Below, in pieces: positions 1-64,000 of a stretch of DNA of 64,000 nt (the first letter of the stretch is position 1; every line of letters starts with the position of its first letter). The stretch spans positions 1 through 64,000 of the forward strand of contig NZ_JAHBZJ010000009.1 in the NCBI RefSeq assembly GCF_019635455.1, read 5' to 3'. The position numbers were made by a program, and so were the translations under genes. This DNA comes from Sphingomonas sp. (GTDB taxonomy: Bacteria; Pseudomonadota; Alphaproteobacteria; Sphingomonadales; Sphingomonadaceae). The notes beneath the pieces were generated by a model, which was not told where the DNA came from, did not search any database, and worked only from the letters and a program-made list of their open reading frames with translations.

Positions 1-32
1 GTCAGCTGCTCTACCAACTGAGCTATGCGTCC
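1..32 (-). tRNA. Partial tRNA, 5' half (probably tRNA-Lys)
   Basis: Read on the minus strand, the first 32 bases fold as the 5' half of a tRNA: a 7-base acceptor strand (GGACGCA), TA at positions 8-9, a D arm with GCTC/GAGC around an AGTTGGTA loop, and the 5' side of the anticodon stem (GCTGA). The window edge cuts it just before the anticodon, so the identity is not visible. This D arm and anticodon stem are common in alphaproteobacterial tRNA-Lys, so Lys is the best guess but unproven. Confidence 0.85.
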
Positions 33-62
33 GTTCCGGGTGGCTGGAGGCGTCGTGTCTGA

Positions 63-115
63 CGCTTCCCGCTGTCGGGAGCGGCGCGCCTACCACCCGT
101 CCGGGGGGATTGCAA
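63..115 (-). promoter_or_regulatory. Possible tRNA promoter and leader hairpin
   Basis: Between rodA and the tRNA, the minus strand carries TTGCAA (110-115), a 17-base spacer and TAGGCG (87-92), a weak -35/-10 pair that would drive the tRNA. Downstream of it (63-83) is a hairpin with an 8-9 bp GC-rich stem and a 4-base loop, which could be a leader structure or end read-through from the rodA operon. It has no U-tract. The hairpin is clear; the promoter is inference. Confidence 0.3.
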
Positions 116-136
116 CACCCATGGCGCGGAAAAATG

Positions 137-1273
137 TTACCAGCGCACCGTCTTGCGATTCAGGCGGTTCTCGCGGTCGAGCGCCATCAGGATGCCGATG
201 CAGATCAACGTCGTCATCTGGGCCGAGCCGCCGAAGCTGATGAGGGGGAGGGGGATGCCGACGACCGGCGCCAGGCCCATTACCATCGCCATGTTGATGA
301 AGACGTAGAAGAACAGCGTGGTGGAAATCCCGGCCGCGGTCAGCCGTGCGAACCGGCTTTGTGACCGGATCGCGATCTGGATCCCCCAGCGGATGATGAG
401 GCCCCAGACGAGGATGACGAACAGCCCGCCCATCAGCCCCCATTCCTCCATCATCGTCGCCAGCGCAAAGTCGGTATGCCCTTCCGGCAGATAGTCGAGA
501 TGGCTTTGCGTACCGTTGAGGAACCCCTTGCCGAACCAGCCGCCGGATCCGATCGCGATCTTTGACTGGCTGATATGATAGCCGGTCCCAAGCGGGTCGT
601 TCTCGGGATTGAGGAAGGTGAGCACGCGGTTGCGCTGATAATCGTGCAGCACATAGTTGACGACGATCGGGATCGACACCGCCGCGGCCAGCGCGCCGCC
701 GATGAACAGGCGAAGCGGAATGCCCGCCAGGAACATGACGGTGAAACCGCCGGCGGTGATCATCAGCGCGGTGCCAAGATCGGGCTGCATCATGACGAGC
801 GCTGCGGGCATGCCGATCATCACCACGGCGGGCCAGATCGCGCCGAAGCGCCGGATCTCGCCGGCCGGCAGTATTTCGTAGAAGCGTGCGACCGCGAGGA
901 TGATCGTTACCTTCATCAGCTCGGACGGCTGGATGCGGATGATCCCGAGTTCAAGCCATCGCTGGCTGCCGCCCTTCACCGCGCCGAGCAGTTCGACGCC
1001 GACCAGCATGACCAGGAACAGCGCGTAGAGCGGCAGCGCCAGCATCGACCATATCTCCACCCGCACTCGTGAAAGGGCGAGGGCGAGGCCAAGAAAGGCA
1101 ACGAAGCGGATCCCCTGCGGCATCGCCCAGCGCGGGGCGCCGCCGGCCGCCGAATAGAGGACCAGCAGGCCGAAGCCGCCGAGCAGGCAGATCAGCAGGA
1201 TGATGCCCCAGGGAAGCTGGGCGACCGGTGCCGGTACGAAGCCGGGGGTGATCGAACTGCTCTGACGGCTCAT
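137..1273 (-). CDS. rodA: Rod-shape peptidoglycan glycosyltransferase RodA
   Basis: 378-aa SEDS-family polymerase that builds glycan strands for lateral wall growth together with its transpeptidase partner PBP2. The protein is almost wholly hydrophobic, with about ten membrane segments, and has the family-typical EGHTDFALA stretch in the large periplasmic loop region. The ATG overlaps the TGA of the upstream mrdA as ATGA (1270-1273), which fixes the start and implies translational coupling. It is last of five in mreB-mreC-mreD-mrdA-rodA. Length is normal for RodA. Confidence 0.96.
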   Translation of the reverse strand: MSRQSSSITPGFVPAPVAQLPWGIILLICLLGGFGLLVLYSAAGGAPRWAMPQGIRFVAFLGLALALSRVRVEIWSMLALPLYALFLVMLVGVELLGAVKGGSQRWLELGIIRIQPSELMKVTIILAVARFYEILPAGEIRRFGAIWPAVVMIGMPAALVMMQPDLGTALMITAGGFTVMFLAGIPLRLFIGGALAAAVSIPIVVNYVLHDYQRNRVLTFLNPENDPLGTGYHISQSKIAIGSGGWFGKGFLNGTQSHLDYLPEGHTDFALATMMEEWGLMGGLFVILVWGLIIRWGIQIAIRSQSRFARLTAAGISTTLFFYVFINMAMVMGLAPVVGIPLPLISFGGSAQMTTLICIGILMALDRENRLNRKTVRW

Positions 1274-3381
1274 TGCGGCGGCGCCGTCGATGTTGCGGGG
1301 GGTGAGGACGTCGAAGTGGCGGCCGGCGTCTGCGGTGTCGGCGCGGCGGCGGCACGATCGGGTGTGGCGGATGGCTTTGGTGTCGGGGTGGGCGCCGGCG
1401 TCTGGGCCGGGGAAGCGCGGGCCGGGGAGGGGGAGCTGGCAGCGGTGGGCGTCGGCGTCGGCACCGGCGAGGCGCCGGGTTTCGGCGTGGCCGCCGGAAG
1501 CCCCTGTTCCTGGCGATATGCCGCCTCGCGCGCGGCCATGCGCGTGCGGATGTCGCCGCCCCATCCCGCCTCGAGCGCGGCAAGCCGGGTCATCGCCTGT
1601 TCGCGATCGAACAACCAGGTCAGCACGTCCTTTGCAACCGGTGCTGCGGCGCGGGCGCCGCCCATGCCGTGTTCGATCACCACCGACGCGGCGTAGCGGG
1701 GATTATCGACCGGCGCGAAGCAGATGAACAGGCCGTGGTCGCGATATTTCCAGTCGCCGCCCTGTCCGCGGTGCCGGTCCATGATGCGGCGCACCTGCGC
1801 GGTACCGGTCTTGCCGCCCATGCGGATCCCGTCGAGCTGGAGCCGCGACGCACCGGCGGTGCCATGCCCGTTCACCACCTCGTCCATCCCGCTGCGGACG
1901 ATCTCGAGATGCTCCTTGGGGAAGTCGAGGCGTAGCGGGGGCCGGGGCTTGTCGATGATGAGCGAAGGGAGCAGCGAACGCCCCGACGCCAGCCGCGCCG
2001 CGGCGAGCGCGAGCTGAAACGGGCTGACCAGCACATATCCCTGTCCGATCGCGGCGTTGAGCGTATCCGACTGGGTCCATTCCTGTTTGAAGCGGCGCTG
2101 TTTCCAGGCGCTGTCGGGGACCGTGCCATAGCGTTGGGAGGGGAGGGGAAGTTCGAATTCCTGCCCAAAGCCCAGCTTGCGCGCGGACGCGGCGATCGCC
2201 TCGATCCCGACTTCGCGCCCCATGGCGTAGAAATAGGTATTGCAGCTGCGCGCGATCGCGGTGTGCATCGTCATCGAGCCGTGATGGCCAAGACAGCCAA
2301 AGCGGCGATTGCCGAGCGTATAGCCGCCATTGCAGAAGACGGTTCGGTTGGGGTCGATCCCCGCGCCCAATACGGCCAGCGCCGTTGCCGGCTTGAACGT
2401 CGATCCGGGCGGATACAGGCCCTGAAGCGTCTTGTTCATCAGCGGAAGATGATCGTCGTCGGACAGCATCTTCCACTCGGTCCGGCTGATCCCGTCGGAA
2501 AAGGTGTTGGGATCATAGGCGGGCATCGACACCATCGCCAGGATGTCGCCATTGGTGACGTCGAACACGGTGACCGATCCGGATTCGGTGCCGAGCCGGC
2601 GCGCGGCATATTCCTGAAGCCCGGCATCGATCGTCAGGCGGACGGTCTCGCCCGGCGTATCGGGGCGGGTGGCGAGTTCGCGCACCAGCTTGCCCCGCGC
2701 CGTCACCTCGACACGCTTCGCGCCCGGCTTGCCGCGCAGGCGCGGCTCCAGCATCTTTTCCAGCCCGTCCTTGCCCAGCTTGAACCCGGGGGTGAGCAGC
2801 AGCGGGTCCTTGGTTTCCTTATATTGTTCGGCGGTCGCGGTGCCGACATAGCCGACCAGATGGCCCACCGCCGCGCCGGCCGGATAGTTGCGCGCAAAGC
2901 CACGGGTCGGCGCGACCCCGGGCAGTTCGGGCAGACGGACGCTGACCGCCGCGAACCGCTCCCAATCGAGATTTTCGGCCACCGCCACCGGCTGGAACCC
3001 GGCGGCGCGCTTCAGGTCGGATTCGATCTGCGCGATGTCTTCGGCGGACAGCGCCAGAATGTCGCGCAACTGCGCCAGGACGCGGCCCTTGTCCTCCAGC
3101 CGGTCGGGGATGATATCGACGCGGAAATCGGTGCGGTTGTTGGCGACCGGCGCGCCATTGCGATCCACCATCCAGCCCCGACGCGGAGGAATCATCGTCA
3201 GGTTGACGCGGTTGCTTTCGGCCAGGAGCTTGTACTTGTCGTTTTCATAGACGGCGAGCCAGGTCATGCGGCTCGCCAGCACGAGGCCCAGCGCGGCCTG
3301 CGCCCCGCCGATGAACAGCGCACGGCGCGAAAAGCTGTAGCTTTGCTGCGCCTCGGTGATCATCCGCACCGGACCGCTCAT
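1270..3381 (-). CDS. mrdA: Penicillin-binding protein 2 (elongasome transpeptidase)
   Basis: 703-aa class B PBP that crosslinks peptidoglycan during cell elongation, anchored by one N-terminal membrane segment (about residues 22-45) with the rest periplasmic. The active-site motifs are all present: STFK with Ser327, SCN with Ser379, and KTG with Lys524. The start is set by the ATGA overlap with mreD; a second Met seven codons in is an alternative. After the transpeptidase domain there is a low-complexity tail of about 75 residues made almost only of Pro, Ala, Thr and Ser, which PBP2 proteins do not need and usually lack. Partner of RodA in the same operon. Confidence 0.96.
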   Translation of the reverse strand: MSGPVRMITEAQQSYSFSRRALFIGGAQAALGLVLASRMTWLAVYENDKYKLLAESNRVNLTMIPPRRGWMVDRNGAPVANNRTDFRVDIIPDRLEDKGRVLAQLRDILALSAEDIAQIESDLKRAAGFQPVAVAENLDWERFAAVSVRLPELPGVAPTRGFARNYPAGAAVGHLVGYVGTATAEQYKETKDPLLLTPGFKLGKDGLEKMLEPRLRGKPGAKRVEVTARGKLVRELATRPDTPGETVRLTIDAGLQEYAARRLGTESGSVTVFDVTNGDILAMVSMPAYDPNTFSDGISRTEWKMLSDDDHLPLMNKTLQGLYPPGSTFKPATALAVLGAGIDPNRTVFCNGGYTLGNRRFGCLGHHGSMTMHTAIARSCNTYFYAMGREVGIEAIAASARKLGFGQEFELPLPSQRYGTVPDSAWKQRRFKQEWTQSDTLNAAIGQGYVLVSPFQLALAAARLASGRSLLPSLIIDKPRPPLRLDFPKEHLEIVRSGMDEVVNGHGTAGASRLQLDGIRMGGKTGTAQVRRIMDRHRGQGGDWKYRDHGLFICFAPVDNPRYAASVVIEHGMGGARAAAPVAKDVLTWLFDREQAMTRLAALEAGWGGDIRTRMAAREAAYRQEQGLPAATPKPGASPVPTPTPTAASSPSPARASPAQTPAPTPTPKPSATPDRAAAAPTPQTPAATSTSSPPATSTAPPQ

Positions 3382-3890
3382 CGCGCCCTCCGCTTGCCGT
3401 CGAGCCGCGAAACGAGACGCGACAGGACCGGGAACAGCGCGATCGAGACGAGGATCTGGACCAGCAATACGGTATCGACATGCGCGCCGAGCGGCGTCGC
3501 GACCAGCCGGCCGCCGATCAGGCAAAAGCCGATCGCGCCCGCAGCCAGCAGCCAGTCCTGAAAGAAATCACGCCACACGATGCGCGTATCTAGCACATCG
3601 ATGGCGATGAAGGACACGGTCCAGAACAGCATCGCGCTGCCGAGCGGCTGGCCGCTGACGAGGTCATCGACGAAGCCGAGCAGAAGCGGCGCCCAGGGCT
3701 TGAGCAACTCCGGGCGATGGAGCCGCCAGGCGAGCAGCATCATCAGGCCGATCGGGGGCAGAATGGGAAAGGTGGCCTTGAACGGCACCAGCGTGACCAG
3801 CGATCCCAGGACGATCGTCAGCGGTGCGAGCCAGGGGCCGCGGGCGGCGCGATCCGGCTTGCCCAGCCCCGCAAAGGGGGTGCCGGTCAC
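3378..3890 (-). CDS. mreD: Rod shape-determining membrane protein MreD
   Basis: 170-aa inner-membrane protein with about five hydrophobic segments, between mreC and mrdA as expected for MreD. It belongs to the elongasome that links cytoplasmic MreB filaments to wall synthesis. It begins with GTG, overlapping the TGA of mreC as GTGA, and its own TGA overlaps the mrdA ATG. MreD sequences are poorly conserved, so the call rests on length, topology and position. Confidence 0.9.
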   Translation of the reverse strand: MTGTPFAGLGKPDRAARGPWLAPLTIVLGSLVTLVPFKATFPILPPIGLMMLLAWRLHRPELLKPWAPLLLGFVDDLVSGQPLGSAMLFWTVSFIAIDVLDTRIVWRDFFQDWLLAAGAIGFCLIGGRLVATPLGAHVDTVLLVQILVSIALFPVLSRLVSRLDGKRRAR

Positions 3891-4768
3891 CGCGGCGCCG
3901 CTTCCGGCGCGCGAACCGTGCTGGCCTCGGGGAAGAACACCTGCTGGACGAGCGCGAAATCGAGCGAATCGGGGCTGGCGAACGGCGTCGCCTCGGCAAT
4001 GTCGCGGGACCGTGCGCGGACCTGGGCGACGGCGATGTTGGGCGGATAGAGGCCGCCGGCGCCGGAGGTCACGAACGCGTCGCCCGGTTCGAACTGGGTC
4101 TGTGCCGACCCGGCGGAGCGGATGTCGATCAGGCCGTCGCCGCGCCCGGCGGCGATCGCGGGCAGGCCGTCGCTGACCCGGCGTACCGGGACGCTGCTTT
4201 CCGGGTCGAGGATCAGCAGGACGCGCGCGGTGTTCGGGCTGGCCTCGACGATCCGGCCGATCAGGCCGTTGGGGCCGCGCACCGGCTGGCCCACGCGAAC
4301 GCCCTGCCAGGTGCCGGCGTTGAGCGTGGCGAAGCGGCGCGTGCTCGACCCCGTGGCGAAGACGAGCCGCGCGGCGACGACCGGGTTTGCCACCCGGTCG
4401 CGCAGTTTCAGCAATCCGCGCAGCCGGCGGTTTTCGTGGGTGACCGTGCGCGCCCGCTCCATCAACGTCCGGTTCGCCTCAAGCTCGGCGCGCAGCTTCG
4501 CATTTTCGCCGCGCACGCCGAAATAGCCGCTGATCCCGCCCGGCACGCCGGAAACGGTGCGGCGTACCCAGTCCATCCCCGACGCGACCGGGGTGACCAG
4601 TTCGGAGAATGTGCCGCGCACGGCGGCGAAGGCGGGCGGGTTGAAGGTCGAGAGGAGAAGCAGGACGACCGCGATCACCGCGCCGCCCACGGCGACGACG
4701 TAACTGATGAATAGGCCATATTGCGCCCGTCGCGAAAACCCGGGGCGCCGTTTGAGCGGCGGCGCCAT
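3887..4768 (-). CDS. mreC: Rod shape-determining protein MreC
   Basis: 293-aa bitopic protein: a basic N-terminus, one membrane segment near residues 18-42, a coiled coil near residues 65-110, then the paired beta-barrel MreC domain in the periplasm. It scaffolds the elongasome and activates PBP2/RodA. The ATG lies 15 bases downstream of mreB. The C-terminus is short and slightly extended after the barrel domain, and nothing looks damaged. Confidence 0.95.
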   Translation of the reverse strand: MAPPLKRRPGFSRRAQYGLFISYVVAVGGAVIAVVLLLLSTFNPPAFAAVRGTFSELVTPVASGMDWVRRTVSGVPGGISGYFGVRGENAKLRAELEANRTLMERARTVTHENRRLRGLLKLRDRVANPVVAARLVFATGSSTRRFATLNAGTWQGVRVGQPVRGPNGLIGRIVEASPNTARVLLILDPESSVPVRRVSDGLPAIAAGRGDGLIDIRSAGSAQTQFEPGDAFVTSGAGGLYPPNIAVAQVRARSRDIAEATPFASPDSLDFALVQQVFFPEASTVRAPEAAPR

Positions 4769-4783
4769 CTTCCCCCCGTTCGA

Positions 4784-7769
<2,986 letters not shown>

Positions 7770-7892
7770 ACGGCTTGGCGTCGTTCTCGACTGCTAGCCC
7801 GCTCGCAGAATTCAGCACAACCGCACCGCCGGCAGACGGCCCCCATCATGACGGACGGTGTCCGTTTCCGAAATTAGCGGCAACCAGTTCCG

Positions 7893-8366
7893 ATGAGCCG
7901 AACCGTGAAATATGTCTCTCGCCGTAGCGAGGTCATGCGTTTGTACTGGTGCATGTGGCGTAAAGGGCTTTGGAAAATACATTTTCTGATATTTTCCGGC
8001 GTCGTGGTTATGGCGTCTGTTGCGTTTTTCGATGGCGCGCCCACTTCGTTTCCGGGATATCTGTCGGTCGCAGGCGTCGGACTGCTCCCGATCGCATTCC
8101 TTGCGCTGTTTCCGCTCTTCAAATTCAAACCTCAACAGCGAACCCTCACTATCGACGATGAGGGAATCCAGACCACCATTGGACAGCTCAGCAAGCATAT
8201 TCCCTGGGAAGATGTCGCCAATGCTTCCACAGAGGACGAAAATCTGATCATTCAGGGCCGAAGCCTGAACGCACTGATCATCCCGCGCCGCGCCTTTGAA
8301 TCTGTTGAGGCGCAGAACGAGTTTGCGAACGTCGTGATGAACCACATGGCAAAGAGCGGCGGCTAA
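7893..8366 (+). CDS. YcxB-like membrane protein of unknown function
   Basis: 157-aa protein with two hydrophobic segments (about residues 30-50 and 57-72), then a cytoplasmic C-terminal domain whose pattern (TIDDEGI, PWEDV, IIPRRAFES) resembles the YcxB-like domain. No function is known for that family. The coding sequence, above all bases 7940-8160, is clearly poorer in G and C than the neighbours, suggesting late arrival. No good ribosome-binding site is seen before the ATG; a start at 7935 (MRLYWCMW) is possible. It stands alone between mutL and a noncoding stretch. Confidence 0.7.
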   Translation: MSRTVKYVSRRSEVMRLYWCMWRKGLWKIHFLIFSGVVVMASVAFFDGAPTSFPGYLSVAGVGLLPIAFLALFPLFKFKPQQRTLTIDDEGIQTTIGQLSKHIPWEDVANASTEDENLIIQGRSLNALIIPRRAFESVEAQNEFANVVMNHMAKSGG

Positions 8367-8566
8367 CCACCCCAAAACCGGAGGTTGCGATGCGCTCGCG
8401 GTCCGCCACGGCGCCGGCCTCCAATCCACTGTCGATCCGGACCTCACCCGTCGCGACGGGTCGAGAGGGTGTTCGGGCGAAAGTCGCGTGTCAGGCACTG
8501 ACCGATGCAACCTTCGCCCGATCAACGCATTGTTCACCATGAACAGCGTGCTTCCGCGAGGTTGAG

Positions 8567-8644
8567 ATGAACAAGGTCATGCCGGTCGTGTTGGCGATGG
8601 TGCCGCTGGTTGCGGTCCTCTCCGCGATCGTGGCGGTTCCCTGA
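8567..8644 (+). CDS. Possible 25-residue hydrophobic peptide
   Basis: A 26-codon reading frame (MNKVMPVVLAMVPLVAVLSA then IVAVP) has a Lys near the start and otherwise only hydrophobic residues, so the product would be a single membrane-spanning peptide. A purine-rich site (GAGGTTGAG) sits just before the ATG, and a strong intrinsic terminator follows 32 bases after the stop, so a complete small transcription unit is plausible. I do not recognise the peptide. It could also be an accident inside a small RNA. Confidence 0.4.
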   Translation: MNKVMPVVLAMVPLVAVLSAIVAVP

Positions 8645-8676
8645 CCGCCAGAGTTTCGCCCCCAAGCGAAAAAATG

Positions 8677-8708
8677 GGGCCGTTCGGAGCGATCCGGGCG
8701 GCCCTTTT
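8677..8708 (+). terminator. Intrinsic terminator after the small ORF
   Basis: GGGCCG-TT-CGGA, loop GCGA, TCCG-GG-CGGCCC forms a continuous 12-bp stem (two G-U pairs) closed by a GNRA tetraloop, directly followed by TTTT. It is one of the best terminators in the window, oriented to end a plus-strand transcript coming from the small ORF. Confidence 0.8.
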
Positions 8709-8858
8709 CGTCGCCCGACTGATGATTCTGCCAGTGGGACCGGCGCCGCTCCGCCCTAAACCACCGGGGCGGGCAGGGCATCGCCACCGCGGCGGCGCCA
8801 CATCGGTATCGGCGTGCCGTTGTGGCGAGCCGAACCCTGTTCGGGAACGGAGACAGAT

Positions 8859-9278
8859 ATGACCGTGAAATCGACCGCCGTCGCTGTGGGGTTCGCCGCC
8901 GCACTGCTGGCGTCACCCGCAATAGCCGGACTCGGCTGGCCGGCCGGGACCGGGGCCAGGATCGTGTTCGAAAAAGAACTGCATGACTATGGCACCGTCA
9001 AATTCGGGGCGAATGGCACATCGACATTCGTGTTCGAGAACACGGGGGACGCGCCGCTCGTCATCGTCAGTGCAAAGGGAAGCTGTGGTTGTGTCGTGCC
9101 GTCATGGCCGAAGGCACCGGTGATGCCGGGCGCTTCCGGCACGATCCAGGTCAAATACGACACGAAACGGCCCGGACCGATCAACAAGAGCGTGACGATC
9201 ACCAGCAATGCGGTGAACGCGCCGACGATCGTCATCCGGGTCAAGGGAACGGTCGAAGCGGCGCCCGGCGGCGGATGA
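8859..9278 (+). CDS. DUF1573 exported protein
   Basis: 139-aa protein with a Sec signal peptide (about residues 1-22, cleavage after an Ala-x-Ala site) and one DUF1573 domain, an immunoglobulin-like beta-sandwich of unknown role found in envelope proteins. The family signature around the SCGC motif is present (GSCGCVVPSWPKAPV). The start at 8859 is chosen for its AGGAGA-like site (CGGAGAC) and the signal peptide; the frame is open upstream. It faces the ribosomal protein operon across a shared terminator. Confidence 0.85.
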   Translation: MTVKSTAVAVGFAAALLASPAIAGLGWPAGTGARIVFEKELHDYGTVKFGANGTSTFVFENTGDAPLVIVSAKGSCGCVVPSWPKAPVMPGASGTIQVKYDTKRPGPINKSVTITSNAVNAPTIVIRVKGTVEAAPGGG

Positions 9279-9380
9279 CCGGTTGACGAGGACCGTCTGC
9301 CGGGCCGATCGGCTTCGCGCGCTCCTGCCGTTCGCGAACCGCCCCGGGGGGCGACGATCCAAAGGTCGGACGCTTCAAAG

Positions 9381-9415
9381 GAAAGGGCCGCCGGATCGAC
9401 TCCGACGGCCCTTTC
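9381..9415 (-). terminator. Terminator of the rpsF-rpsR-rplI operon
   Basis: GAAAGGGCCG and CGGCCCTTTC make a perfect 10-bp stem, with an inner CGGA/TCCG stem in the loop. On the minus strand the final stem bases and tail are CTTTCCTTTG, fitting termination after rplI; on the plus strand it could also stop transcripts from the DUF1573 gene. Confidence 0.75.
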
Positions 9416-9441
9416 TGGTCTTGCCGAAGCGGCGAAGGCGA

Positions 9442-10038
9442 TCAGCCCTCGGCCTGCTCCTCGCCCGCGGTCTCTTCGCCGGCGATTTCGCCGACTTCGA
9501 GGTTGGGGTCGCGGTCTTCGGTGAAGCCGGCTTCGTCCTTTTCGAACATCGCGGCCATCACATCGACGCCCTGCGCCTGCATCTCGGCCTCTTCGGGCGA
9601 GCGGGCGACGTTGACCTTCACGGTCACCGCCACTTCGGCGTGCAGCGCGACCTTGACCTCATACAGGCCGATCGCCTTGATCGGCTTGTCGAGGACGACC
9701 TGCGACTTGTTGACCTTGTGGCCGTCGGCGTTGAGCGCCTCGACGATGTCGCGCACCGCGACCGAGCCATAGAGCTGGCCGGTGTTCGACGCCTGGCGGA
9801 TCAGGGTGACCGAAACGCCCTCAAGGCCCTTCGATTCCTTTTCGGCCTCGGTGCGCTTCGCGGCGTTATCGGCCTCGATGCGTTCGCGATTGGCTTCGAA
9901 GACCTTGCGATTGGCGTCGTTGGCGCGGAGCGCCTTCTTGCGCGGAAGCAGGAAGTTGCGGGCGAACCCGTCCTTCACCTTCACGACGTCGCCGATATGG
10001 CCGAGCTTCTCGACCCGTTCGAGCAGAATGACTTCCAT
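9442..10038 (-). CDS. rplI: 50S ribosomal protein L9
   Basis: 198-aa L9. The N-terminal L9 domain is intact (MEVILLERVEKLGHIGDVV, then GFARNFLLPRKKA), followed by the long connecting helix and the C-terminal domain. The protein is longer than the usual about 150 residues because of an acidic C-terminal tail of roughly 45 residues rich in Glu, Ala and Asp, common in alphaproteobacterial L9. A GGAG site precedes the ATG. Last gene of rpsF-rpsR-rplI. Confidence 0.97.
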   Translation of the reverse strand: MEVILLERVEKLGHIGDVVKVKDGFARNFLLPRKKALRANDANRKVFEANRERIEADNAAKRTEAEKESKGLEGVSVTLIRQASNTGQLYGSVAVRDIVEALNADGHKVNKSQVVLDKPIKAIGLYEVKVALHAEVAVTVKVNVARSPEEAEMQAQGVDVMAAMFEKDEAGFTEDRDPNLEVGEIAGEETAGEEQAEG

Positions 10039-10050
10039 GGGTCTTGCTCC

Positions 10051-10275
10051 TTACTTCACGATGAAGGGCAGAAGGCCCAGATGACGGGCGCGCTTGATCG
10101 CCACGGCGAGTTCGCGCTGCTTCTTCGCGCTCACCGAAGTGATGCGCGAGGGGACGATCTTGCCGCGCTCGGACACGAAGCCCTGCAACAGACGAACGTC
10201 CTTGTAATCGATGCGCGGCGCGTCCTTCGCGGAGAAGGGGCAGCTCTTGCGGCGGCGGAAAAAGGGTCGTGCCAT
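10051..10275 (-). CDS. rpsR: 30S ribosomal protein S18
   Basis: 74-aa S18, a basic small-subunit protein that pairs with S6 on the platform. It has the typical [14 protein letters not shown] start and the conserved [13 protein letters not shown] core. It lies 14 bases after rpsF and 12 before rplI, in the usual order. Confidence 0.98.
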
Positions 10276-10289
10276 GTCGTTCTACTCCC

Positions 10290-10664
10290 TCATTCGCCGT
10301 CGAAATTGCCGTCGCGGTCGCGGCGGCCACGACGCTCGCGGTCGCCCTTGCGCATCATCACCGAGGGACCCTGCTCATGCTCGTCCACGCGGACGGTCAT
10401 GTAGCGGATCACGTCTTCGTTGATCTGCGTCTGGCGCTCCAGCTCGGCGACCACGCCGGCCGGCGCGTCGATCTCGAGCATCACGTAATGCGCCTTGCGA
10501 TTCTTCTGGATCTTGTAGGCCAGGCTGCGAAGACCCCAGGTCTCGGTCTTGACGACCTTGCCCTCATTGTCCTCGACGATCTTGGTGGCGGTTTCCGCCA
10601 GTGCGTCCACCTGCGCCTGTGCCAGATCCTGGCGCGCAAGGAACACATGCTCATACAGAGCCAT
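10290..10664 (-). CDS. rpsF: 30S ribosomal protein S6
   Basis: 124-aa S6 with the [14 protein letters not shown] start, the central [17 protein letters not shown] segment and a charged C-terminal tail (about 20 residues of Arg, Asp and Gly) like those that receive glutamates in other bacteria. First gene of the operon; GGAAG seven bases before the ATG is the ribosome-binding site. The promoter should lie in 10665-10800, where I see no confident -35/-10 pair. Confidence 0.98.
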
Positions 10665-10803
10665 GCGTCTTCCAATCTGTTGGCCGATCGCTGACGCCGC
10701 ACCATGCGGACGCCCCTCCGGCTGTCGTTCAAATGCGAAAAGCGGTCAGCCGAGGCTGCCGCTCAACGGTGCGCCCCTTACGCGCGGCAATCGGGAAAAG
10801 CAA

Positions 10804-10829
10804 GCGGCGGAGCAACCTCGCTCCGCCGC
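10804..10829 (-). terminator. Terminator after the RcnB-like gene
   Basis: GCGGCGGAGC and GCTCCGCCGC form a perfect 10-bp stem with a 6-base loop, followed on the minus strand by TTGCTTTTC. It lies about 45 bases downstream of the RcnB-like gene and separates it from rpsF. Confidence 0.7.
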
Positions 10830-10872
10830 CGCGACCACCCCCCGGGGTAAAAGGGTGGGTCAAGTTCCCGCC

Positions 10873-11241
10873 TTAGCGGATCAGGTTGGCGAAGATCGCC
10901 GCGACGATCCCGCTGGTCACGCCGACAAGAACGACATCGTGACCCGACTGAACGTAGCGATAGCCGCGCGGCGGCGCCTTCAGACCACGCACATGGCGAT
11001 AGTCGATCTGGCGATAGTTGCGGGCGTAGCGATGATCGAACCGCTCACCCCGCTTCCACGTGCGGTACCGGACCGGGGTCGCCGTGCGGATCGTGGTCTT
11101 CTTCACCGTCACCTTGCCGTTGCCCTTGTGCGTGACGACGGTGCGGGTCTGCTTGGCCGGGGCGGCGGCCGCAGGGGCGGCGAGCATCACCGGGCTGGCG
11201 ATCATCGAAGCGGCAACCGCCGCAAGCACGAACTTTTTCAT
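10873..11241 (-). CDS. RcnB-family exported protein
   Basis: 122-aa periplasmic protein: a signal peptide ending near residue 27 (APAAAA), a basic middle part rich in Lys, Arg and Thr, and a C-terminal RcnB domain with RGLKAPPRGYRYVQSGHDVVLV, followed by a short hydrophobic end. E. coli RcnB is linked to nickel/cobalt export, but many proteobacterial members have no proven metal role. AAGGAG stands before the ATG. It forms its own unit. Confidence 0.8.
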   Translation of the reverse strand: MKKFVLAAVAASMIASPVMLAAPAAAAPAKQTRTVVTHKGNGKVTVKKTTIRTATPVRYRTWKRGERFDHRYARNYRQIDYRHVRGLKAPPRGYRYVQSGHDVVLVGVTSGIVAAIFANLIR

Positions 11242-11399
11242 GTCATGTCTCCTTGCGCTCTCTCAGCGATCGCCAACAGCGGCGACAGGGACAAATTGGG
11301 GGGGCGCTGTCGCGGAAGTTTCGCACGATCGCCCGAAAATGGTCGCCGAATGTCGCAGGCCGCTTGCGTTCGTTCAGCTTTCCGCGCCAAGGGGCGGGA

Positions 11400-12350
11400 A
11401 TGACGTTCGAACAAGAGGTGCAGGCGGCTGCGCGGCAGGGAACCGACGCTGCGGTGGCGTTCGTGGCGACGCGTGCGGGCGAGGGCGATGCAGAGGCGAT
11501 GCTGATGCTGGCCCAGTGGCGGTGCTGGGGCCATTTCGGGCCGCAGGATATCGACACCGCCTATGCGCTGACCGCCGCCGCTGCGGCGACCGGCAACCTT
11601 CAGGCGATGCTGACCCAGGCGGCGATGATCGCGACGGCGACCGGCACCCAGCGGGACGAAGCGGCGGCGCGTGCGCTGGTCGAGGGTGCTGCGCCGCGAT
11701 CGCCGCTCGCCGCCCAGCACCTTGCGATCGCGGACACGATCCCGGCCGGCGCGCCGGCGGTCGAGGTGCTGAGCGAGACGCCCTATGTGGCGCGGGTGCG
11801 GGGCCTGATCTCGGCCGAGGCCTGCGCGTTCGTGATGGCGCGTGCGGCGCCGATGCTCCAGCCGTCCTTCGTGATCGATCCGGACACCCAGGCGCGGGTG
11901 CCGCACCCGATCCGCACTTCCGCCGGCGCGGCGTTCGCGCCCGTGGACGAGGATCTGGTGATCCACACGGTCAATCTGCGCGCGGCGGAGAGTTCCGGCA
12001 CCGATATCGGCAATGGCGAGCCGCTGCATGTGCTGCGCTACACGCCGGGGCAGGAATATCGCACGCATCTCGACGCGCTGCCGGGCGTGGAAAATCAGCG
12101 GACGCATACGGTGCTGTTCTATCTGAACGGCGACTATGACGGCGGCGAGACCGTGTTTCCGCAGCTTGGCCTGTCGGTGCGGGGCGAGCCGGGCGACGCG
12201 CTGATCTTCCGCAATACCTATGACGACGGGCGCGCCGATCCGCGTGCCGAACATGCGGGCCTGCCGGTGCGGGCGGGCGAAAAGTGGCTGGCGACGCGCT
12301 GGATCCGCGCGCACCCCTTTCACCCGTGGAAGCCGGAAACCGAGCGATGA
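11400..12350 (+). CDS. Prolyl-4-hydroxylase-like 2OG-Fe(II) oxygenase with Sel1-like N-terminus
   Basis: 316-aa protein. Residues 1 to about 110 are Ala-rich helical pairs like Sel1/TPR repeats. The C-terminal half is a prolyl-4-hydroxylase-type dioxygenase: the iron ligand pair HLD in YRTHLDALPG, a second His in RAEHAG, and a 2-oxoglutarate-binding Lys region in GEKWLATRWI. GGDYDGGETVFP-type residues complete the P4H alpha-subunit pattern. The substrate is unknown; bacterial members modify proteins or small molecules. The start at 11400 is chosen because the longer frame adds an unrelated Arg-rich lead. It ends 52 bases before fabD. Confidence 0.85.
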   Translation: MTFEQEVQAAARQGTDAAVAFVATRAGEGDAEAMLMLAQWRCWGHFGPQDIDTAYALTAAAAATGNLQAMLTQAAMIATATGTQRDEAAARALVEGAAPRSPLAAQHLAIADTIPAGAPAVEVLSETPYVARVRGLISAEACAFVMARAAPMLQPSFVIDPDTQARVPHPIRTSAGAAFAPVDEDLVIHTVNLRAAESSGTDIGNGEPLHVLRYTPGQEYRTHLDALPGVENQRTHTVLFYLNGDYDGGETVFPQLGLSVRGEPGDALIFRNTYDDGRADPRAEHAGLPVRAGEKWLATRWIRAHPFHPWKPETER

Positions 12351-12402
12351 TCGCGATCGCGCGCCGGCACGGGCCGCGCGACGCCAGATTTGGAGAGTAG
12401 AG

Positions 12403-13338
12403 ATGCGAGCATTCATCTTCCCCGGCCAGGGTAGTCAGGCGGTCGGCATGGGCAAGGCGCTGGCGGACGCGAGCGCGGCGGCGCGCGAGGTGTTTCAGGA
12501 GGTGGACGAGGCGCTGGGCCAGCATCTGTTCCGCCTGATGACCGAGGGGCCTGAAACCGACCTGACGCTCACCGAAAATGCGCAGCCGGCGATCATGGCG
12601 AACGCGATCGCGACGCTGCGCGTGCTGGAGAAGGAGGGCGGGGTGTCGCTGGCGGACAAGGCCGATTTCGTCGCCGGACACTCGCTGGGCGAATATACCG
12701 CATTGTGCGCCGCCGGCGCGATCGACCTCAGCACCACGGCGCGCCTGCTCAAGCTGCGCGGGCAGGCGATGCAGGCCGCGGTGCCGGTGGGTGAGGGCGC
12801 GATGGCGGCGCTGCTGGGCGCGGACCTGGTCAAGGCGCAGGCGATCGCCGATGCCGCCGCCGATGGCGATGTGTGCGCGGTCGCGAACGACAATGACCCT
12901 TCTCAGGTGGTGATTTCCGGCGCGAAGGCGGCGATCGATCGCGCGATCGGGCTGGCCAAGGAACATGGTGCGAAGCGCGCGGTGCTGTTGCCCGTGTCTG
13001 CCCCCTTTCACTGCCCGATGATGCAGCCGGCGGCGGACGCGATGGAGGCGGCGCTGGCCGATGTCGGGATCCGTACGCCGCTGGTCCCGGTCTATGCGAA
13101 CGTCACCGCGTCCCCGGTGCAGGACCCCGACACCATCCGCACGCTGCTGGTCGAACAGGTGACCGGCATGGTGCGCTGGCGCGAATCGGTCGCGGCGATG
13201 TTCGACGCCGGCGTGACCGATTTCGCCGAACTGGGCGGCAAGGTGCTGGGTGCGATGGTCAAGCGGATCGCGCCCGACGCGGCGGTGACGAGCGTGGTGA
13301 CGATGGATGATATCGAAGCGCTGGCGAAGGCGCTCTGA
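12403..13338 (+). CDS. fabD: Malonyl-CoA:ACP transacylase
   Basis: 311-aa FabD, which loads malonyl groups onto acyl carrier protein for fatty-acid synthesis. It has the FPGQGSQ start, the nucleophile motif GHSLGE (active serine) and the downstream His in the SAPFHCPMM segment. GGAGAG precedes the ATG by seven bases. First of fabD-fabG-acpP-fabF. Confidence 0.97.
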
Positions 13339-13349
13339 GGAGGATGAAC

Positions 13350-14087
13350 ATGTTCGACCTGACAGGCATGACCGCACTGGTGACCGGCGCTTCGGGCGGG
13401 ATCGGTTCGGCGATCGCGCACGCGCTGGCGGGACAGGGCGCGCGGCTGGCGGTTTCCGGATCCAATGCGGAAAAGCTGGATGCGTTTCGCGCCGATCTGG
13501 GCGGGGACCATGTCGCACTGCCGTGCAACCTGTCCGACGGCGCCGCGGTCGATGGCCTGGTGCCACGGGCGGTGGAGGCGCTCGGCAAGCTCGATATCCT
13601 GGTCAACAATGCCGGGGTGACGCGCGACAACCTGGCGATGCGGATGAAGGACGAGGAGTGGGACCAGGTGATCCGCGTCAATCTGGAGGCCGCGTTTCGC
13701 CTGGCCCGCGCCGCCGCCAAGCCGATGATGAAGGCGCGGTTCGGCCGGATCATCTCGATCACCTCGGTGGTTGGCGCGACCGGCAATCCCGGCCAGGCGA
13801 ATTACGCCGCGTCGAAGGCCGGGCTGGTCGGCATGTCCAAGGCGCTGGCGCAGGAACTGGCAAGTCGCGGCATCACCGTGAACTGCGTCGCGCCCGGTTT
13901 CATCCGCTCGGCGATGACCGATGTCCTGCCCGAGGCGCAGAAGACCGCGCTGCTGGGCCGCATTCCCGCCGGCGATCTGGGCCAGGGGGAGGATATCGGC
14001 GCGGCGGTCGTCTACCTCGCCAGCCGGGAGGCGGGATATGTCACCGGCCAGACGCTGCATGTGAACGGCGGCATGGCGATGTTGTGA
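13350..14087 (+). CDS. fabG: 3-oxoacyl-ACP reductase FabG
   Basis: 245-aa short-chain dehydrogenase that reduces 3-oxoacyl-ACP with NADPH. The cofactor motif GASGGIG, the NNAG motif and the YAASKAG catalytic Tyr/Lys are present. Two ATGs compete: at 13344 the GGAGG site would be too close, while at 13350 it has a six-base spacing, so 13350 is chosen. Confidence 0.96.
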
Positions 14088-14185
14088 TCGCGCACCGATC
14101 GCCGCCGCCCCCCTTGCGCGGGCGCGGGCGGCGTTCTAGGTGCGTTCAGGATAGCAGATTCAACCCAATAAGAAGGAACAGGGTA

Positions 14186-14422
14186 ATGAGCGAGACCGCC
14201 GACCGCGTGAAGAAGATCGTCGTCGAGCATCTCGGCGTCGAAGCCGACAAGGTGACCGAGGACGCCAGCTTCATCGACGATCTGGGTGCGGACAGCCTCG
14301 ACATCGTCGAGCTGGTCATGGCGTTCGAGGAAGAGTTCGGTGTGGAAATCCCGGACGACGCCGCGGAAAAGATCACGACCGTGAAGGACGCGATCACCTA
14401 TATCGACGAAAATCAGGGCTAA
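14186..14422 (+). CDS. acpP: Acyl carrier protein
   Basis: 78-aa acidic carrier protein. The phosphopantetheine serine is in [10 protein letters not shown]. It has AAGGAACAGGG before the ATG. Between fabG and fabF as in most proteobacteria. Confidence 0.98.
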
Positions 14423-14462
14423 GCGGTTTCCGCATGGCCGCCCGCATGGGCAGGATTTGACG

Positions 14463-14508
14463 AACGGCTTCCCGTTCCCGAAAGGGGTGGGGAGCCGTTT
14501 CGCTTTGT
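14463..14508 (+). terminator. Terminator or attenuator between acpP and fabF
   Basis: An 11-bp stem (AACGGCTTCCC with GGGAGCCGTT, one G-U pair) encloses a smaller CCC-GAAA-GGG hairpin and is followed by TTCGCTTTG. Its position suggests partial termination, which would keep acpP expression above fabF. Confidence 0.65.
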
Positions 14509-14532
14509 TGAGAAGTTTGCCGGAGAGAAGTT

Positions 14533-15792
14533 ATGCGTCGCGTCGTCGTGACTGGCCTTGGTCTCGTGACCCCGCTGGGTGCCGATGTGGAGACCGCGTG
14601 GAAGAATATCATCGCGTCGAAATCGGGCGCGGGGACGATCACGCGGTTCGATGCCACCGATTTCCAGAGCAATTATGCCTGTGAGGTGAAGCCCGCGGAC
14701 CATGAATATGGGTTCGACGCGGGCAAGCGGGTGGATCACAAGATCCAGCGCCAGGTCGATCCCTTCATCGTCTATGGCATCGACGCCGCCGGCCAGGCGC
14801 TGGAGGATGCGGGCCTGACCGACATGTCGGAAGAGGAACGGCTGCGCGCCGGCTGTTCGATCGGATCGGGGATCGGCGGCCTGCCCGGCATCGAAAGCGA
14901 ATCGCTGGTGCTGGCTGAAAAGGGGCCGAAGCGCGTATCGCCGCATTTCGTCCATGGCCGGCTGATCAACCTGATCTCGGGCCAGGTATCGATCAAATAC
15001 GGGCTGATGGGGCCGAATCATGCGGTCGTCACCGCGTGCTCGACCGGGGCGCATTCGATCGGCGACGCCGCGCGCATGATCGCGATGGACGATGCCGATG
15101 TGATGCTGGCCGGCGGCGCGGAAAGCGCGATCTGTCCGATCGGCATCGCCGGTTTCGGCCAGGCGCGCGCGCTGTCGACCGGCTTTCGCGACGAGCCGTG
15201 GCGCGCCAGCCGGCCCTATGACGTCGCACGCGACGGATTCGTGATGGGCGAGGGCGCGGGCGTGGTGGTGCTCGAGGAATATGAGCACGCCAAGGCGCGT
15301 GGTGCGAAAATCTATGCCGAGGTGATCGGCTATGGCCTGTCGGGCGATGCCTATCATGTGACCGCCCCGCATCCCGAAGGCTCCGGCGCGTTCCGTTCGA
15401 TGCAGATGGCGATGAAGAAATCCGGCCTGGCGCTGGAGGATATCGACTATATCAACGCGCACGGCACCTCGACCCCGCTCGGCGACGAACTGGAGCTGGG
15501 CGCGGTGCGCAAGCTGTTCGGGAGCGCGATCGGATCGCTGTCGATGTCGTCCACCAAATCGGCGATCGGCCATCTGCTGGGCGGCGCCGGGGCGGTGGAG
15601 AGCATCTTCTGCATCCTGGCGATGCGCGACCAGATCGCGCCGCCGACGCTGAACCTGGACAATCCCAGCGAGAATTGCGCTGGCGTCGATCTCGTCCCGC
15701 ACAAGGCGAAGGAGCGGAAGGTGAAGGCGGTGCTGAACAACTCGTTCGGCTTTGGCGGCACCAATGCCTCGCTGGTGATGAAGGCGGTCTGA
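14533..15792 (+). CDS. fabF: Beta-ketoacyl-ACP synthase II
   Basis: 419-aa condensing enzyme that elongates acyl-ACP. The Cys-His-His triad is present: Cys in VTACSTGAHSIG, His in NAHGTSTPLGD and His in AIGHLLGGAG. GGAGAG precedes the ATG. Full length for FabF. Confidence 0.97.
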   Translation: MRRVVVTGLGLVTPLGADVETAWKNIIASKSGAGTITRFDATDFQSNYACEVKPADHEYGFDAGKRVDHKIQRQVDPFIVYGIDAAGQALEDAGLTDMSEEERLRAGCSIGSGIGGLPGIESESLVLAEKGPKRVSPHFVHGRLINLISGQVSIKYGLMGPNHAVVTACSTGAHSIGDAARMIAMDDADVMLAGGAESAICPIGIAGFGQARALSTGFRDEPWRASRPYDVARDGFVMGEGAGVVVLEEYEHAKARGAKIYAEVIGYGLSGDAYHVTAPHPEGSGAFRSMQMAMKKSGLALEDIDYINAHGTSTPLGDELELGAVRKLFGSAIGSLSMSSTKSAIGHLLGGAGAVESIFCILAMRDQIAPPTLNLDNPSENCAGVDLVPHKAKERKVKAVLNNSFGFGGTNASLVMKAV

Positions 15793-15808
15793 CGCCGGGA
15801 GAGGGGGG

Positions 15809-16780
15809 ATGATGCGCAAGCTCGGCTGTTTCGGCTTCCTCATCGCCCTCGCGCTGATCGCGGGCGCGTTCTGGGCGGTGCATTTGTGGGGCGGCGCCGG
15901 CCCGTTGCAGAGGAACGCCAGCGTCGTCGTGCCGGAGGGGGCGACGATGACCGCCGCGTCGAACCAGCTGGCGAAGGCGGGGGCGATCCGCTCGCCCCGG
16001 TTGTTCGTGTGGCTCGCGCGCATCTTCGGTGGCGATACCCCGATCCAGGCGGGCGAATATCGCCTGCCCGCGCATATCAGCCAGGCCGATATCCTGAAGA
16101 TGATGCAGGGCGGCAAGACGCTCCAGCGCTTCGTCATGATCCCTGAGGGTATGCCCTCGATCATGGTCCATGAGCGGCTGATGGCGGCGCCGCAACTCGA
16201 CGGCAAGGTCGCGGTGCCGGTCGAGGGGACGGTGCTGCCCGACAGCTATGCCTATAATCGCGGCGATACGCGGCAGGCGGTGCTGGACCGGATGCAGGCG
16301 GCAATGGTGAAATATCTCGCCGCCGCCTGGACGAAGCGCAAGCCGAACATCGCCGTCAGCACCCCGCGTGAGGCGCTGATCCTGGCCTCCATCGTCGAGA
16401 AGGAAACCGGCAAGCCCGAGGAACGGCGGATGGTGGCTGCGGTCTATTCCAACCGGCTGAAACGCGGAATGCCGCTTCAGGCCGATCCGACCGTGATCTA
16501 TCCGGTGACGAAGGGCAAGCCGCTCGGCCGCCGCATCCTGCGCTCCGAACTTCAGGCGGACAATGGCTACAACACCTATGCGATGACCGGCCTGCCGCTC
16601 GGCCCGATCGCCAATCCGGGACGGGCGAGCATCGATGCGGTGCTGGACCCGGCGGAATCGCAGGCGCTGTATTTCGTCGCCGACGGCACCGGCGGACATG
16701 TGTTCGCCGACACGCTGGAACAGCATAATGCGAATGTGCAGAAATGGTATGCGATCCGCCGTTCGCGCGGGGAGATGTGA
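15809..16780 (+). CDS. mltG: Endolytic peptidoglycan transglycosylase MltG
   Basis: 323-aa inner-membrane enzyme that cuts nascent glycan strands. One N-terminal membrane segment (about residues 7-28) is followed by a LysM-like part and the YceG catalytic domain, with the catalytic Glu in SIVEKETG and the typical LQADPTVIYPV and YNTYAMTGLPLGPI stretches. Two adjacent ATGs (15809, 15812) follow a GAGAGGGG site. It sits 17 bases after fabF, the usual place next to fatty-acid genes. Confidence 0.95.
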   Translation: MMRKLGCFGFLIALALIAGAFWAVHLWGGAGPLQRNASVVVPEGATMTAASNQLAKAGAIRSPRLFVWLARIFGGDTPIQAGEYRLPAHISQADILKMMQGGKTLQRFVMIPEGMPSIMVHERLMAAPQLDGKVAVPVEGTVLPDSYAYNRGDTRQAVLDRMQAAMVKYLAAAWTKRKPNIAVSTPREALILASIVEKETGKPEERRMVAAVYSNRLKRGMPLQADPTVIYPVTKGKPLGRRILRSELQADNGYNTYAMTGLPLGPIANPGRASIDAVLDPAESQALYFVADGTGGHVFADTLEQHNANVQKWYAIRRSRGEM

Positions 16781-17586
16781 GGGCGATCGCGCCGTGGCTG
16801 GCGATGCTGGCCGCCCTGGCGATGCCGATCGCACCGGCGGCGCAGGCACGCCCGCTGGTGGCCGACGCCGCGCTCGAACAGCGGCTTGAGGATCTCTATC
16901 AGCTCGCCGCGCGCATCTATGCCTATGACCGCGCGGCGTGGGTGGCGACCGACGCGCTCTTCGCCAAGGTGGGCCGTGGCGCTGAATTGAGCGGCGTGCG
17001 GGGGTGGGTGGTGACGCCTGACGGTGCCGATCTGATCGTCACCTTTTTCCAGGGTGAGGGGGCGCAACGCACCAGCTTCTTCGTGGCCCGCACCCGGGAG
17101 GGGCGCGTGGTCGAGGCCGAACGGTCGCAGGAGGCGACCGCGTTGACGCCGACCCAGCAGCGGCTGATCGGCGCGCGCGACGCGGCGGCGGACGAGGCCC
17201 GGCGACAGGGCTACACACCCTGCACGCAGGCGCCGTTCAATCCGGTGGTGCTTCCGGACGGTGGCGACGACGCGCCGATCCGGGTGTACCTGTTGTCGGC
17301 ACAGACCCAAAACGGAAGCTGGCCGTTGGGAGGGCATTATCTCGTCCGCATCAATGTCGACGGGACGGTCCGCGATCACCGCCGTTATGCCAAGGGGTGC
17401 ATGGACATGCAGCGGCCGGAGGGGGCGAAGCCCGCAGCGATCGTCGTCACCCATCTGCTCGATCCGCAACCGACCGAGATTCACGTCTTTTCCGCGATGA
17501 CCTCCCGCCTGCCGATCTTTGTCGCGACGACCGATCGCAAGCTGTGGCGGGTCGATTCCACAGGTATCGCGCCGATCGGAGACTAG
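16777..17586 (+). CDS. Secreted protein of unknown function
   Basis: 269-aa protein with a clear signal peptide (MRAIAPWLAML through APAAQA, cleavage near residue 23). I do not recognise the mature part: a helical first third (LEQRLEDLYQLAARIYAYDRAAW), then beta-rich segments with two cysteines (in YTPCTQAPF and KGCMDMQ) that could pair in the periplasm. It starts with GTG, overlapping the mltG stop as GTGA, with GGGGAGA before it, so it is co-translated with mltG. The tie suggests an envelope role. It ends seven bases from the convergent DUF5694 gene. Confidence 0.75.
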   Translation: MRAIAPWLAMLAALAMPIAPAAQARPLVADAALEQRLEDLYQLAARIYAYDRAAWVATDALFAKVGRGAELSGVRGWVVTPDGADLIVTFFQGEGAQRTSFFVARTREGRVVEAERSQEATALTPTQQRLIGARDAAADEARRQGYTPCTQAPFNPVVLPDGGDDAPIRVYLLSAQTQNGSWPLGGHYLVRINVDGTVRDHRRYAKGCMDMQRPEGAKPAAIVVTHLLDPQPTEIHVFSAMTSRLPIFVATTDRKLWRVDSTGIAPIGD

Positions 17587-17593
17587 CCGCCGC

Positions 17594-18640
17594 CTATTTC
17601 AGGATCGTTTCCGCATCGACGATCCGGATGTCGTGCATCTGGCGCAGATAGGCCTCGAAATAGGGTTTGTGCGACGCGCCCACGATCGTCAGCAGGCGCG
17701 AGCCGGGGGCGGCCGCCAGCGTTTCGCGGATATTGGCGACCATGCGCAGATTCCGGACCTCCCACGCGCCGGTATATTGCCGGCCAAACCGCTGGGGCGA
17801 GGGATCGCGCAACGCGGCGCCGAAATCGCTGCGATAGATGAGCGGGAAGGTCGCCGGATCGTTGAAGCCACGATAGAGCGCGAGCAGGCCACCCGGCGCC
17901 GTGATGCCCGCCATCAACCGGTCGCCATCCTTTCGACGCGCCGTCGATGCGGGGTTGTCCCATTGCTTTTGAACGGCGGCGAAAAAGGCGGAGGGATCCG
18001 AAATGGCAAGGTCAGAGGTGTGATCGTCGGTCGCGAACACCCGCTCCAGGCCCAGTCGCGCGGCGAGCGGCGCGGCGATCGCGTAATTTTCGTTATGCCG
18101 TGTCCGCAGCTTTTCGAGCGCGGCGACGAGGGTATCGTCCAGCCCGTCGCCGGCGCGGCGCTCCGCCTCTGGCAGGCGAAGCCACTGGACGAGCGCGGAG
18201 GCCGGTTCACCCCCGGCGAGGAACAGCGCGGCGAGCCGCCGTCGCGTCGATGCGGGCGGCGCGGTGCCAAGCGTGGCGAGCAGCGTGTCGGCCTCCGCCG
18301 TCGCGGCGGGGACGTCCAGGCCGGTCGCGGCGCGGGCGGGGGCGACGTCCCAACAATAATCCGCCACCGTCTCTTTCCAGCGCGCGGGGAAGCTGCGCAG
18401 ATATGCGCACTGCATCCCCGACAGCGCCTCGATCGTGACGATCTGTGGGCGATAGGCGGCGAGCTTGGCCAGGAGCGGTTCGAAGCTGGCCGGATAGCGG
18501 TCCTTTGGAATACCCGACAGATGCGGCGTGCCGAGCACCAGCACCTGGTTGGCGGGCGTCACCGGGGGCTTTTGCGCGGCGAGGTCGAACGCCTGGGGCG
18601 AACCGGCAGCGAGGACGAGGGCGGAGAGGAACTTCAACAT
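17594..18640 (-). CDS. DUF5694-like protein (TraB/GumN-like fold)
   Basis: 348-aa protein. A short hydrophobic N-terminus may be a signal peptide. The family pattern is visible: VLVLGTPHLSGIP near residue 33, IVTIEAL, RHNENYAIAAPLA, and a C-terminal LLTIVGASHKPYFEAYLRQ. This is the conserved Glu/His layout of the TraB/GumN/ChaN-type fold, in which metal-dependent hydrolase activity is suspected but unproven. The ATG has no ribosome-binding site, because an operator-like palindrome fills the space. No other start is in frame before a stop at 18674. Confidence 0.75.
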   Translation of the reverse strand: MLKFLSALVLAAGSPQAFDLAAQKPPVTPANQVLVLGTPHLSGIPKDRYPASFEPLLAKLAAYRPQIVTIEALSGMQCAYLRSFPARWKETVADYCWDVAPARAATGLDVPAATAEADTLLATLGTAPPASTRRRLAALFLAGGEPASALVQWLRLPEAERRAGDGLDDTLVAALEKLRTRHNENYAIAAPLAARLGLERVFATDDHTSDLAISDPSAFFAAVQKQWDNPASTARRKDGDRLMAGITAPGGLLALYRGFNDPATFPLIYRSDFGAALRDPSPQRFGRQYTGAWEVRNLRMVANIRETLAAAPGSRLLTIVGASHKPYFEAYLRQMHDIRIVDAETILK

Positions 18641-18642
18641 CG

Positions 18643-18677
18643 CCGACTGTATTGCATGTACAATACAGTCGGGTCAA
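18643..18677 (-). promoter_or_regulatory. Operator-like palindrome overlapping a likely leaderless promoter
   Basis: A perfect 12-bp inverted repeat (CCGACTGTATTG / CAATACAGTCGG, six-base spacer CATGTA) spans 18643-18672, two bases upstream of the DUF5694 ATG. On the minus strand TTGACC (18672-18677) and CAATAC (18649-18654) are 17 bases apart, so transcription would start on or just before the ATG with the palindrome covering the promoter. The size and symmetry fit a TetR-type repressor site. No T-tract follows, so it is not a terminator for eda. No regulator gene is adjacent. Confidence 0.6.
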
Positions 18678-18681
18678 CGCA

Positions 18682-19287
18682 TCAGCGAAGACCCGCCGCC
18701 TCGCGCGCCAGCGCCTCGACCTCGGCCATGTCCGCGCCCTTTGGCGTGACCCAGCTGCCGCCCACGCACAGGACGGGATCGAAGCCGAGCCAGTCGGGCG
18801 CCGTCGCCGCGCTGACCCCGCCGGTGGGGCAGAACTTCGCCTCGTAGAACGGCGCGGCGAGTGCCTTCAACGCCTTCAGTCCGCCGCTGGTCTCCGCCGG
18901 AAAGAATTTGAAATGGCGCAGGCCCAGGTCATATCCGCGCATGATGTCGCCGGCATTGGCGATCCCCGGCAGGAACGGGACGCCGCTATCGACGATCACC
19001 CGGCCGAGATGTTCGGTCAGGCCCGGGGAGACGATGAACTCCGCACCGGCGTCCATCACCTGTGCGAACTGATCGGTATTCACGACCGTCCCGGCGCCGA
19101 CGATCGCGCCGTCCACCTGCTTCATTTCGCGGATCGCATCGAGCGCGGCGGGGGTTCGCATCGTCACTTCGAGCACGCGCAGCCCGCCCTTGACGAGCGC
19201 CTGAGCCAGCGGGCGGGCGGTGGCGGCGTCGTCGATCACCAGCACCGGGATGACGGCGCTGGTGCGCATGATGGTTTCGATCGTCAC
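18682..19287 (-). CDS. eda: KDPG/KHG aldolase
   Basis: 201-aa aldolase that splits 2-keto-3-deoxy-6-phosphogluconate to pyruvate and glyceraldehyde 3-phosphate, the last Entner-Doudoroff step. The GAGTV segment, the FKFFPAE motif bearing the Schiff-base Lys, and CPTGGV are present. It begins with GTG, overlapping the glk stop as GTGA. Last gene of zwf-pgl-edd-glk-eda. Confidence 0.96.
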   Translation of the reverse strand: MTIETIMRTSAVIPVLVIDDAATARPLAQALVKGGLRVLEVTMRTPAALDAIREMKQVDGAIVGAGTVVNTDQFAQVMDAGAEFIVSPGLTEHLGRVIVDSGVPFLPGIANAGDIMRGYDLGLRHFKFFPAETSGGLKALKALAAPFYEAKFCPTGGVSAATAPDWLGFDPVLCVGGSWVTPKGADMAEVEALAREAAGLR

Positions 19288-20255
19288 TGAGTATGCTCCT
19301 GCGCATAGGCCGCCGCGGCGCCGTACAGGCCGGGCTCGGGATAGGTGATGAGTTTGACCGGGATCGAGGCCATCAGCTGCTGAAACCGGCCCTTTGCGAC
19401 GAAACGCTGGGCAAAGCCGGAGCCGAGCAGATGGTCCCTCAGCCGCAGGCCAAGGCCGCCGGCGATCACCACCCCGGTCGGGCCGTGCGCGAGGGCGAGG
19501 TCGCCCGCGACGGCGCCGAGGCTGAGGCAGAAGCGGTCGAGCGCGGCGACCGCCAGGCTGTCCTTCCCCTCCAGCGCGAGCGTCCAGATTTCCCGGTCGC
19601 TGCGGCTGCCCACCGGCTTGCCTTCGAGCGCGGCGAGGGTTTCATAGATCGGAACGATGCCCGGACCGGCGACGATCCGCTCGGCCGAAACGCGGGTATA
19701 GGTCGTGCGCAGCCGCTTGACGATCGCATCCTCGATCCCGTCGAGCGGGGCGAAGTCCATATGGCCGCCCTCGGTCGAGATGACGTGATATGCGCCCTTT
19801 GGCGCGCGGAATACCTGTGCGACGCCAAGCCCGGTCCCGGGGCCGCAGATGGTGATCGCCCCCTTTTCGGGAAGCGGCTTTTCGGGGCCGCACAGATGGA
19901 CGAACTCGCTGTCGGGAAGCTGCGCGACGGCATGGCCGACCGCGCCGAAGTCGTTGATGAGCGAGTAGCTGTCCACCTCGAGCCGCTCGTGAATCAGCGG
20001 CGGCCGGATGATCCACGGATTGTTGGTCAGCTTGATCAGCTCGTCGTTGATCGGTGAGGCGATGGCGATCGCCGCGGCGCGCGGCATCGGCCGGTCGAAC
20101 GCGCGGGCCGATGCCTGCCAGGCCAGCTGGAAGCTGCCATGTTCGGCGGTCTTTTGCGTGACCGGCTCGCCGATGCTGACGACACGGCCCCCCTCCACCT
20201 CGGCAATGGCGAAGCGCGCATGGGTTCCGCCGATATCGACTGCGACGACTTCCAT
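19284..20255 (-). CDS. glk: Glucokinase
   Basis: 323-aa proteobacterial glucokinase (Glk family). The N-terminal phosphate loop [10 protein letters not shown] is at residues 7-16, with [10 protein letters not shown] and [11 protein letters not shown] further on for ATP and sugar binding. GGAGAG precedes the ATG. It provides glucose 6-phosphate for the Entner-Doudoroff genes in the same operon. Confidence 0.96.
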
Positions 20256-20278
20256 TTTCTCTCCAGCCTTCCCTGTTC

Positions 20279-22099
20279 TCAGAATCCGGCGGCGGCAAGC
20301 ATCGCCGAACCGCCGGCCTCGGCCTCGCTCGCGCCGGCGCGCATCATGGCGAAAAGTTCGCGGCCGACACCCATTTCGGGCGGCGGTGGCGCCGCCTGTT
20401 CACGCGCGTCCCATTCGGCGGCATCGACCCGTGCCGACAGTTCGCCGCGTTCGGCGCAGACGCGCACGACATCGCCGTCGCGCAGCTTGCCGATCGGCCC
20501 GCCGCCCAGCGCTTCGGGCGAGAGGTGGATGGCCGCCGGCACCTTGCCGCTCGCCCCCGACATGCGGCCGTCGGTGACGAGCGCGACGCGAAACCCGCGA
20601 TTCTGGAGCACGCCGAGCGGCGGCGTCAGCTTGTGGAGTTCGGGCATGCCGTTGGCGCGTGGCCCCTGAAACCGCACGACGACGACGACGTCGCGATCCA
20701 GTTCGCCGGCCTTGAACGCATCCTGCACCGATTGCTGGTCGTTGAAGACGCGGCATGGCGCTTCGATCGTCCATCGGTCGCGCTCGACTGCCGACACCTT
20801 GATGCAGGCGCGGCCGAGATTGCCGGAGAGGATGCGAAAGCCGCCCTCAGGCGAGAAGGGGGCATCGATCGTGCGCAGGATCGTATCGTCGCCGCTGGAC
20901 GCATCATGGTCCTGCCAGACCAGCATGTCGTCGGCGATGACGGGACGGCGCGTATAGGCGTCGAGGCTGTCGCCGACCACGGTGACCGTGTCGCGATGCA
21001 GGATCCCGCCCTTCAGCAGTTCGCGGATCACGAAGGTGGGACCGCCCGCATCCTCGAACCCGTTCACGTCGGCCGAACCGTTGGGATAGACGCGGGCGAG
21101 CAGCGGGACGGCGCGCGAAAGGCGGTCGAAATCGTCCCAGTCGATCCGGATACCGGCGCAGCGCGCGATGGCGGGCAGGTGGATCAGGTGGTTGGTCGAT
21201 CCGCCGGTGGCCAGAAGCACGATCGCCGCATTGACGATCGCGCGTTCGTCGATGACCTCACCGATCGGCCGGTAATCGTCGCCCTTCCAGCCGATCTGCG
21301 GCAGCCGCTGGACGGCGGCGCGGGTGAGTTCCTGGCGCAGTTTCGTGCCGGGATTGGCAAAGGCGGCGCCCGGCATATGCAGGCCCATCGCCTCGACCAT
21401 CATCTGGTTCGAATTGGCGGTGCCGTAAAAGGTGCAGGTCCCCTTGCCGTGATAGGCTGCGATTTCGGAATCAAGCAGTTCCTCGCGGCTCGCCTTGCCT
21501 TCGGCATAGAGTTCGCGGACACGCGCCTTTTCCTTGTTGGGGATGCCGGTGCGCATCGGGCCGCCGGGGATCAGCACCATCGGCAGATGCCCGAAGCGCA
21601 GCGCCCCCATCAACAGGCCCGGCACGATCTTGTCGCAGATGCCGAGCAGGGCCGCGCCCTCGAAGGTGTTGTGACTGAGCGCGACGGCGGTCGAGAGCGC
21701 GATCGTGTCGCGGCTGAACAGGGACAGCTCCATGCCCGCATAGCCCTGGGTCACGCCATCGCACATCGCGGGGACGCCGCCGGCCACCTGTGCCGTGGCA
21801 CCGGCCTCCAGCGCCCAGACCTTCATCTGTTCGGGATAGCGGTAATAGGGCGCGTGCGCCGAGAGCATGTCGTTATAGGCGGTGACGATGCCGATGTTCA
21901 TGGCGGTCGCCGGTTTCAACGCGTCGCGCTGTTCATCGGTGCCGGCATAGGCATGGGCGAGGTTCGCACAGCCCAGGCGCGGCCGGCCGATGCCGGTTTC
22001 GCGCTGTCGCCGCATCAGATCGAGATAGGCGGCACGCGATTCGCGTGAGCGTTCGATGACGCGATCGGTGACCGCGGCGATTTCGGGGTGGATCGACAT
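20279..22099 (-). CDS. edd: Phosphogluconate dehydratase
   Basis: 606-aa iron-sulfur dehydratase that turns 6-phosphogluconate into KDPG. The family signatures are present, including [29 protein letters not shown] and the C-terminal [11 protein letters not shown]. It is five bases from pgl upstream and 23 bases from glk downstream. Full length. Confidence 0.97.
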
Positions 22100-22104
22100 C
22101 GCGA

Positions 22105-22812
22105 CTATGCCAGCCAGTGGATATCGACCGGCAGCTCGGTGTCGGCGAGCACCCGGCCGATCGGATAGGGGGACGAAGGCCCCTGGGCGATCGCCTGTTC
22201 AAGGACCTTGCGCTTTTCCGCGCCGCTGATCGCGATCATCAGCGCCTTTGCCGAGGCGATGGCCCCGCCGGACAGCGTCACGCGCGCGACGGGCGCCTCC
22301 GGCGGCAGCGGGTCGGGCATCACGCCCAGCGCGCGGCGCTCCTTCGGCCCATTCAGCGCCTCATCAAGATCGGGTCCGGGAAAGATCGAGGCGGTGTGGC
22401 CATCGCTGCCCATGCCGAGCAGGACGAGGTCGAGCGGCCAGTGAAAGTCGGTAAGGCGGGCATCGGCGGCGCGGCCGACCGCCTTGTAATCCTCGGCCTT
22501 CTCGCTGACGAGCGGGATGACGCGCGCGCCCTTTGGAATGAAGGTTTTGCCCAGGCCGGTGACATTCGACATCGGATCGCCCAGCGGCACGATGCGATCG
22601 TCGGTCGGGACGATCGTGACGCGTTTCCAGTCGATCTTTGCGGCGGCAAGCTGCGCATAGACCGGGGCGGGGGTCTTGCCACCGGCCAGCGCGATCACCG
22701 CGCCGCCGCGCGCATCGATCGCGCTGTCGATGATGAAGGCGATGTCGCCGGCCAGCGCATCGCACCATTCTTCCGACTCTTCATATTCCCACCATTCGAT
22801 TTCTTCGGCCAT
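22105..22812 (-). CDS. pgl: 6-phosphogluconolactonase
   Basis: 235-aa DevB-type lactonase that opens 6-phosphogluconolactone. It has the family segments LAGGKTPAPVY, VPTDDRIVPLGDPMSN and LLGMGSDGHTASIFPG. The N-terminus is strongly acidic (MAEEIEWWEYEESEEW). GGAGAG precedes the ATG. Between zwf and edd, in pathway order. Confidence 0.95.
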   Translation of the reverse strand: MAEEIEWWEYEESEEWCDALAGDIAFIIDSAIDARGGAVIALAGGKTPAPVYAQLAAAKIDWKRVTIVPTDDRIVPLGDPMSNVTGLGKTFIPKGARVIPLVSEKAEDYKAVGRAADARLTDFHWPLDLVLLGMGSDGHTASIFPGPDLDEALNGPKERRALGVMPDPLPPEAPVARVTLSGGAIASAKALMIAISGAEKRKVLEQAIAQGPSSPYPIGRVLADTELPVDIHWLA

Positions 22813-22860
22813 GTCTCTCTCCAGTGGGAAATCAGTGATCGTGGCGGCACATCGTTCCGC

Positions 22861-24318
22861 TCACTCGTTCCAGGTGACGCCATCCCGCTCCGTCAGGGCG
22901 ATGGCGGCCGAGGGTCCCCATGTACCCGAGGCATAGGGTTTGGGCTTCACGTCCGCCGCCTGCCAGCCATCGCGGATGGCGTCGATCCAGGCCCATTGCG
23001 CCTCCACCTCGTCGCGGCGCACGAACAAGGTGGGATCGCCCTCCAGCAGATCAAGCAGCAGCCGCTCATAGGCGATGCGCCGCCGCGTGCCGGCGAATTC
23101 GGTGTCGAGGCTCAGGTTCAATGGCACCTCGCGCAGCCGCACGCCCTCCCGGTCCAGCCCCGGTTCCTTCGCCATCACCAGCAGGCGGACATATTCCTCT
23201 GGCTGGATGCGGATGATGAGCGTGTTCGACTGAAGCACGCCGCCGCGTTCGGCGAAAATCGAATGGGGAACCGGCTTGAACTGGACGACGATCTCGCTGC
23301 GCCGCTCGGTCATCCGCTTGCCGGTGCGCAGGTAGAAGGGAACACCCTGCCAGCGCCAGTTGTCGACATGCGCCTTGATCGCGACGAAGGTTTCGGTGCG
23401 CGATTCCTTTTCCAGCTCCTCGGCATAGCCGGCGACGATCTTGCCGTTCGACGCGCCGCCCGCATATTGGCCGGTCACGGTCAGGCCGGCGGCCTCCGCA
23501 CCGGCGATCGGGCGGAGCGAGCGCAGCACCTTCACCTTCTCGTCCCGGATGGCGGTGCCGTCGAACCGCGCGGGCGGCTCCATCGCGATCAGGGCGAGCA
23601 GCTGGAGGATATGGTTTTGAACCATATCGCGCAGCGCGCCGACATCGTCATAATAGCCCGCGCGCCCCTCCAGCCCCACGGTTTCGGAAACCGTGATCTG
23701 GACATGGTCGATGCCCGCCGCGTTCCACACCGGTTCGAACAGCGAATTGCCGAAGCGCAGCGCGAGGATGTTCTGCACCGTCTCCTTGCCGAGATAGTGG
23801 TCGATGCGGAAGGTGCGCTCCTCGGGAAAGACCGAGGCGACGGCGTCGTTGATCTCCCGGCTGGAGGGGAGGTCGAAGCCGAGCGGCTTTTCCAGCCCGA
23901 TGCGCACATTCGCTCCCGCCAGCCCCGCAGAGGCGAGGCCACGGATCGTCGGCTCGAACAGTTTGGGCGCGGTGGACAGAAAGATCGCAAGGCCGCCGGA
24001 AATGTCGCCGATCTTGGCCGCGAGCTCGTCAAACCCTTCGAGCGTCGAGGCGTCGAGCGCCTGATATTGCAGCCGGCCGAGAAAACCGGCGATGGTATCG
24101 CTGTCCTTGCGATCGGCCGGCAGGAAGGTTTCGAGCGCGGTGGCGGCAAAATCGCGGAAGCCGTCATCTGACAGCGTTGACCGCGCGGTGCCGGTGATCG
24201 TCAGCCCGTCGGGCAGGAGTCCGTCCGCGTGCAGCCCGTAGAGCGACGGCAGCAGCATGCGCTGCGCCAGGTCGCCGGTCGCGCCGAACAGCAGCAATTT
24301 GCCGAAAGGCTGTCGCAT
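22861..24318 (-). CDS. zwf: Glucose-6-phosphate 1-dehydrogenase
   Basis: 485-aa enzyme that oxidises glucose 6-phosphate with NADP(+). The Rossmann motif GATGDLAQR is near the start and the substrate motif RIDHYLGKE is mid-protein. The frame is open far upstream, but MRQPFGKLLLFGATG at 24318, behind a GGAGGAT site, is the family start. First gene of the Entner-Doudoroff operon. A perfect AGCCGT/ACGGCT hairpin lies upstream at 24352-24366, possibly ending argC transcripts. Confidence 0.97.
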   Translation of the reverse strand: MRQPFGKLLLFGATGDLAQRMLLPSLYGLHADGLLPDGLTITGTARSTLSDDGFRDFAATALETFLPADRKDSDTIAGFLGRLQYQALDASTLEGFDELAAKIGDISGGLAIFLSTAPKLFEPTIRGLASAGLAGANVRIGLEKPLGFDLPSSREINDAVASVFPEERTFRIDHYLGKETVQNILALRFGNSLFEPVWNAAGIDHVQITVSETVGLEGRAGYYDDVGALRDMVQNHILQLLALIAMEPPARFDGTAIRDEKVKVLRSLRPIAGAEAAGLTVTGQYAGGASNGKIVAGYAEELEKESRTETFVAIKAHVDNWRWQGVPFYLRTGKRMTERRSEIVVQFKPVPHSIFAERGGVLQSNTLIIRIQPEEYVRLLVMAKEPGLDREGVRLREVPLNLSLDTEFAGTRRRIAYERLLLDLLEGDPTLFVRRDEVEAQWAWIDAIRDGWQAADVKPKPYASGTWGPSAAIALTERDGVTWNE

Positions 24319-24392
24319 GGATCCTCCCTTTGCCTTGCGCGTCGCCCTAGCAGCCGTTCGACGGCTTGCGAAGCGCGCATACCTATAAGCGG

Positions 24393-25325
24393 CTAAAGAA
24401 CGAGACCTGCGGTCGGGTCCAGCCCGGCCATGATGTTGAGGTTCTGCACCGCCGCGCCGGCCGCGCCCTTGCCCAGATTGTCGAGCGTGGCGATCAGCCG
24501 GACCTGGCCGTGATCGGCATTGCCGAACACGCGGATCGACAGCCGGTCGGTGGCCGCATCCTCTTCCAGTCGCACCAGGCCGGTCCCTTCGGTCGGCAGC
24601 ACCCGGACGATCGGCGAATCGCGATAGGCGTCGGCGAGCGCCTGCTCGATCTGCGTGGGCGACGGCTTGCGGGGCAGCGCGTGAAGCGGCAGCGGAACCT
24701 CGATCAGCATTCCGCGATACGCGTTGGCGACCGCAGGCTGAAAGATCGGCGGATGTTCGATGCGCGCGTGCTTCTGCATCTCTGGCAGGTGCTTGTGATC
24801 GAGCGTCAGGCCATAGGCGCGAAAGCCGGTCTTTTCCGCTCCGTCCTCGAACTCGGCGATCATCGACTTGCCGCCGCCGGAATAGCCCGACGCGCCGCTC
24901 GCCGTCAGCGGCCAGTTCGCGGGGATCAGTCCGGCGCGGACCAGCGGGCGGACCAGCGCGAGGAATCCGGTCGGCCAGCAGCCGGGATTGGCGACGCGCG
25001 GCGCCTCCGCGATCAGGCCCGCTTGCGCGGGTTCGAGTTCGGGAAAACCATAGGTCCATCCTTCGGCCACGCGATGCGCGGTCGATGCGTCGATGATCCG
25101 GGTCATCGAATTGGTGACCAGCCCCACCGCCTCACGCGCGGCGTCGTCGGGCAGGCAAAGGATGACGAATTGCGCCGAATTGAGCGCCTGTGCGCGCTTC
25201 TTCGCGCTCTTACGGTCCGAATCGGCGAGCGTGATGAGGTCGATTTCCGGGCGCCCCGCAAGCCGCTCGCGGATTTCCAGTCCGGTGGTGCCGGCCGCGC
25301 CATCGATGAATACCGATACGCTCAT
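24393..25325 (-). CDS. argC: N-acetyl-gamma-glutamyl-phosphate reductase, type 2
   Basis: 310-aa ArgC that reduces N-acetylglutamyl phosphate in arginine synthesis. The N-terminal GAAGTTGLEI nucleotide motif and the active Cys in NPGCWPTGF are present. Its length fits the short (type 2) ArgC class. The ATG at 25325 overlaps the upstream SH3 gene stop as ATGA; a longer start would add only six residues. No other arginine genes are nearby. Confidence 0.95.
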   Translation of the reverse strand: MSVSVFIDGAAGTTGLEIRERLAGRPEIDLITLADSDRKSAKKRAQALNSAQFVILCLPDDAAREAVGLVTNSMTRIIDASTAHRVAEGWTYGFPELEPAQAGLIAEAPRVANPGCWPTGFLALVRPLVRAGLIPANWPLTASGASGYSGGGKSMIAEFEDGAEKTGFRAYGLTLDHKHLPEMQKHARIEHPPIFQPAVANAYRGMLIEVPLPLHALPRKPSPTQIEQALADAYRDSPIVRVLPTEGTGLVRLEEDAATDRLSIRVFGNADHGQVRLIATLDNLGKGAAGAAVQNLNIMAGLDPTAGLVL

Positions 25326-25699
25326 TGCGCGGCCTTCAGGCAATTGGCGTCCACATAGCCGACAAGACCTGCCGCCGGCGCGCGGCCCCAGGCGTAACCG
25401 GCCGAGAGTTCAAGCACCTCGAACAGGTCGCCCGATCCCAGGCTGGTCAGGATTTCGGCATTGTCGGCGCGCGATTCGACCAGCGGGGTCGCGGTCGTCA
25501 CGATCCAGGTCAGCGGGGCTGCATAATGCGGTGCGAACACGCGATCGGCCAGGCGCACATCGGCCAGGTCACGGCGCGCGGCGTCAGTTCGCGGATCGAT
25601 ATGCACCGAGCGCCCGGTGAGCGCGAATCGGCTACGCGTGCTCCCTGACGGGTTGTCCGGCGTGGCCGTCGCCGGTGACGAATTGCCCGAATTCTGCAA
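25322..25699 (-). CDS. SH3-domain protein, apparently lacking its NlpC/P60 partner domain
   Basis: 125-aa protein whose N-terminal part (RFALTGRSVHIDPRTDAARRDLADVRLAD) and SH3 fold (FEVLELSAGYAWGRAPAAGLVGYV) look like the front of sphingomonad C40 (NlpC/P60) cell-wall peptidases. It stops right after the SH3 domain, so the catalytic domain is absent. The only ATG gives a 68-base overlap with the MarR gene upstream, and a later GTG start is possible. Its stop overlaps the argC start. It may be a remnant or a binding-only protein. The comparison with C40 peptidases is from memory of the family. Confidence 0.65.
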   Translation of the reverse strand: MQNSGNSSPATATPDNPSGSTRSRFALTGRSVHIDPRTDAARRDLADVRLADRVFAPHYAAPLTWIVTTATPLVESRADNAEILTSLGSGDLFEVLELSAGYAWGRAPAAGLVGYVDANCLKAAQ

Positions 25700-25991
25700 G
25701 AAAGTCCGCCCCTTCCGGTGTTCGTGCGACGAAGATGTTTCGCTTGTCGGTTTCGTCGCGCTGGCGGCGCAGATAGCCGAGTGCGCCCAGCCTGTTCAAG
25801 GCGCGCGTGACCACGGGCTTGGAGACGTTGAGCGCGCGGGCCAGACCGCGCACCGTATGTGGCCCGACGTCCAGATAGACGAGCAACATCAGCGCCATCT
25901 GTCGGTTGGTCAGATCGGGTTCGCCCGATCGGACATAGTCGATCAGGGTGTTTTTCCACTGGAATAGCGATTTTTCGCTCATCGCGTTCAT
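25632..25991 (-). CDS. MarR-family winged-helix regulator
   Basis: 119-aa DNA-binding protein with a winged helix at about residues 30-100: TVRGLARALNVSKPVVTRALNRLGALGYLRR is the helix-turn-helix, followed by a wing with DKRNIFV. Start choices are ATG 25991 (MNAMSEKS), ATG 25982, or TTG 26027; none has a strong ribosome-binding site. Its end overlaps the SH3 gene. Effector and targets are unknown; the SH3 gene and argC could be co-transcribed with it. Confidence 0.85.
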   Translation of the reverse strand: MNAMSEKSLFQWKNTLIDYVRSGEPDLTNRQMALMLLVYLDVGPHTVRGLARALNVSKPVVTRALNRLGALGYLRRQRDETDKRNIFVARTPEGADFLAEFGQFVTGDGHAGQPVREHA

Positions 25992-26181
25992 CGCGCCACA
26001 CTCGCTGCTTCTGTTACACACCCGCAAGAAGCCGGGCTTTCAGCCGCATTAACGCCCCGATAGCCAACGGGTTTCAGCGCGGGCGCGAAATGTTCCGTTT
26101 CTGTGACGATCGCAAATCCCATCGGCGGTTGATCGCGGGCGCTCCGGTGACTATGTGGCCGCTTTCCCGCGAAAGACCGAC

Positions 26182-26544
26182 ATGCTGTTCACCTTCCTCC
26201 TCGTCGTCCATGCCATCATCGCCGCGCTGCTGGTGACGGTGATCCTCATGCAGCGTTCGGAAGGGGGCGGACTGACCAGCGGCGGCAGCCCGTCCGGCCT
26301 GATGTCGGCGCGCGGCGCGGCGAATTTCCTGACCCGCGCGACCGCGGTTCTGGCGACCCTGTTCGTGGCGATGAGCATCGCGCTCGCGGTGCTGGCGGCG
26401 ACGCGGGGCAGCGACGCGATCGATACCAGCCGCGCGGCCGCCCCGGCGCAGACCGCACCGGCGACCGGCCCGGCTCCCGCCGCACAGCCGACCGGTGTGC
26501 CGGCGGCACCGGCGGACAACAGCGCCGTCCCGCTCGCCAAGTAA
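26182..26544 (+). CDS. secG: Protein-export membrane protein SecG
   Basis: 120-aa SecYEG subunit: two membrane helices (about residues 3-22 and 53-72) around a cytoplasmic loop with the conserved MQRSEGGGL and FLTRATA elements, then a 40-residue Ala/Pro/Thr-rich tail. The start at 26182 matches the family. It precedes pyrG, as in many alphaproteobacteria, separated by a hairpin (GCGCCCG/CGGGCGC at 26573-26590). Confidence 0.93.
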   Translation: MLFTFLLVVHAIIAALLVTVILMQRSEGGGLTSGGSPSGLMSARGAANFLTRATAVLATLFVAMSIALAVLAATRGSDAIDTSRAAAPAQTAPATGPAPAAQPTGVPAAPADNSAVPLAK

Positions 26545-26629
26545 GCGGGTTTCAAACGCAACTTTTTTGGCGGCGCCCGGAGTCGGGCGCTTGCCCCCAT
26601 TCGTGCTTAGGGGCTAGCGGGTGATTCCC

Positions 26630-28264
26630 ATGACGCGGTACATTTTCATCACCGGCGGCGTGGTTTCCTCGCTCGGAAAAGGCCTGATGGCGGCAAGCCT
26701 CGCGGCGCTGTTGCAGGCGCGGGGCTATACGGTCCGCATCCGCAAGTTCGACCCCTATCTGAACGTCGATCCCGGAACCATGTCGCCCTATCAGCATGGC
26801 GAGGTCTATGTGACCGACGACGGTGCGGAGACCGATCTGGACCTGGGCCATTACGAGCGGTTCACCGGCGTCGCGTCGCGCCAGTCGGACAATGTCACGT
26901 CGGGCCGGATCTACAAGACGATCATCGAGCGCGAGCGGCGCGGCGACTATCTGGGCGCCACCGTCCAGGTCATTCCGCACGTCACCGACGCGATCAAGGA
27001 TTTCGCACAGGCGGAGACCGAGGACCTGGATTTCGTGCTGTGCGAGATCGGCGGGACCGTCGGCGATATCGAATCGCTGCCGTTCATCGAGGCGATCCGA
27101 CAGCTCAAGAACGAACTGGGTCGCGGTCGCTCGATCAGCGTTCATGTGACGCTGGTGCCGTATATCTCTGCGGCGGGCGAACTGAAGACCAAGCCGACGC
27201 AGCACAGCGTGCGGGAACTGGCGTCGCTGGGGGTCCAGCCCGACGTTCTGGTATGCCGTGCCGAAAAGCCGCTGCCGGCGGGCGAGCGGGCGAAGATCGC
27301 GCAGTTCTGCAACGTGCCGGCCAGCGCGGTCATCCCCGCGCTCGATGCGAAAAGCATCTATGCGGTGCCGCTGCAATATCATGCCGAAGGGCTCGACAGC
27401 GAAGTGCTCCGTGCGTTCGGCATCGAACCGGGACCCAACCCCGACCTGTCGCGCTGGACCGAGATCACCGACCGGCTGTTCAACCCCGAGGGTGAGGTGA
27501 CCGTGGGCGTGGTCGGCAAATATGTCGGCCTGCCGGACGCGTACAAGTCGCTCAACGAGGCGCTGGTCCATGGCGGCATCGCCAACAAGGTGAAGGTGAA
27601 TATCCGCTGGATCGACGCCGAATTGTTCGAAGGCGATGAGGCGGAGATCGCGGCGAAGCTGGAGCCGTGCCACGCGATCCTGGTCCCCGGCGCGTTCGGA
27701 TCGCGCGGGGCGGAAGGGAAGATCGCCAGCGTGCGCTTCGCGCGTGAACGCAACGTCCCCTATTTCGGCATCTGCTTCGGCATGCAGATGGCGTGTATCG
27801 AGGGCGCCCGGAACCAGGCGGGAATTGCCGGCGCTTCATCGACCGAGTTCGGGCCGACCGATGAGCCGGTGGTGGGCATCATCACCGAATGGATGAGCGA
27901 GGCAGGGATCGAAAAGCGCGAAGAGGGCGGCGATCTGGGCGGCACGATGCGGCTGGGCGCCTATCCCGCGACACTGGCCGGCAATTCGGTCGTCGCGTCG
28001 ATCTATGGCGCGGACGAGATCAGCGAACGCCACCGGCACCGTTATGAGGTGAATACGGGTTATCGTACCGCGCTCGAATCGAATGGCCTGGTGTTTTCCG
28101 GCATGTCGCCCGACGGGATGCTGCCCGAAATCGTCGAACGGCCCGACCATCCGTGGTTCGTGGCGGTGCAGTTCCACCCCGAGCTGAAGTCGAAGCCGTT
28201 CGACCCGCATCCGCTGTTCGCGAGCTTCATCGAAGCGGCGGTGCGCCAGTCGCGACTGGTCTGA
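26630..28264 (+). CDS. pyrG: CTP synthase
   Basis: 544-aa enzyme that makes CTP from UTP with glutamine. The N-terminal synthase domain starts [19 protein letters not shown], and the C-terminal glutaminase has the nucleophile Cys in FGICFGMQM and the His-Glu pair in VQFHPE. ATG 26630 gives the canonical start; a GTG three codons upstream is also in frame. Full length. Confidence 0.98.
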
Positions 28265-28299
28265 ACATCATCCGAAGCGGGTCCCGGTCGATGGCGGGG

Positions 28300-28343
28300 C
28301 CTGAAAAAACAAATGGGCGCCCGGACTGATCGTCCGGACGCCC
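28300..28343 (-). terminator. Terminator of the small heat-shock gene
   Basis: GGGCG and CCGGAC pair with GTCCGG and CGCCC (12-bp stem with one mismatch, 5-base loop, 28315-28343), followed on the minus strand by ATTTGTTTTTTC, a strong U-tract. A second hairpin (GCGGCGCG/CGCGCCGC, 28351-28380) lies between it and the stop codon. pyrG converges from the other side and may share these structures. Confidence 0.8.
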
Positions 28344-28398
28344 CGATCTGGCGGCGCGCAAGGGGGTAGGGGCGCGCCGCTGTGTCCGCCGTGTCGTG

Positions 28399-28863
28399 TC
28401 AGGCGACCGAGCGGTGCTCGATCGCTTCGCTTTCGCCACCGGTGCCGATCGCGATCTTCTTCGGCTTCATCGCCTCGGGAACCTCGCGCACGAGTTCGAT
28501 GACCAGCAGGCCATCGGTCAGGTTCGCGCCATCGACGCGGACGAAATCGGCCAGTTCGAACCGGCGTTCGAACCCGCGATTGGCGATGCCGAGATGCAAC
28601 ATCTGCGCGACTTCATTGTCCTGCGCCTCGGCCTTCTTGCCGGCGACCAGCAACAGATTCTGCTGCGCGGTGATCTCGATCTCGTCGGACTTGAAACCGG
28701 CGACGGCGATCGTGATCCGATAGCGATCGTCGGAAATCCGCTCGAGGTTGAAGGGGGGGTAATTCTCGCCGCTCGACTGGCGCGCGGTCGCTTCGAGCAT
28801 GTCGAAGAGCCGGTCGAAACCGATAGTGGAACGGCGGAAAGGGGTAAGATCGATCTGACGCAT
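28399..28863 (-). CDS. Small heat-shock protein, Hsp20/IbpA type
   Basis: 154-aa holdase chaperone that binds unfolding proteins. It begins MRQIDLTPFRRSTIGFDRLF, like IbpA-type proteins, and the alpha-crystallin domain covers about residues 35-130 with the Hsp20 pattern YRITIAVAGFKSDEIEI and the C-terminal IxI-like end region. GGAGG with eight-base spacing selects the ATG at 28863 over an in-frame one five codons upstream. Its leader looks like a ROSE thermometer and its promoter like an RpoH promoter, so induction by heat at both levels is expected. Confidence 0.95.
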   Translation of the reverse strand: MRQIDLTPFRRSTIGFDRLFDMLEATARQSSGENYPPFNLERISDDRYRITIAVAGFKSDEIEITAQQNLLLVAGKKAEAQDNEVAQMLHLGIANRGFERRFELADFVRVDGANLTDGLLVIELVREVPEAMKPKKIAIGTGGESEAIEHRSVA

Positions 28864-28955
28864 GTGGATATCCTCCAATGAGCAATTTCAACGTCCTGTC
28901 GGCATCCGGATGGCCCGCAATGCCGGTTCTGCATGGCCCCGAAGGCGCCGTGCAT
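28864..28955 (-). promoter_or_regulatory. ROSE-type RNA thermometer in the hsp20 leader
   Basis: The minus-strand leader folds as three consecutive hairpins. Hairpin 1 (28930-28954) has a UGCA/UGCA base and a UUCG loop. Hairpin 2 (28900-28925) has a CGGCAU/AUGCCG stem. Hairpin 3 (28871-28885) pairs UUGCUC with the Shine-Dalgarno GAGGA across an AUUG loop, leaving one G bulged. The U(U/C)GCU element opposite the ribosome-binding site with the unpaired G is the defining signature of ROSE elements, which melt on heating and free the site. The pairings are read from sequence; the thermometer role follows from the family. Confidence 0.8.
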
Positions 28956-28959
28956 CGTT

Positions 28960-28988
28960 GATTTGGGAAGCAATGCGGCAGTTTCAAG
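28960..28988 (-). promoter_or_regulatory. RpoH-like (sigma-32) promoter of hsp20
   Basis: CTTGAA (28983-28988, minus strand) matches the alphaproteobacterial RpoH -35 box exactly. About 17 bases on, CCCAAATC is an acceptable -10. The predicted start, about position 28955, falls at the first base of hairpin 1 of the ROSE leader, giving a 5' UTR of about 92 bases. Confidence 0.6.
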
Positions 28989-29016
28989 AGCGACGATCGA
29001 CGCGGCGTTTGAACAT

Positions 29017-29052
29017 AAAGCATACCAAAGCAATGGGAATAGAAATGCTTTG
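29017..29052. repeat. AAAGCA repeats upstream of the TonB receptor
   Basis: AAAGCA occurs at 29017-29022 and again exactly 10 bases on at 29027-29032, with an inverted copy (TGCTTT) at 29046-29051. AAAGCAT/ATGCTTT and CAAAGCA/TGCTTTG are each perfect 7-base inverted pairs. The surrounding DNA is unusually AT-rich. Spacing of one helical turn suggests a regulator site 63-98 bases before the receptor ATG; no factor is identified. Confidence 0.4.
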
Positions 29053-29114
29053 TCGGTAAATCCTACTCAATTGGTGGAAATAAGGCGGCAGAATCACCTC
29101 GGGGGGACTTACGC

Positions 29115-31529
29115 ATGACACCGCATCTGATCGCACTTCTGGTCGCCAGTGCCGGGGGCAATGCCGATCCGGCTCAGGAAACGCCGCCCGTCGCCACCGC
29201 CGAACATCCACGCTCCGTCCCGGGGGACAGCGCACGCACCGTGGATGACGTTCAGCGCGCCACGGCGGCATCCGACATCGTCGTGACCGCGCGCCGGCGC
29301 GACGAACAGGCACAGGACGTGCCGATCGCCATCTCCGTGGTCGGTGTGAAGGAACTGGACGGCAGCGGCAGTTTCAACGTCGCGCGGCTGACCCAGCTGC
29401 AACCGACGCTGCAATTCTTTTCGACCAATCCGCGCAATTCGTCGGTCAATATCCGTGGCCTGGGCGCGCCGCTGGGCCTGACCAATGACGGGATCGAACA
29501 GGGCGTCGGCATCTATATCGATCAGGTCTATATGAGCCGGGTCGCCATCGCGACGCTCGACTTCCTCGATGTCCAGCAGATCGAAACGCTGCGCGGGCCG
29601 CAGGGAACGCTCTATGGCAAGAACACGGTCGCCGGCGCGATCGGCATCACCAGCAAGCCGCCGAGCTTCGCCTTTCAGGGCCGTGCCGAGGCGAGTTTCG
29701 GCAATCTCGATTTCGCCCAGTTCAAGGGGTCGTTGACCGGACCGCTGAGCGATAACGTCGCCGCGCGACTGGGCGTGGCGGTGACCAGCCGGCGCGGCAC
29801 GATCCATGATGTGGCGACGGGCGACGACGTGAATTCGCAGGACAATCTGGGGCTTCGCGGTGCGATTCTGTGGCGCGCGGGCGATAGGATCGACCTGACG
29901 CTGGCTGCGGATTACAGCCGGCAGGATCCGAAGTGCTGCGCACAGACATTCGTGCGCGTCGGCGCGACGCAACGTCCGCTCAACCGCCAGTTCGATGCGC
30001 TTGCCGCGGCACAGGGCTATGAACCGCCCAGCCGCGACCCCTTTGATCGGGTGACCGACCTGGATGCCGAATTGCGCGCCCGCAACGTGCTCGGCGGCAC
30101 GTCCCTGCGGGCCGAGGCGGAGTTGGGGGGCGGCAAGCTGACCTCGGTCACCGCCTGGCGGTTCTGGGACTGGCTGCCGGCGAACGATCGCGACTTCACC
30201 GGCCTGCCGATCACGACGCTGTCGCAAAACCCCACCCGGCAGGATCAGTTCACCCAGGAGGTCCGCTATGCCGGGCAGGCCAGCGGGTTTGACTATGTCG
30301 CCGGCATCTTTGGCTTTTACCAGAACATCCACACCACCGGCACGCAGCGTCAGGGACCGGCGGCCAGCAAATGGCTGTTGGCGCCGAGCGACCCCTTGTC
30401 GAACGATCCCGGCGTGCTCGACGGGCTGACCGCTGTGAACGACATCCGCCTGCGCAATTTCAGCGGCGCCCTGTTCGGCAAGTTCAACTGGAATGTGAGC
30501 GATCGCGTGACGCTTTCGCCCGGACTGCGGCTTAATTACGACGACAAGGTCGGCGATTATTCGAGCGTGGTGCGCGACGGCCAGGGCGTGCTGGTGCCGA
30601 CCACCGGCGGCACCGACCGACAGGCGGCGCAGCGCGGCGTGCTGCGCCCGCAATCCTTCTCCGGCGAGGCGTATCGTGCGTGGAACCTGTCCTATGACGT
30701 CACCGCGTCGGTCAGGGCGGCACGTGATGTACTGCTCTACGCCACCTATGCCCACAGCTTCAAATCGGGCGGGTTGAACCTCAACGGCCTGCCGGCGGCG
30801 AACGGCGTGCTGCAATCGCAACTGGCGCAGGTCGCCCCGGAAAAGGTGGACCATTATGAGCTCGGCGCGAAAACCCAGTTCTGGGACCGCAGGGTGACGC
30901 TGAACCTCGCCGCCTTCTGGACCGAAATCCATGACTATCAGGCGGTGGTCAACAACAGCTCCACCTCGACGCTGCGCGGCTATCTGGCGAATGCGCCACG
31001 GGTCCGCGTGCGCGGGATCGAGGGAGATTTTTCGATCCGGCCCAGCGCGCGGTTGAACCTCTATGCCAATGGCGCATGGACCGACGGCCGATATATCGAC
31101 TTCCCCAACGCGCCATGTCCTCCCGAATTGTCGGGCGGATCCGCCAGCCCGGCAAGCTGTGACATTTCGGGGCAGTGGTTGCCCGGAATCTCACGCGTCG
31201 CCATCTCTTATGGCGGCGAGGCGAATGCGCCGGTTCGCCTGGCCGGACATGCGGGAGAAGCCTATCTGGGGATCGACGCGAGTACGCGGAGCAGGTTTTC
31301 GTCCAGCGCCTCGCGGTCGATCTACACCGATGTCGCCGGGTACACGCTGCTGAACCTGCGGGCCGGGTTTCGCACCGATGCCGGGTTCAACCTCTTCGCC
31401 TGGCTGCGCAACGCGCTCGACGCGCGCTATTTCGACGTGCTGGCGACCACGCCGGGCAATACCGGCCTGATCGCCGGCAATGTCGGCGATCCGCGCACCT
31501 ATGGCGTGACGCTCGGCTTCGGTTTCTGA
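29115..31529 (+). CDS. TonB-dependent outer-membrane receptor
   Basis: 804-aa receptor. A weakly hydrophobic N-terminus (probable signal peptide) is followed by the TonB box DIVVTA at residues 54-59, the plug domain (VNIRGLG, VGIYIDQVYM, IETLRGPQGTLYGKNTVAGAI), and a 22-stranded barrel ending in LGFGF with a terminal Phe. It belongs to the large sphingomonad group annotated as FecA/CirA-like; the ligand cannot be told from sequence. It stands alone, divergent from hsp20, with no siderophore or sugar genes beside it. Confidence 0.93.
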   Translation: MTPHLIALLVASAGGNADPAQETPPVATAEHPRSVPGDSARTVDDVQRATAASDIVVTARRRDEQAQDVPIAISVVGVKELDGSGSFNVARLTQLQPTLQFFSTNPRNSSVNIRGLGAPLGLTNDGIEQGVGIYIDQVYMSRVAIATLDFLDVQQIETLRGPQGTLYGKNTVAGAIGITSKPPSFAFQGRAEASFGNLDFAQFKGSLTGPLSDNVAARLGVAVTSRRGTIHDVATGDDVNSQDNLGLRGAILWRAGDRIDLTLAADYSRQDPKCCAQTFVRVGATQRPLNRQFDALAAAQGYEPPSRDPFDRVTDLDAELRARNVLGGTSLRAEAELGGGKLTSVTAWRFWDWLPANDRDFTGLPITTLSQNPTRQDQFTQEVRYAGQASGFDYVAGIFGFYQNIHTTGTQRQGPAASKWLLAPSDPLSNDPGVLDGLTAVNDIRLRNFSGALFGKFNWNVSDRVTLSPGLRLNYDDKVGDYSSVVRDGQGVLVPTTGGTDRQAAQRGVLRPQSFSGEAYRAWNLSYDVTASVRAARDVLLYATYAHSFKSGGLNLNGLPAANGVLQSQLAQVAPEKVDHYELGAKTQFWDRRVTLNLAAFWTEIHDYQAVVNNSSTSTLRGYLANAPRVRVRGIEGDFSIRPSARLNLYANGAWTDGRYIDFPNAPCPPELSGGSASPASCDISGQWLPGISRVAISYGGEANAPVRLAGHAGEAYLGIDASTRSRFSSSASRSIYTDVAGYTLLNLRAGFRTDAGFNLFAWLRNALDARYFDVLATTPGNTGLIAGNVGDPRTYGVTLGFGF

Positions 31530-31656
31530 ACGGGGCGCCGCGTGGAGACACGCGGTGGGGGGAGGGGGCCGTCATCGCTCCCGCGGTTTCCTCCCCCGGC
31601 ACATGCTCGCCCGGGCAGGCGGTAGGGGACGAATAACGGGCGCGGCATGGCCCGAA

Positions 31657-31722
31657 ACGGCAAACGCCCGGGCCGTTGCCGACCCGGGCGCCTGCGTGAC
31701 GATGCCTCGTCAGCCCCCTTGT
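31657..31722 (-). ncRNA. Candidate small RNA
   Basis: On the minus strand an exact TTGACA (31746-31751) is followed about 30 bases later by a compact two-hairpin sequence: TGACGA/TCGTCA with a GGCA loop (31697-31712), then CGCCCGGG/CCCGGGCG (31665-31690) directly followed by TTTGCCGTTT, a terminator-like end. The -10 region (GTGGCC) is poor. Size would be about 60-65 bases. Target and family are unknown. It could instead be only a terminator acting on nothing visible. Confidence 0.35.
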
Positions 31723-31899
31723 GGCCACTTCGCCCGCGCGCCCTCTGTCAAGAGCGGGGCAGAAGAGCCTCCCCGAACCACGGCCATTGCCATTGCTTCG
31801 TGGGGATGTTGCTAGGCGGTGGGTCGCGGCTTGTCACGGGTGGATGGCGCGATAGTCGCACTTTGCATTCATCCTGTGTTTATTCGGCAACAGGGCGGA

Positions 31900-31928
31900 T
31901 TGCGCCGTGCGCCCCGCCGCCCTAACAG
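31900..31928 (+). promoter_or_regulatory. lolC promoter
   Basis: TTGCGC (31900-31905), a 17-base spacer and TAACAG (31923-31928) stand nine bases before the lolC ATG, so the transcript would have a leader of only a few bases. No ribosome-binding site is present, which agrees with near-leaderless translation. Confidence 0.45.
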
Positions 31929-31937
31929 GCGTGACAT

Positions 31938-33188
31938 ATGTTGCTTTCCCGATATGAGCGGATGATCGCGCGCCGTTACCTGCTTCCGGGCAGGGGAGAG
32001 GCGTTCATCTTTCTGGTCGCGTCGATCAGCCTGATCGCGGTGATGCTGGGCGTCGCCGCGCTGGTGATCGTGATGAGCGTGATGAACGGATTTCGCGCCG
32101 AGCTGTTCGACAAGATCACCGGACTGAACGGTCACGCCGTGATTCAGGGCTATAACGGGCAGCTTCGCAACTGGCGCGAAATCGCGGCGGAAGCGCGAAA
32201 GACCACCGGCGTCACCAGCGCGACGCCGCTGATCGAACAGCCGCTGATGGCGAGTTTCGACGGGCGGGTCGAGGGCGTGCTGGTGCGCGGCATGACGGTC
32301 GCCGACATTCGCGCCAATCCGACACTCAACAAGAATGTCGTGATCGGCGACATGAAGCAGCTGACCGCCGGGTGCGAATGCATCGCGATCGGATCGCGCC
32401 TGGCGACCGCGCTGGGCGCGACGCTGGGCAGCAACGTCTCGTTGATCAGTCCCCAGGGGCTGACCAGTCCGTTCGGCACGGTTCCGCGCATCGTGTCATA
32501 TCGCGTCGCCGCGGTGTTCGAGATCGGCGTCTATGATTACGACAAGGCGTTCGTGCTGATGCCGATGGAGGATGCGCAGACGCTGTTGCTGATGGGCGAT
32601 TCGGTGGGAATGATCGAACTGGACACCGTCAATCCGGACAAGGTGGGCGAGATTCTCGCCCCGCTGGCCGACAAGGTGGCGGCGAGTGGCCAGTTGACCG
32701 ACTGGCGCACGCTCAACGCGACCCTGTTCGAGGCGCTGGCGGTGGATCGGCTGGTCACCTTCACCGTGCTGTCGATCCTGATCCTTGTCGCGGTGTTCAA
32801 CATCCTGTCCTCGCTCATCATGCTGGTGCGGGCGAAGACGCGCGACATCGCGATTTTGCGCACGATGGGGGCGACACGGGCGGGACTCATCAGGATTTTC
32901 GTGACCGTCGGCACGGTGATCGGGTCGCTGGGGATCGTCGCGGGGCTGATCCTGGGCTTCGTCCTGCTCTATTTCCGACAGGGGGTGCTGAGCGGCATCG
33001 GCTTCCTGACCGGGCAGCAGATCTGGGATCCGTCGATGCGTTACCTCACCGAATTGCCGGCGAAGACCGATCCGCTGGAAGTCGCCGGTATCGCCCTGAT
33101 GGCGCTGGTGTTCAGTTTCCTCGCGACGCTGTATCCCGCCTTCAAGGCGGCGAGCACCGATCCGGTGCAGGTGCTGCGCTATGAGTGA
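31938..33188 (+). CDS. lolC: Lipoprotein-releasing ABC transporter permease LolC/LolE
   Basis: 416-aa permease of the LolCDE system, which lifts outer-membrane lipoproteins off the inner membrane. Four membrane segments: one near residues 22-48, then a large periplasmic domain, then three in the C-terminal third (FtsX-like domain). The [11 protein letters not shown] and SVMNGFR segments are typical. Only one permease gene is present, so it probably acts as a homodimer (LolF type). Its end overlaps lolD by eight bases. Confidence 0.93.
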
Positions 33189-33855
33189 GCCGGTCCTCGA
33201 AACGCGCGGGCTGGAGCGCGCATTCACTCAGGGCGAGGCGACGATTCACGTTCTGCGCGGCGTCGATCTGACCGTGGAGCAGGGGGAAATCGTCGCGCTG
33301 CTCGGCCCGTCGGGATCGGGAAAATCGACGCTGCTCCAGGCGGTCGGCCTGTTGGAGGGCGGGTTCGGCGGATCGATCCGGATCGCCGGGACCGAGGTGG
33401 GCAAGCTGGAAAGCCATGAACGCACGCTCACCCGTCGCGACCGGCTGGGCTTCGTGTACCAGTTTCACCACCTCCTCCCCGATTTCGATGCGGTCGAGAA
33501 TGTCGAGCTGCCACAGCTGATCCAGGGGGCGACCTATGCCGATGCGCGCGAACGTTCGCGCGCGCTGCTCACCGCGCTTGGCCTGGCCGAACGGCTGACC
33601 CACCGGCCGAGCCAGCTGTCGGGCGGCGAGCAGCAGAGGGTGGCGGTCGCGCGCGCGCTGGCCAACCGGCCGGCGCTGGTGCTGGCCGACGAACCCACCG
33701 GCAATCTGGACGAAGCGACGTCAGAGGTCGTGCTGGCGGAATTTCTGCGGCTGGTGCGTGGCGAGGGCGCGGCGGCACTGATCGCCACGCATAACGAGCG
33801 GCTGGCGGCGAAGATGGATCGCATCGTGCGGCTGCATGAAGGCGTGCTGAGCTGA
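33181..33855 (+). CDS. lolD: Lipoprotein-releasing ABC transporter ATPase LolD
   Basis: 224-aa ABC ATPase with Walker [10 protein letters not shown], signature [15 protein letters not shown] and Walker [12 protein letters not shown]. It powers LolC/E. ATG overlaps the lolC stop (ATGAGTGA). Full length. Confidence 0.95.
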
Positions 33856-33868
33856 AAAGGACATGGGT

Positions 33869-34348
33869 ATGCGCGCGATCACCGAAATCCCCGTCACCAC
33901 CGCGCAAGGCGTGCAGACCGACCTGTCGGACCAGGCGGGCAAAGTGCTGCTGATCGTCAATGTCGCGTCCAAATGCGGCTTCACCCCGCAATATGAGGGG
34001 CTGGAGGCGCTCCATCGTACCTATGCCGATCGCGGGTTCGAAGTGCTCGGCTTTCCCTGCAACCAGTTTGGCGGGCAGGAGCCGGGCAATGCGGAGGAGA
34101 TCGCGAATTTCTGTTCGCTGACCTATGACGTCACCTTTCCGGTCTATGGAAAGATCGACGTGAACGGGGCGGACGCCGCGCCGCTCTACGGTTATCTCAA
34201 GAGCGCGGCCCCGGGCCTGTTCGGGACCGAGGGGATCAAGTGGAACTTCACCAAGTTCCTGATCGACCGTGACGGCAATGTCGTCGAACGCTACGCCCCC
34301 CAGACCAAGCCCGAGGATCTGAAGGCGGATATCGAAAAGCTGCTATAG
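33869..34348 (+). CDS. Glutathione peroxidase family protein
   Basis: 159-aa thiol peroxidase of the BtuE/Gpx family. The Cys-Gln-Trp catalytic set is present: Cys in [12 protein letters not shown], Gln in [12 protein letters not shown] and Trp in [12 protein letters not shown] second Cys (in FPCNQF) is available, as in thioredoxin-dependent members. Of two ATGs, 33869 has the better spacing to AAGGA than 33863. It follows lolD by 13 bases and may share its transcript. Confidence 0.92.
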
Positions 34349-34414
34349 ACCTTCGCCACCGCGCGGCGGTCCGCCCCGCGCGACGATTAGCTGTGGAAAA
34401 CCCGACCAGCCGCT

Positions 34415-34444
34415 TTGACCCCCGCCGGATCGCGAACCTATAGT
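34415..34444 (+). promoter_or_regulatory. dnaE promoter giving a leaderless transcript
   Basis: TTGACC (34415-34420), an 18-base spacer and TATAGT (34439-34444) form the best sigma-70-type promoter in the window. Only six bases separate TATAGT from the dnaE ATG, so the first transcribed base should be at or within a base of the start codon. Confidence 0.65.
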
Positions 34445-34450
34445 CGGCGG

Positions 34451-37400
34451 ATGCCCCATTCCGGCTTCGTCCCGCTGCGCGTCTTTTCCGCCTACACGAT
34501 GCTGGAGGGCGCGATCGAGCCGAAGGCGATCGCCGCGCGTGCGCGCGAGCTGGGCTTTCCCGCCGCTGGCCTGTGCGATCGCAACGGCCTGTATGCCGCC
34601 ATGTCCTATTCGGACGCGGCGAAGAAGGCGGGGGTTCAGCCGGTCATCGGCGCGTTGCTGTGCGTCGAACGCCCCGACATGCCCGACGGGGTCGAGCCGC
34701 CGCTCGACTGGCTCGCGCTCTTTGCGCAGGACGAGACCGGCTACAACAATCTGTGCGACCTCGTCTCGATGGCGCATCTCGACCGGCCGATCGAGAAGGA
34801 TGCGCACGTCCCCTTCGCCGCGCTGGACGGGCGGACCGACGGGCTGATCGCGCTGACCGCCGGTGCGGAGGGCGCGCTGGCGCGGTTGTTCGCCGAAGAG
34901 CAGGGGGCGGCGGCGCTGGCCTATGCCGATCGGCTTCAGGCACTGTTCGGCGACCGGCTCTATGTCGAGATCGTCCGCCGGCTGAACCCGGTGGAGGGCG
35001 CGGCAGAGGCCAAGCTGCTCGACCTGGCCTATGATCGCGGGCTTCCGCTCGTCGCGACCAATCCGGCCTGCTATGCCGAACCCGATTTCCATGAAGCGCA
35101 TGACGCGATGCTGTGCATCGCCGGATCCTGCTACGTCGCGAGCGACGAACGTGCGCGATCCTCGCCGGACGCGTGGATGAAATCGGCGACCGAGATGAAG
35201 CGGCTGTTCGACGATTTGCCCGAGGCGATCGCCAACACGCTTGTCGTCGCCCAGCGCTGCGCCTTTGCCGCACCCAAGCGCAAGCCGATCCTGCCCAGCC
35301 TGGCCGGCGATCGTGAGGGCGAGGCGACCGCACTGCGCGACGACGCGCGCGCGGGGCTGGAGGTGCGGCTGGAAAAGGCGGGAATCACGGACCCGGATCG
35401 CCGACAGGCCTATTTCGACCGCCTGGCCTTCGAAACCGACATCATCATCCAGATGGGGTTCCCCGGCTATTTCCTGATCGTCGCGGATTTCATCAAATGG
35501 GCGAAGGCGAACGGGATCCCGGTGGGGCCGGGGCGTGGTTCGGGCGCGGGCAGCGTCGTCGCCTGGGCGCTGACGATCACCGATCTCGATCCGCTGGAGC
35601 TGGGCCTGCTGTTCGAACGCTTCCTCAATCCCGAGCGCGTTTCGATGCCGGATTTCGACATCGACTTTTGCGAAACCCGGCGCGGCGAGGTGATCCGATA
35701 CGTCCAGCAGAAATATGGGCGCAACCAGGTTGCCCAGATCATCACCTTTGGAACGATGAAGGCGCGCGCGGTGCTGAAGGACACCGGCCGCGTGTTGCAG
35801 ATGAGCTATGGCCAGGTCGATCGGCTGGCCAAGCTGGTGCCGAACCACCCGACCGATCCGTGGACGCTGCCGCGCTCGCTCAACGGGGTCAGCGAGTTCA
35901 AGGCGGAATATGATGGCGACGAGGGTGTCCGCTACCTGATCGACCTGGCGATGAAGCTGGAAGGGCTGCCGCGCCACAGCTCGACGCACGCCGCCGGCGT
36001 GGTGATCGGCGACCGGCCGCTCGCCGAACTGGTGCCGCTCTATCGCGATCCGCGTTCGGACATGCCGGTCACCCAGTTCGACATGAAATATGTCGAGGGC
36101 GCGGGGCTGGTGAAGTTCGACTTTCTGGGCCTCAAGACGCTGTCTGTCCTGCAAAAGGCGGTCGAACTGCTGGCCGCGCGCAACATCGACATCGATCTGG
36201 CGGCGCTCGGCTGGGACGATCCGGCGGTTTACGAACTGCTCCAGCGCGGCGACACGGTCGGCGTGTTCCAGCTGGAATCGGAAGGGATGCGGCGGACGCT
36301 CACCGCCGTGCGACCCACCAATTTCGGCGACATCATCGCGCTCGTCTCGCTGTATCGCCCCGGCCCGATGGACAATATCCCGATGTTCGGGCGGCGCAAG
36401 CAGGGGCTGGAGCCGATCGAATATCCCCACCCGCTGCTGGAGGACATCCTCAAGGAAACCTACGGAATCTTCGTCTATCAGGAACAGGTGATGCAGGCCG
36501 CACAGATCCTGGCCGGCTATTCGCTGGGCGGCGCCGACCTGCTCAGGCGCGCGATGGGCAAGAAGATCAAGGCGGAGATGGATGCCCAGCGCGCGCTGTT
36601 CGTCGAAGGCTGTGCCAGGGTGAACGCGATCCCGGAGGCAAAGGCGAACGAGCTGTTCGATTTGATCGACAAATTCGCGGGCTATGGCTTCAACAAGTCG
36701 CACGCCGCCGCCTATGCGCTGCTCGCCTATCATACCGCGTGGCTGAAGGCGCATTATCCGCATGAATTCTACGCCGGATCGATGTGCTTCGAACTTGGCC
36801 AGACCGAGAAGCTGGCGGTGTTCGTCGAGGATATGAAGCGGTTGGGGGTCGCGTGCCTTCCGCCCGATATCAACGCGTCCGAGGCCGAATTCTCGGTCGA
36901 GGCGGTCGAGGACGGGTTCGCGGTGCGCTACGCGCTCGCCGGGCTGAAGGGCGTCGGTGAACGCGCGATGGAACTGCTGGTCGAGGAGCGGGCGGCGAAG
37001 GGGCGGTTCCAGAGCCTCGACGATTTCGCGCGCCGGGTTGATCCGCGCCTGCTGAACAAGCGACAAGTGGAGGCACTGGCCGGGGCAGGCGCGTTCGAAA
37101 GCGTCGCCCCGGACCGCGCCGGCGTGTTCGCCGCCGCCGAGACGATCCTGGCGGTGGCGCAGCGCACGCACGAAAACCGCACGAGCGGGCAGGGCGGATT
37201 GTTCGGTGAGGCCGAGCCGGTGGGATCGGCGATCCAGCTGCCGAAAAGCGCCAACTGGACGCTGAGCCAGCGGATCGAGGCGGAAAAGGACGCGTTCGGA
37301 TTTTTCTTTTCGGCGCATCCGCTCGATCGCTACCACCACCTCGCGAAACTTCATTCGGCACGCACGATCGTCAGCCTGGGCGAGATCGAGATCGCGGAGG

Positions 37401-37933
37401 GCGGCCGCGCCGGCGCGACCGTCGCCGCGCTGATCGAGGATGCGCGCTGGCGCACTTCCGCCCGGGGGCGTCGCTACCTGATGGCGACGCTGTCGGACGC
37501 GAGCGGAACGGTGCCATGCACCTGTTTCGATGACCTGACCGCCAAGGAAATGGAGGACGCCGCGCGCGTCGGCGGTTGTGGCATCCTGACGGTCGAACTC
37601 GACCGGCGACCCGGCGAGGATACGCCGCGCGTGACCGTCCGAAAGGTCCAGCCGTTCGAGGGGATGGCAAAGGATGTCCGCTTGACGCTGCGAATGGCGA
37701 TCCGCGATGCCGGGGTGCTGGCGCCCATCGCGAAGCTGTTGGAAGATGCGCGCGGCGGGCGATGCGAGGTCGTGATGGACGCGCCGCTGCCGGGTGGCGG
37801 CGAGGCCGAACTGGTGCTTGGCCGCGATTTCCGGCTGGACGGCGAGCTGGTCGCGCGGATCGATGCGTTGCCGGGCGTCGCGCGCGCGGACCTGGAGCCG
37901 ACGCGCCAGGCGCGGCTGGCGCTCGCGAGCTGA
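34451..37933 (+). CDS. dnaE: DNA polymerase III alpha subunit
   Basis: 1160-aa replicative polymerase. The N-terminal PHP domain starts near FVPLRVFSAYTMLEGAI, followed by the palm with GRGSGAGSVVAW and the catalytic aspartates in PDFDIDFCE, the fingers, the tandem helix-hairpin-helix region and a C-terminal OB fold. The start at 34451 is chosen over an in-frame TTG at 34415, which lies inside the promoter. Full length for DnaE1. Confidence 0.97.
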   Translation: MPHSGFVPLRVFSAYTMLEGAIEPKAIAARARELGFPAAGLCDRNGLYAAMSYSDAAKKAGVQPVIGALLCVERPDMPDGVEPPLDWLALFAQDETGYNNLCDLVSMAHLDRPIEKDAHVPFAALDGRTDGLIALTAGAEGALARLFAEEQGAAALAYADRLQALFGDRLYVEIVRRLNPVEGAAEAKLLDLAYDRGLPLVATNPACYAEPDFHEAHDAMLCIAGSCYVASDERARSSPDAWMKSATEMKRLFDDLPEAIANTLVVAQRCAFAAPKRKPILPSLAGDREGEATALRDDARAGLEVRLEKAGITDPDRRQAYFDRLAFETDIIIQMGFPGYFLIVADFIKWAKANGIPVGPGRGSGAGSVVAWALTITDLDPLELGLLFERFLNPERVSMPDFDIDFCETRRGEVIRYVQQKYGRNQVAQIITFGTMKARAVLKDTGRVLQMSYGQVDRLAKLVPNHPTDPWTLPRSLNGVSEFKAEYDGDEGVRYLIDLAMKLEGLPRHSSTHAAGVVIGDRPLAELVPLYRDPRSDMPVTQFDMKYVEGAGLVKFDFLGLKTLSVLQKAVELLAARNIDIDLAALGWDDPAVYELLQRGDTVGVFQLESEGMRRTLTAVRPTNFGDIIALVSLYRPGPMDNIPMFGRRKQGLEPIEYPHPLLEDILKETYGIFVYQEQVMQAAQILAGYSLGGADLLRRAMGKKIKAEMDAQRALFVEGCARVNAIPEAKANELFDLIDKFAGYGFNKSHAAAYALLAYHTAWLKAHYPHEFYAGSMCFELGQTEKLAVFVEDMKRLGVACLPPDINASEAEFSVEAVEDGFAVRYALAGLKGVGERAMELLVEERAAKGRFQSLDDFARRVDPRLLNKRQVEALAGAGAFESVAPDRAGVFAAAETILAVAQRTHENRTSGQGGLFGEAEPVGSAIQLPKSANWTLSQRIEAEKDAFGFFFSAHPLDRYHHLAKLHSARTIVSLGEIEIAEGGRAGATVAALIEDARWRTSARGRRYLMATLSDASGTVPCTCFDDLTAKEMEDAARVGGCGILTVELDRRPGEDTPRVTVRKVQPFEGMAKDVRLTLRMAIRDAGVLAPIAKLLEDARGGRCEVVMDAPLPGGGEAELVLGRDFRLDGELVARIDALPGVARADLEPTRQARLALAS

Positions 37934-38011
37934 TCGCTCGCCTCTTGCTCTCGCGGCTTGGAACCCGCAGGATGGACCCAATCGGCGCGATGGCGCCTGG
38001 TTGAGGAGAGG

Positions 38012-39610
38012 ATGATGCTGGGCGCGATGCAGGATTTTGAACTTCGGGTACCCCGCCTCATCGAACATGCCGAACGCGAATATGCGACGCGGGAAATCGT
38101 GAGCCGTTGGGCCGATGGTTCGGAAACCCGCACCGACTGGGCCGGGATCGCCCGCGATTCGCGGCGGCTGGCACAGGCACTGGAGCGGCTGGGCATCCGG
38201 CCGGGCGATCGCGTCGCGACGATGGCGATGAATCATGCGCGGCATCTGGTGGCCTGGCACGGCACCATCGGCATGGGTGGGATCATCCATACGATCAACC
38301 CGCGCCTGTTCGACGATCAGCTCGCCTTTATCGGCAATCATGCCGAGGACCGCGTCCTGATCTATGACCGCGCGTTTCAGCCGATCATCGACCGGCTGAA
38401 ACCGGAATGGAAGACGATCGAGCATTATATCGTGTTCGATGGCGACGGTCCCGACAGTTTCGAGGCGGTGATCGGTGCCGAGGATGGCGCGTATCGCTGG
38501 GTCGAGGGTGACGAGCGCGATCCGTGCATGCTCTGTTACACCAGCGGTACGACCGGCAATCCGAAGGGGGTCTTGTACACCCATCGTTCGTCGGTGATCC
38601 ACGCCATGGCCGAGCTTCAGCCCGCCGTGTTCGACATCTCGACCCAGTCGGTGGTGCTGCCGGTGGTGCCGATGTTCCACGCGGTCGGGTGGGGCCTGCC
38701 GTTCGCGGCGCCGATGTCTGGCGTGAAGCTGGTGATGTCCGCGGTCAACGATGGGGCGGTGCTGTGCGACCTGATGAACCGCGAGAAAGTGACACACACC
38801 GCCGGCGTGCCGACGGTATGGTTCGCGATGTTCCAGCATATGGACGCGACCGGCGAAGCGCCGAAATATCTTCAGGTGGTGACGATCGGCGGATCGGCGG
38901 CGCCGCGCGCGATGATCGAACGGATCATGAAAATGGGCGCGCGCGTCAATCACGCATGGGGGATGACCGAAACCTCCCCGATCGGGACGATGGGCGCCCC
39001 GACCTTTGACTGGGACGAGCTGAGTTTCGAGGAGAAGGTCGACAAGACGGTCTATCAGGGGCGCGCGCCGTTCGGCGTCGAGCTGCGCACGGTGGACGAG
39101 GACGGCAGGGTGCTGCCCCGCGATGGCGAGACATCGGGCCGGTTGCAGGTACGTGGGCCGTGGATCATCAAACAGTATTTCAAGGACGAGAGCGGACCCT
39201 GCCTGACCGAGGATGGCTGGTTCGACACCGGCGACGTCGCGACCATCCATCCCGATGGCATCATGCAGATCACCGATCGCGCGAAGGATGTCATCAAATC
39301 GGGTGGCGAATGGATCAGTTCGGTCGAGCTGGAAAATGCGGCGGTCGGGTGCGACGGGGTCGCCGAAGCGGCGGCGATCGGCATTTTTCACCCCAAATGG
39401 GATGAGCGGCCGCTGCTGCTGGTGGTCCGGAAGGCGGGAAGCGACGTCTCCGCCGATCAGGTGCAGGCGCATCTTGCCAAGCATGTCGCCAAATGGTGGC
39501 TTCCGGACGAGATCCACTTCGTCGATGAATTGCCCCATACCGCGACCGGCAAGCTGCTCAAGACCGCGCTGCGCGAAAAATATCGCGACTTCGAGTTCGC
39601 GGCGGCTTGA
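38012..39610 (+). CDS. Long-chain acyl-CoA ligase (FadD-like)
   Basis: 532-aa AMP-forming ligase. The ATP motif [12 protein letters not shown] is mid-protein, with GMTETSP, the TGD motif in [10 protein letters not shown], and the C-terminal Lys in [13 protein letters not shown]. This FadD13-like subgroup takes medium to long acids, but chain length cannot be read from sequence. GGAGAGG precedes two adjacent ATGs (38012, 38015). It ends 30 bases before rutB with no terminator, so it is probably the first gene of the rut operon, an uncommon partner. Confidence 0.9.
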
Positions 39611-39640
39611 TCTTTCCGCTGCACGCGCGAACATCGTGCG

Positions 39641-40363
39641 ATGAGTGACGCGCATGCCGATGTGAAGGTGGGAAATGGCGGAGTCACGCTGGCTGCGCGC
39701 CCGGAGGCGTTGCGCCTCGATCCGGCGGAGACCGCCGTCGTGGTGATCGACATGCAGAACGCCTATGCCTCGCCCGGCGGCTATGTCGATCAGGCCGGGT
39801 TTGATATCTCCGGGGCGGCGGGAACGATCGGCAGGATCGGCCAGGTTCTGGAAACCGCGCGCCGTGCGGGGGTTCAGGTCGTCTATCTCCAGAATGGCTG
39901 GGATCCCGATTATGTCGAGGCGGGCGGCCCGGGGTCGCCGAACTGGCACAAATCCAATGCGCTCAAGACGATGCGGCGGCGGCCGGAATTGCAGGGCAAG
40001 CTGCTGGCGCGCGGCGGATGGGACTATGCGCTGGTCGAGGCGCTGAAACCGCAGCCGGGCGATATCAGCCTGCACAAGACGCGCTATTCCGCCTTCTTCA
40101 ACTCGCAACTGGACAGCGTGTTGCGCGCACGCGGCATCCGCACCATCGTGTTTGTCGGGATCGCCACCAACGTCTGTGTCGAGAGCACGCTGCGCGACGG
40201 GTTTCACCTCGAATATTTCGGCGTGATGCTGGAGGACGCGACCCACCATCTCGGCCCGCCGGTGATGCAGCAGGCGAGCGTCTACAATGTCGAGAAATTC
40301 TTTGGCTGGGTCAGCACCGTCGCGGATTTCTGCGGCGCGTTCGGCCAGCTTCCCCAGGAGTAG
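39641..40363 (+). CDS. rutB: Ureidoacrylate amidohydrolase RutB
   Basis: 240-aa isochorismatase-fold hydrolase that cleaves ureidoacrylate (from uracil ring opening) to aminoacrylate and carbamate. The Asp-Lys-Cys triad is visible: Asp in VVIDMQNAY, Lys in [10 protein letters not shown] and Cys in [17 protein letters not shown]-terminal [16 protein letters not shown] is typical of RutB. Four bases before rutC. Confidence 0.93.
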
Positions 40364-40367
40364 CCCC

Positions 40368-40751
40368 ATGCCGTTCGAACCGATCAATCCGCCGCAATTT
40401 CCCACGCCCATCGCGCCCTATTCGGCGGGGACGAAGGCGGGGAACACCGTCTATGTCTCCGGCGTGCTGGCGCTGGGCGAGGGCGGAACGGTGCTGCACG
40501 TCGGCGACGCGGCGGCGCAGACGCGGCATGTGCTGGACGTCATCAGGACGACGCTGGAGGCGGCCGGCGCGCGCCTGGAGGACGTGGCGATGAACCACAT
40601 CTTCCTAAAGGATTTCGCCGATTACGCGGCGTTCAACGCGGTCTATGCCGAGTATTTCCCGGGCGCGAAGCCCGCGCGCTATTGCATCAAGGCGGAGCTG
40701 GTGAAGCCGGACTGCCTGGTCGAGATCGCCTCGGTCGCGCATATCGGCTGA
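40368..40751 (+). CDS. rutC: Aminoacrylate deaminase RutC (YjgF/RidA family)
   Basis: 127-aa trimeric Rid-type protein that hydrolyses aminoacrylate to malonic semialdehyde. It has the RidA core ([19 protein letters not shown] and [18 protein letters not shown]) and the length and N-terminus of RutC. GGAG precedes the ATG, and its stop overlaps the rutD start by one base. Confidence 0.92.
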
Positions 40752-41536
40752 TGGCGGAGGCGGGGGGCCTCTATTACGAACTGCACGGACCGCAGGACGG
40801 GCCGCCGCTGATCCTGTCGTCGGGGCTGGGCGGCTCGGCCAGCTATTGGGCGCCGAACCTGGCGGCGCTGGCCGAGCGGCACCGGGTGCTGGTGTACGAC
40901 CACCGTGGCACCGGGCGCAGCGACCGGGCGCTGCCCGATGTTGTGACCGTCGACGACTTCGCCGACGACATGCTCATGCTGATGGATGCGCTCGGCTGGG
41001 CGCGAGCGAGCGTCGTCGGCCATGCGGCGGGCGGCGTCGCGGGACTGGCGCTGGGGATGAAGGCGACCGAGCGGCTCGAAAAGCTGGTCGTGGTCAACGG
41101 CTGGGCGAGCCCCGATCCCCATTTTCTGCGCTGCTTCGAAGCGCGGCTGAACCTGCTGCGGCATTCGGGGGTCGAGGCATTCCTGCGTGCGCAGCCGATC
41201 TTCCTGTATCCCGCCGCGTGGATCAGCGCCAACACGGCGGCGCTCGACGCCGAGCTGCCGCATCAGATCGCCGGCTTTCCCGGTGTCGAGAATATGGAGA
41301 AGCGGATAGCCGCGCTGGCTGCCTTCGACGTGCGGGGCGAACTCTACGACAAATTCGTGCCTACGCTCGTGCTGATCGCGGAGGACGACATGCTTGTCCC
41401 GTCATCCGCCGGCAGCCGCCTTTATCGCGAGCTGAATGGCTATTGGCTCGAGACCATGCAGAAAGGCGGACACGCGTGCAACGTGACGCGCCCGGACTTC
41501 TTCAATGAAATCGTCCTCAAATTCCTCGGGAGCTAA
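40751..41536 (+). CDS. rutD: Alpha/beta hydrolase RutD
   Basis: 261-aa alpha/beta hydrolase proposed to hydrolyse aminoacrylate or carbamate-related products in the Rut pathway. It shows the RutD start (LYYELHGP), the oxyanion/GGS loop ([15 protein letters not shown]) and DHRGTGRSD. The nucleophile elbow reads GHAAGG rather than G-x-S-x-G, as in many RutD proteins. The catalytic His is near the end ([10 protein letters not shown]). Confidence 0.9.
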
Positions 41537-41540
41537 AGCC

Positions 41541-42602
41541 ATGCAAGTCGGCGTCTTCGTACCCATCAACAACAATGGCTGGCTGATCAGCGAGAACGCG
41601 CCGCAGTACATGCCGTCGTTCGACCTCAACAAACAGATCGCGCAGAGCGCCGAAAAGCACGGGCTCGATTTCCTGCTGTCGATGATCAAGCTGCGCGGGT
41701 TCGGGGGGAAGACGCAGTTCTGGGAATATGGGCTGGAGAGCTTCACGCTGATGGCTGGGCTCGCCGCGGTGACCGAGAAGATCAAGATCTATGCGACCTG
41801 CCCGACGCTGATCATCCCGCCTGCCTTTGCCGCGCGGATGTGCAACACGATCGACAGCATCAGCCATGGGCGGTTCGGCCTGAACCTCATCACCGGGTGG
41901 CAGCCGCCCGAATATACCCAGATGGGGATGTGGCCGGGCGACGAGCATTTCCGCAATCGATACAAGATGCTGGACGAATATGCCCATATCCTGCGCGAAC
42001 TGTGGGAAACCGGGCGCAGCGACTTCAAGGGCGATTATTACACGATGGACGATTGCCTGGTGCGGCCGCAGCCGTCGGGCGACATGAAGATCATCTGTGC
42101 CGGGTCGTCGGACGACGGCCTCGCCTTTTCGGCAAAGTGGGCGGACTATGCCTTCTGCCTGGGCAAGGGCGTGAACACGCCGACCGCCTTTGCCTTCAAC
42201 AACGAGCGGCTGGCGGCCGCGACCGCCAAGACCGGGCGCGCGGTATCGGTGTTCGTGCTGGTGATGGTGATCGCCGCCGAGACCGACGAGGAAGCGTTCG
42301 CCAAGTGGAAGAGCTATAATGACGGCGTCGATATCGACGCGATCGCCTGGCTCGCCGAACAGGGCGCGAAGGACAAGGTGAACAAGGACACCAATGTCCG
42401 CCAACTCGCCGCGCCCGAGGGGGCGGTGAACATCAACATGGGGACGCTGGTAGGCAGCTACGAAAGCGTAGCGCGGATGCTGGACGAGATGGCGGAGGTG
42501 CCGAACACCGGCGGCGTGCTGTTGACCTTCGACGATTTCGTCGAGGGGGTCGAGGCGTTCGGCACCCGGATTCAGCCGCTCATGAAGTCGCGTCGGAGCT
42601 AG
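41541..42602 (+). CDS. rutA: Pyrimidine oxygenase RutA
   Basis: 353-aa flavin-dependent, luciferase-like monooxygenase that opens the uracil ring. It matches RutA throughout ([20 protein letters not shown], then [11 protein letters not shown]). It needs reduced FMN from a RutF-type reductase, not encoded in this window. It is the last gene of the ligase-rutB-rutC-rutD-rutA unit, whereas in E. coli rutA is first. Its 3' end overlaps the convergent DUF4199 gene by 23 bases. Confidence 0.94.
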
Positions 42603-43134
42603 TCGGCGCGGGCAGGAAGCGCGGATTGCGCAGCAGCACCGCAGCGATCAGCGCGACGAGCAGCCCGATCGGGAGAATCTCGCTGAGCGTGATGAGGACT
42701 CGCATGACCGGGTTCGCGTACATCGCCTGCATGTCGGCCATCTGCGCCCGCAATGCGGCGAGTTCGGCGGCGCTGGCGCCCGCCGCTTCCCGCTCCGCGA
42801 TCATGTGCGCGGCGAATTTGGCGATATAGTCGCCGCCATGCACCGCCATCGCCGCTTCCCAGGCGACGACGTAAAAGGCGCTGCCGATCAGCGCGATCGC
42901 CACGCCCATGCCAAAGGCGGGAAGGAAGCGGATCGCGCCGCCGCGATCATGGTCGCGATATCGCTTGATCCCCGCGAAGATCGTCGTGAAGGCGATCAGC
43001 ATGATGAGATAGCCGATCGCCATGCCCATCGCGCCGCTCGGCGCATATTCGGCAAGGACGGTGCCGATCAGAAAGAGCGGGATGCCGACGACGATGCCGG
43101 CGATGATGCCATAGGTAAGGATGGTGCGGAACAT
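42580..43134 (-). CDS. DUF4199 membrane protein
   Basis: 184-aa protein with four hydrophobic segments (about residues 7-28, 37-55, 72-92 and 148-170) and a charged helical loop between the last two. It matches the DUF4199 pattern, a family of unknown function often found beside LuxR-type regulators in sphingomonads and xanthomonads. Here such a regulator lies directly upstream. Its 3' end lies inside the rutA coding end. Confidence 0.8.
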
Positions 43135-43182
43135 GATGTTTCCCCCTGAGTTCGCAAGCGCCCGGTTCAGCGCGTTTCGCGG

Positions 43183-43216
43183 CCCCGCACAATCGCCCGA
43201 ACGGGTGATTGCGGGG
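43183..43216 (-). other. Long hairpin between the LuxR and DUF4199 genes
   Basis: CCCCGC and AATCGCCC pair with GGGTGATT and GCGGGG (14 bp with a 2-base bulge and one G-U pair) around a GAAC loop, filling most of the 98-base gap. On the minus strand no U-tract follows. It could be a processing or stabilising structure, or a terminator letting some transcripts through to the DUF4199 gene. Confidence 0.45.
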
Positions 43217-43232
43217 CGATAACCGGTTTTTC

Positions 43233-43676
43233 CTAGCGCAGCAGACCGAGTGCGCGTGCGCGCGCGATGGCATCCGTGCGGCGGCGGGCGTCCAGCTTTT
43301 GAAACAGGCGCGCGACATGCGTCTTGACGGTATTGGGTGAAACCGAAAGGCGTCGCGCGATCTCCTTGTTCGAATAGCCTGCGGCGAGTTCAGCGAGGAC
43401 CGCCATCTCGCGCGCGCTGATCCCCAGCGATTCCTGCGCGGCCGGATTGCCGGGGGGACGCGGGCGCAGCGGCGCGCCGAACATTCGTGCGCCGGCGAAC
43501 AGCCCGATCGCCAGAAACGCGACCGCGACGATCAGCAGATACAGGTCGATCGAGTGGGTGCGCGCAATCCAGCGATAATCGAGCCACTCAAGCAGCCCAG
43601 CGCCGGCGGCGAGCGCCACGCCGCAGAGAAATACCTGCCGCCACCACCGGATATCGGGCCAGCCCCGCCGTGCCAT
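43233..43676 (-). CDS. LuxR-type regulator with membrane anchor
   Basis: 147-aa protein: two membrane segments (about residues 10-30 and 42-62) and a C-terminal LuxR helix-turn-helix (REMAVLAELAAGYSNKEIARRLSVSPNTVKTHVARLFQKL). There is no receiver or autoinducer domain, so the signal is probably sensed in the membrane, perhaps through the DUF4199 partner encoded downstream. Confidence 0.85.
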   Translation of the reverse strand: MARRGWPDIRWWRQVFLCGVALAAGAGLLEWLDYRWIARTHSIDLYLLIVAVAFLAIGLFAGARMFGAPLRPRPPGNPAAQESLGISAREMAVLAELAAGYSNKEIARRLSVSPNTVKTHVARLFQKLDARRRTDAIARARALGLLR

Positions 43677-43711
43677 CCGGCGACCATCGCGCAGCGGGTG
43701 CGCGCGCGCAA

Positions 43712-44782
43712 CTAGAACAACTCGCCCTGCGCGCCGGCCGGGGGACGAAACAGGTCCCGGCGCAGCGGGATATAGTCATTGTCCAGACCGTAACGGCGTG
43801 CGGCGATCCGAAACCGCGTGCGCAGCAGTTCGGCCCAGGGTCCCTGACCCTTCATCCGCGTGTGGAAATCGGGATCGTTGTCGCGGCCGCCGCGGATCGA
43901 CCGGATCGTCGCCATCACCTTGCCCGCCCGGTCGGGGAAATGCGCGTCGAGCCAGGCGCGGAACAGGGGAGCGACCTCATGCGGCAGGCGCACCGGCAGG
44001 AAGAAACAGCCGCGCGCCCCGGCCCGGGCCGCGCGCTCCATAATGTGTTCGATCTCATGGTCGGTGATCGCGGGAATGACCGGGGACAGCGAGACATAGA
44101 CCGGGACGCCCGCATCGCGCAGCCGGGCGACGGCGACGAGGCGGCGTTCGGGATGGGGCGCGCGGGGTTCGAGGGTCGCGGCGACCTTCGGGTCGAGCGA
44201 GGTGACCGAAATCATCACCGCCGCAAGTCCCTGTTCCGCCATCGGTGCCAGCAGGTCGATGTCGCGGGTGACGCGATCCGATTTGGTGGTGATGGTGAGC
44301 GGATGGCGACATTGCGCGAGCACCTCGATACAGCCGCGCGTGATCCGCCATTCGCGCTCGATCGGCTGATAGGGATCGGTATTGGTGCCGAACGCGATCG
44401 GCTGGCACGCATAGCCGCGTTTGCCGAGTGCCGCGCGGAGCAGGGCAGGCGCATCCGGCTTCGCAAAGAGGCGCGTCTCGAAATCGAGGCCCGGCGACAG
44501 ATCGTGATAGGCATGGCTGGGCCGCGCGAAACAGTAGATGCAGCCATGCTCACAGCCACGATACGGGTTCACCGAGCGGTCGAAGGCGATGTCGGGTGAC
44601 TGGTTGCGGGTAAGGATCGTTCTGGGCGTTTCGACGGTAACCGTCGTGCGGACCGGCGCCTCCGCGCCGTCGATCCCCGTGCGGTCGTCCAGCCAGTCCC
44701 CATCCGCTTCACGCGTGTTGAGATTGAAGCGCGTCGATTCCCGGTTGAGGGTCGCGCCCCGAATGGGCCGGGTTTTCGCCAT
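43712..44782 (-). CDS. PA0069-family radical SAM protein
   Basis: 356-aa radical SAM enzyme (related to SplB/PA0069). The iron-sulfur motif CEHGCIYC is near residue 80, followed by the SAM-binding core (AFGTNTDPYQPIE, TKSDRVTRDIDLL). The product and substrate of this family are not established, although homology to spore photoproduct lyase has been noted. ATG 44782. It is an independent minus-strand gene upstream of the LuxR gene. Confidence 0.88.
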   Translation of the reverse strand: MAKTRPIRGATLNRESTRFNLNTREADGDWLDDRTGIDGAEAPVRTTVTVETPRTILTRNQSPDIAFDRSVNPYRGCEHGCIYCFARPSHAYHDLSPGLDFETRLFAKPDAPALLRAALGKRGYACQPIAFGTNTDPYQPIEREWRITRGCIEVLAQCRHPLTITTKSDRVTRDIDLLAPMAEQGLAAVMISVTSLDPKVAATLEPRAPHPERRLVAVARLRDAGVPVYVSLSPVIPAITDHEIEHIMERAARAGARGCFFLPVRLPHEVAPLFRAWLDAHFPDRAGKVMATIRSIRGGRDNDPDFHTRMKGQGPWAELLRTRFRIAARRYGLDNDYIPLRRDLFRPPAGAQGELF

Positions 44783-44829
44783 GCCCCATCATGCGCGCAC
44801 GATTGGGAACATTACAAGAACAAAATCCC

Positions 44830-45381
44830 TCAGCGCTCGTGAAGGCGGGGCATCAGCTCGACGAAATTGCAGGGCCGGTGGCGGATGTCGAGCTGGGTCG
44901 AGAGGATGTCGTCCCAGCCATCCTTCACCGCGCCCGTGGAACCGGGCAGCGCGAAGATGTAGGTGCCGCGCGCGACGCAGGCGGTGGCGCGGCTCTGGAT
45001 CGTCGAGGTGCCGATCTTCGCATAGCTGAGCCAGCGGAACAGTTCGCCAAATCCGGGGATCATCTTGTCCGCGACGCGTTCCAGCGCCTCGGGCGTGACG
45101 TCGCGGCCGGTGACGCCGGTGCCGCCGGTGGTGATGACGCAATCGATCCGGGGATCATCGATCCACGCATGCAGTTTGCCGACGATCAGATCGGGGTCGT
45201 CCGGCACCATCGCGCGATCGGCGAGTTCGTGGCCCGCCGCCGTCAGTCGATCGACCAGCGTATCGCCGGAGCGATCGTCGGCATGGGTGCGCGTGTCGGA
45301 AACGGTCAGGACGGCGATCCGCACCGGGCGGAACGCGGCATCCGCGTCAATTGGCACTGCGGACGAGGCCGGGGCCGCCAC
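44830..45381 (-). CDS. moaB: Molybdenum cofactor biosynthesis protein MoaB
   Basis: 183-aa MoaB/Mog-fold protein, which adenylylates molybdopterin. The MPT-binding motif GGTGVTGRD and the [14 protein letters not shown] segment are present. The annotated GTG start overlaps the upstream slt gene by 35 bases; another GTG at 45357 is equally poor in ribosome-binding site, so the start is uncertain. No other moa gene is near. Confidence 0.92.
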
Positions 45382-47125
45382 TGGCCGAGGCGGTCATGCG
45401 CACCGCGTCCGCGCCGGCGGTGCCGGGGACCTTTGGCCACAGGCCCTGGCTGAGCGCCGCACGGCTGCTGCTGTCGCGGCCGGCATTCTTTTCGTACATC
45501 CAGTAATTGCGCAGCACCGTCATCACATAGCCCCGGGTTTCCCAATAGGGCAGCGATTCGATGTAGAGGAGCGGGTCGCCATTATCGCGCACCTGCACGT
45601 TCCAGTTCGAAACCGGGGTGGGACCGGCATTATAGGCCGCGATCACCTTTGGCAGCAGGCCGCCGGTGAACGGCTGGTCGCGCAGCTGTTCGATATAGGA
45701 CTGGCCGACCTCCATATTGGTCGAGGGGCGCGACAGATCCTTGCGATCGATGGTGATGCCGCGCTTGCGCCCGATATCGGTGGCGGCGGCGGGCATCACC
45801 TGCATCAGCCCGTAGGCGCCCGCCGGGCTGGTGATGCGCGGATCGAATTTCGATTCCTGAAGCGCGTGGGCATAGACGAGCGCCTTGTCCACGCGCCATC
45901 CGCCATCGGGCGTCCAGTCCGGCGCGGGATAGCGTGCTTCGTTCAGCGGGCTTGCCCCCTGCGGGCAATTATGGGTCATCCACAGCTGCACGGCGGGCAG
46001 GCCAAGCCGGCCGGCGAGCCGGGTGAGCGAGGCATGTTCGCGGGCGTCGCCGATCTTCGCCTGCTGCTTGATGACGTCGGAGGCCAGTCCCTCCTCGCCG
46101 ATCTCGACCAGCGCAGCGGCGACGCGGACATTGGGGCGCCGCTCCAGCATCTTCCAGTCGGCGGCGACGAATTTCTCGCTGCGGCTCGGGGTTTCCTGCA
46201 TGCCCAGCGCCTGACGGGCGAGCAGACCATAAAAGGTCTCGCCATGCTGCGCGGCCGACTTCAGCCGCCCGCTCACCAGGTCGGGGCGGCCACAGGCCAG
46301 GTCCGCGCGCGCCGCCCAGTACAGGCCGGCGGTCCGCTTTTCGGTATCGGTCGCGCGCTGGGCGACCGCGGTGAAGGCGGTCTGTGCCGCCGCGCAATCC
46401 TTCTGTCGCCAGGCGGCGAGGCCCTGAACCCAGTCGGCAAGGGGGGCGAAGTCGCCCGACCCGGTCTGTGCGATGGCGGCAACGCGGCGCGCATCGGCAT
46501 CGCGCCCGACCGTGTAATACATCCACGCGACGCGCTGGCGCCATTCGGTTGCGGTATCGGGATCCAGCTGGGGTGTGGCGGCTTCGACCAGCGCTTCGGC
46601 GCCGGTGGCATCGTCGGCCTTGATCAGCGGGGCCATCGCGCTTGCCAGCTGTGCGGCGGCGGCGTCCGAAGCGGCGGAACGATAGCGTTTGCGGATCGGC
46701 GCGCCATCATACCAGATCATGCGCTGGGCGGCCGGGAGGGACGGCAGTTCGGTCGCGCCGCGCAGTTTCGCGAGCCGGGCCAGCTGATCCGCCTGTGGCA
46801 GCTCCGGCGCCTCGCCCAGCAGCGCGAGCAATTGCGGCAATTCGACCCGGGGCGACCCCTTGGCCAGATAAAGCTCGGCCCTGGCGGTCGGATGCAGCAG
46901 GCCCGGACGCATCGAATCGAGGCCGATCTGGGCGTCGGCCCACCGCCCCTCGCGGATCGCGGCGAAGATCGCGCGATAGGCGTCGCGCTCGCTGCGGTCG
47001 AGCTGTGCGGGAATGCCGTCGTTCGCCTCGCGCTGGGCGAAGCGGTCGGTGCTCCGGTCGTCGCTTGCATGGGCGAGCGCGGGAAGCGCCAGAGCGATTG
47101 CGGCCAACAGGATACGCGGTTTCAC
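45347..47125 (-). CDS. Soluble lytic transglycosylase
   Basis: 592-aa Slt70-like enzyme. A signal peptide (about residues 1-20, LAHAS) leads into a long helical superhelix, then the C-terminal lysozyme-like domain with the catalytic Glu in [10 protein letters not shown], followed by the family motifs GLMQVMP and AAYNAGP. It cleaves peptidoglycan to 1,6-anhydro products. It begins with GTG in a GTGA overlap with the glycosylase-like gene. Confidence 0.93.
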
Positions 47126-47859
47126 GAGCTTTGCCCCCCGATCAGCAACTGCAAGTCTTTCCAGACGTCGGCCTTTTGCGCCGGCCTCCCCAGAAGGAGG
47201 CGTGGCGGATAGGTCGCGACCGTCGCCGATTTTCCGCCTTGATAGTTAATCGACTCTAAACGGCCACGCCATGCCGGGGAGTCGGTCCCGAGAAAGGCAC
47301 GGCTCACCGACTGACCCAGAATGAGAAGGCGTTCCGGACCGGTGAGCGCGACGTGGTGGCGGGCCAGTTCCGCCAGCCGCGCATGCGCCTCACGCGGACT
47401 TTGTCCCGTGATCGGGCGCGCCGCGCAAAAGGGCGCGAGGTAGATCGAGTCGCGATCATGACCGATCGCGGCGAGGATCCGGTCGAACAGTCGGCCCGCC
47501 GCGCCGGTCAGCAGCGTGTCGCGATCGTCCGCCTCCGGCAGTTCGATGAGGACCATCAGCGATGCGGCCGGGTCGCCCTGGGGCGTGAATATCGGCTCTC
47601 CCCATACCGCTTCGGGCGCGGCGGTGCCGAACCGCCAGTCGATGAACGCCTCAAGCGTCGCGGGAAGCGGCACATCTTCCGGCTCGGCGAGCGGGGCGGG
47701 CGTTTCGGTCCGTGCCGCGCCGGACGGGATTTCGCGCGCGGTCCAGTCACGCGGCAGGTCGTCGATCAGCATATCGACACCGGCGTCGCGCCACCATTCA
47801 AGTGCGCTCGCCGCTTCCGCCCGCCAGTCGATAACCCCCGCCATACCCATGATTGGCAT
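47122..47859 (-). CDS. Degenerate uracil-DNA glycosylase family protein
   Basis: 245-aa protein related to family 4/5 uracil-DNA glycosylases. The domain covers about residues 95-240 (LTGAAGRLFDRIL, YLAPFCAARPITGQSP, LLILGQSVSRAFLG). The usual motif GEAPGEDED is changed to ELPEADDRD and the four iron-sulfur cysteines of family 4 are not visible, so activity is doubtful. Three ATGs compete (47859, 47850, 47844), none with a clear ribosome-binding site. It is co-translated with slt. Confidence 0.75.
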   Translation of the reverse strand: MPIMGMAGVIDWRAEAASALEWWRDAGVDMLIDDLPRDWTAREIPSGAARTETPAPLAEPEDVPLPATLEAFIDWRFGTAAPEAVWGEPIFTPQGDPAASLMVLIELPEADDRDTLLTGAAGRLFDRILAAIGHDRDSIYLAPFCAARPITGQSPREAHARLAELARHHVALTGPERLLILGQSVSRAFLGTDSPAWRGRLESINYQGGKSATVATYPPRLLLGRPAQKADVWKDLQLLIGGQSS

Positions 47860-47966
47860 AGAGTCATGCCTTGACGCCACCGTCAATCTGCCTTCATCGG
47901 GGGAGGGACAGGACGCGCTGCGCATGCGGTGACATGCGCGACAGGTGTCCCGAGGGGAGACAGAGA

Positions 47967-49628
47967 GTGAGCGAACGCGAGTCGATGCCCTATGACGTCG
48001 TGATCGTCGGCGCGGGGCCTGCCGGCCTGTCCGCGGCGATCCGGCTGAAGCAACTGGCTGCCGAAGCCGGGAGCGAGGTCGGCGTCTGTATCCTGGAAAA
48101 GGGGTCGGAAGTGGGCGCCCACATCCTGTCGGGCGCGGTGATCGATCCCAGGGCGCTGGACGAACTGCTGCCCGACTGGCGCGACCAGGGTTGCCCGCTC
48201 GCGCAGGTGCCGGTGACCGACAACCAGCACTGGATGCTGTCGAAGACCGGCAAGTGGAGCGTGCCGCATCTCCTCACGCCGGGCTTCATGCACAACAAGG
48301 GAACCTATACCGGCAGCCTGGGCAGCCTGTGCCGCTGGCTGGCCGAGCAGGCCGAGGCGCTGGGCGTCGAGATTTTCCCGGGCTTTGCCGCGGCGGAAAT
48401 CCTCTACCATGACGACGGGTCGGTGAAAGGCGTCGCGACGGGCGACATGGGCGTGGCGCGCGATGGCGAGCACAAGCCCGATTATCAGCCCGGGTTGGAG
48501 CTTCACGCCCGCTACACGCTGTTCGGGGAGGGGTGCCGCGGGCATCTGTCGAAGCAGATCCAGCGCGAGTTCAACCTGCGCGACGGGGTTGAGCCGCAAA
48601 TCTATGGCATCGGCGTGAAGGAATTGTGGGACATCGATCCGGACCTGCACGAGCCGGGCCGGGTGATCCACACCCAGGGTTGGCCGCTCAACGAGACCGA
48701 GGGATCGAATGGCGGCGGCTTCCTGTATCACCAGGCCAATGGGCAGGTGGCGCTCGGCTTTGTCACCTGGCTCAACTATTCCAACCCCTATCTCTCGCCG
48801 TTTCAGGAGATGCAGCGGTGGAAGACGCATCCCGCGATCGCCGAAATCCTGAAGGGCGGCAAGCGCGTCTCTTATGGTGCGCGTGCGATCAGCGACGGGG
48901 GATTGCAGTCGATCCCCAAGCTGGTGTTCCCCGGCGGCGCCCTGATCGGCGACAGCGCGGGATTTTTGAACGTGCCGCGGATCAAGGGAACGCACACGTC
49001 GATGAAAAGCGGCATGCTCGCCGCCGAAGCGGCGTTCGCGGCCGTCGCGGCGGATCGCAGCGGCGATGAACTGACCGCCTATCCCGAGGCGTTCGAGGCG
49101 AGCTGGATGCACCGGGAGTTGAGCGTCGTGCGCAACGTGGTGCCGCTGGTGAAGAAATTCGGCGACCTGATCGGCTCCGGCCTCGCCAATGTCACCATGT
49201 TCCTGGAAAGCTGGGGCGTGAAAATGCCCTTCACCATGGGGCATAAGCCCGACCATGAGAGCCTGTGGCGCAAGGATCTGGTGCAGCCGATCGCATATCC
49301 AAAGCCTGACGGGGTGCTGATGTTCGATCGCCTCTCCTCGGTGTTCCTGTCGAATACCAATCATGAGGAGGATCAGCCGATCCACCTGACGCTCAGGGAC
49401 CCCGATATCCCGGTCGATTATGATCTGCCAATGTATGACGAGCCGGCGCAGCGTTATTGTCCGGCGGGCGTTTACGAGATCGTCGGCGAGGATGAGGGCG
49501 CACCCCGCTTCGTCATCAACGCGCAGAATTGCGTCCATTGCAAGACGTGCGACATCAAGGATCCGACCCAGAACATCAACTGGGTCGTGCCCGAAGGCGG
49601 TGGAGGGCCGAACTATCCCAATATGTAG
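47967..49628 (+). CDS. Electron-transfer flavoprotein:ubiquinone oxidoreductase
   Basis: 553-aa membrane-associated flavo-iron-sulfur enzyme that passes electrons from ETF (fed by acyl-CoA dehydrogenases) to ubiquinone. The FAD motif VVIVGAGPAGLSA is near residue 10, and the 4Fe-4S cluster cysteines are in the C-terminal NCVHCKTCDIKDP with an earlier Cys at RYCPAGVYE. The start is GTG with GGGGAG before it; an internal ATG six codons on is an alternative. Confidence 0.95.
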   Translation: MSERESMPYDVVIVGAGPAGLSAAIRLKQLAAEAGSEVGVCILEKGSEVGAHILSGAVIDPRALDELLPDWRDQGCPLAQVPVTDNQHWMLSKTGKWSVPHLLTPGFMHNKGTYTGSLGSLCRWLAEQAEALGVEIFPGFAAAEILYHDDGSVKGVATGDMGVARDGEHKPDYQPGLELHARYTLFGEGCRGHLSKQIQREFNLRDGVEPQIYGIGVKELWDIDPDLHEPGRVIHTQGWPLNETEGSNGGGFLYHQANGQVALGFVTWLNYSNPYLSPFQEMQRWKTHPAIAEILKGGKRVSYGARAISDGGLQSIPKLVFPGGALIGDSAGFLNVPRIKGTHTSMKSGMLAAEAAFAAVAADRSGDELTAYPEAFEASWMHRELSVVRNVVPLVKKFGDLIGSGLANVTMFLESWGVKMPFTMGHKPDHESLWRKDLVQPIAYPKPDGVLMFDRLSSVFLSNTNHEEDQPIHLTLRDPDIPVDYDLPMYDEPAQRYCPAGVYEIVGEDEGAPRFVINAQNCVHCKTCDIKDPTQNINWVVPEGGGGPNYPNM

Positions 49629-51225
49629 GCCGTTTCTGATCCCGCTCGCACTGGCGGCGGCATTTGCGCCATGCGCGGCGATGGCCGATGCCCGCGATTA
49701 TGTACGCGCGCGCGCTGCGGCTGCGAACGGTGAGGTGGCGGCGGCGGCGGTCGGCTATGGCGCGGTGCTGGCGCAGGCGCCTGACGACGCGGTGGTCGCG
49801 ATCCGCGCCTATCGCAACGCCCTGGCGGCGGGCGACATGGCGCTGGCGCGGCAGGCGGCGGCGATATTGGTGCGTGCCGATGCGGCGCCGGCGGACGTCG
49901 CGCTTCTCCAACTCGCCGATGCGGTCCGGACGAAGGATCGTGCCGGGGCGGACGACGCGCTCGGCCGGATCGGCCCTGGTCCGCTCGACTTTCTGGCGCC
50001 GGTGCTGCGCGCCTGGGTCACGCTGGATCGCGGCGGCGATCCGCTGCCGCTGCTCGACAGCGCGGCGCCGAACCCGTTGGGCCGCCATTATGTCGCCGAG
50101 CATCGCGCGCTGCTGCTGATCGCGATGGGGCGGATCGATGAGGGGGTGGCGGCGCTTCGGCTGGCGGTGGCGGCCGAGCCGGGTAGCATCGACCTGCGCT
50201 GGAACGCGGCGAACCTGCTCGCTGGAAAAGGGAAGAAGGGGATCGCGCTGGCCGTGCTGGCGGGCGACGATCCGGTGATGACGGGGCTGCGCGCGCGGCT
50301 GGGGCGGGGCGTGAAGCCGGGGGCCGCGTTCGGGATCGGCCGCGCCTTCACCCGCCTGGCGTCGGACCTGTCGGGCGAGCGGACCTATCCGCTGTCGATA
50401 TTGCTGACCCGTGCGGCGCTCTCGCTCGATCCCCGGGACGATCGCGCCCGGCTGCTGCTTGCCGAGGCGCTGGTCGGCGATGAGGCGTTCGCACAGGCGC
50501 GCGAGACGCTGGATGCGGTGCCGAAGGGCAGCCCCTTCTACGACGCGGCGCTGGGCGAGCGGGTCGAGTTGCGGCGCACGCGCGGCGATGTCGAAGGCGC
50601 GATCGCGCTGGCCGCGTCGCTGGCCGACGCGCGCGATGCACGTGACATCGACGTTCAGCGATACGCCGACCTGCTCGCGAACGAGGGGCGCGAGGCGGAG
50701 GCGGCGCGCGTCTATGCGCGCCTGGTCGAGCGTGCGGACGGGAAAGCGGGGTGGTCGCTGCTGCTGCAACTGGGCGGCGCGCTCGAACGGTCGGGCAGGT
50801 GGGACGCGGCGCTACCCCATCTGCGCCGGGCGGTCGAACTGGCGCCAGAGCAGCCGCTCGCTCTCAACTATCTGGGATATGCGCTGGTCGAACGGGGCGA
50901 AAGCCTGGATGAGGCCACCGCGCTCCTCGAACGCGCGCGCAGCCTGCGGCCCGACAGCGCGGCGATCACCGATTCGCTGGGCTGGGCCTATTTCATGCAG
51001 CGCGACTATGCGAAGGCACTCCCGCTGCTGGAAAAGGCCGCCGAAGCGGAACCCGCAAGCGCCAATATCAACGAGCATCTGGGCGACGTCTATTGGGCGA
51101 TGGGCCGCCGGTACGAGGCCCGCTACGCCTGGCGCGCGGCGGCCATCTATGCCGATGGCGGGCAAAAGGCGCGGATCACGGCCAAGATGCTCGATGGCCC
51201 GGTACAGAGGACGGCGGCAAACTGA
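49600..51225 (+). CDS. Exported TPR-repeat protein
   Basis: 541-aa tetratricopeptide-repeat protein with at least six repeats in the C-terminal half (for example RWDAALPHLRRAVELAPEQP, then DEATALLERARSLRPDS). A clear signal peptide (PFLIPLALAAAFAP through AMA) is in frame but has no ATG. GTG 49600 inside the ETF oxidoreductase gene is the nearest legal start and keeps it; ATG 49681 would lose it. It is translationally linked to ispE and probably has a scaffold role in the envelope. Confidence 0.8.
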   Translation: MEGRTIPICRPFLIPLALAAAFAPCAAMADARDYVRARAAAANGEVAAAAVGYGAVLAQAPDDAVVAIRAYRNALAAGDMALARQAAAILVRADAAPADVALLQLADAVRTKDRAGADDALGRIGPGPLDFLAPVLRAWVTLDRGGDPLPLLDSAAPNPLGRHYVAEHRALLLIAMGRIDEGVAALRLAVAAEPGSIDLRWNAANLLAGKGKKGIALAVLAGDDPVMTGLRARLGRGVKPGAAFGIGRAFTRLASDLSGERTYPLSILLTRAALSLDPRDDRARLLLAEALVGDEAFAQARETLDAVPKGSPFYDAALGERVELRRTRGDVEGAIALAASLADARDARDIDVQRYADLLANEGREAEAARVYARLVERADGKAGWSLLLQLGGALERSGRWDAALPHLRRAVELAPEQPLALNYLGYALVERGESLDEATALLERARSLRPDSAAITDSLGWAYFMQRDYAKALPLLEKAAEAEPASANINEHLGDVYWAMGRRYEARYAWRAAAIYADGGQKARITAKMLDGPVQRTAAN

Positions 51226-52052
51226 CCTTCAGCGAACCGGCACCGGCGAAACTGAACCTGGCGCTGCACGTGCGGCGGCGGCGGGCGGACGGCTATCACG
51301 AACTGGAGACGCTGTTCGCCTTCGTTACCGAAGGGGACGTGGTCACGCTCGATCCGTCGGGAGCGGGGTTCGCCGTAACCGGTCCGTTCGCCCCGGGCCT
51401 CTCGCACGAACCCGACAATCTGGTCACCCGCGCGCGAACGCGGTTCGACGCGGCGTTCGAAGTGGCGACGCGGGGCGGGATCGTCCTCGACAAGCGACTG
51501 CCCGTTGCCTCGGGCCTGGGGGGTGGGTCCGCCGATGCGGCCGCGACGCTGCGCCTGCTCGCGCGGATCAACGGGATCGGGCCGGATGCGCCGCGCCTGT
51601 TTGAGATTGCCGAGTCGCTGGGGTCCGATGTGCCGGCCTGTCTGCTTGGCCGCACCGCGCGCGGAAGCGGGCGCGGAGAGGTGCTCGTACCCGTCCAGGG
51701 TGGCGCGGGGATGCCCGTCCTGCTGGTCAATCCGGGCGTCGGCGTATCGACGGCCGCGGTATTTGCGCGATGGGACGGGATCGATCGGGGACCGTTGATG
51801 GCGGGGGATCCGGTCGGGGCCGCGCTGGCCGGGCGCAACGACCTCGAACCGGCGGCACGGGCGATCGCGCCGGTGATTTCGGAGGTGCTGGCGATGCTGG
51901 GCGCGATGCCGGGCGTGCGGCTCGCGCGGATGTCCGGATCGGGCGCGACCTGCTTTGCCCTGTTCGACGCGACCGATGCCCGGACGCGTGCGGCGCGGCA
52001 GGTGAAGGAGGCGCATCCGGGCTGGTGGTGTCTCGAAACGGTGCTGTCGTGA
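51222..52052 (+). CDS. ispE: 4-diphosphocytidyl-2-C-methylerythritol kinase
   Basis: 276-aa GHMP kinase of the non-mevalonate isoprenoid pathway. It has the substrate segment APAKLNLALHV, the ATP motif PVASGLGGGSADAA and the C-terminal MSGSGATCFAL. The family start (M-T-F-S) corresponds to CTG 51222, which overlaps the TPR gene stop as CTGA. No ATG, GTG or TTG is nearer than an in-frame ATG at 51093 deep in the TPR gene, so CTG is the likely start, read by re-initiation. Confidence 0.9.
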   Translation: MTFSEPAPAKLNLALHVRRRRADGYHELETLFAFVTEGDVVTLDPSGAGFAVTGPFAPGLSHEPDNLVTRARTRFDAAFEVATRGGIVLDKRLPVASGLGGGSADAAATLRLLARINGIGPDAPRLFEIAESLGSDVPACLLGRTARGSGRGEVLVPVQGGAGMPVLLVNPGVGVSTAAVFARWDGIDRGPLMAGDPVGAALAGRNDLEPAARAIAPVISEVLAMLGAMPGVRLARMSGSGATCFALFDATDARTRAARQVKEAHPGWWCLETVLS

Positions 52053-52178
52053 CAGCCGGGTGTGCCATGCCGGGACGGAGTGCCGCGTGTGCAGCCCCGT
52101 CCGGGAGGGGCGGGCGAACTGGCCCCGTTCTTGCTGCCCTGTCGCTGCGGGCCGGGCGCCGGGAGCGTGACGTCCGTG

Positions 52179-52208
52179 GATGGCCCCCGCCTTCGGGCGG
52201 GCGCCATC
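52179..52208 (+). other. Strong hairpin before the enoyl-CoA hydratase gene
   Basis: GATGGC and CCCGCC pair with GGCGGG and GCCATC (12 bp, one mismatch) around a stable UUCG loop. It ends 20 bases before the hydratase ATG with no U-tract. It may end ispE transcripts inefficiently, protect the 3' message or mask upstream sequence. The 175-base gap holds nothing else clear. Confidence 0.45.
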
Positions 52209-52227
52209 CTCGATTCAAGGCCAGCCG

Positions 52228-52956
52228 ATGATCGCCGTCGAAGAGCGCGATTCGATCGCGATCCTGACCCTCGACCGTGGCGGCGCGCGCAATGCGATCC
52301 CGGTTTCCGGGTGGGACGCACTGGCGGATCGGGTGGCGGCGATCGCGCAGAGCGACGTGTCCGCCGTGCTGCTCCGCTCGGCAATGCCGGGCGTATTTTC
52401 CGCCGGAGCGGATCTGACCGAATTTCCGTCGCTGATCGCCGAGCCTGTCGCCCGTGCGCGCTTTCGTACCGCGATGCACCGCGCGATCGAGGGGTTGGCC
52501 GGATTGCCGATGCCGGTGGTCGCGGCGGTGGATGGCGGCTGCTTCGGCGCTGCGGTCGCGCTGACGCTGGCATGCGATATTGTCGTCGCCGGCGGCGAGG
52601 CGGTGTTCGCGACGACGCCGGCGAAGCTCGGCATCGGCTATCCCGCCAGCGATGTGGCGCGGCTGCGCGCGCGGGTCGGTGCGGGGCAGGCCGCGACCAT
52701 GTTGTTCACCGGCGGGCGGATCGACGCGACCGAGGCGGCGCGAATCGGGCTGGCGCATCACCTGGCGCCGCATGCGGAGGGCGCGGCGCACGACCTGACC
52801 CGCGCGATCGCCGCGAATGCGCCGGAGGCGGTGCGGCTGCTCAAGCGGATTTTGCGACACCCCGACGATGCGGACCACGACCGCGCGTTCGACGCCATGT
52901 TCGGCGAGGAGGCGTTCGCGGCGCGGCTCAATGCCTTTTTGAGCGGTGCGCGATGA
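52228..52956 (+). CDS. Enoyl-CoA hydratase/isomerase family protein
   Basis: 242-aa crotonase-fold protein. The oxyanion segment FSAGADLTEF and the second loop DGGCFGAAVALTLACDIVVA are typical, and an acidic residue is available in ATTPAKLGIGYP. Specific substrate unknown; hydratase and isomerase are both possible. AAGG stands eight bases before ATG 52228. Its stop overlaps the next gene as ATGA. Confidence 0.88.
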   Translation: MIAVEERDSIAILTLDRGGARNAIPVSGWDALADRVAAIAQSDVSAVLLRSAMPGVFSAGADLTEFPSLIAEPVARARFRTAMHRAIEGLAGLPMPVVAAVDGGCFGAAVALTLACDIVVAGGEAVFATTPAKLGIGYPASDVARLRARVGAGQAATMLFTGGRIDATEAARIGLAHHLAPHAEGAAHDLTRAIAANAPEAVRLLKRILRHPDDADHDRAFDAMFGEEAFAARLNAFLSGAR

Positions 52957-53681
52957 GCCTGCGCCGAATCGATGGCGGGGGTGACGTGCTGATCCTGTGC
53001 GATCACGCGTCGAACAGGGTCCCTGACGATATCGATCTGGGGATCGAAACGGCGTTGCTCGACCGGCATATCGCGGTCGATCTGGGCGCTGCGGACGTGA
53101 CTGCGGCGCTGGCCGGACTTCTGGACGCGCCCGCGATCCTCGCCGGCGTTTCGCGTCTGGTGATCGACCTCAACCGTGAACCGGACCATCCCGGGCTGAT
53201 CCCGATCGCGAGCGACGGCCACGCGGTTCCCGGGAATGCCGGCGCATCGCGTGGCGACCGCATCGCCCGCTTCTATGCCCCCTACCACCATGCGATCGCG
53301 GCGCAGATCCGGGCGCGGCGGCCGGGCCTGGTGATCGCGGTCCACAGTTTCACGCCGCAGCTTGAGCAGGGACAGGCGACGGCGCGCCCGTGGCAGGTGG
53401 GGCTGCTCTACAATCGCGACGGGCGCGCCGCGCGGATCGCGATCGATGCGCTGCGCGATGCCGGCATCCGGACGGGGGACAATGAACCCTATTCCGGGCG
53501 GCAGCTGAACGTGACGATGAACCGGCATGCGGAAGCCAACGGCATCCCCTATCTCGCGTTCGAGATTCGCAACGACCTGATCGGCGAGCCGCTCGGAGTG
53601 GCGCATTGGGCGCAGCTATTGGCGCGAATAGCAAATGATGTGCGCAACAGACTTGCGCAGACACGGGCGGTGGCGACATAG
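52953..53681 (+). CDS. N-formylglutamate amidohydrolase family protein
   Basis: 242-aa FGase-family hydrolase (HutG-like). The metal/active-site pattern is present: CDHASNRVP near residue 17, [16 protein letters not shown], and AVHSFTP. It is separate from any histidine-degradation gene here, so it may not act on formylglutamate. ATGA overlap with the hydratase gene. Confidence 0.87.
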
Positions 53682-53692
53682 GCGGTCGCGCC

Positions 53693-55414
53693 ATGACAAA
53701 TCGTTTCGACAAGTCCCGCCTGCCGTCGCGCCACGTGTCCGTCGGTCCCGAACGCGCCCCCCATCGCAGCTATTATTATGCGATGGGAATAGCGGAAGCG
53801 GATATCGCCAAGCCATTCGTCGCGCTTGCCAGCGCCGGCAATGACAGCGCGCCGTGCAATACGACGCTGGATATGCAGGCGGATGCCGCGCGCCGGGGGG
53901 TGATCGAAAATGGCGGCATGCCCCGCCGGTTCAACACGATCACCGTGACCGATGGCATCGCCATGGGGCATCAGGGCATGAAGTCCTCGCTGGTCAGCCG
54001 GGAGGTGATCGCCGATTCGGTCGAACTGTCGGTGCGTGGCCATTGTTACGATGCGCTGGTCGGCTTTGCCGGATGCGACAAGTCGCTCCCCGGCATGATG
54101 ATGGCGATGCTGCGCCTCAATATCCCGTCGATCTTCGTCTATGGCGGGTCGATCCTGCCCGGTCGCTATGACGATCGCGACGTCACTGTCGTCGATGTGT
54201 TCGAAGTGGTGGGCAAGTTTGCCGCCGGAGCCTGCCCGATCAGCGAGGTGCATGCGCTGGAAAAGGTCGCCTGTCCCGGTCATGGCGCATGCGGCGGCCA
54301 GTTCACCGCCAACACCATGGCCTGTGTCGGCGAGGCGATCGGCCTGTCGCTGCCCAACAGCAATATGGTGCCGGCGCCCTATACCAGCCGCGAGCAGATC
54401 GCCGTTGCCGCGGGCTATCAGGTCATGGATCTGGTCGAGAGGAACATCCGCCCGCGCGACATCTGTACGCGGGAAGCGTTCATCAACGCCGCCCGGATCG
54501 TCGCGGCGACCGGGGGATCGACCAACGGCGCGCTGCACCTGCCCGCCATGGCGAATGAGGCGGGGATCGATTTCGATCTCTTCGATGTTGCAGAGATATT
54601 CAAATCAACGCCTTATATCGCAGACCTGAAGCCGGGTGGCAGATATGTCGCGAAGGATATGTACGAGGCCGGGGGCGTCTACATGCTGATGAAGACGATG
54701 CTGGCGAACGATCTGTTGCATGGCGATTGCATGACGGTGACCGGCAGGACGCTGGGCGAGAATATCGACCAGGTGACATGGAACCCGGACCAGAAGGTCA
54801 TCTATGACGTGAAGACGCCGATCACCCCCACCGGCGGCGTCGTCGGATTGCGCGGATCGCTGGCGCCCGATGGCGCGATCGTGAAGGTGGCGGGCATGCA
54901 CCGCTTGCAGTTCGAGGGGCCGGCGCGCTGTTTCGATTGCGAGGAGGATGCGTTTGCGGCGGTGGAGGCGCGGACGATCCGGGACGGCGAGGTGATCATC
55001 ATCCGCTATGAGGGGCCAAAGGGTGGCCCCGGCATGCGCGAGATGCTGTCGACCACCGCCGCGCTCTATGGCCTGGGGCTGGGCGAAAAGGTTGCGCTGA
55101 TCACCGATGGGCGGTTTTCCGGGGGGACGCGCGGTTTCTGCATCGGACATGTCGGCCCGGAGGCTGCCGAGGGTGGGCCGATCGCGCTGGTCGAGGATGG
55201 AGACACGATCCGCATCGATGCAGAGGCGGGAGCGATCGATCTGGACGTGGCGCCGGACGTGCTGGCTGCGCGCCGCGCCGCCTGGCAGGCGCGCGCCAAT
55301 GATTATCAGTCCGGCGCGCTGTGGCGCTATGCGCAAAATGTGGGACCTGCGTATAAGGGGGCGGTAACGCATCCCGGGGCAAAGTCCGAAACCCATGTCT
55401 ATGCGGATATCTGA
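53693..55414 (+). CDS. ilvD: Dihydroxy-acid dehydratase
   Basis: 573-aa iron-sulfur dehydratase for isoleucine and valine synthesis. Cluster cysteines are visible in [16 protein letters not shown] and [16 protein letters not shown], and the C-terminal [16 protein letters not shown] closes the active site. This is the IlvD, not the Edd, branch, since edd is present separately at 20.3-22.1 kb. Its end overlaps the lipoprotein gene by 20 bases. Confidence 0.95.
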
Positions 55415-55802
55415 AACCATTCTGGCCGGCATCGCGCTGCTGGCGCTTGCCGGCTGCGATCAGCGTCAGGTGAAGACCAAGGCCGAACAGGTCCAGATCA
55501 AGCGCGGTGAGGAGGCGCGCGCCGCGGCGGAGGGCCGGATCCCCTGTGCGGTTGGGGGGAAGGGCGCGTTCGATCTCGTCTGTACGATCGATCGCGCGCA
55601 TACCCAGGACGGGCTGATCCTGACGATCCGGTATCCCGATGGCGGATTTCACCGTCTGCGCGTGACCACGGACGGACGCGGTGTGGTCGCCGCCGACGGT
55701 GCGCGCGAGGCGGTGGTCTCGGTCATCGACAAGGACGCGATCGAGGTCGCGATCGAGGACGCGCGCTATCGCCTGCCCGCGACGATCAAGGGCGGAAAAT
55801 GA
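55395..55802 (+). CDS. Small lipoprotein of unknown function
   Basis: 135-aa protein with a lipobox LALAGC (Cys21), so an inner- or outer-membrane lipoprotein of 115 residues after processing. The mature part is a short helical lead ([21 protein letters not shown]) and a compact beta-domain with two cysteines (PCAVGG and LVCTID) that could form a disulfide. I do not recognise the family. It overlaps ilvD and, as ATGA, the next gene. Confidence 0.75.
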
Positions 55803-57271
55803 ACGAGCGGCCCCCCGGGGCGCCGATCATCGACTGGACGGTCCGGCGCGACTGGACGGCGGCGGCGCGGGCGGATGGCACCTATTCCGACCTGATCGGG
55901 CAATTCGCCGTGACGATCGCGCGAGAGGCGATGCGATTCGCCCAGGATCCGGATATTCTCATCCTGATTTCGCCCTCAATGGGGGGCGACAGCGCGCTGG
56001 CGGCGGCCAGGCTGATGCGCGCGGCCGGCTATTCGCCCCGCATCGCGACCGATCGACGGTTCGTGCATCCCACGCCCGACGGACCCGAACTGGACGAATA
56101 TCGGCGCGATCGTGTCCGCGCCTTCACGACGATGCTGGAAGCGTGCGGCGAGCGGATCGACATCCTGGAGGAAAGCGCGCCCGCGCCATTGTTGATCGAT
56201 GCCTCGTTCACGCCGCTGGTCCCGTTCGGCACGCCATGGCGCCATGAGCACGCGTGGGGCGCACAGTGGCGGACATTTTACCGGGCGGCTTCGGTGCGGA
56301 TCGCGATCGACAATCTCGCATTCGCGTCGCCCAATGGCGAGAGCATGTATCTGATCGAGGAGCATCCGGGCGCGACGATGACGATCGCGCTGGGCGCATT
56401 GGCGGCGCAACATGTCGTGTTGCCGGCAGCACCGCTGTGCGGGCGGATCGTGCTGGCGCCGGCCGATCCGCCGGTGGCGAGTGACTGGCGCGTCACCGCG
56501 CGGCCGCGGATCGATCCGCCGGCACCCGACGCACACAAATATTCGCGCGGCATGGTGGTGGTGGTCGGCGGTGAGATGCCGGGAGCGGCACGTCTGGCGG
56601 CGCGGGCGGCAGCAGCGTCGGGCGCCGGCTATGTGGTGCTGGCGGGCAAGGACGTCCATGCCGGGATCGATGCCATCGTTTCCCGGTCGGTCGAAACGCC
56701 CGGCGATCTTTCCGCGCTGCTCGATGACAGCCGGATCGGCGCGGTCGTGATCGGGCCGGGCCTGGGGAGATCCGACCGCGCGCGCGCGATGCTGGCGGCC
56801 GCACTGGCGTCCGACCGGCCGCTGGTGCTCGACGCGGATGCGCTGACGTTGCTCGGCAGGGAGAATGAGGGGCCGTTGAGGCGCCCGCCCGCGACATGGA
56901 TCACGCCCCATTTCGGGGAGTGGGCGGCGTTGTCCGGCGACTCCTTTTTCGAATCCGGAAAGCTGGTCCAGACCGCCTGGTGGGCGGAAGAGGGATTCGG
57001 CATGATCTTCAAGGGCGCGGACACCGTGATCGGCACCCCGGCCGGGGCGGCGGTGCTCGATCGGCTGGGTCCATCCTGGCTCTCCACCGCGGGAACCGGG
57101 GATGTTCTGTCCGGGGTGCTCGCGGCGCGGCTTGCGGCGCGCCAGGGGGATTGGGCGTGCGGAGCCGAGGCGGTATGGCTGCACGCGCGTGCGGCGGAAC
57201 TGGCGGGACCCGCCTTCACCGCCGATGAACTGATCGCATCGATCGGTGCCGCGATCGGGGAGTGTGTGTGA
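55799..57271 (+). CDS. nnrD: NAD(P)HX repair enzyme: intact dehydratase fused to an eroded epimerase domain
   Basis: 490-aa fusion. The C-terminal half is an intact ADP/ATP-dependent NAD(P)HX dehydratase (GPGLGRSDRA, DADALTLL, TPHFGEW and GTGDVLSG). The N-terminal half keeps the place of the YjeF_N epimerase, but its motifs are changed: the NNGGDG loop reads SMGGDS, the DALFGTG segment reads DASFTPL, and the VDxPSG segment reads IDNLAFA. It probably dehydrates but may not epimerise NAD(P)HX. Confidence 0.85.
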   Translation: MNERPPGAPIIDWTVRRDWTAAARADGTYSDLIGQFAVTIAREAMRFAQDPDILILISPSMGGDSALAAARLMRAAGYSPRIATDRRFVHPTPDGPELDEYRRDRVRAFTTMLEACGERIDILEESAPAPLLIDASFTPLVPFGTPWRHEHAWGAQWRTFYRAASVRIAIDNLAFASPNGESMYLIEEHPGATMTIALGALAAQHVVLPAAPLCGRIVLAPADPPVASDWRVTARPRIDPPAPDAHKYSRGMVVVVGGEMPGAARLAARAAAASGAGYVVLAGKDVHAGIDAIVSRSVETPGDLSALLDDSRIGAVVIGPGLGRSDRARAMLAAALASDRPLVLDADALTLLGRENEGPLRRPPATWITPHFGEWAALSGDSFFESGKLVQTAWWAEEGFGMIFKGADTVIGTPAGAAVLDRLGPSWLSTAGTGDVLSGVLAARLAARQGDWACGAEAVWLHARAAELAGPAFTADELIASIGAAIGECV

Positions 57272-58470
57272 GCGACAGTGGATTGATCGTGGGCGTGGCC
57301 GCGCGGGGCGACGGGGTCACGGCGGATGGGCGGCACGTGCCGCTGGCCGCGCCGGGTGACGTGCTGCGCGCGGATGGAAGCGTGGTGCGCGGGCCGCATC
57401 ACCAGCCGCCGCCGTGCCGTCATTTTCCCGACTGTGGCGGGTGCCAGCTTCAGCATCTCGACGATGCGAGCTACGCCGATTTCCTGACTGCGCGCGTTTC
57501 GGGTGCGCTGGCCGCGCAGGGGCTGGTGGCGCAGGTTCGTGCGCCGATCCTCTCTCCGCCACGCACGCGCCGTCGTGCCGCGCTGCATGCCGAACGGCGC
57601 GGGCGGCAGGTGCATCTGGGCTTTACCCAGGGGGGCAGCCATCGCCTGATCGACGTGCAGCAGTGCGAAATTCTCGACCCGGTGCTGTTTTCGCTGCTGC
57701 AACCGCTGCGCGGACTGCTCGCGGCGCATCTGCCGGCGAGCCGCCGGGTCAACCTGCACCTGACGCTGACCGATCAGGGGCCAGATATACTGGTGGAGCA
57801 GTTGAAGACCGACAGTCTGGATGCGGTGGAGGCCGTGTCGGCCTTTGCGCATCGGCACGGGCTGGCGCGGTTGTCGATCGACGACGGCATGGGCGCCGAA
57901 GCGCGGTGGGAACCAGAGCCGGTCACGGTCACGCTTGGCGGCGTCCCGGTGCCGTTTCCCGCAGGCGGGTTTCTTCAGGCGACGCCGGAGGGAGAGGCGG
58001 CGCTCGTCGCGGCGGTGCGGGAGGCGGTGGGCGGCGCAGCCACGATCGCCGATCTGTTCGCAGGGCTGGGAACCTTTGCGCTGGCGATGGACCCGGCCGC
58101 GAACGTCTATGCCGGCGAAGGCGCCCGCGATGCGATCCTGTCGCTCAAGAGCGCCGGCGGGCGGGCGCAACGGCGATTGTTCGCCGAGCATCGCGACCTG
58201 TTTCGCCGGCCGTTAACGGCGCGCGAACTCGACCTGTTCGAGGCCGCGATCCTCGATCCGCCACGCGCCGGCGCGAAGGAACAGGTGGCCGAGCTGGCGC
58301 AGGCAAAGACACCGGTAATCGCCTATGTATCGTGTAATCCCAGCACCTTCGCACGCGATGCGAAGACATTGTGTGAGAGCGGCTATCGCCTCGACTGGGT
58401 CCAGCCGGTGGGGCAGTTCCGCTGGTCCACCCATGTCGAGCTTGCCGCGCGGTTCAGCCGTCAGGGATAA
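57268..58470 (+). CDS. RlmD/RumA-type RNA uridine methyltransferase
   Basis: 400-aa class I SAM methyltransferase with a 4Fe-4S motif near residue 51 ([15 protein letters not shown]) and no separate TRAM domain (the first 45 residues are a reduced version). The SAM motif [13 protein letters not shown] and catalytic Cys in [13 protein letters not shown] are present. It likely makes m5U in 23S rRNA. GTG start in a GTGA overlap, with GGGGAG before it. Its 3' end overlaps convergent truA by 10 bases. Confidence 0.9.
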
Positions 58471-59201
58471 TCGGCGCGCACGAAATAGAGGCCGTCCGGC
58501 GGCGCGTTGAGGCCCAGCCGGCTGCGATCCGCGGCGTCGCGCGCGGCGCGCAGATCGTCCGCCTGCCACTGGCCGCGCCCGACCATCGCCAGACAGCCGA
58601 CCATCGAGCGGACCTGGTGGTGCAGGAACGACCGGGCCGAGGCGTGGATCGCGATTTCGTCGCCGGTGCGCACGACGTCGAGCCGGTCGAGCGTCTTGAC
58701 CGGACTGGCCGACTGGCAATGGGCGGAGCGAAAGGTCGTGAAGTCGTGTCGCCCGACAAGCAGTTGCGCGGCCTCATGCATCGCGTGCGCGTCGAGATCG
58801 GCCGGGATGCGCCATTTCAGCCCCTTTTCGAACGTGAGCGGCGCGCGACGGTTGACGATGCGATAGACATAATGGCGCGCCAGGCAGGAAAAGCGGGCGT
58901 GCCAGTCGCCGGCCACCGCTTCACAGGCGAGGATCGCGACCGGCACCGCGCGCAGATGCGCGTTCAGCGCCTCCATCAGCCGAAAGGGGGACAGGTCCTT
59001 CTCCACATCGGCATGGGCGCGCATGCCGAGCGCGTGGACGCCGGCATCGGTGCGTCCGGCGGCATGGACCAGCGCATCCTCCCCGGTGATGGCGTGCAGC
59101 GCGTCCTCGATCGCCTGTTGCACGCTGGGTCCATGGTCCTGATGCTGCCAGCCCATGAAGGGGCGGCCGTCAAATTCGATGGTGAACGCGAAGCGGGTCA
59201 A
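58461..59201 (-). CDS. truA: tRNA pseudouridine synthase A
   Basis: 246-aa enzyme that makes pseudouridine at tRNA positions 38-40. The catalytic Asp is in [13 protein letters not shown] and the RHYVYRI segment is conserved. It begins with TTG, overlapping the fmt stop as TTGA, so translation is coupled to fmt. Confidence 0.95.
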
Positions 59202-60109
59202 AGTTGCGTACCCGCCGGGATCGGAAAGCCGCGCAGAAGCTCCCTGCGGGTCATGACGCCGCGCCCGGCGCGCTGCACCGCGACCGGCCGGATCGCCCCG
59301 TCGCCACAGGCGATCGTCAGGTCGTCATCCTGTACCATGCCCGGCTCGCCGCCGGTGTAGTCGCCCAGCAGTTCGGCGTCGAGGATGCGAATGCGCTCGC
59401 CCGCGAACGCGATCCAGGCGCCTGGCGGGTTGAACGCCAGCACCTGTCGCCGGACGGCATCGCCCGGTTGCGCGAAATCGATCCGCGTTTCCGACTTGTC
59501 GATCTTTGCCGCATAGGTGACGCCGGTATCGGGCTGGGCCAGCGGCGGATACGCCGTCAGGTCGGCCAGTACCCGTACCATCAGCCCGGCGCCCATCGCC
59601 GCCAGTTCCGCCGTCAGCTCGCCCGCCGTCTTGCCGTCGGTGTGGGTCCGCCCCTCCAGCCGTACAGGCCCGGTGTCCAGCCCCGCCTCCATCTGCATGA
59701 TGCCGACCCCGGTTTCGATGTCGCCGGCCAGGATTGCGCGCTGAATCGGCGCGGCGCCACGCCAGCGCGGAAGGAGCGACGCATGGACGTTGAGACAGCC
59801 GTGGCGCGGCGCCTCCAGCACCGATTGCGGAAGGATCAGGCCATAGGCGGCGACGACCGCGACATCCGCGTCGAGCGCCGCCAGCGCGGCGACGGCATCG
59901 GCATCGCGCCTGAACGACAATGGTGTGCGGACGTCGATACCCAATTCCGCCGCACGGGCATGAACGGGGGAGGGGGTCAGCGCCTTGCCGCGCCGCCCGC
60001 CGGGCCGTGGCGGCTGGCTGTATGCCGCCACGATATCATGTCCGGCTTCGACCAGCGCATTGAGGGTCGGCACCGCGAAATCGGGAGTACCCATGAAGAT
60101 GATCCGCAT
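59198..60109 (-). CDS. fmt: Methionyl-tRNA formyltransferase
   Basis: 303-aa enzyme that formylates initiator Met-tRNA. It has [14 protein letters not shown], the folate/active-site segment [18 protein letters not shown], and a C-terminal OB-like domain. The start at 60109 removes seven residues from the longest frame and matches the family. It pairs with def, found nearby on the other strand. Confidence 0.96.
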
Positions 60110-60177
60110 GGGGCCGCCCTGTAGCGCCAATGCGGCGGGTTACGCCAGCCGCCCTCGATCTTCGCGCCTTCGGCGCT

Positions 60178-60236
60178 CTTGTCTCTCCGCCTGGAAGGGG
60201 GAGGCGGCGCAGCGCCGGACGGGTGAGGGTGGCTGG
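60178..60236. repeat. Probable dispersed sphingomonad intergenic repeat
   Basis: Between fmt and recR is a GC-rich stretch (CTTGTCTCTCCGCCTGG, then GGGGGAGGCGGCGCAGCGCC, then GGACGGGTGAGGGTGG) of the kind scattered many times in intergenic DNA of sphingomonads. It contains a short dyad, GGCGCAGCGCC. Only one copy is in this window, so the repeat status comes from recognition and needs a genome search. Confidence 0.4.
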
Positions 60237-60268
60237 CGTTCGCGCTTTGTCTTGGCTATCGCGGACGC

Positions 60269-60865
60269 ATGGCATCCACCGAGATCGAAACGCTGACCCA
60301 GGCGCTGTCGCGATTGCCCGGCCTGGGTCCGCGATCGGCGCGGCGGGCGGTGCTTCACCTGCTCAAGAAGCGGGAGACCGCGCTCGACCCCCTGCTGGCG
60401 GCGCTCAACGCGGTCAGCGCGCGGCTCGCGACCTGTTCGACATGCGGCAATGTCGATACGTCGGACCCGTGCGGCATCTGCACCGATCCGCGCCGTGACA
60501 CGCGCCAGCTGTGCGTGGTGGAGGAGGTGGCGGACCTCTGGGCGCTGGAGCGATCACGACTGTTTCCGGGCCGGTTCCATGTGCTGGGCGGGCGCTTGTC
60601 GGCGCTTGATGGCGTGCGGCCCGAGGATCTGGCGATCGACGGGCTGGTCGCCCGGGTCGCGGGCGGAGGGATCGACGAAGTGGTGCTGGCGATGAACGCG
60701 ACGCTGGAGGGCCAGACCACCGCCCATTATATCGCGGAGCGGATCGAGACCTATCCGGTGCGCGTCACGCAGCTTGCCCATGGCCTGCCGGTCGGGGGCG
60801 AACTCGATTATCTGGACGAGGGAACGCTGGCACAGGCATTGCGGGCGCGGCGACCGGTCGCCTGA
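60269..60865 (+). CDS. recR: Recombination protein RecR
   Basis: 198-aa RecR, the clamp that works with RecF/RecO to load RecA at gaps. The N-terminal helix-hairpin-helix ([20 protein letters not shown]), the four-Cys zinc finger ([16 protein letters not shown]) and the Toprim domain ([14 protein letters not shown]) are intact. ATG 60269; no strong ribosome-binding site. Confidence 0.96.
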
Positions 60866-60870
60866 TCGGC

Positions 60871-60899
60871 TTGCGGGCGCGGGCAAGCGCGCCTAAATC
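60871..60899 (+). promoter_or_regulatory. def promoter giving a leaderless transcript
   Basis: TTGCGG (60871-60876), a 17-base spacer and TAAATC (60894-60899) lie just after the recR stop. Six bases separate the -10 from the def ATG, so transcription should begin at or next to the start codon. There is no ribosome-binding site. Confidence 0.5.
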
Positions 60900-60905
60900 G
60901 GCGGC

Positions 60906-61433
60906 ATGGCTATTCTTCCCATCGTCGAAGTTCCCGATCCGCGGCTCAAGACCATTTCCACCCCGGTCGATGCCGTGGACGATGCGTTGCGCGCGCTGAT
61001 CGCCGATATGTTCGAGACGATGTACGACGCGCCCGGCATCGGGCTGGCCGCGATCCAGGTCGGGGTGCCGAAGCGCGTCATCGTCATGGACTTGCAGGAG
61101 CAGGAGGATGAGGAGGGCAAGCCGATTCGCGAGCCGCGCGTGTTCATCAATCCCGAAATCCTCGACCCGGCGGACGAGATGAACACCTATACCGAGGGGT
61201 GCCTGTCGGTTCCCGATCAGTTCGCCGATGTCGATCGCCCCGCGACCTGTCGCGTCACCTGGCTGGACGAACATGGCGCGTCGCATGACGAGGTGTTCAC
61301 CGGCCTGCTCGCGACCTGTATCCAGCATGAGATGGACCATCTGGAGGGGATCGTCTTCCTCGACCACCTGTCCCGGTTGAAGCGGCAGATGATCATGAAG
61401 AAGCTGGAAAAGGCGCGCAAGGTCGCGGCCTGA
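60906..61433 (+). CDS. def: Peptide deformylase
   Basis: 175-aa metalloenzyme that removes the formyl group from new proteins. Its three motifs are intact: [15 protein letters not shown] and QHEMDHLEG. Here it is read from its own likely leaderless promoter and lies on the opposite strand to fmt, with recR between. Confidence 0.97.
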
Positions 61434-61479
61434 GGTCTGGCCGGCGCCACATATCCCTGACGGCCTGCAACGGTCTGCG

Positions 61480-61917
61480 TCAAGGCGACGCGTCGATCGG
61501 CATCCCCAGATCCGCGAACGCGTCGGCCAGCGCCTGCGCCGTTGTCAGCACGCCCTGAACGTCGCGCAGGCCGAGCAGGTCGCCGAGCAGCAGGGAAGCG
61601 CGCTGCGGATGGGCGATCGCGCAGTCGATCACGGCAAGCAGGGCGGCCTCTGGCGCAGTCATCCGCGTGCAGCACCACGGCGCGATCGGGATCGGGCCGC
61701 TCGCGATGCGCGACATGTCGGCCATCAGGGTGCGAAGCAGCACCAGCGGCCGACGGAAGCCCACGCCGAGCGCGCTGACGAATGCGTGCGCGGTCGCCGC
61801 GTCGTTCAGGCCGTTGGCGCCGATCTGGCGAATGCCGAACAGGACCAGGCGTGCGGCAGGGTCGCGTGGCTGGACATGCGGCAGGGGGTGGGTTGGTGCG
61901 GACGCGGGGACTTGCAT
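61480..61917 (-). CDS. DUF6628 family protein
   Basis: 145-aa protein of unknown function recognised as DUF6628, a sphingomonad family: ARLVLFGIRQIGANGLNDA, RRPLVLLRTLMADMSRIA, then a Cys pair in APWCCTRMTAPEAALL. No membrane segment or signal peptide. ATG 61917 has GGAG with eight-base spacing; an ATG at 61941 is too near the predicted transcription start. The upstream Fur-box-like site suggests iron control. Confidence 0.75.
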   Translation of the reverse strand: MQVPASAPTHPLPHVQPRDPAARLVLFGIRQIGANGLNDAATAHAFVSALGVGFRRPLVLLRTLMADMSRIASGPIPIAPWCCTRMTAPEAALLAVIDCAIAHPQRASLLLGDLLGLRDVQGVLTTAQALADAFADLGMPIDASP

Positions 61918-61958
61918 GGGGCGACTCCGTTGCTGCCCCATGATTGTGCAAATTAGCT

Positions 61959-61976
61959 ATTGATAGTCAATCGCAA
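61959..61976 (-). promoter_or_regulatory. Fur-box-like operator at the DUF6628 promoter
   Basis: The minus-strand sequence TTGCGATTGACTATCAAT differs at only two of 18 positions from the TTGCGAATGATTATCAAT form of the Fur box as I recall it, and contains the perfect repeat ATTGA-CTA-TCAAT. It overlaps a possible promoter (TTGACT, 16 bases, CACAAT). An AT-rich half site (TGCAAATTAGCTATTGAT) lies beside it. Confidence 0.5.
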
Positions 61977-61981
61977 TAAAA

Positions 61982-63307
61982 TCAGTCCGGCACTTCGCCG
62001 TTCGCGGCCAGTACCGCGCCCGCGAGGTAGAGCGAGCCGAGGATCAGGACGATCGGCGGGCGAGCGGTGGCGCCGGCGGCGATCTGCCCGATCGCGGATC
62101 GGACGTCCGTTGCCGGTGCGGCTTCCGGGATACCCATCGCGCGCGCAAGATCGACGATCGCGGCGGAATCGTGGTGTACATGTCCCGGCACCGGGACCGC
62201 GGTGAGCGACGTCGTGAGTGGCGCGAAGGGGGCGAGCAGGCCGGCAATATCCTTGTTCGCCAGCATGCCGAGGACGAGGTGGACGGGCCGGTCGCCCGTG
62301 ATCCCCGCCAGCGCCGCGCTCACCGATCGCGCCGCCGCTTCATTATGCCCGCCATCCAGCCAGAGCTGGCTTCCTGCAGGAAGCATGTCGGTGAGCGGGC
62401 CGGGCGACAGCCGCTGCATCCGCGCCGGCCAGCGCGCGATGGCCGCCGCGGCCTCCAGCGCCTTATCGGGGAGGCGCAGCGCCCGCTGATGCCGCAGCGT
62501 GGCGATGGCGAGCGCGAAGTTCGCCGGCTGGTGCGGTCCGGCGAGCGCGGGGAGGGGAAGGGCGAGCGTACCGCGCGCGTCCCGATAGTGAAGTCGTCCC
62601 TCCGCGATCCCGAAATCCCATGCATCGCCGCGCGCCAGAACAGGGGCGCCCGCCGCATGTGCGACCTTCGCGATCCGGCTGGCGATGTCGGGTTCATAGG
62701 CCATGGTCACGAGGGGAACGCCCGGCTTTGCGATGCCGGCCTTTTCGCCCGCGATCGCTTCGGCCGTGTCGCCGAGAAACGCCTGATGATCGATGCCGAG
62801 TTGCGCGATCGCGCAGGCGGCCGGCGCGCGGATCACATTGGTCGCGTCCAGCCGCCCGCCCAGCCCCACCTCGATCACGCACGCGTCCGCAGGCGTGCGC
62901 GCAAAGGCGAGGAAGGCGGCCGCCGTCGTCACTTCGAAAAAGCTCGCGCCGATATCGCCGCCGATGTCCAGCACCTCCTCCAGCAGCGTGGCCAGCAGGC
63001 GATCGTCGATCAGATGGCCGGCCAGGCGAATCCGCTCGTTGAACCGGACCAGATGGGGGCTGGAATAGACGTGCGCGGTCAGCCCCGCCGCCTCGATCGC
63101 GGCGCGCAAAAAGGCGCAGGTCGATCCCTTTCCGTTGGTGCCGGCGACGTGAAGTACGGGCGGCAGGCGCAGATGCGGATCGCCCAGCCGCGCCAGCAAC
63201 CGGGTGATGCGATCGAGCCCGAGCGTGTCGGCACCCGGACCGAGCGCCCAGAGGCGGTCGAGCTGACGCTGGACCGCGTCATCGGTCGAGGTGGCGTGAT
63301 CGGGCAT
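61982..63307 (-). CDS. folC: Bifunctional folylpolyglutamate/dihydrofolate synthase
   Basis: 441-aa Mur-ligase-like enzyme that adds glutamate to dihydropteroate and to folates. The ATP loop is GTNGKGSTCAF near residue 55, followed by SSPHLVRFNERI and FFEVTTAAAF. It follows accD by 26 bases, the classic accD-folC pairing. Confidence 0.95.
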   Translation of the reverse strand: MPDHATSTDDAVQRQLDRLWALGPGADTLGLDRITRLLARLGDPHLRLPPVLHVAGTNGKGSTCAFLRAAIEAAGLTAHVYSSPHLVRFNERIRLAGHLIDDRLLATLLEEVLDIGGDIGASFFEVTTAAAFLAFARTPADACVIEVGLGGRLDATNVIRAPAACAIAQLGIDHQAFLGDTAEAIAGEKAGIAKPGVPLVTMAYEPDIASRIAKVAHAAGAPVLARGDAWDFGIAEGRLHYRDARGTLALPLPALAGPHQPANFALAIATLRHQRALRLPDKALEAAAAIARWPARMQRLSPGPLTDMLPAGSQLWLDGGHNEAAARSVSAALAGITGDRPVHLVLGMLANKDIAGLLAPFAPLTTSLTAVPVPGHVHHDSAAIVDLARAMGIPEAAPATDVRSAIGQIAAGATARPPIVLILGSLYLAGAVLAANGEVPD

Positions 63308-63333
63308 GGGGCGACGCTGGCCGGGCCGTTCGC

Positions 63334-64000
63334 TTATGCCGCGACGCGCTCTCCGTCGCCGACCAGCAGGCCGATCAGCTGACCGAGGGTTTCCCGCAAC
63401 TCCTTGCGGTGGACCACCATGTCGATCAGGCCGTGATCGAGATAATATTCGCTGGTCTGGAAATCGTCGGGCAGCTTTTCGCGGATCGTGTTCTCGATCA
63501 CGCGGCGACCGGTGAAGGCCAGCGTCGCCTTGGGTTCCGCGATCTGCACGTCGCCCAGCATCGCATAGGCCGCCATCACGCCGCCCGATGTAGGATCGGT
63601 AAGCACCACGATATAGGGAAGACCGGCGTCGCGGAGCATCGAAATGGCGACCGTCGTGCGGGGCATCTGCATCAGCGAGAGGATGCCTTCCTGCATGCGC
63701 GCCCCGCCCGAAGCGGTGAACACGACATAGGGCGCACGGGCGCCGATCGCCGCCTCGACCCCGGCGATGAACGCTTCGCCCACCGCCTGACCCATCGATC
63801 CGCCCATGAAGGCGAAATCCTGCACGCCGATCACCGCCCGGTGGCCCAGGATCGTGCCGCTCGCATTCTGGAACGCGTCCTGTTCGCCGGTGCTGGCCCG
63901 TGCCGCCTTCAGCCGGGCCGGATAGGGCTTCTGGTCCCTGAACTTCAGCGGATCCTCGGCCGCGCGCGGGGCGGGCAGAACCGTATACCCCGCGTCGAAC
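63334..64000 (-). CDS. accD: Acetyl-CoA carboxylase carboxyltransferase subunit beta (partial)
   Basis: C-terminal 221 codons of AccD; the start lies beyond the window edge. The coding frame runs to position 64000 ([19 protein letters not shown], then [25 protein letters not shown]) and includes the carboxyltransferase signatures [17 protein letters not shown] and [12 protein letters not shown]. With AccA it transfers CO2 from biotin to acetyl-CoA. The N-terminal zinc finger is outside the window. Confidence 0.96.

Follow-up and report, generated by a model that had tools for sequence, protein, structure and literature searches.

A perfect palindrome lying between eda and a DUF5694 gene in a Sphingomonas genome is very likely the operator of a regulon shared by Sphingomonas and its near relatives, whose putative regulator is a 118-amino-acid GntR protein of the YtrA type encoded in trans. 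The core of the palindrome recurs across the genus, it travels with DUF5694 genes, and a copy of it is positioned on the regulator gene (hereafter ytrA). From sequence comparisons of this kind we infer the remainder, i.e., binding and repression by YtrA, the signal that would relieve repression, and the points at which transcription would start.

The palindrome and its recurrent core

The palindrome was found in a 64-kb stretch of DNA that was analysed as a whole (the window). It is an exact inverted repeat, CCGACTGTATTG-N6-CAATACAGTCGG, and the window reads CCGACTGTATTGCATGTACAATACAGTCGG at these positions (Table 1). On the minus strand, the stop codon of eda (18684-18682) is followed by the palindrome and then by the ATG of the DUF5694 gene, which begins at 18640, 41 nt from the stop codon. 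The first-pass annotation had described a perfect 12-bp palindrome here, together with the elements TTGACC, CAATAC and an ATG, and had assigned the downstream gene to DUF5694. Letters and coordinates agree with the sequence, the three elements lie where they had been placed, and the gene assignment is borne out by its Pfam match. A spacer of 17 bp separates TTGACC from CAATAC, and another 8 nt lead to the ATG. The match of this pair to a promoter consensus is weak, however, and a sigma-70 promoter scan of 18400-18900 returned no match.

Table 1. Features of the window at and around the palindrome
Feature	Coordinates	Strand	Basis and remarks
DUF5694 gene, 348 aa	17594..18640	-	PF18950, E 1.3e-14; signal-peptide-like N-terminus (by eye)
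Perfect inverted repeat, 12-bp arms and 6-bp centre	18643..18672	.	Read from the sequence; compared with simulated windows
22-bp core operator (predicted), STGTATT-N8-AATACAS	18647..18668	.	Found repeatedly in the genus, including copies ahead of DUF5694 genes and at ytrA genes
-10-like CAATAC within the right half-site	18649..18654	-	Read from the sequence; 2/6 to TATAAT, weak; missed by the promoter scan
-35-like TTGACC	18672..18677	-	Read from the sequence; 5/6 to TTGACA; not in any scan-predicted promoter
eda (KDPG aldolase)	18682..19287	-	PF01081
glk	19284-20255	-	PF02685
edd	20279-22099	-	PF00920/PF24877
pgl	22105-22812	-	PF01182

No other perfect 12-bp inverted repeat with a loop of up to 20 nt is present in the window. 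Since 12 Markov-1 simulations of the window yielded four such repeats in total (mean 0.33), the length of the palindrome is in itself unremarkable and no proof of function. A search of the genome for further copies, as the first-pass annotation had recommended, gave a divided answer: the full repeat is single, and a 22-bp core of it is recurrent. With up to three mismatches allowed, neither a search of the window for the 30-mer nor one of the genome for the inner 26 bp returned a further copy. A looser search revealed the core in relatives and led to the motif STGTATT-N8-AATACAS. Among 81 genomes of the same genus, this motif occurs at 317 sites with at most one mismatch, compared with 30 for the reversed pattern, and 78 of the 81 genomes carry at least one such site. 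The window's own genome contains seven sites versus none for the reversed pattern at up to one mismatch, 16 versus five at up to two, and 52 versus 19 at up to three. Given the five reversed-pattern hits, some of the 16 sites are due to chance. On the contig of the window, the site described here is the only copy at up to two mismatches. Thus, it is the recurrence of the core, and not the length of the palindrome, that stands above chance.

Alignment of 41 sites on the motif gave the consensus STGTATTR-N6-YAATACAS, in which GT at positions 3-4 is present in all 41 and AC at positions 19-20 in 40, the sites having been picked by the motif itself. When these 41 sites were oriented, no clear shared promoter columns appeared outside the motif. 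The geometry of operator and promoter therefore seems to vary among targets, and a general -35/-10 at a fixed offset from the operator was rejected.

Association of the site with DUF5694 genes

Within the genus, a site with at most two mismatches lies upstream of 9 of 12 DUF5694 genes (that of the window and those of 8 of 11 relatives), whereas the reversed pattern has a minimum of four mismatches at the same loci. The remaining three have no site at this threshold. The 12 loci were drawn from 18; the second piece of a broken gene in genome G008 (L013) and the remote relatives L014-L018 were left out, and one of the latter, L018, has a 2-mismatch site. A comparable picture emerged from a set of named organisms, comprising 80 loci kept from 381 relatives, with a "Sphingomonas-like" record counted as Sphingomonas. 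At up to three mismatches, the site is present at 17 of 26 Sphingomonadales loci (absent from the other nine) and at none of the 54 remaining loci (from Massilia, Duganella, Brevundimonas, Nitrospirillum, Stenotrophomonas and further taxa); for the reversed pattern, the corresponding counts are 0/26 and 1/54. This set is largely separate from the same-genus set, the overlap being L128, which is probably the same genome as G003.

The 3' flanks of eda behave differently. Thirty eda loci of the genus were compared; L215 gave no information, because a contig end truncates its flank. None of the 28 informative relatives carries the motif after eda at up to two mismatches, and the window's genome alone has one; two flanks (L208 and L209) contain a 3-mismatch match. 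Because the motif is absent after eda in these relatives, the comparison assigns the site to the DUF5694 gene and not to eda. By the same reading, the window presents a DUF5694 gene that sits, together with its predicted operator, behind the Entner-Doudoroff genes, and glk, edd and pgl, located upstream of eda on the same strand, are a possible source of read-through. In genome G008, the DUF5694 match is split into two pieces (L013 and L019), and the upstream piece has no site below four mismatches, which resembles decay of both the gene and its site.

The first-pass annotation had also emphasized how tightly inverted repeat, promoter and ATG are packed. This is true of the window but not general, because in seven of the eight same-genus relatives with a site at up to two mismatches, the first start codon lies 11-55 nt past the operator; in the eighth (L005), it lies inside the operator. 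For the DUF5694 gene of the window, the spacing would allow a very short leader if TTGACC/CAATAC, a weak predicted promoter, were indeed used.

The location of the palindrome behind eda raises the alternative that it acts in RNA, forming a hairpin or terminator at the 3' end of the Entner-Doudoroff transcript, whose last gene is eda. As RNA read from eda, the palindrome folds at -20 kcal/mol (z -7.3), and a perfect stem of at least 8 bp lies within 150 nt past the eda match in 15 of the 28 informative relatives. However, no T run follows the stem in the window, no intrinsic terminator match was obtained in 18400-18900, and the core motif goes with DUF5694 and other genes rather than with eda. 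This explanation is therefore very unlikely, and an Entner-Doudoroff terminator as the sole role was rejected, the motif following eda (at up to two mismatches) in the window's genome only, and without a T run there. The stems past eda in the 15 relatives (loci L196-L224) are 8-12 bp long, perfect and mostly GC-rich, and perhaps serve as a 3'-end or mRNA-stability element.

A role in RNA in addition to that in DNA is doubtful but has somewhat more in its favour. The site would then be a YtrA-type operator in DNA and a hairpin in RNA, combining repressor binding with control of translation or of the 3' end in one sequence. The palindrome runs at least 3 bp past the 22-mer at 9 of 55 sites, compared with a mean of 1.3 on re-paired flanks (0 of 2000 shuffles reached 9), and at least 4 bp past it at 7 of 55 versus 0.55 expected; these counts cover all fetched sites with up to one mismatch after removal of near-duplicates and are otherwise uncorrected for kinship. 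The window's site extends 4 bp past the core. Two sites at DUF2807-type genes (L042 1501 and L044 2305) extend by 11 and 13 bp, and the added stems would pair with the likely ribosome-binding site.

As to the DUF5694 protein, a structure model built from 40 sequences reached a pLDDT of 92.7. A comparison with 400 chains by VIA-align 2 gave middling matches (Z 6.0-6.5) that included ChaN (2g5g, Z 6.5) and the erythromycin esterase EreC (6xcq, Z 6.3), and the top matches, above both, were Tetrahymena complex IV chains (Z 9.0). Foldseek returned nothing for the model at E <= 0.001, and the sequence matched none of the solved structures (best E 0.99). DUF5694 proteins share conserved GTPH and GASH motifs, which we take to recall the EreA/ChaN/TIKI group; for that reason, a hydrolase-like role is possible. 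DUF5694 proteins of Massilia, Duganella, Brevundimonas, Nitrospirillum and Nannocystis are 54-60% identical, as close as those within Sphingomonas, and this closeness of distant genera suggests horizontal spread. No paper naming DUF5694 was found in a literature search conducted mostly outside subscription journals.

A YtrA-type protein as candidate regulator

Six GntR matches are present in the window's own genome, five of them above the cut-off. One of the five is a protein of 118 aa, whose gene (G000:C1:373310-373663) overlaps a motif copy with its start. The sixth match, located within the window, fits MarR better; it corresponds to a MarR-family ORF at 25632-26027 on the minus strand, about 7 kb from the site. 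The 118-aa protein contains a PF00392 GntR winged-helix domain (55.9 bits against a cut-off of 27) at residues 12-74, which leaves 44 residues C-terminally, and its residues 8-113 match the short GntR structure 3tqn (113 aa; E 1.1e-25). By its predicted architecture, it has the short length and the reduced C-terminal domain of about 50 residues by which the YtrA subfamily is recognized.

Orthologs of ytrA were found in 78 of the 81 same-genus genomes, and in every one of the 78 the motif lies over the ATG, with two mismatches in 52, three in 25 and four in one. The 30 best-scoring loci were evaluated first (30/30) and the other 48 thereafter (78/78). The start motif, which reads STGTATTA....CATGACAG or a close variant, is never a perfect match. 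The reversed pattern had at best four mismatches in the first loci scored and three in a single case among the other 48. The left half of the site precedes the gene, and the right half encodes the first residues. The second codon has A as its last base in nearly all loci (47 of the 48 evaluated later), although these genes prefer G or C at third codon positions (GC3); this suggests that selection acts on the DNA site. Further upstream, a TGGAC-like box (TCGAC in many rows) is located about 16 bp before TATTAN, and the ATG follows 6 nt later. The conservation of a -35-like box ending in GAC and of TATTA fits a promoter whose transcript would start at or near the ATG. Hence leaderless translation, as proposed by the first-pass annotation for the DUF5694 gene, is plausible, and from the layouts compared here it appears better supported for ytrA than for DUF5694.

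The motif copy across the start codon, present in each of the 78 orthologs, makes the 118-aa GntR/YtrA-type protein a likely autorepressor. The ytrA site alone is no proof of autoregulation, since a need for a -10 element might preserve its left half and a need for codons its right half; such promoter and coding constraints could account for part of its conservation. One genome of 99% completeness (G088) has two sites at up to one mismatch and no ytrA match at E <= 1e-12, and three genomes (G005, G064 and G082) possess ytrA and have no site at up to one mismatch. Outside the family, ytrA homologs of 40-50% identity were compared from 19 genomes of the order's other families (L226-L244, of which L244 is cut by a contig end). 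None of the 19 has a start-codon site at up to two mismatches, and two have a 3-mismatch match. The idea that the motif also marks ytrA homologs beyond the family was rejected on these counts, and motif and autoregulation seem to be family-specific.

Taken with the recurrence and the positions of the motif, these features make it very probable that the site is a repressor operator, as had been predicted. That the regulator acts from elsewhere is likewise supported, by a YtrA-type gene in trans carrying the motif over its own start. On the contrary, the TetR-like factor invoked by the first-pass annotation finds no such support. TetR repressors typically bind palindromic operators that overlap promoters, commonly though not always next to their own gene, and the genome contains 10 TetR_N matches from which one could be drawn. 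Yet wherever one of the 10 shares a contig with any of the 16 sites, the two are over 36 kb apart (in a draft of 20 contigs, where neighbours across contig ends are unseen), and the motif instead marks the start of the GntR/YtrA gene in all 78 orthologs. That a TetR-family repressor acts on the site from elsewhere in the genome is accordingly highly improbable, and on gene positions it was rejected. That the palindrome is a functionless product of chance is scarcely credible: about 0.33 such 12-bp repeats (loop up to 20) are expected per window, and the 30-mer and the inner 26 bp are single in window and genome, respectively, but the 22-bp core, with its 317 matches in the genus against 30 for the reversed pattern and its presence ahead of related DUF5694 genes, is conserved and so not the random single occurrence against which the first-pass annotation had warned.

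The predicted regulon and known YtrA systems

The ORFs that adjoin sites with up to one mismatch in the window's own genome encode DUF2807 (GIN/Toastrack), DUF5694, SppA, TelA, an exported methyltransferase-like protein (weak matches), a small lipoprotein-like protein, and a membrane protein that starts with MYSESD and has no Pfam or NCBIfam match. SppA, whose start is placed tentatively, has its site next to a divergent GroES-like ORF that may share it. Neighbours of 2-mismatch sites include ytrA and PCMT. Among fetched sites, the recurrent neighbour clusters are DUF2807-type (16), MYSES (7), TelA (3), PCMT (3) and lipoprotein (3), numbers that are not rates, because the sites were fetched by the motif and are mostly the first site per genome. 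Each of the DUF2807, TelA and PCMT clusters has one member identified by Pfam, to which the others are linked by BLAST. The gene ytrA is directly flanked by ORFs for a polysaccharide deacetylase/glycosyltransferase protein and for a nitroreductase, and no ABC component was detected among the nine ORFs scanned in a 19-kb stretch around ytrA that includes both. As these neighbours contain no ABC component, it is only from the targets that we infer an envelope-related role of the regulon. According to the available part of a survey of PSP envelope-stress systems, a GntR regulator can share an operon with both Toastrack and ABC genes (PMC11237479).

In the mechanism that we propose, a YtrA dimer would bind STGTATT-N8-AATACAS and, upstream of the DUF5694 gene, would thereby occlude the -35/-10 region and prevent initiation; it may in addition hinder read-through from the eda operon. 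YtrA would also repress its own gene through the site across its start codon. Upon a signal that, judging from the targets, may be envelope-related, the repressor would leave its sites, and DUF5694, DUF2807/Toastrack, TelA and others would be co-expressed.

Such a regulator resembles the YtrA subfamily as known from Bacillus subtilis, Xanthomonas citri and a Corynebacterium glutamicum structure in that a short GntR protein is paired with a long palindrome and distant half-sites. YtrA-type operators are described, in the part available of one report, as long, with GT/AC pairs far from the centre (PMC4494728). For example, the operator of the YtrA-like regulator of X. citri is given in excerpts of another study as GGTG-N16-CACC (PMC6746942), and its spacing equals that of GTG-N16-CAC in the Sphingomonas site. 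Likely autoregulation is a further shared trait, and an envelope theme possibly another, as B. subtilis YtrA responds to cell-wall antibiotics according to the same excerpts (PMC6746942). YtrASa of Sulfolobus acidocaldarius, as far as it is covered there (PMC6746942), similarly represses membrane-protein loci, including its own operon, from a site over the transcription start; it differs in its 14-bp core motif, compact dimer, two targets and archaeal promoters. On the other hand, most YtrA regulons described in the available part of PMC4494728 consist of one ABC-transporter operon, whereas the predicted Sphingomonas regulon is dispersed and the immediate neighbours of ytrA, among the nine ORFs scanned, are not ABC genes. 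Moreover, the Sphingomonas operator spans the regulator's start codon, unlike those of YtrA systems. The Toastrack (DUF2807/DUF4097) operons in the available part of the PSP survey (PMC11237479) offer a second parallel, since a GntR protein with a distinct C-terminal helical domain is linked there to a Toastrack protein. Those operons unite the genes with ABC genes, whereas the Toastrack-type genes of Sphingomonas lie elsewhere and are tied to ytrA by the shared site only. Our literature search, mostly outside subscription journals, revealed no publication on a YtrA regulator from Sphingomonas, and a search by the letters of the motif gave nothing on it among the matches listed.

An orphan palindrome is thereby turned into a testable regulon, in which a single small regulator would act through a single motif on scattered target genes, several of them (DUF5694, DUF2807 and the MYSES membrane protein) of unknown function. 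The regulon suggests that in Sphingomonas an envelope-related response may be governed by a YtrA that stands alone, lacking the usual ABC transporter, and it would offer a physiological context for the DUF5694 family.

Follow-up and report, generated by a model that had tools for sequence, protein, structure and literature searches.

The Rfam family RF00435 (ROSE) has as its type the ROSE1 element of Bradyrhizobium hspA. In Pseudomonas, the last hairpin alone melts. More broadly, a ROSE-like RNA thermometer is defined as an element within the 5' leader of a bacterial small heat-shock gene that has two to four hairpins, in the 3'-most of which a U(U/C)GCU motif is imperfectly paired with the Shine-Dalgarno sequence (SD) and leaves one G bulged, the RNA itself causing translation to rise with temperature (PMC3669281, PMC4166951). 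We analysed a stretch of 64,000 nt, referred to as the window, from the 3.15-Mb genome of Sphingomonas sp. (GCF_019635455.1, contig NZ_JAHBZJ010000009.1, positions 1-64,000). The leader of its small heat-shock gene hsp20 almost certainly folds into a ROSE-like thermometer, predicted to hide the ribosome-binding site until warming.

The hsp20 gene and its leader

The hsp20 gene (Table 1) was the sole homologue detected by a homologue search of the whole genome, and it is flanked by pyrG (26621-28264, plus strand) and a TonB-dependent receptor gene (29115-31529, plus strand). The NCBIfam model nearest to its product is the IbpA equivalog NF008013, whose cut-off of 212 bits the protein misses (158.5 bits, E 1e-46); we therefore name it IbpA-like and not IbpA. 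Given the terminator-like hairpin downstream of the gene, hsp20 is probably transcribed as a single-gene unit.

Read 5' to 3' on the minus strand, the upstream region consists of CTTGAA, 15 nt, CCCAAAT, hairpins I, II and III, and the ATG. The initial annotation had called this leader a complete ROSE thermometer, with three hairpins in series and UUGCUC paired with GAGGA around one bulged G. As a prediction this description is fair: the element is part of the 5' leader of a PF00011 small heat-shock gene, each of the three helices contains covarying pairs, the letters of the last hairpin are as described, and the core and its bulged G are nearly invariant. The core of hairpin III comprises C28880-G28875, U28881-A28874, C28882-G28873, the bulged G28883, U28884.G28872, U28885-A28871 and A28886-U28870, a register (UUGCU at 28885-28881 with GAGGA) that is backed by covariation. 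Beyond A28886-U28870 the stem continues to G28892-C28864, broken by one A.A and one U.C mismatch. G28883 is unpaired in three predicted structures, namely the Rfam alignment, the alignment to our own model R1 (see below) and the 25 C fold.

Table 1. Features of the hsp20 leader, its promoter and the gene, in window positions
Feature	Position	Strand	Basis
-35 element CTTGAA, RpoH-type	28983..28988	-	read directly; identical to the RpoH1 -35 quoted in PMC4843759
-10 element CCCAAAT, 15 nt from -35	28961..28967	-	5/7 letters match CCTATAT
Predicted transcription start, about A28955	28953..28956	-	inferred from -10 distance
Hairpin I, UGCACGGCGCC-UUCG-GGGCCAUGCA, one C.A mismatch and a bulged G	28930..28954	-	fold; 7/10 pairs with double-sided changes (46 leaders)
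Hairpin II, CGGCAUU(G)CGG-GCCAU-CCGGAUGCCG	28900..28925	-	fold; double-sided changes in 8/9 counted pairs
Hairpin III, predicted thermosensing, contains SD	28864..28892	-	in 25 C minimum-energy form; 5/11 pairs with double-sided changes
Anti-SD UUGCUC, bulged G28883, ROSE U(U/C)GCU motif	28880..28885	-	read directly; conserved
SD GGAGGA, 7 nt upstream of start codon	28871..28876	-	read directly; conserved in alignment A1
Competing hairpin UGGA-GGAUA-UCCA, takes in SD; this sequence and some near relatives	28865..28877	-	fold energies
hsp20 start codon ATG	28863-28861	-	read directly
hsp20, IbpA-like small heat-shock protein, 154 aa	28399..28863	-	PF00011 E 1.4e-16
Intrinsic-terminator-like hairpin and T run, downstream of hsp20	28304..28343	-	consensus scan; count not above shuffles

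No Rfam family reached its gathering score anywhere in the 64-kb window. A search with the ROSE model, which the initial annotation had proposed, nevertheless bore it out: under permissive settings RF00435 aligned over its full length (1-94) at 28952-28862 on the minus strand, where the element had been predicted, though its 25.0 bits fell short of the gathering score of 45. Searching the whole genome with RF00435 returned this match alone, at E 0.18 and ending on the hsp20 start codon. We find such a marginal E value persuasive because the match stops on the ATG of the sole hsp20 gene detected. Since the gathering score is a curation threshold and no biological feature, we file the element as ROSE-like and not as an RF00435 entry.

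Covariation and spread in Sphingomonadales

The leaders of hsp20 homologues were collected from 110 loci, giving 96 distinct sequences, of which 46 diverse ones were aligned by sequence only (alignment A1). Pairing was then tested on A1 for 30 pairs, with hairpin III in the register of the Rfam model. Double-sided changes were found in 115 cells, compared with 42.1 +/- 5.5 in shuffles, and none of 500 shuffles scored as high. Standard pairs filled 83.2% of cells (74.5% in shuffles), the covariation score was 0.287 (0.153 in shuffles), and pairing fell to 36-51% when the partners were shifted by 1-3 columns. The signal persisted in A2, a set of 30 relatives from which the window clade was left out (69 double-sided changes, 20.1 in shuffles). 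Within the anti-SD motif, G, C, U and C are invariant in A1, and the CUC/GAG core of the anti-SD/SD pairing is nearly so across the leaders; hardly any variation is expected here if ribosome binding constrains the core. At its base hairpin III mostly reads UUCAA/UUGAA in relatives; in others this part is replaced by largely matching pairs, for example in L061 (GUUAAG with CUUAAG) and L072 (UUUUA with UAAAG).

These data bear directly on whether a GC-rich leader could present ordinary hairpins and a fortuitous anti-SD by chance. The 95-nt leader is no more stable than its shuffles (z -0.42), its Rfam score is below threshold, and its motifs are expected 0.15-0.22 times per window, the anti-SD/SD motif (0.15) being weak evidence by itself; all of this is what chance would give. 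Covariation across 46 leaders with its slide controls and the order-wide association with hsp20 contradict that explanation, to which we assign next to no weight. The leader stands above chance because of the covariation, in 46 leaders and in the 30 without the window clade, and because of the end-to-end alignment of the ROSE model.

From A2, which excludes the window and the seven relatives closest to it, we built a covariance model, R1. It recovered the leader in the window's genome at 28962-28861 on the minus strand with 70.8 bits (E 4.7e-14); the runner-up had 16.5 bits. Given that these leaders are homologous, recovery by R1 demonstrates shared ancestry and conservation, and the structural argument rests on covariation. 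R1 matched in 115 of 298 genomes of Sphingomonadales. Every match inspected preceded an hsp20-homologous ORF, both among the best matches outside the window (29/29) and among selected others (20/20). Hsp20 leaders of some other genera of the order (L169, L170, L172, L174, L182) have a single upstream hairpin before the thermosensing hairpin, compared with two in Sphingomonas.

RF00435 itself gave matches over its cut-off in 43 of 201 congeneric genomes. We fetched 20 RF00435 loci: all 13 that were over the cut-off lie before a second Hsp20 paralogue, mostly starting MRTNFDF, and the sub-threshold loci mostly precede orthologues of the window hsp20. At least two classes of hsp20 with predicted ROSE-like leaders are thus present in the order; the Rfam cut-off detects chiefly one of them and misses most elements of the window's paralogue class.

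One further leader in the collection (L127, 1370-1480 on the minus strand; G071:C10, near 36356-36435) is ROSE-like, with 33 bits for RF00435 and an RpoH-like promoter. The gene that follows, of about 104 aa, is not hsp20 and matched no Pfam or NCBIfam family; a thermometer on this uncharacterised gene is possible. Among 200 genomes of the family, 20 encode smaller relatives of its product, about 70-80 aa long and with the core LEPEVKRAILASWASD, for example at L212, L214, L216 and L227. Most have no ROSE motif and instead an AAAGGAG-rich leader, often with a CCAAAAT-like -10, and four are divergent from an hsp20 gene about 300 bp away. These small proteins are a candidate for an uncharacterised heat-shock-associated family.

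Promoter, folding energies and proposed mechanism

According to PMC4843759, the RpoH1 promoter of Sinorhizobium reads CTTGAA-N15-16-CCTATAT, and the rpoH1 type is the only one in Sphingomonadales. CTTGAA-N15-CCCAAAT upstream of hsp20 fits this alphaproteobacterial pattern, in keeping with the RpoH-like promoter of the initial annotation, and the genome has an rpoH gene (TIGR02392, 363 bits, cut-off 323). The promoter motif is expected 0.22 times per window by chance and is weak on its own. Among homologous leaders, CTTGA[AC] lies 80-140 nt upstream of the start codon in 96 of 96 distinct sequences; a C-rich-then-AT -10 at similar spacing, in forms such as CCCAAAT, CCCAGAT or CCAAGAT, recurs in many of them, and a strict -10 pattern is unmatched in roughly half. 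The further claim that both layers of heat control can be read at this locus is likewise fair as a prediction.

Scanning the genome for RpoH-type promoters gave 23 matches, compared with 1 for a reversed control, and no clean heat-shock regulon; most matches were inside genes or before unrelated ORFs. A separate observation is CTTGAA-N16-CCCATAT at L194 (G000:C5:64764-64791, minus strand), upstream of an ORF with a cold-shock-protein-like start (MSTTGTVKFFNADKGYGFI).

The CTTGAA-N15-CCCAAAT promoter and the rpoH gene would also suit heat control by RpoH transcription alone, with the helices kept for mRNA stability or basal translation. Heat shock raised an Hsp20-family transcript of Sphingomonas melonis TY (hsp17), which may not be the orthologue of the window gene, 1,857-fold and the protein 11-fold (PMC10434288), a result that suits such control and also the two-layer switch favoured below. 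Hairpins kept for stability, however, need neither an anti-SD/SD pairing that hardly varies and keeps its bulged G in place nor an end-to-end ROSE match, and we judge regulation by transcription alone to be very unlikely.

Folding energies of the single sequence are equivocal, neither proving nor disproving a thermometer. At 25 C the extended hairpin III (-6.3 kcal/mol) is within the minimum-energy form of the leader, and to this extent the earlier drawing of the hairpin holds; at 37 C it is no longer the minimum, the UGGA/UCCA hairpin (-3.5 kcal/mol) being nearly tied with hairpin III (-3.4 kcal/mol). By 42 C hairpin III is the less stable of the two. The predicted energies switch from hairpin III to the alternative near 36-37 C, which is weak evidence for an RNA-intrinsic temperature response. 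Nearest-neighbour folding of a 45-nt fragment gave anti-SD/SD pairing of 12-25% in the window sequence and a median of about 70% in relatives. Extending the leader by 31 nt of coding sequence leads ViennaRNA to favour a different global fold. Without the bulged G, the 45-nt fragment is predicted to be more stable by about 2-3.5 kcal/mol, in agreement with the oppF thermometer, where deletion of the bulged G reduced heat induction (PMC11342760).

The competing hairpin raises the possibility of a bistable thermometer, in which the SD would be common to the hairpins formed with the anti-SD UUGCUC and with the downstream UCCA, opening in a temperature window and with self-repression by Hsp20 as an extra input. 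We regard this model as improbable. As a third state the UGGA/UCCA hairpin was set aside, since L005 and L008, both close to this species, are unable to form it; it is probably incidental.

A ViennaRNA temperature series showed no clear melting of the SD for the window leader. We gave this series little weight because nearest-neighbour parameters ignore the non-canonical pairs reported in ROSE hairpins. The small effect of temperature on SD exposure would suit a leader conserved mainly as a binding site for Hsp20, which would repress its own translation in the manner of E. coli IbpA and be titrated by unfolded proteins, with RNA thermosensing playing a minor part. The window Hsp20 also contains NRGFERRF and NYPPF, motifs that would correspond to those of Arg93 and position 34 in the E. 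coli protein. For IbpA to repress its own translation through the leader, it must carry Arg93 and an aromatic residue at position 34, both reported to be conserved in alphaproteobacterial IbpAs (PMC10474464). On the other hand, the most conserved part of the leader is the UUGCU core with its bulged G together with the SD, as a thermometer predicts. The two forms of control are also compatible: in gammaproteobacteria, self-repression and thermosensing operate on one leader, and self-repression may be a complementary layer here. Overall, we consider self-repression as the main function unlikely.

We therefore favour, with high confidence, a two-layer heat switch on this IbpA-like gene, in which transcription by RpoH is combined with the ROSE-like leader. 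On heat stress, RNA polymerase with RpoH (sigma-32) would start near 28955, and the 5' leader would fold into its three hairpins. At low temperature, the covariation-backed pairing of UUGCUC with GAGGA in hairpin III would block the ribosome, as in ROSE-like elements already studied. Warming would open this weak helix, with its bulge and its wobble and mismatched pairs, freeing the SD so that Hsp20 could be made. Hairpins I and II may remain folded as a scaffold.

Relation to described ROSE elements

In the openly readable literature, which our survey covered, we found no description of a ROSE element in Sphingomonadales. The order is used in bioremediation and plant protection, and the present analysis extends a well-understood RNA thermometer across it. 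Its natural variants, with one or two upstream hairpins, UUGCU or UCGCU, and a weak or strong basal stem, lend themselves to a study of how melting temperature is tuned.

Like the ROSE family RF00435, the window element precedes a small heat-shock gene and has three hairpins, the same register of hairpin III and a UUGCUC/GAGGA core with a bulged G. It differs in the basal part of hairpin III, where the model has CCAug/uaUGG in place of the sequence usual in the relatives and where the window species has two mismatches. Elements before the second (MRTNFDF...) paralogue of other Sphingomonas share the core UUGCUC...GGAGGA and an upstream CTTGAA or TTGAA, but their hairpins I and II differ in sequence, they precede a different paralogue (about 57-61% protein identity), and they score up to 67.8 bits with RF00435; the whole-genome search with RF00435 found no such second-paralogue element in the window's genome.

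The short ROSE-like element of Pseudomonas ibpA resembles the window leader in its anti-SD motif, its proposed mechanism and its sigma-32 promoter but has two hairpins, one fewer (PMC3669281). Leaders L169, L170, L172 and L174, with their single upstream hairpin, resemble these short Pseudomonas elements (PMC3669281). Judged by its sequence, the hsp20 leader is almost certainly a known kind of switch, in an order where the Rfam model scores it below threshold.
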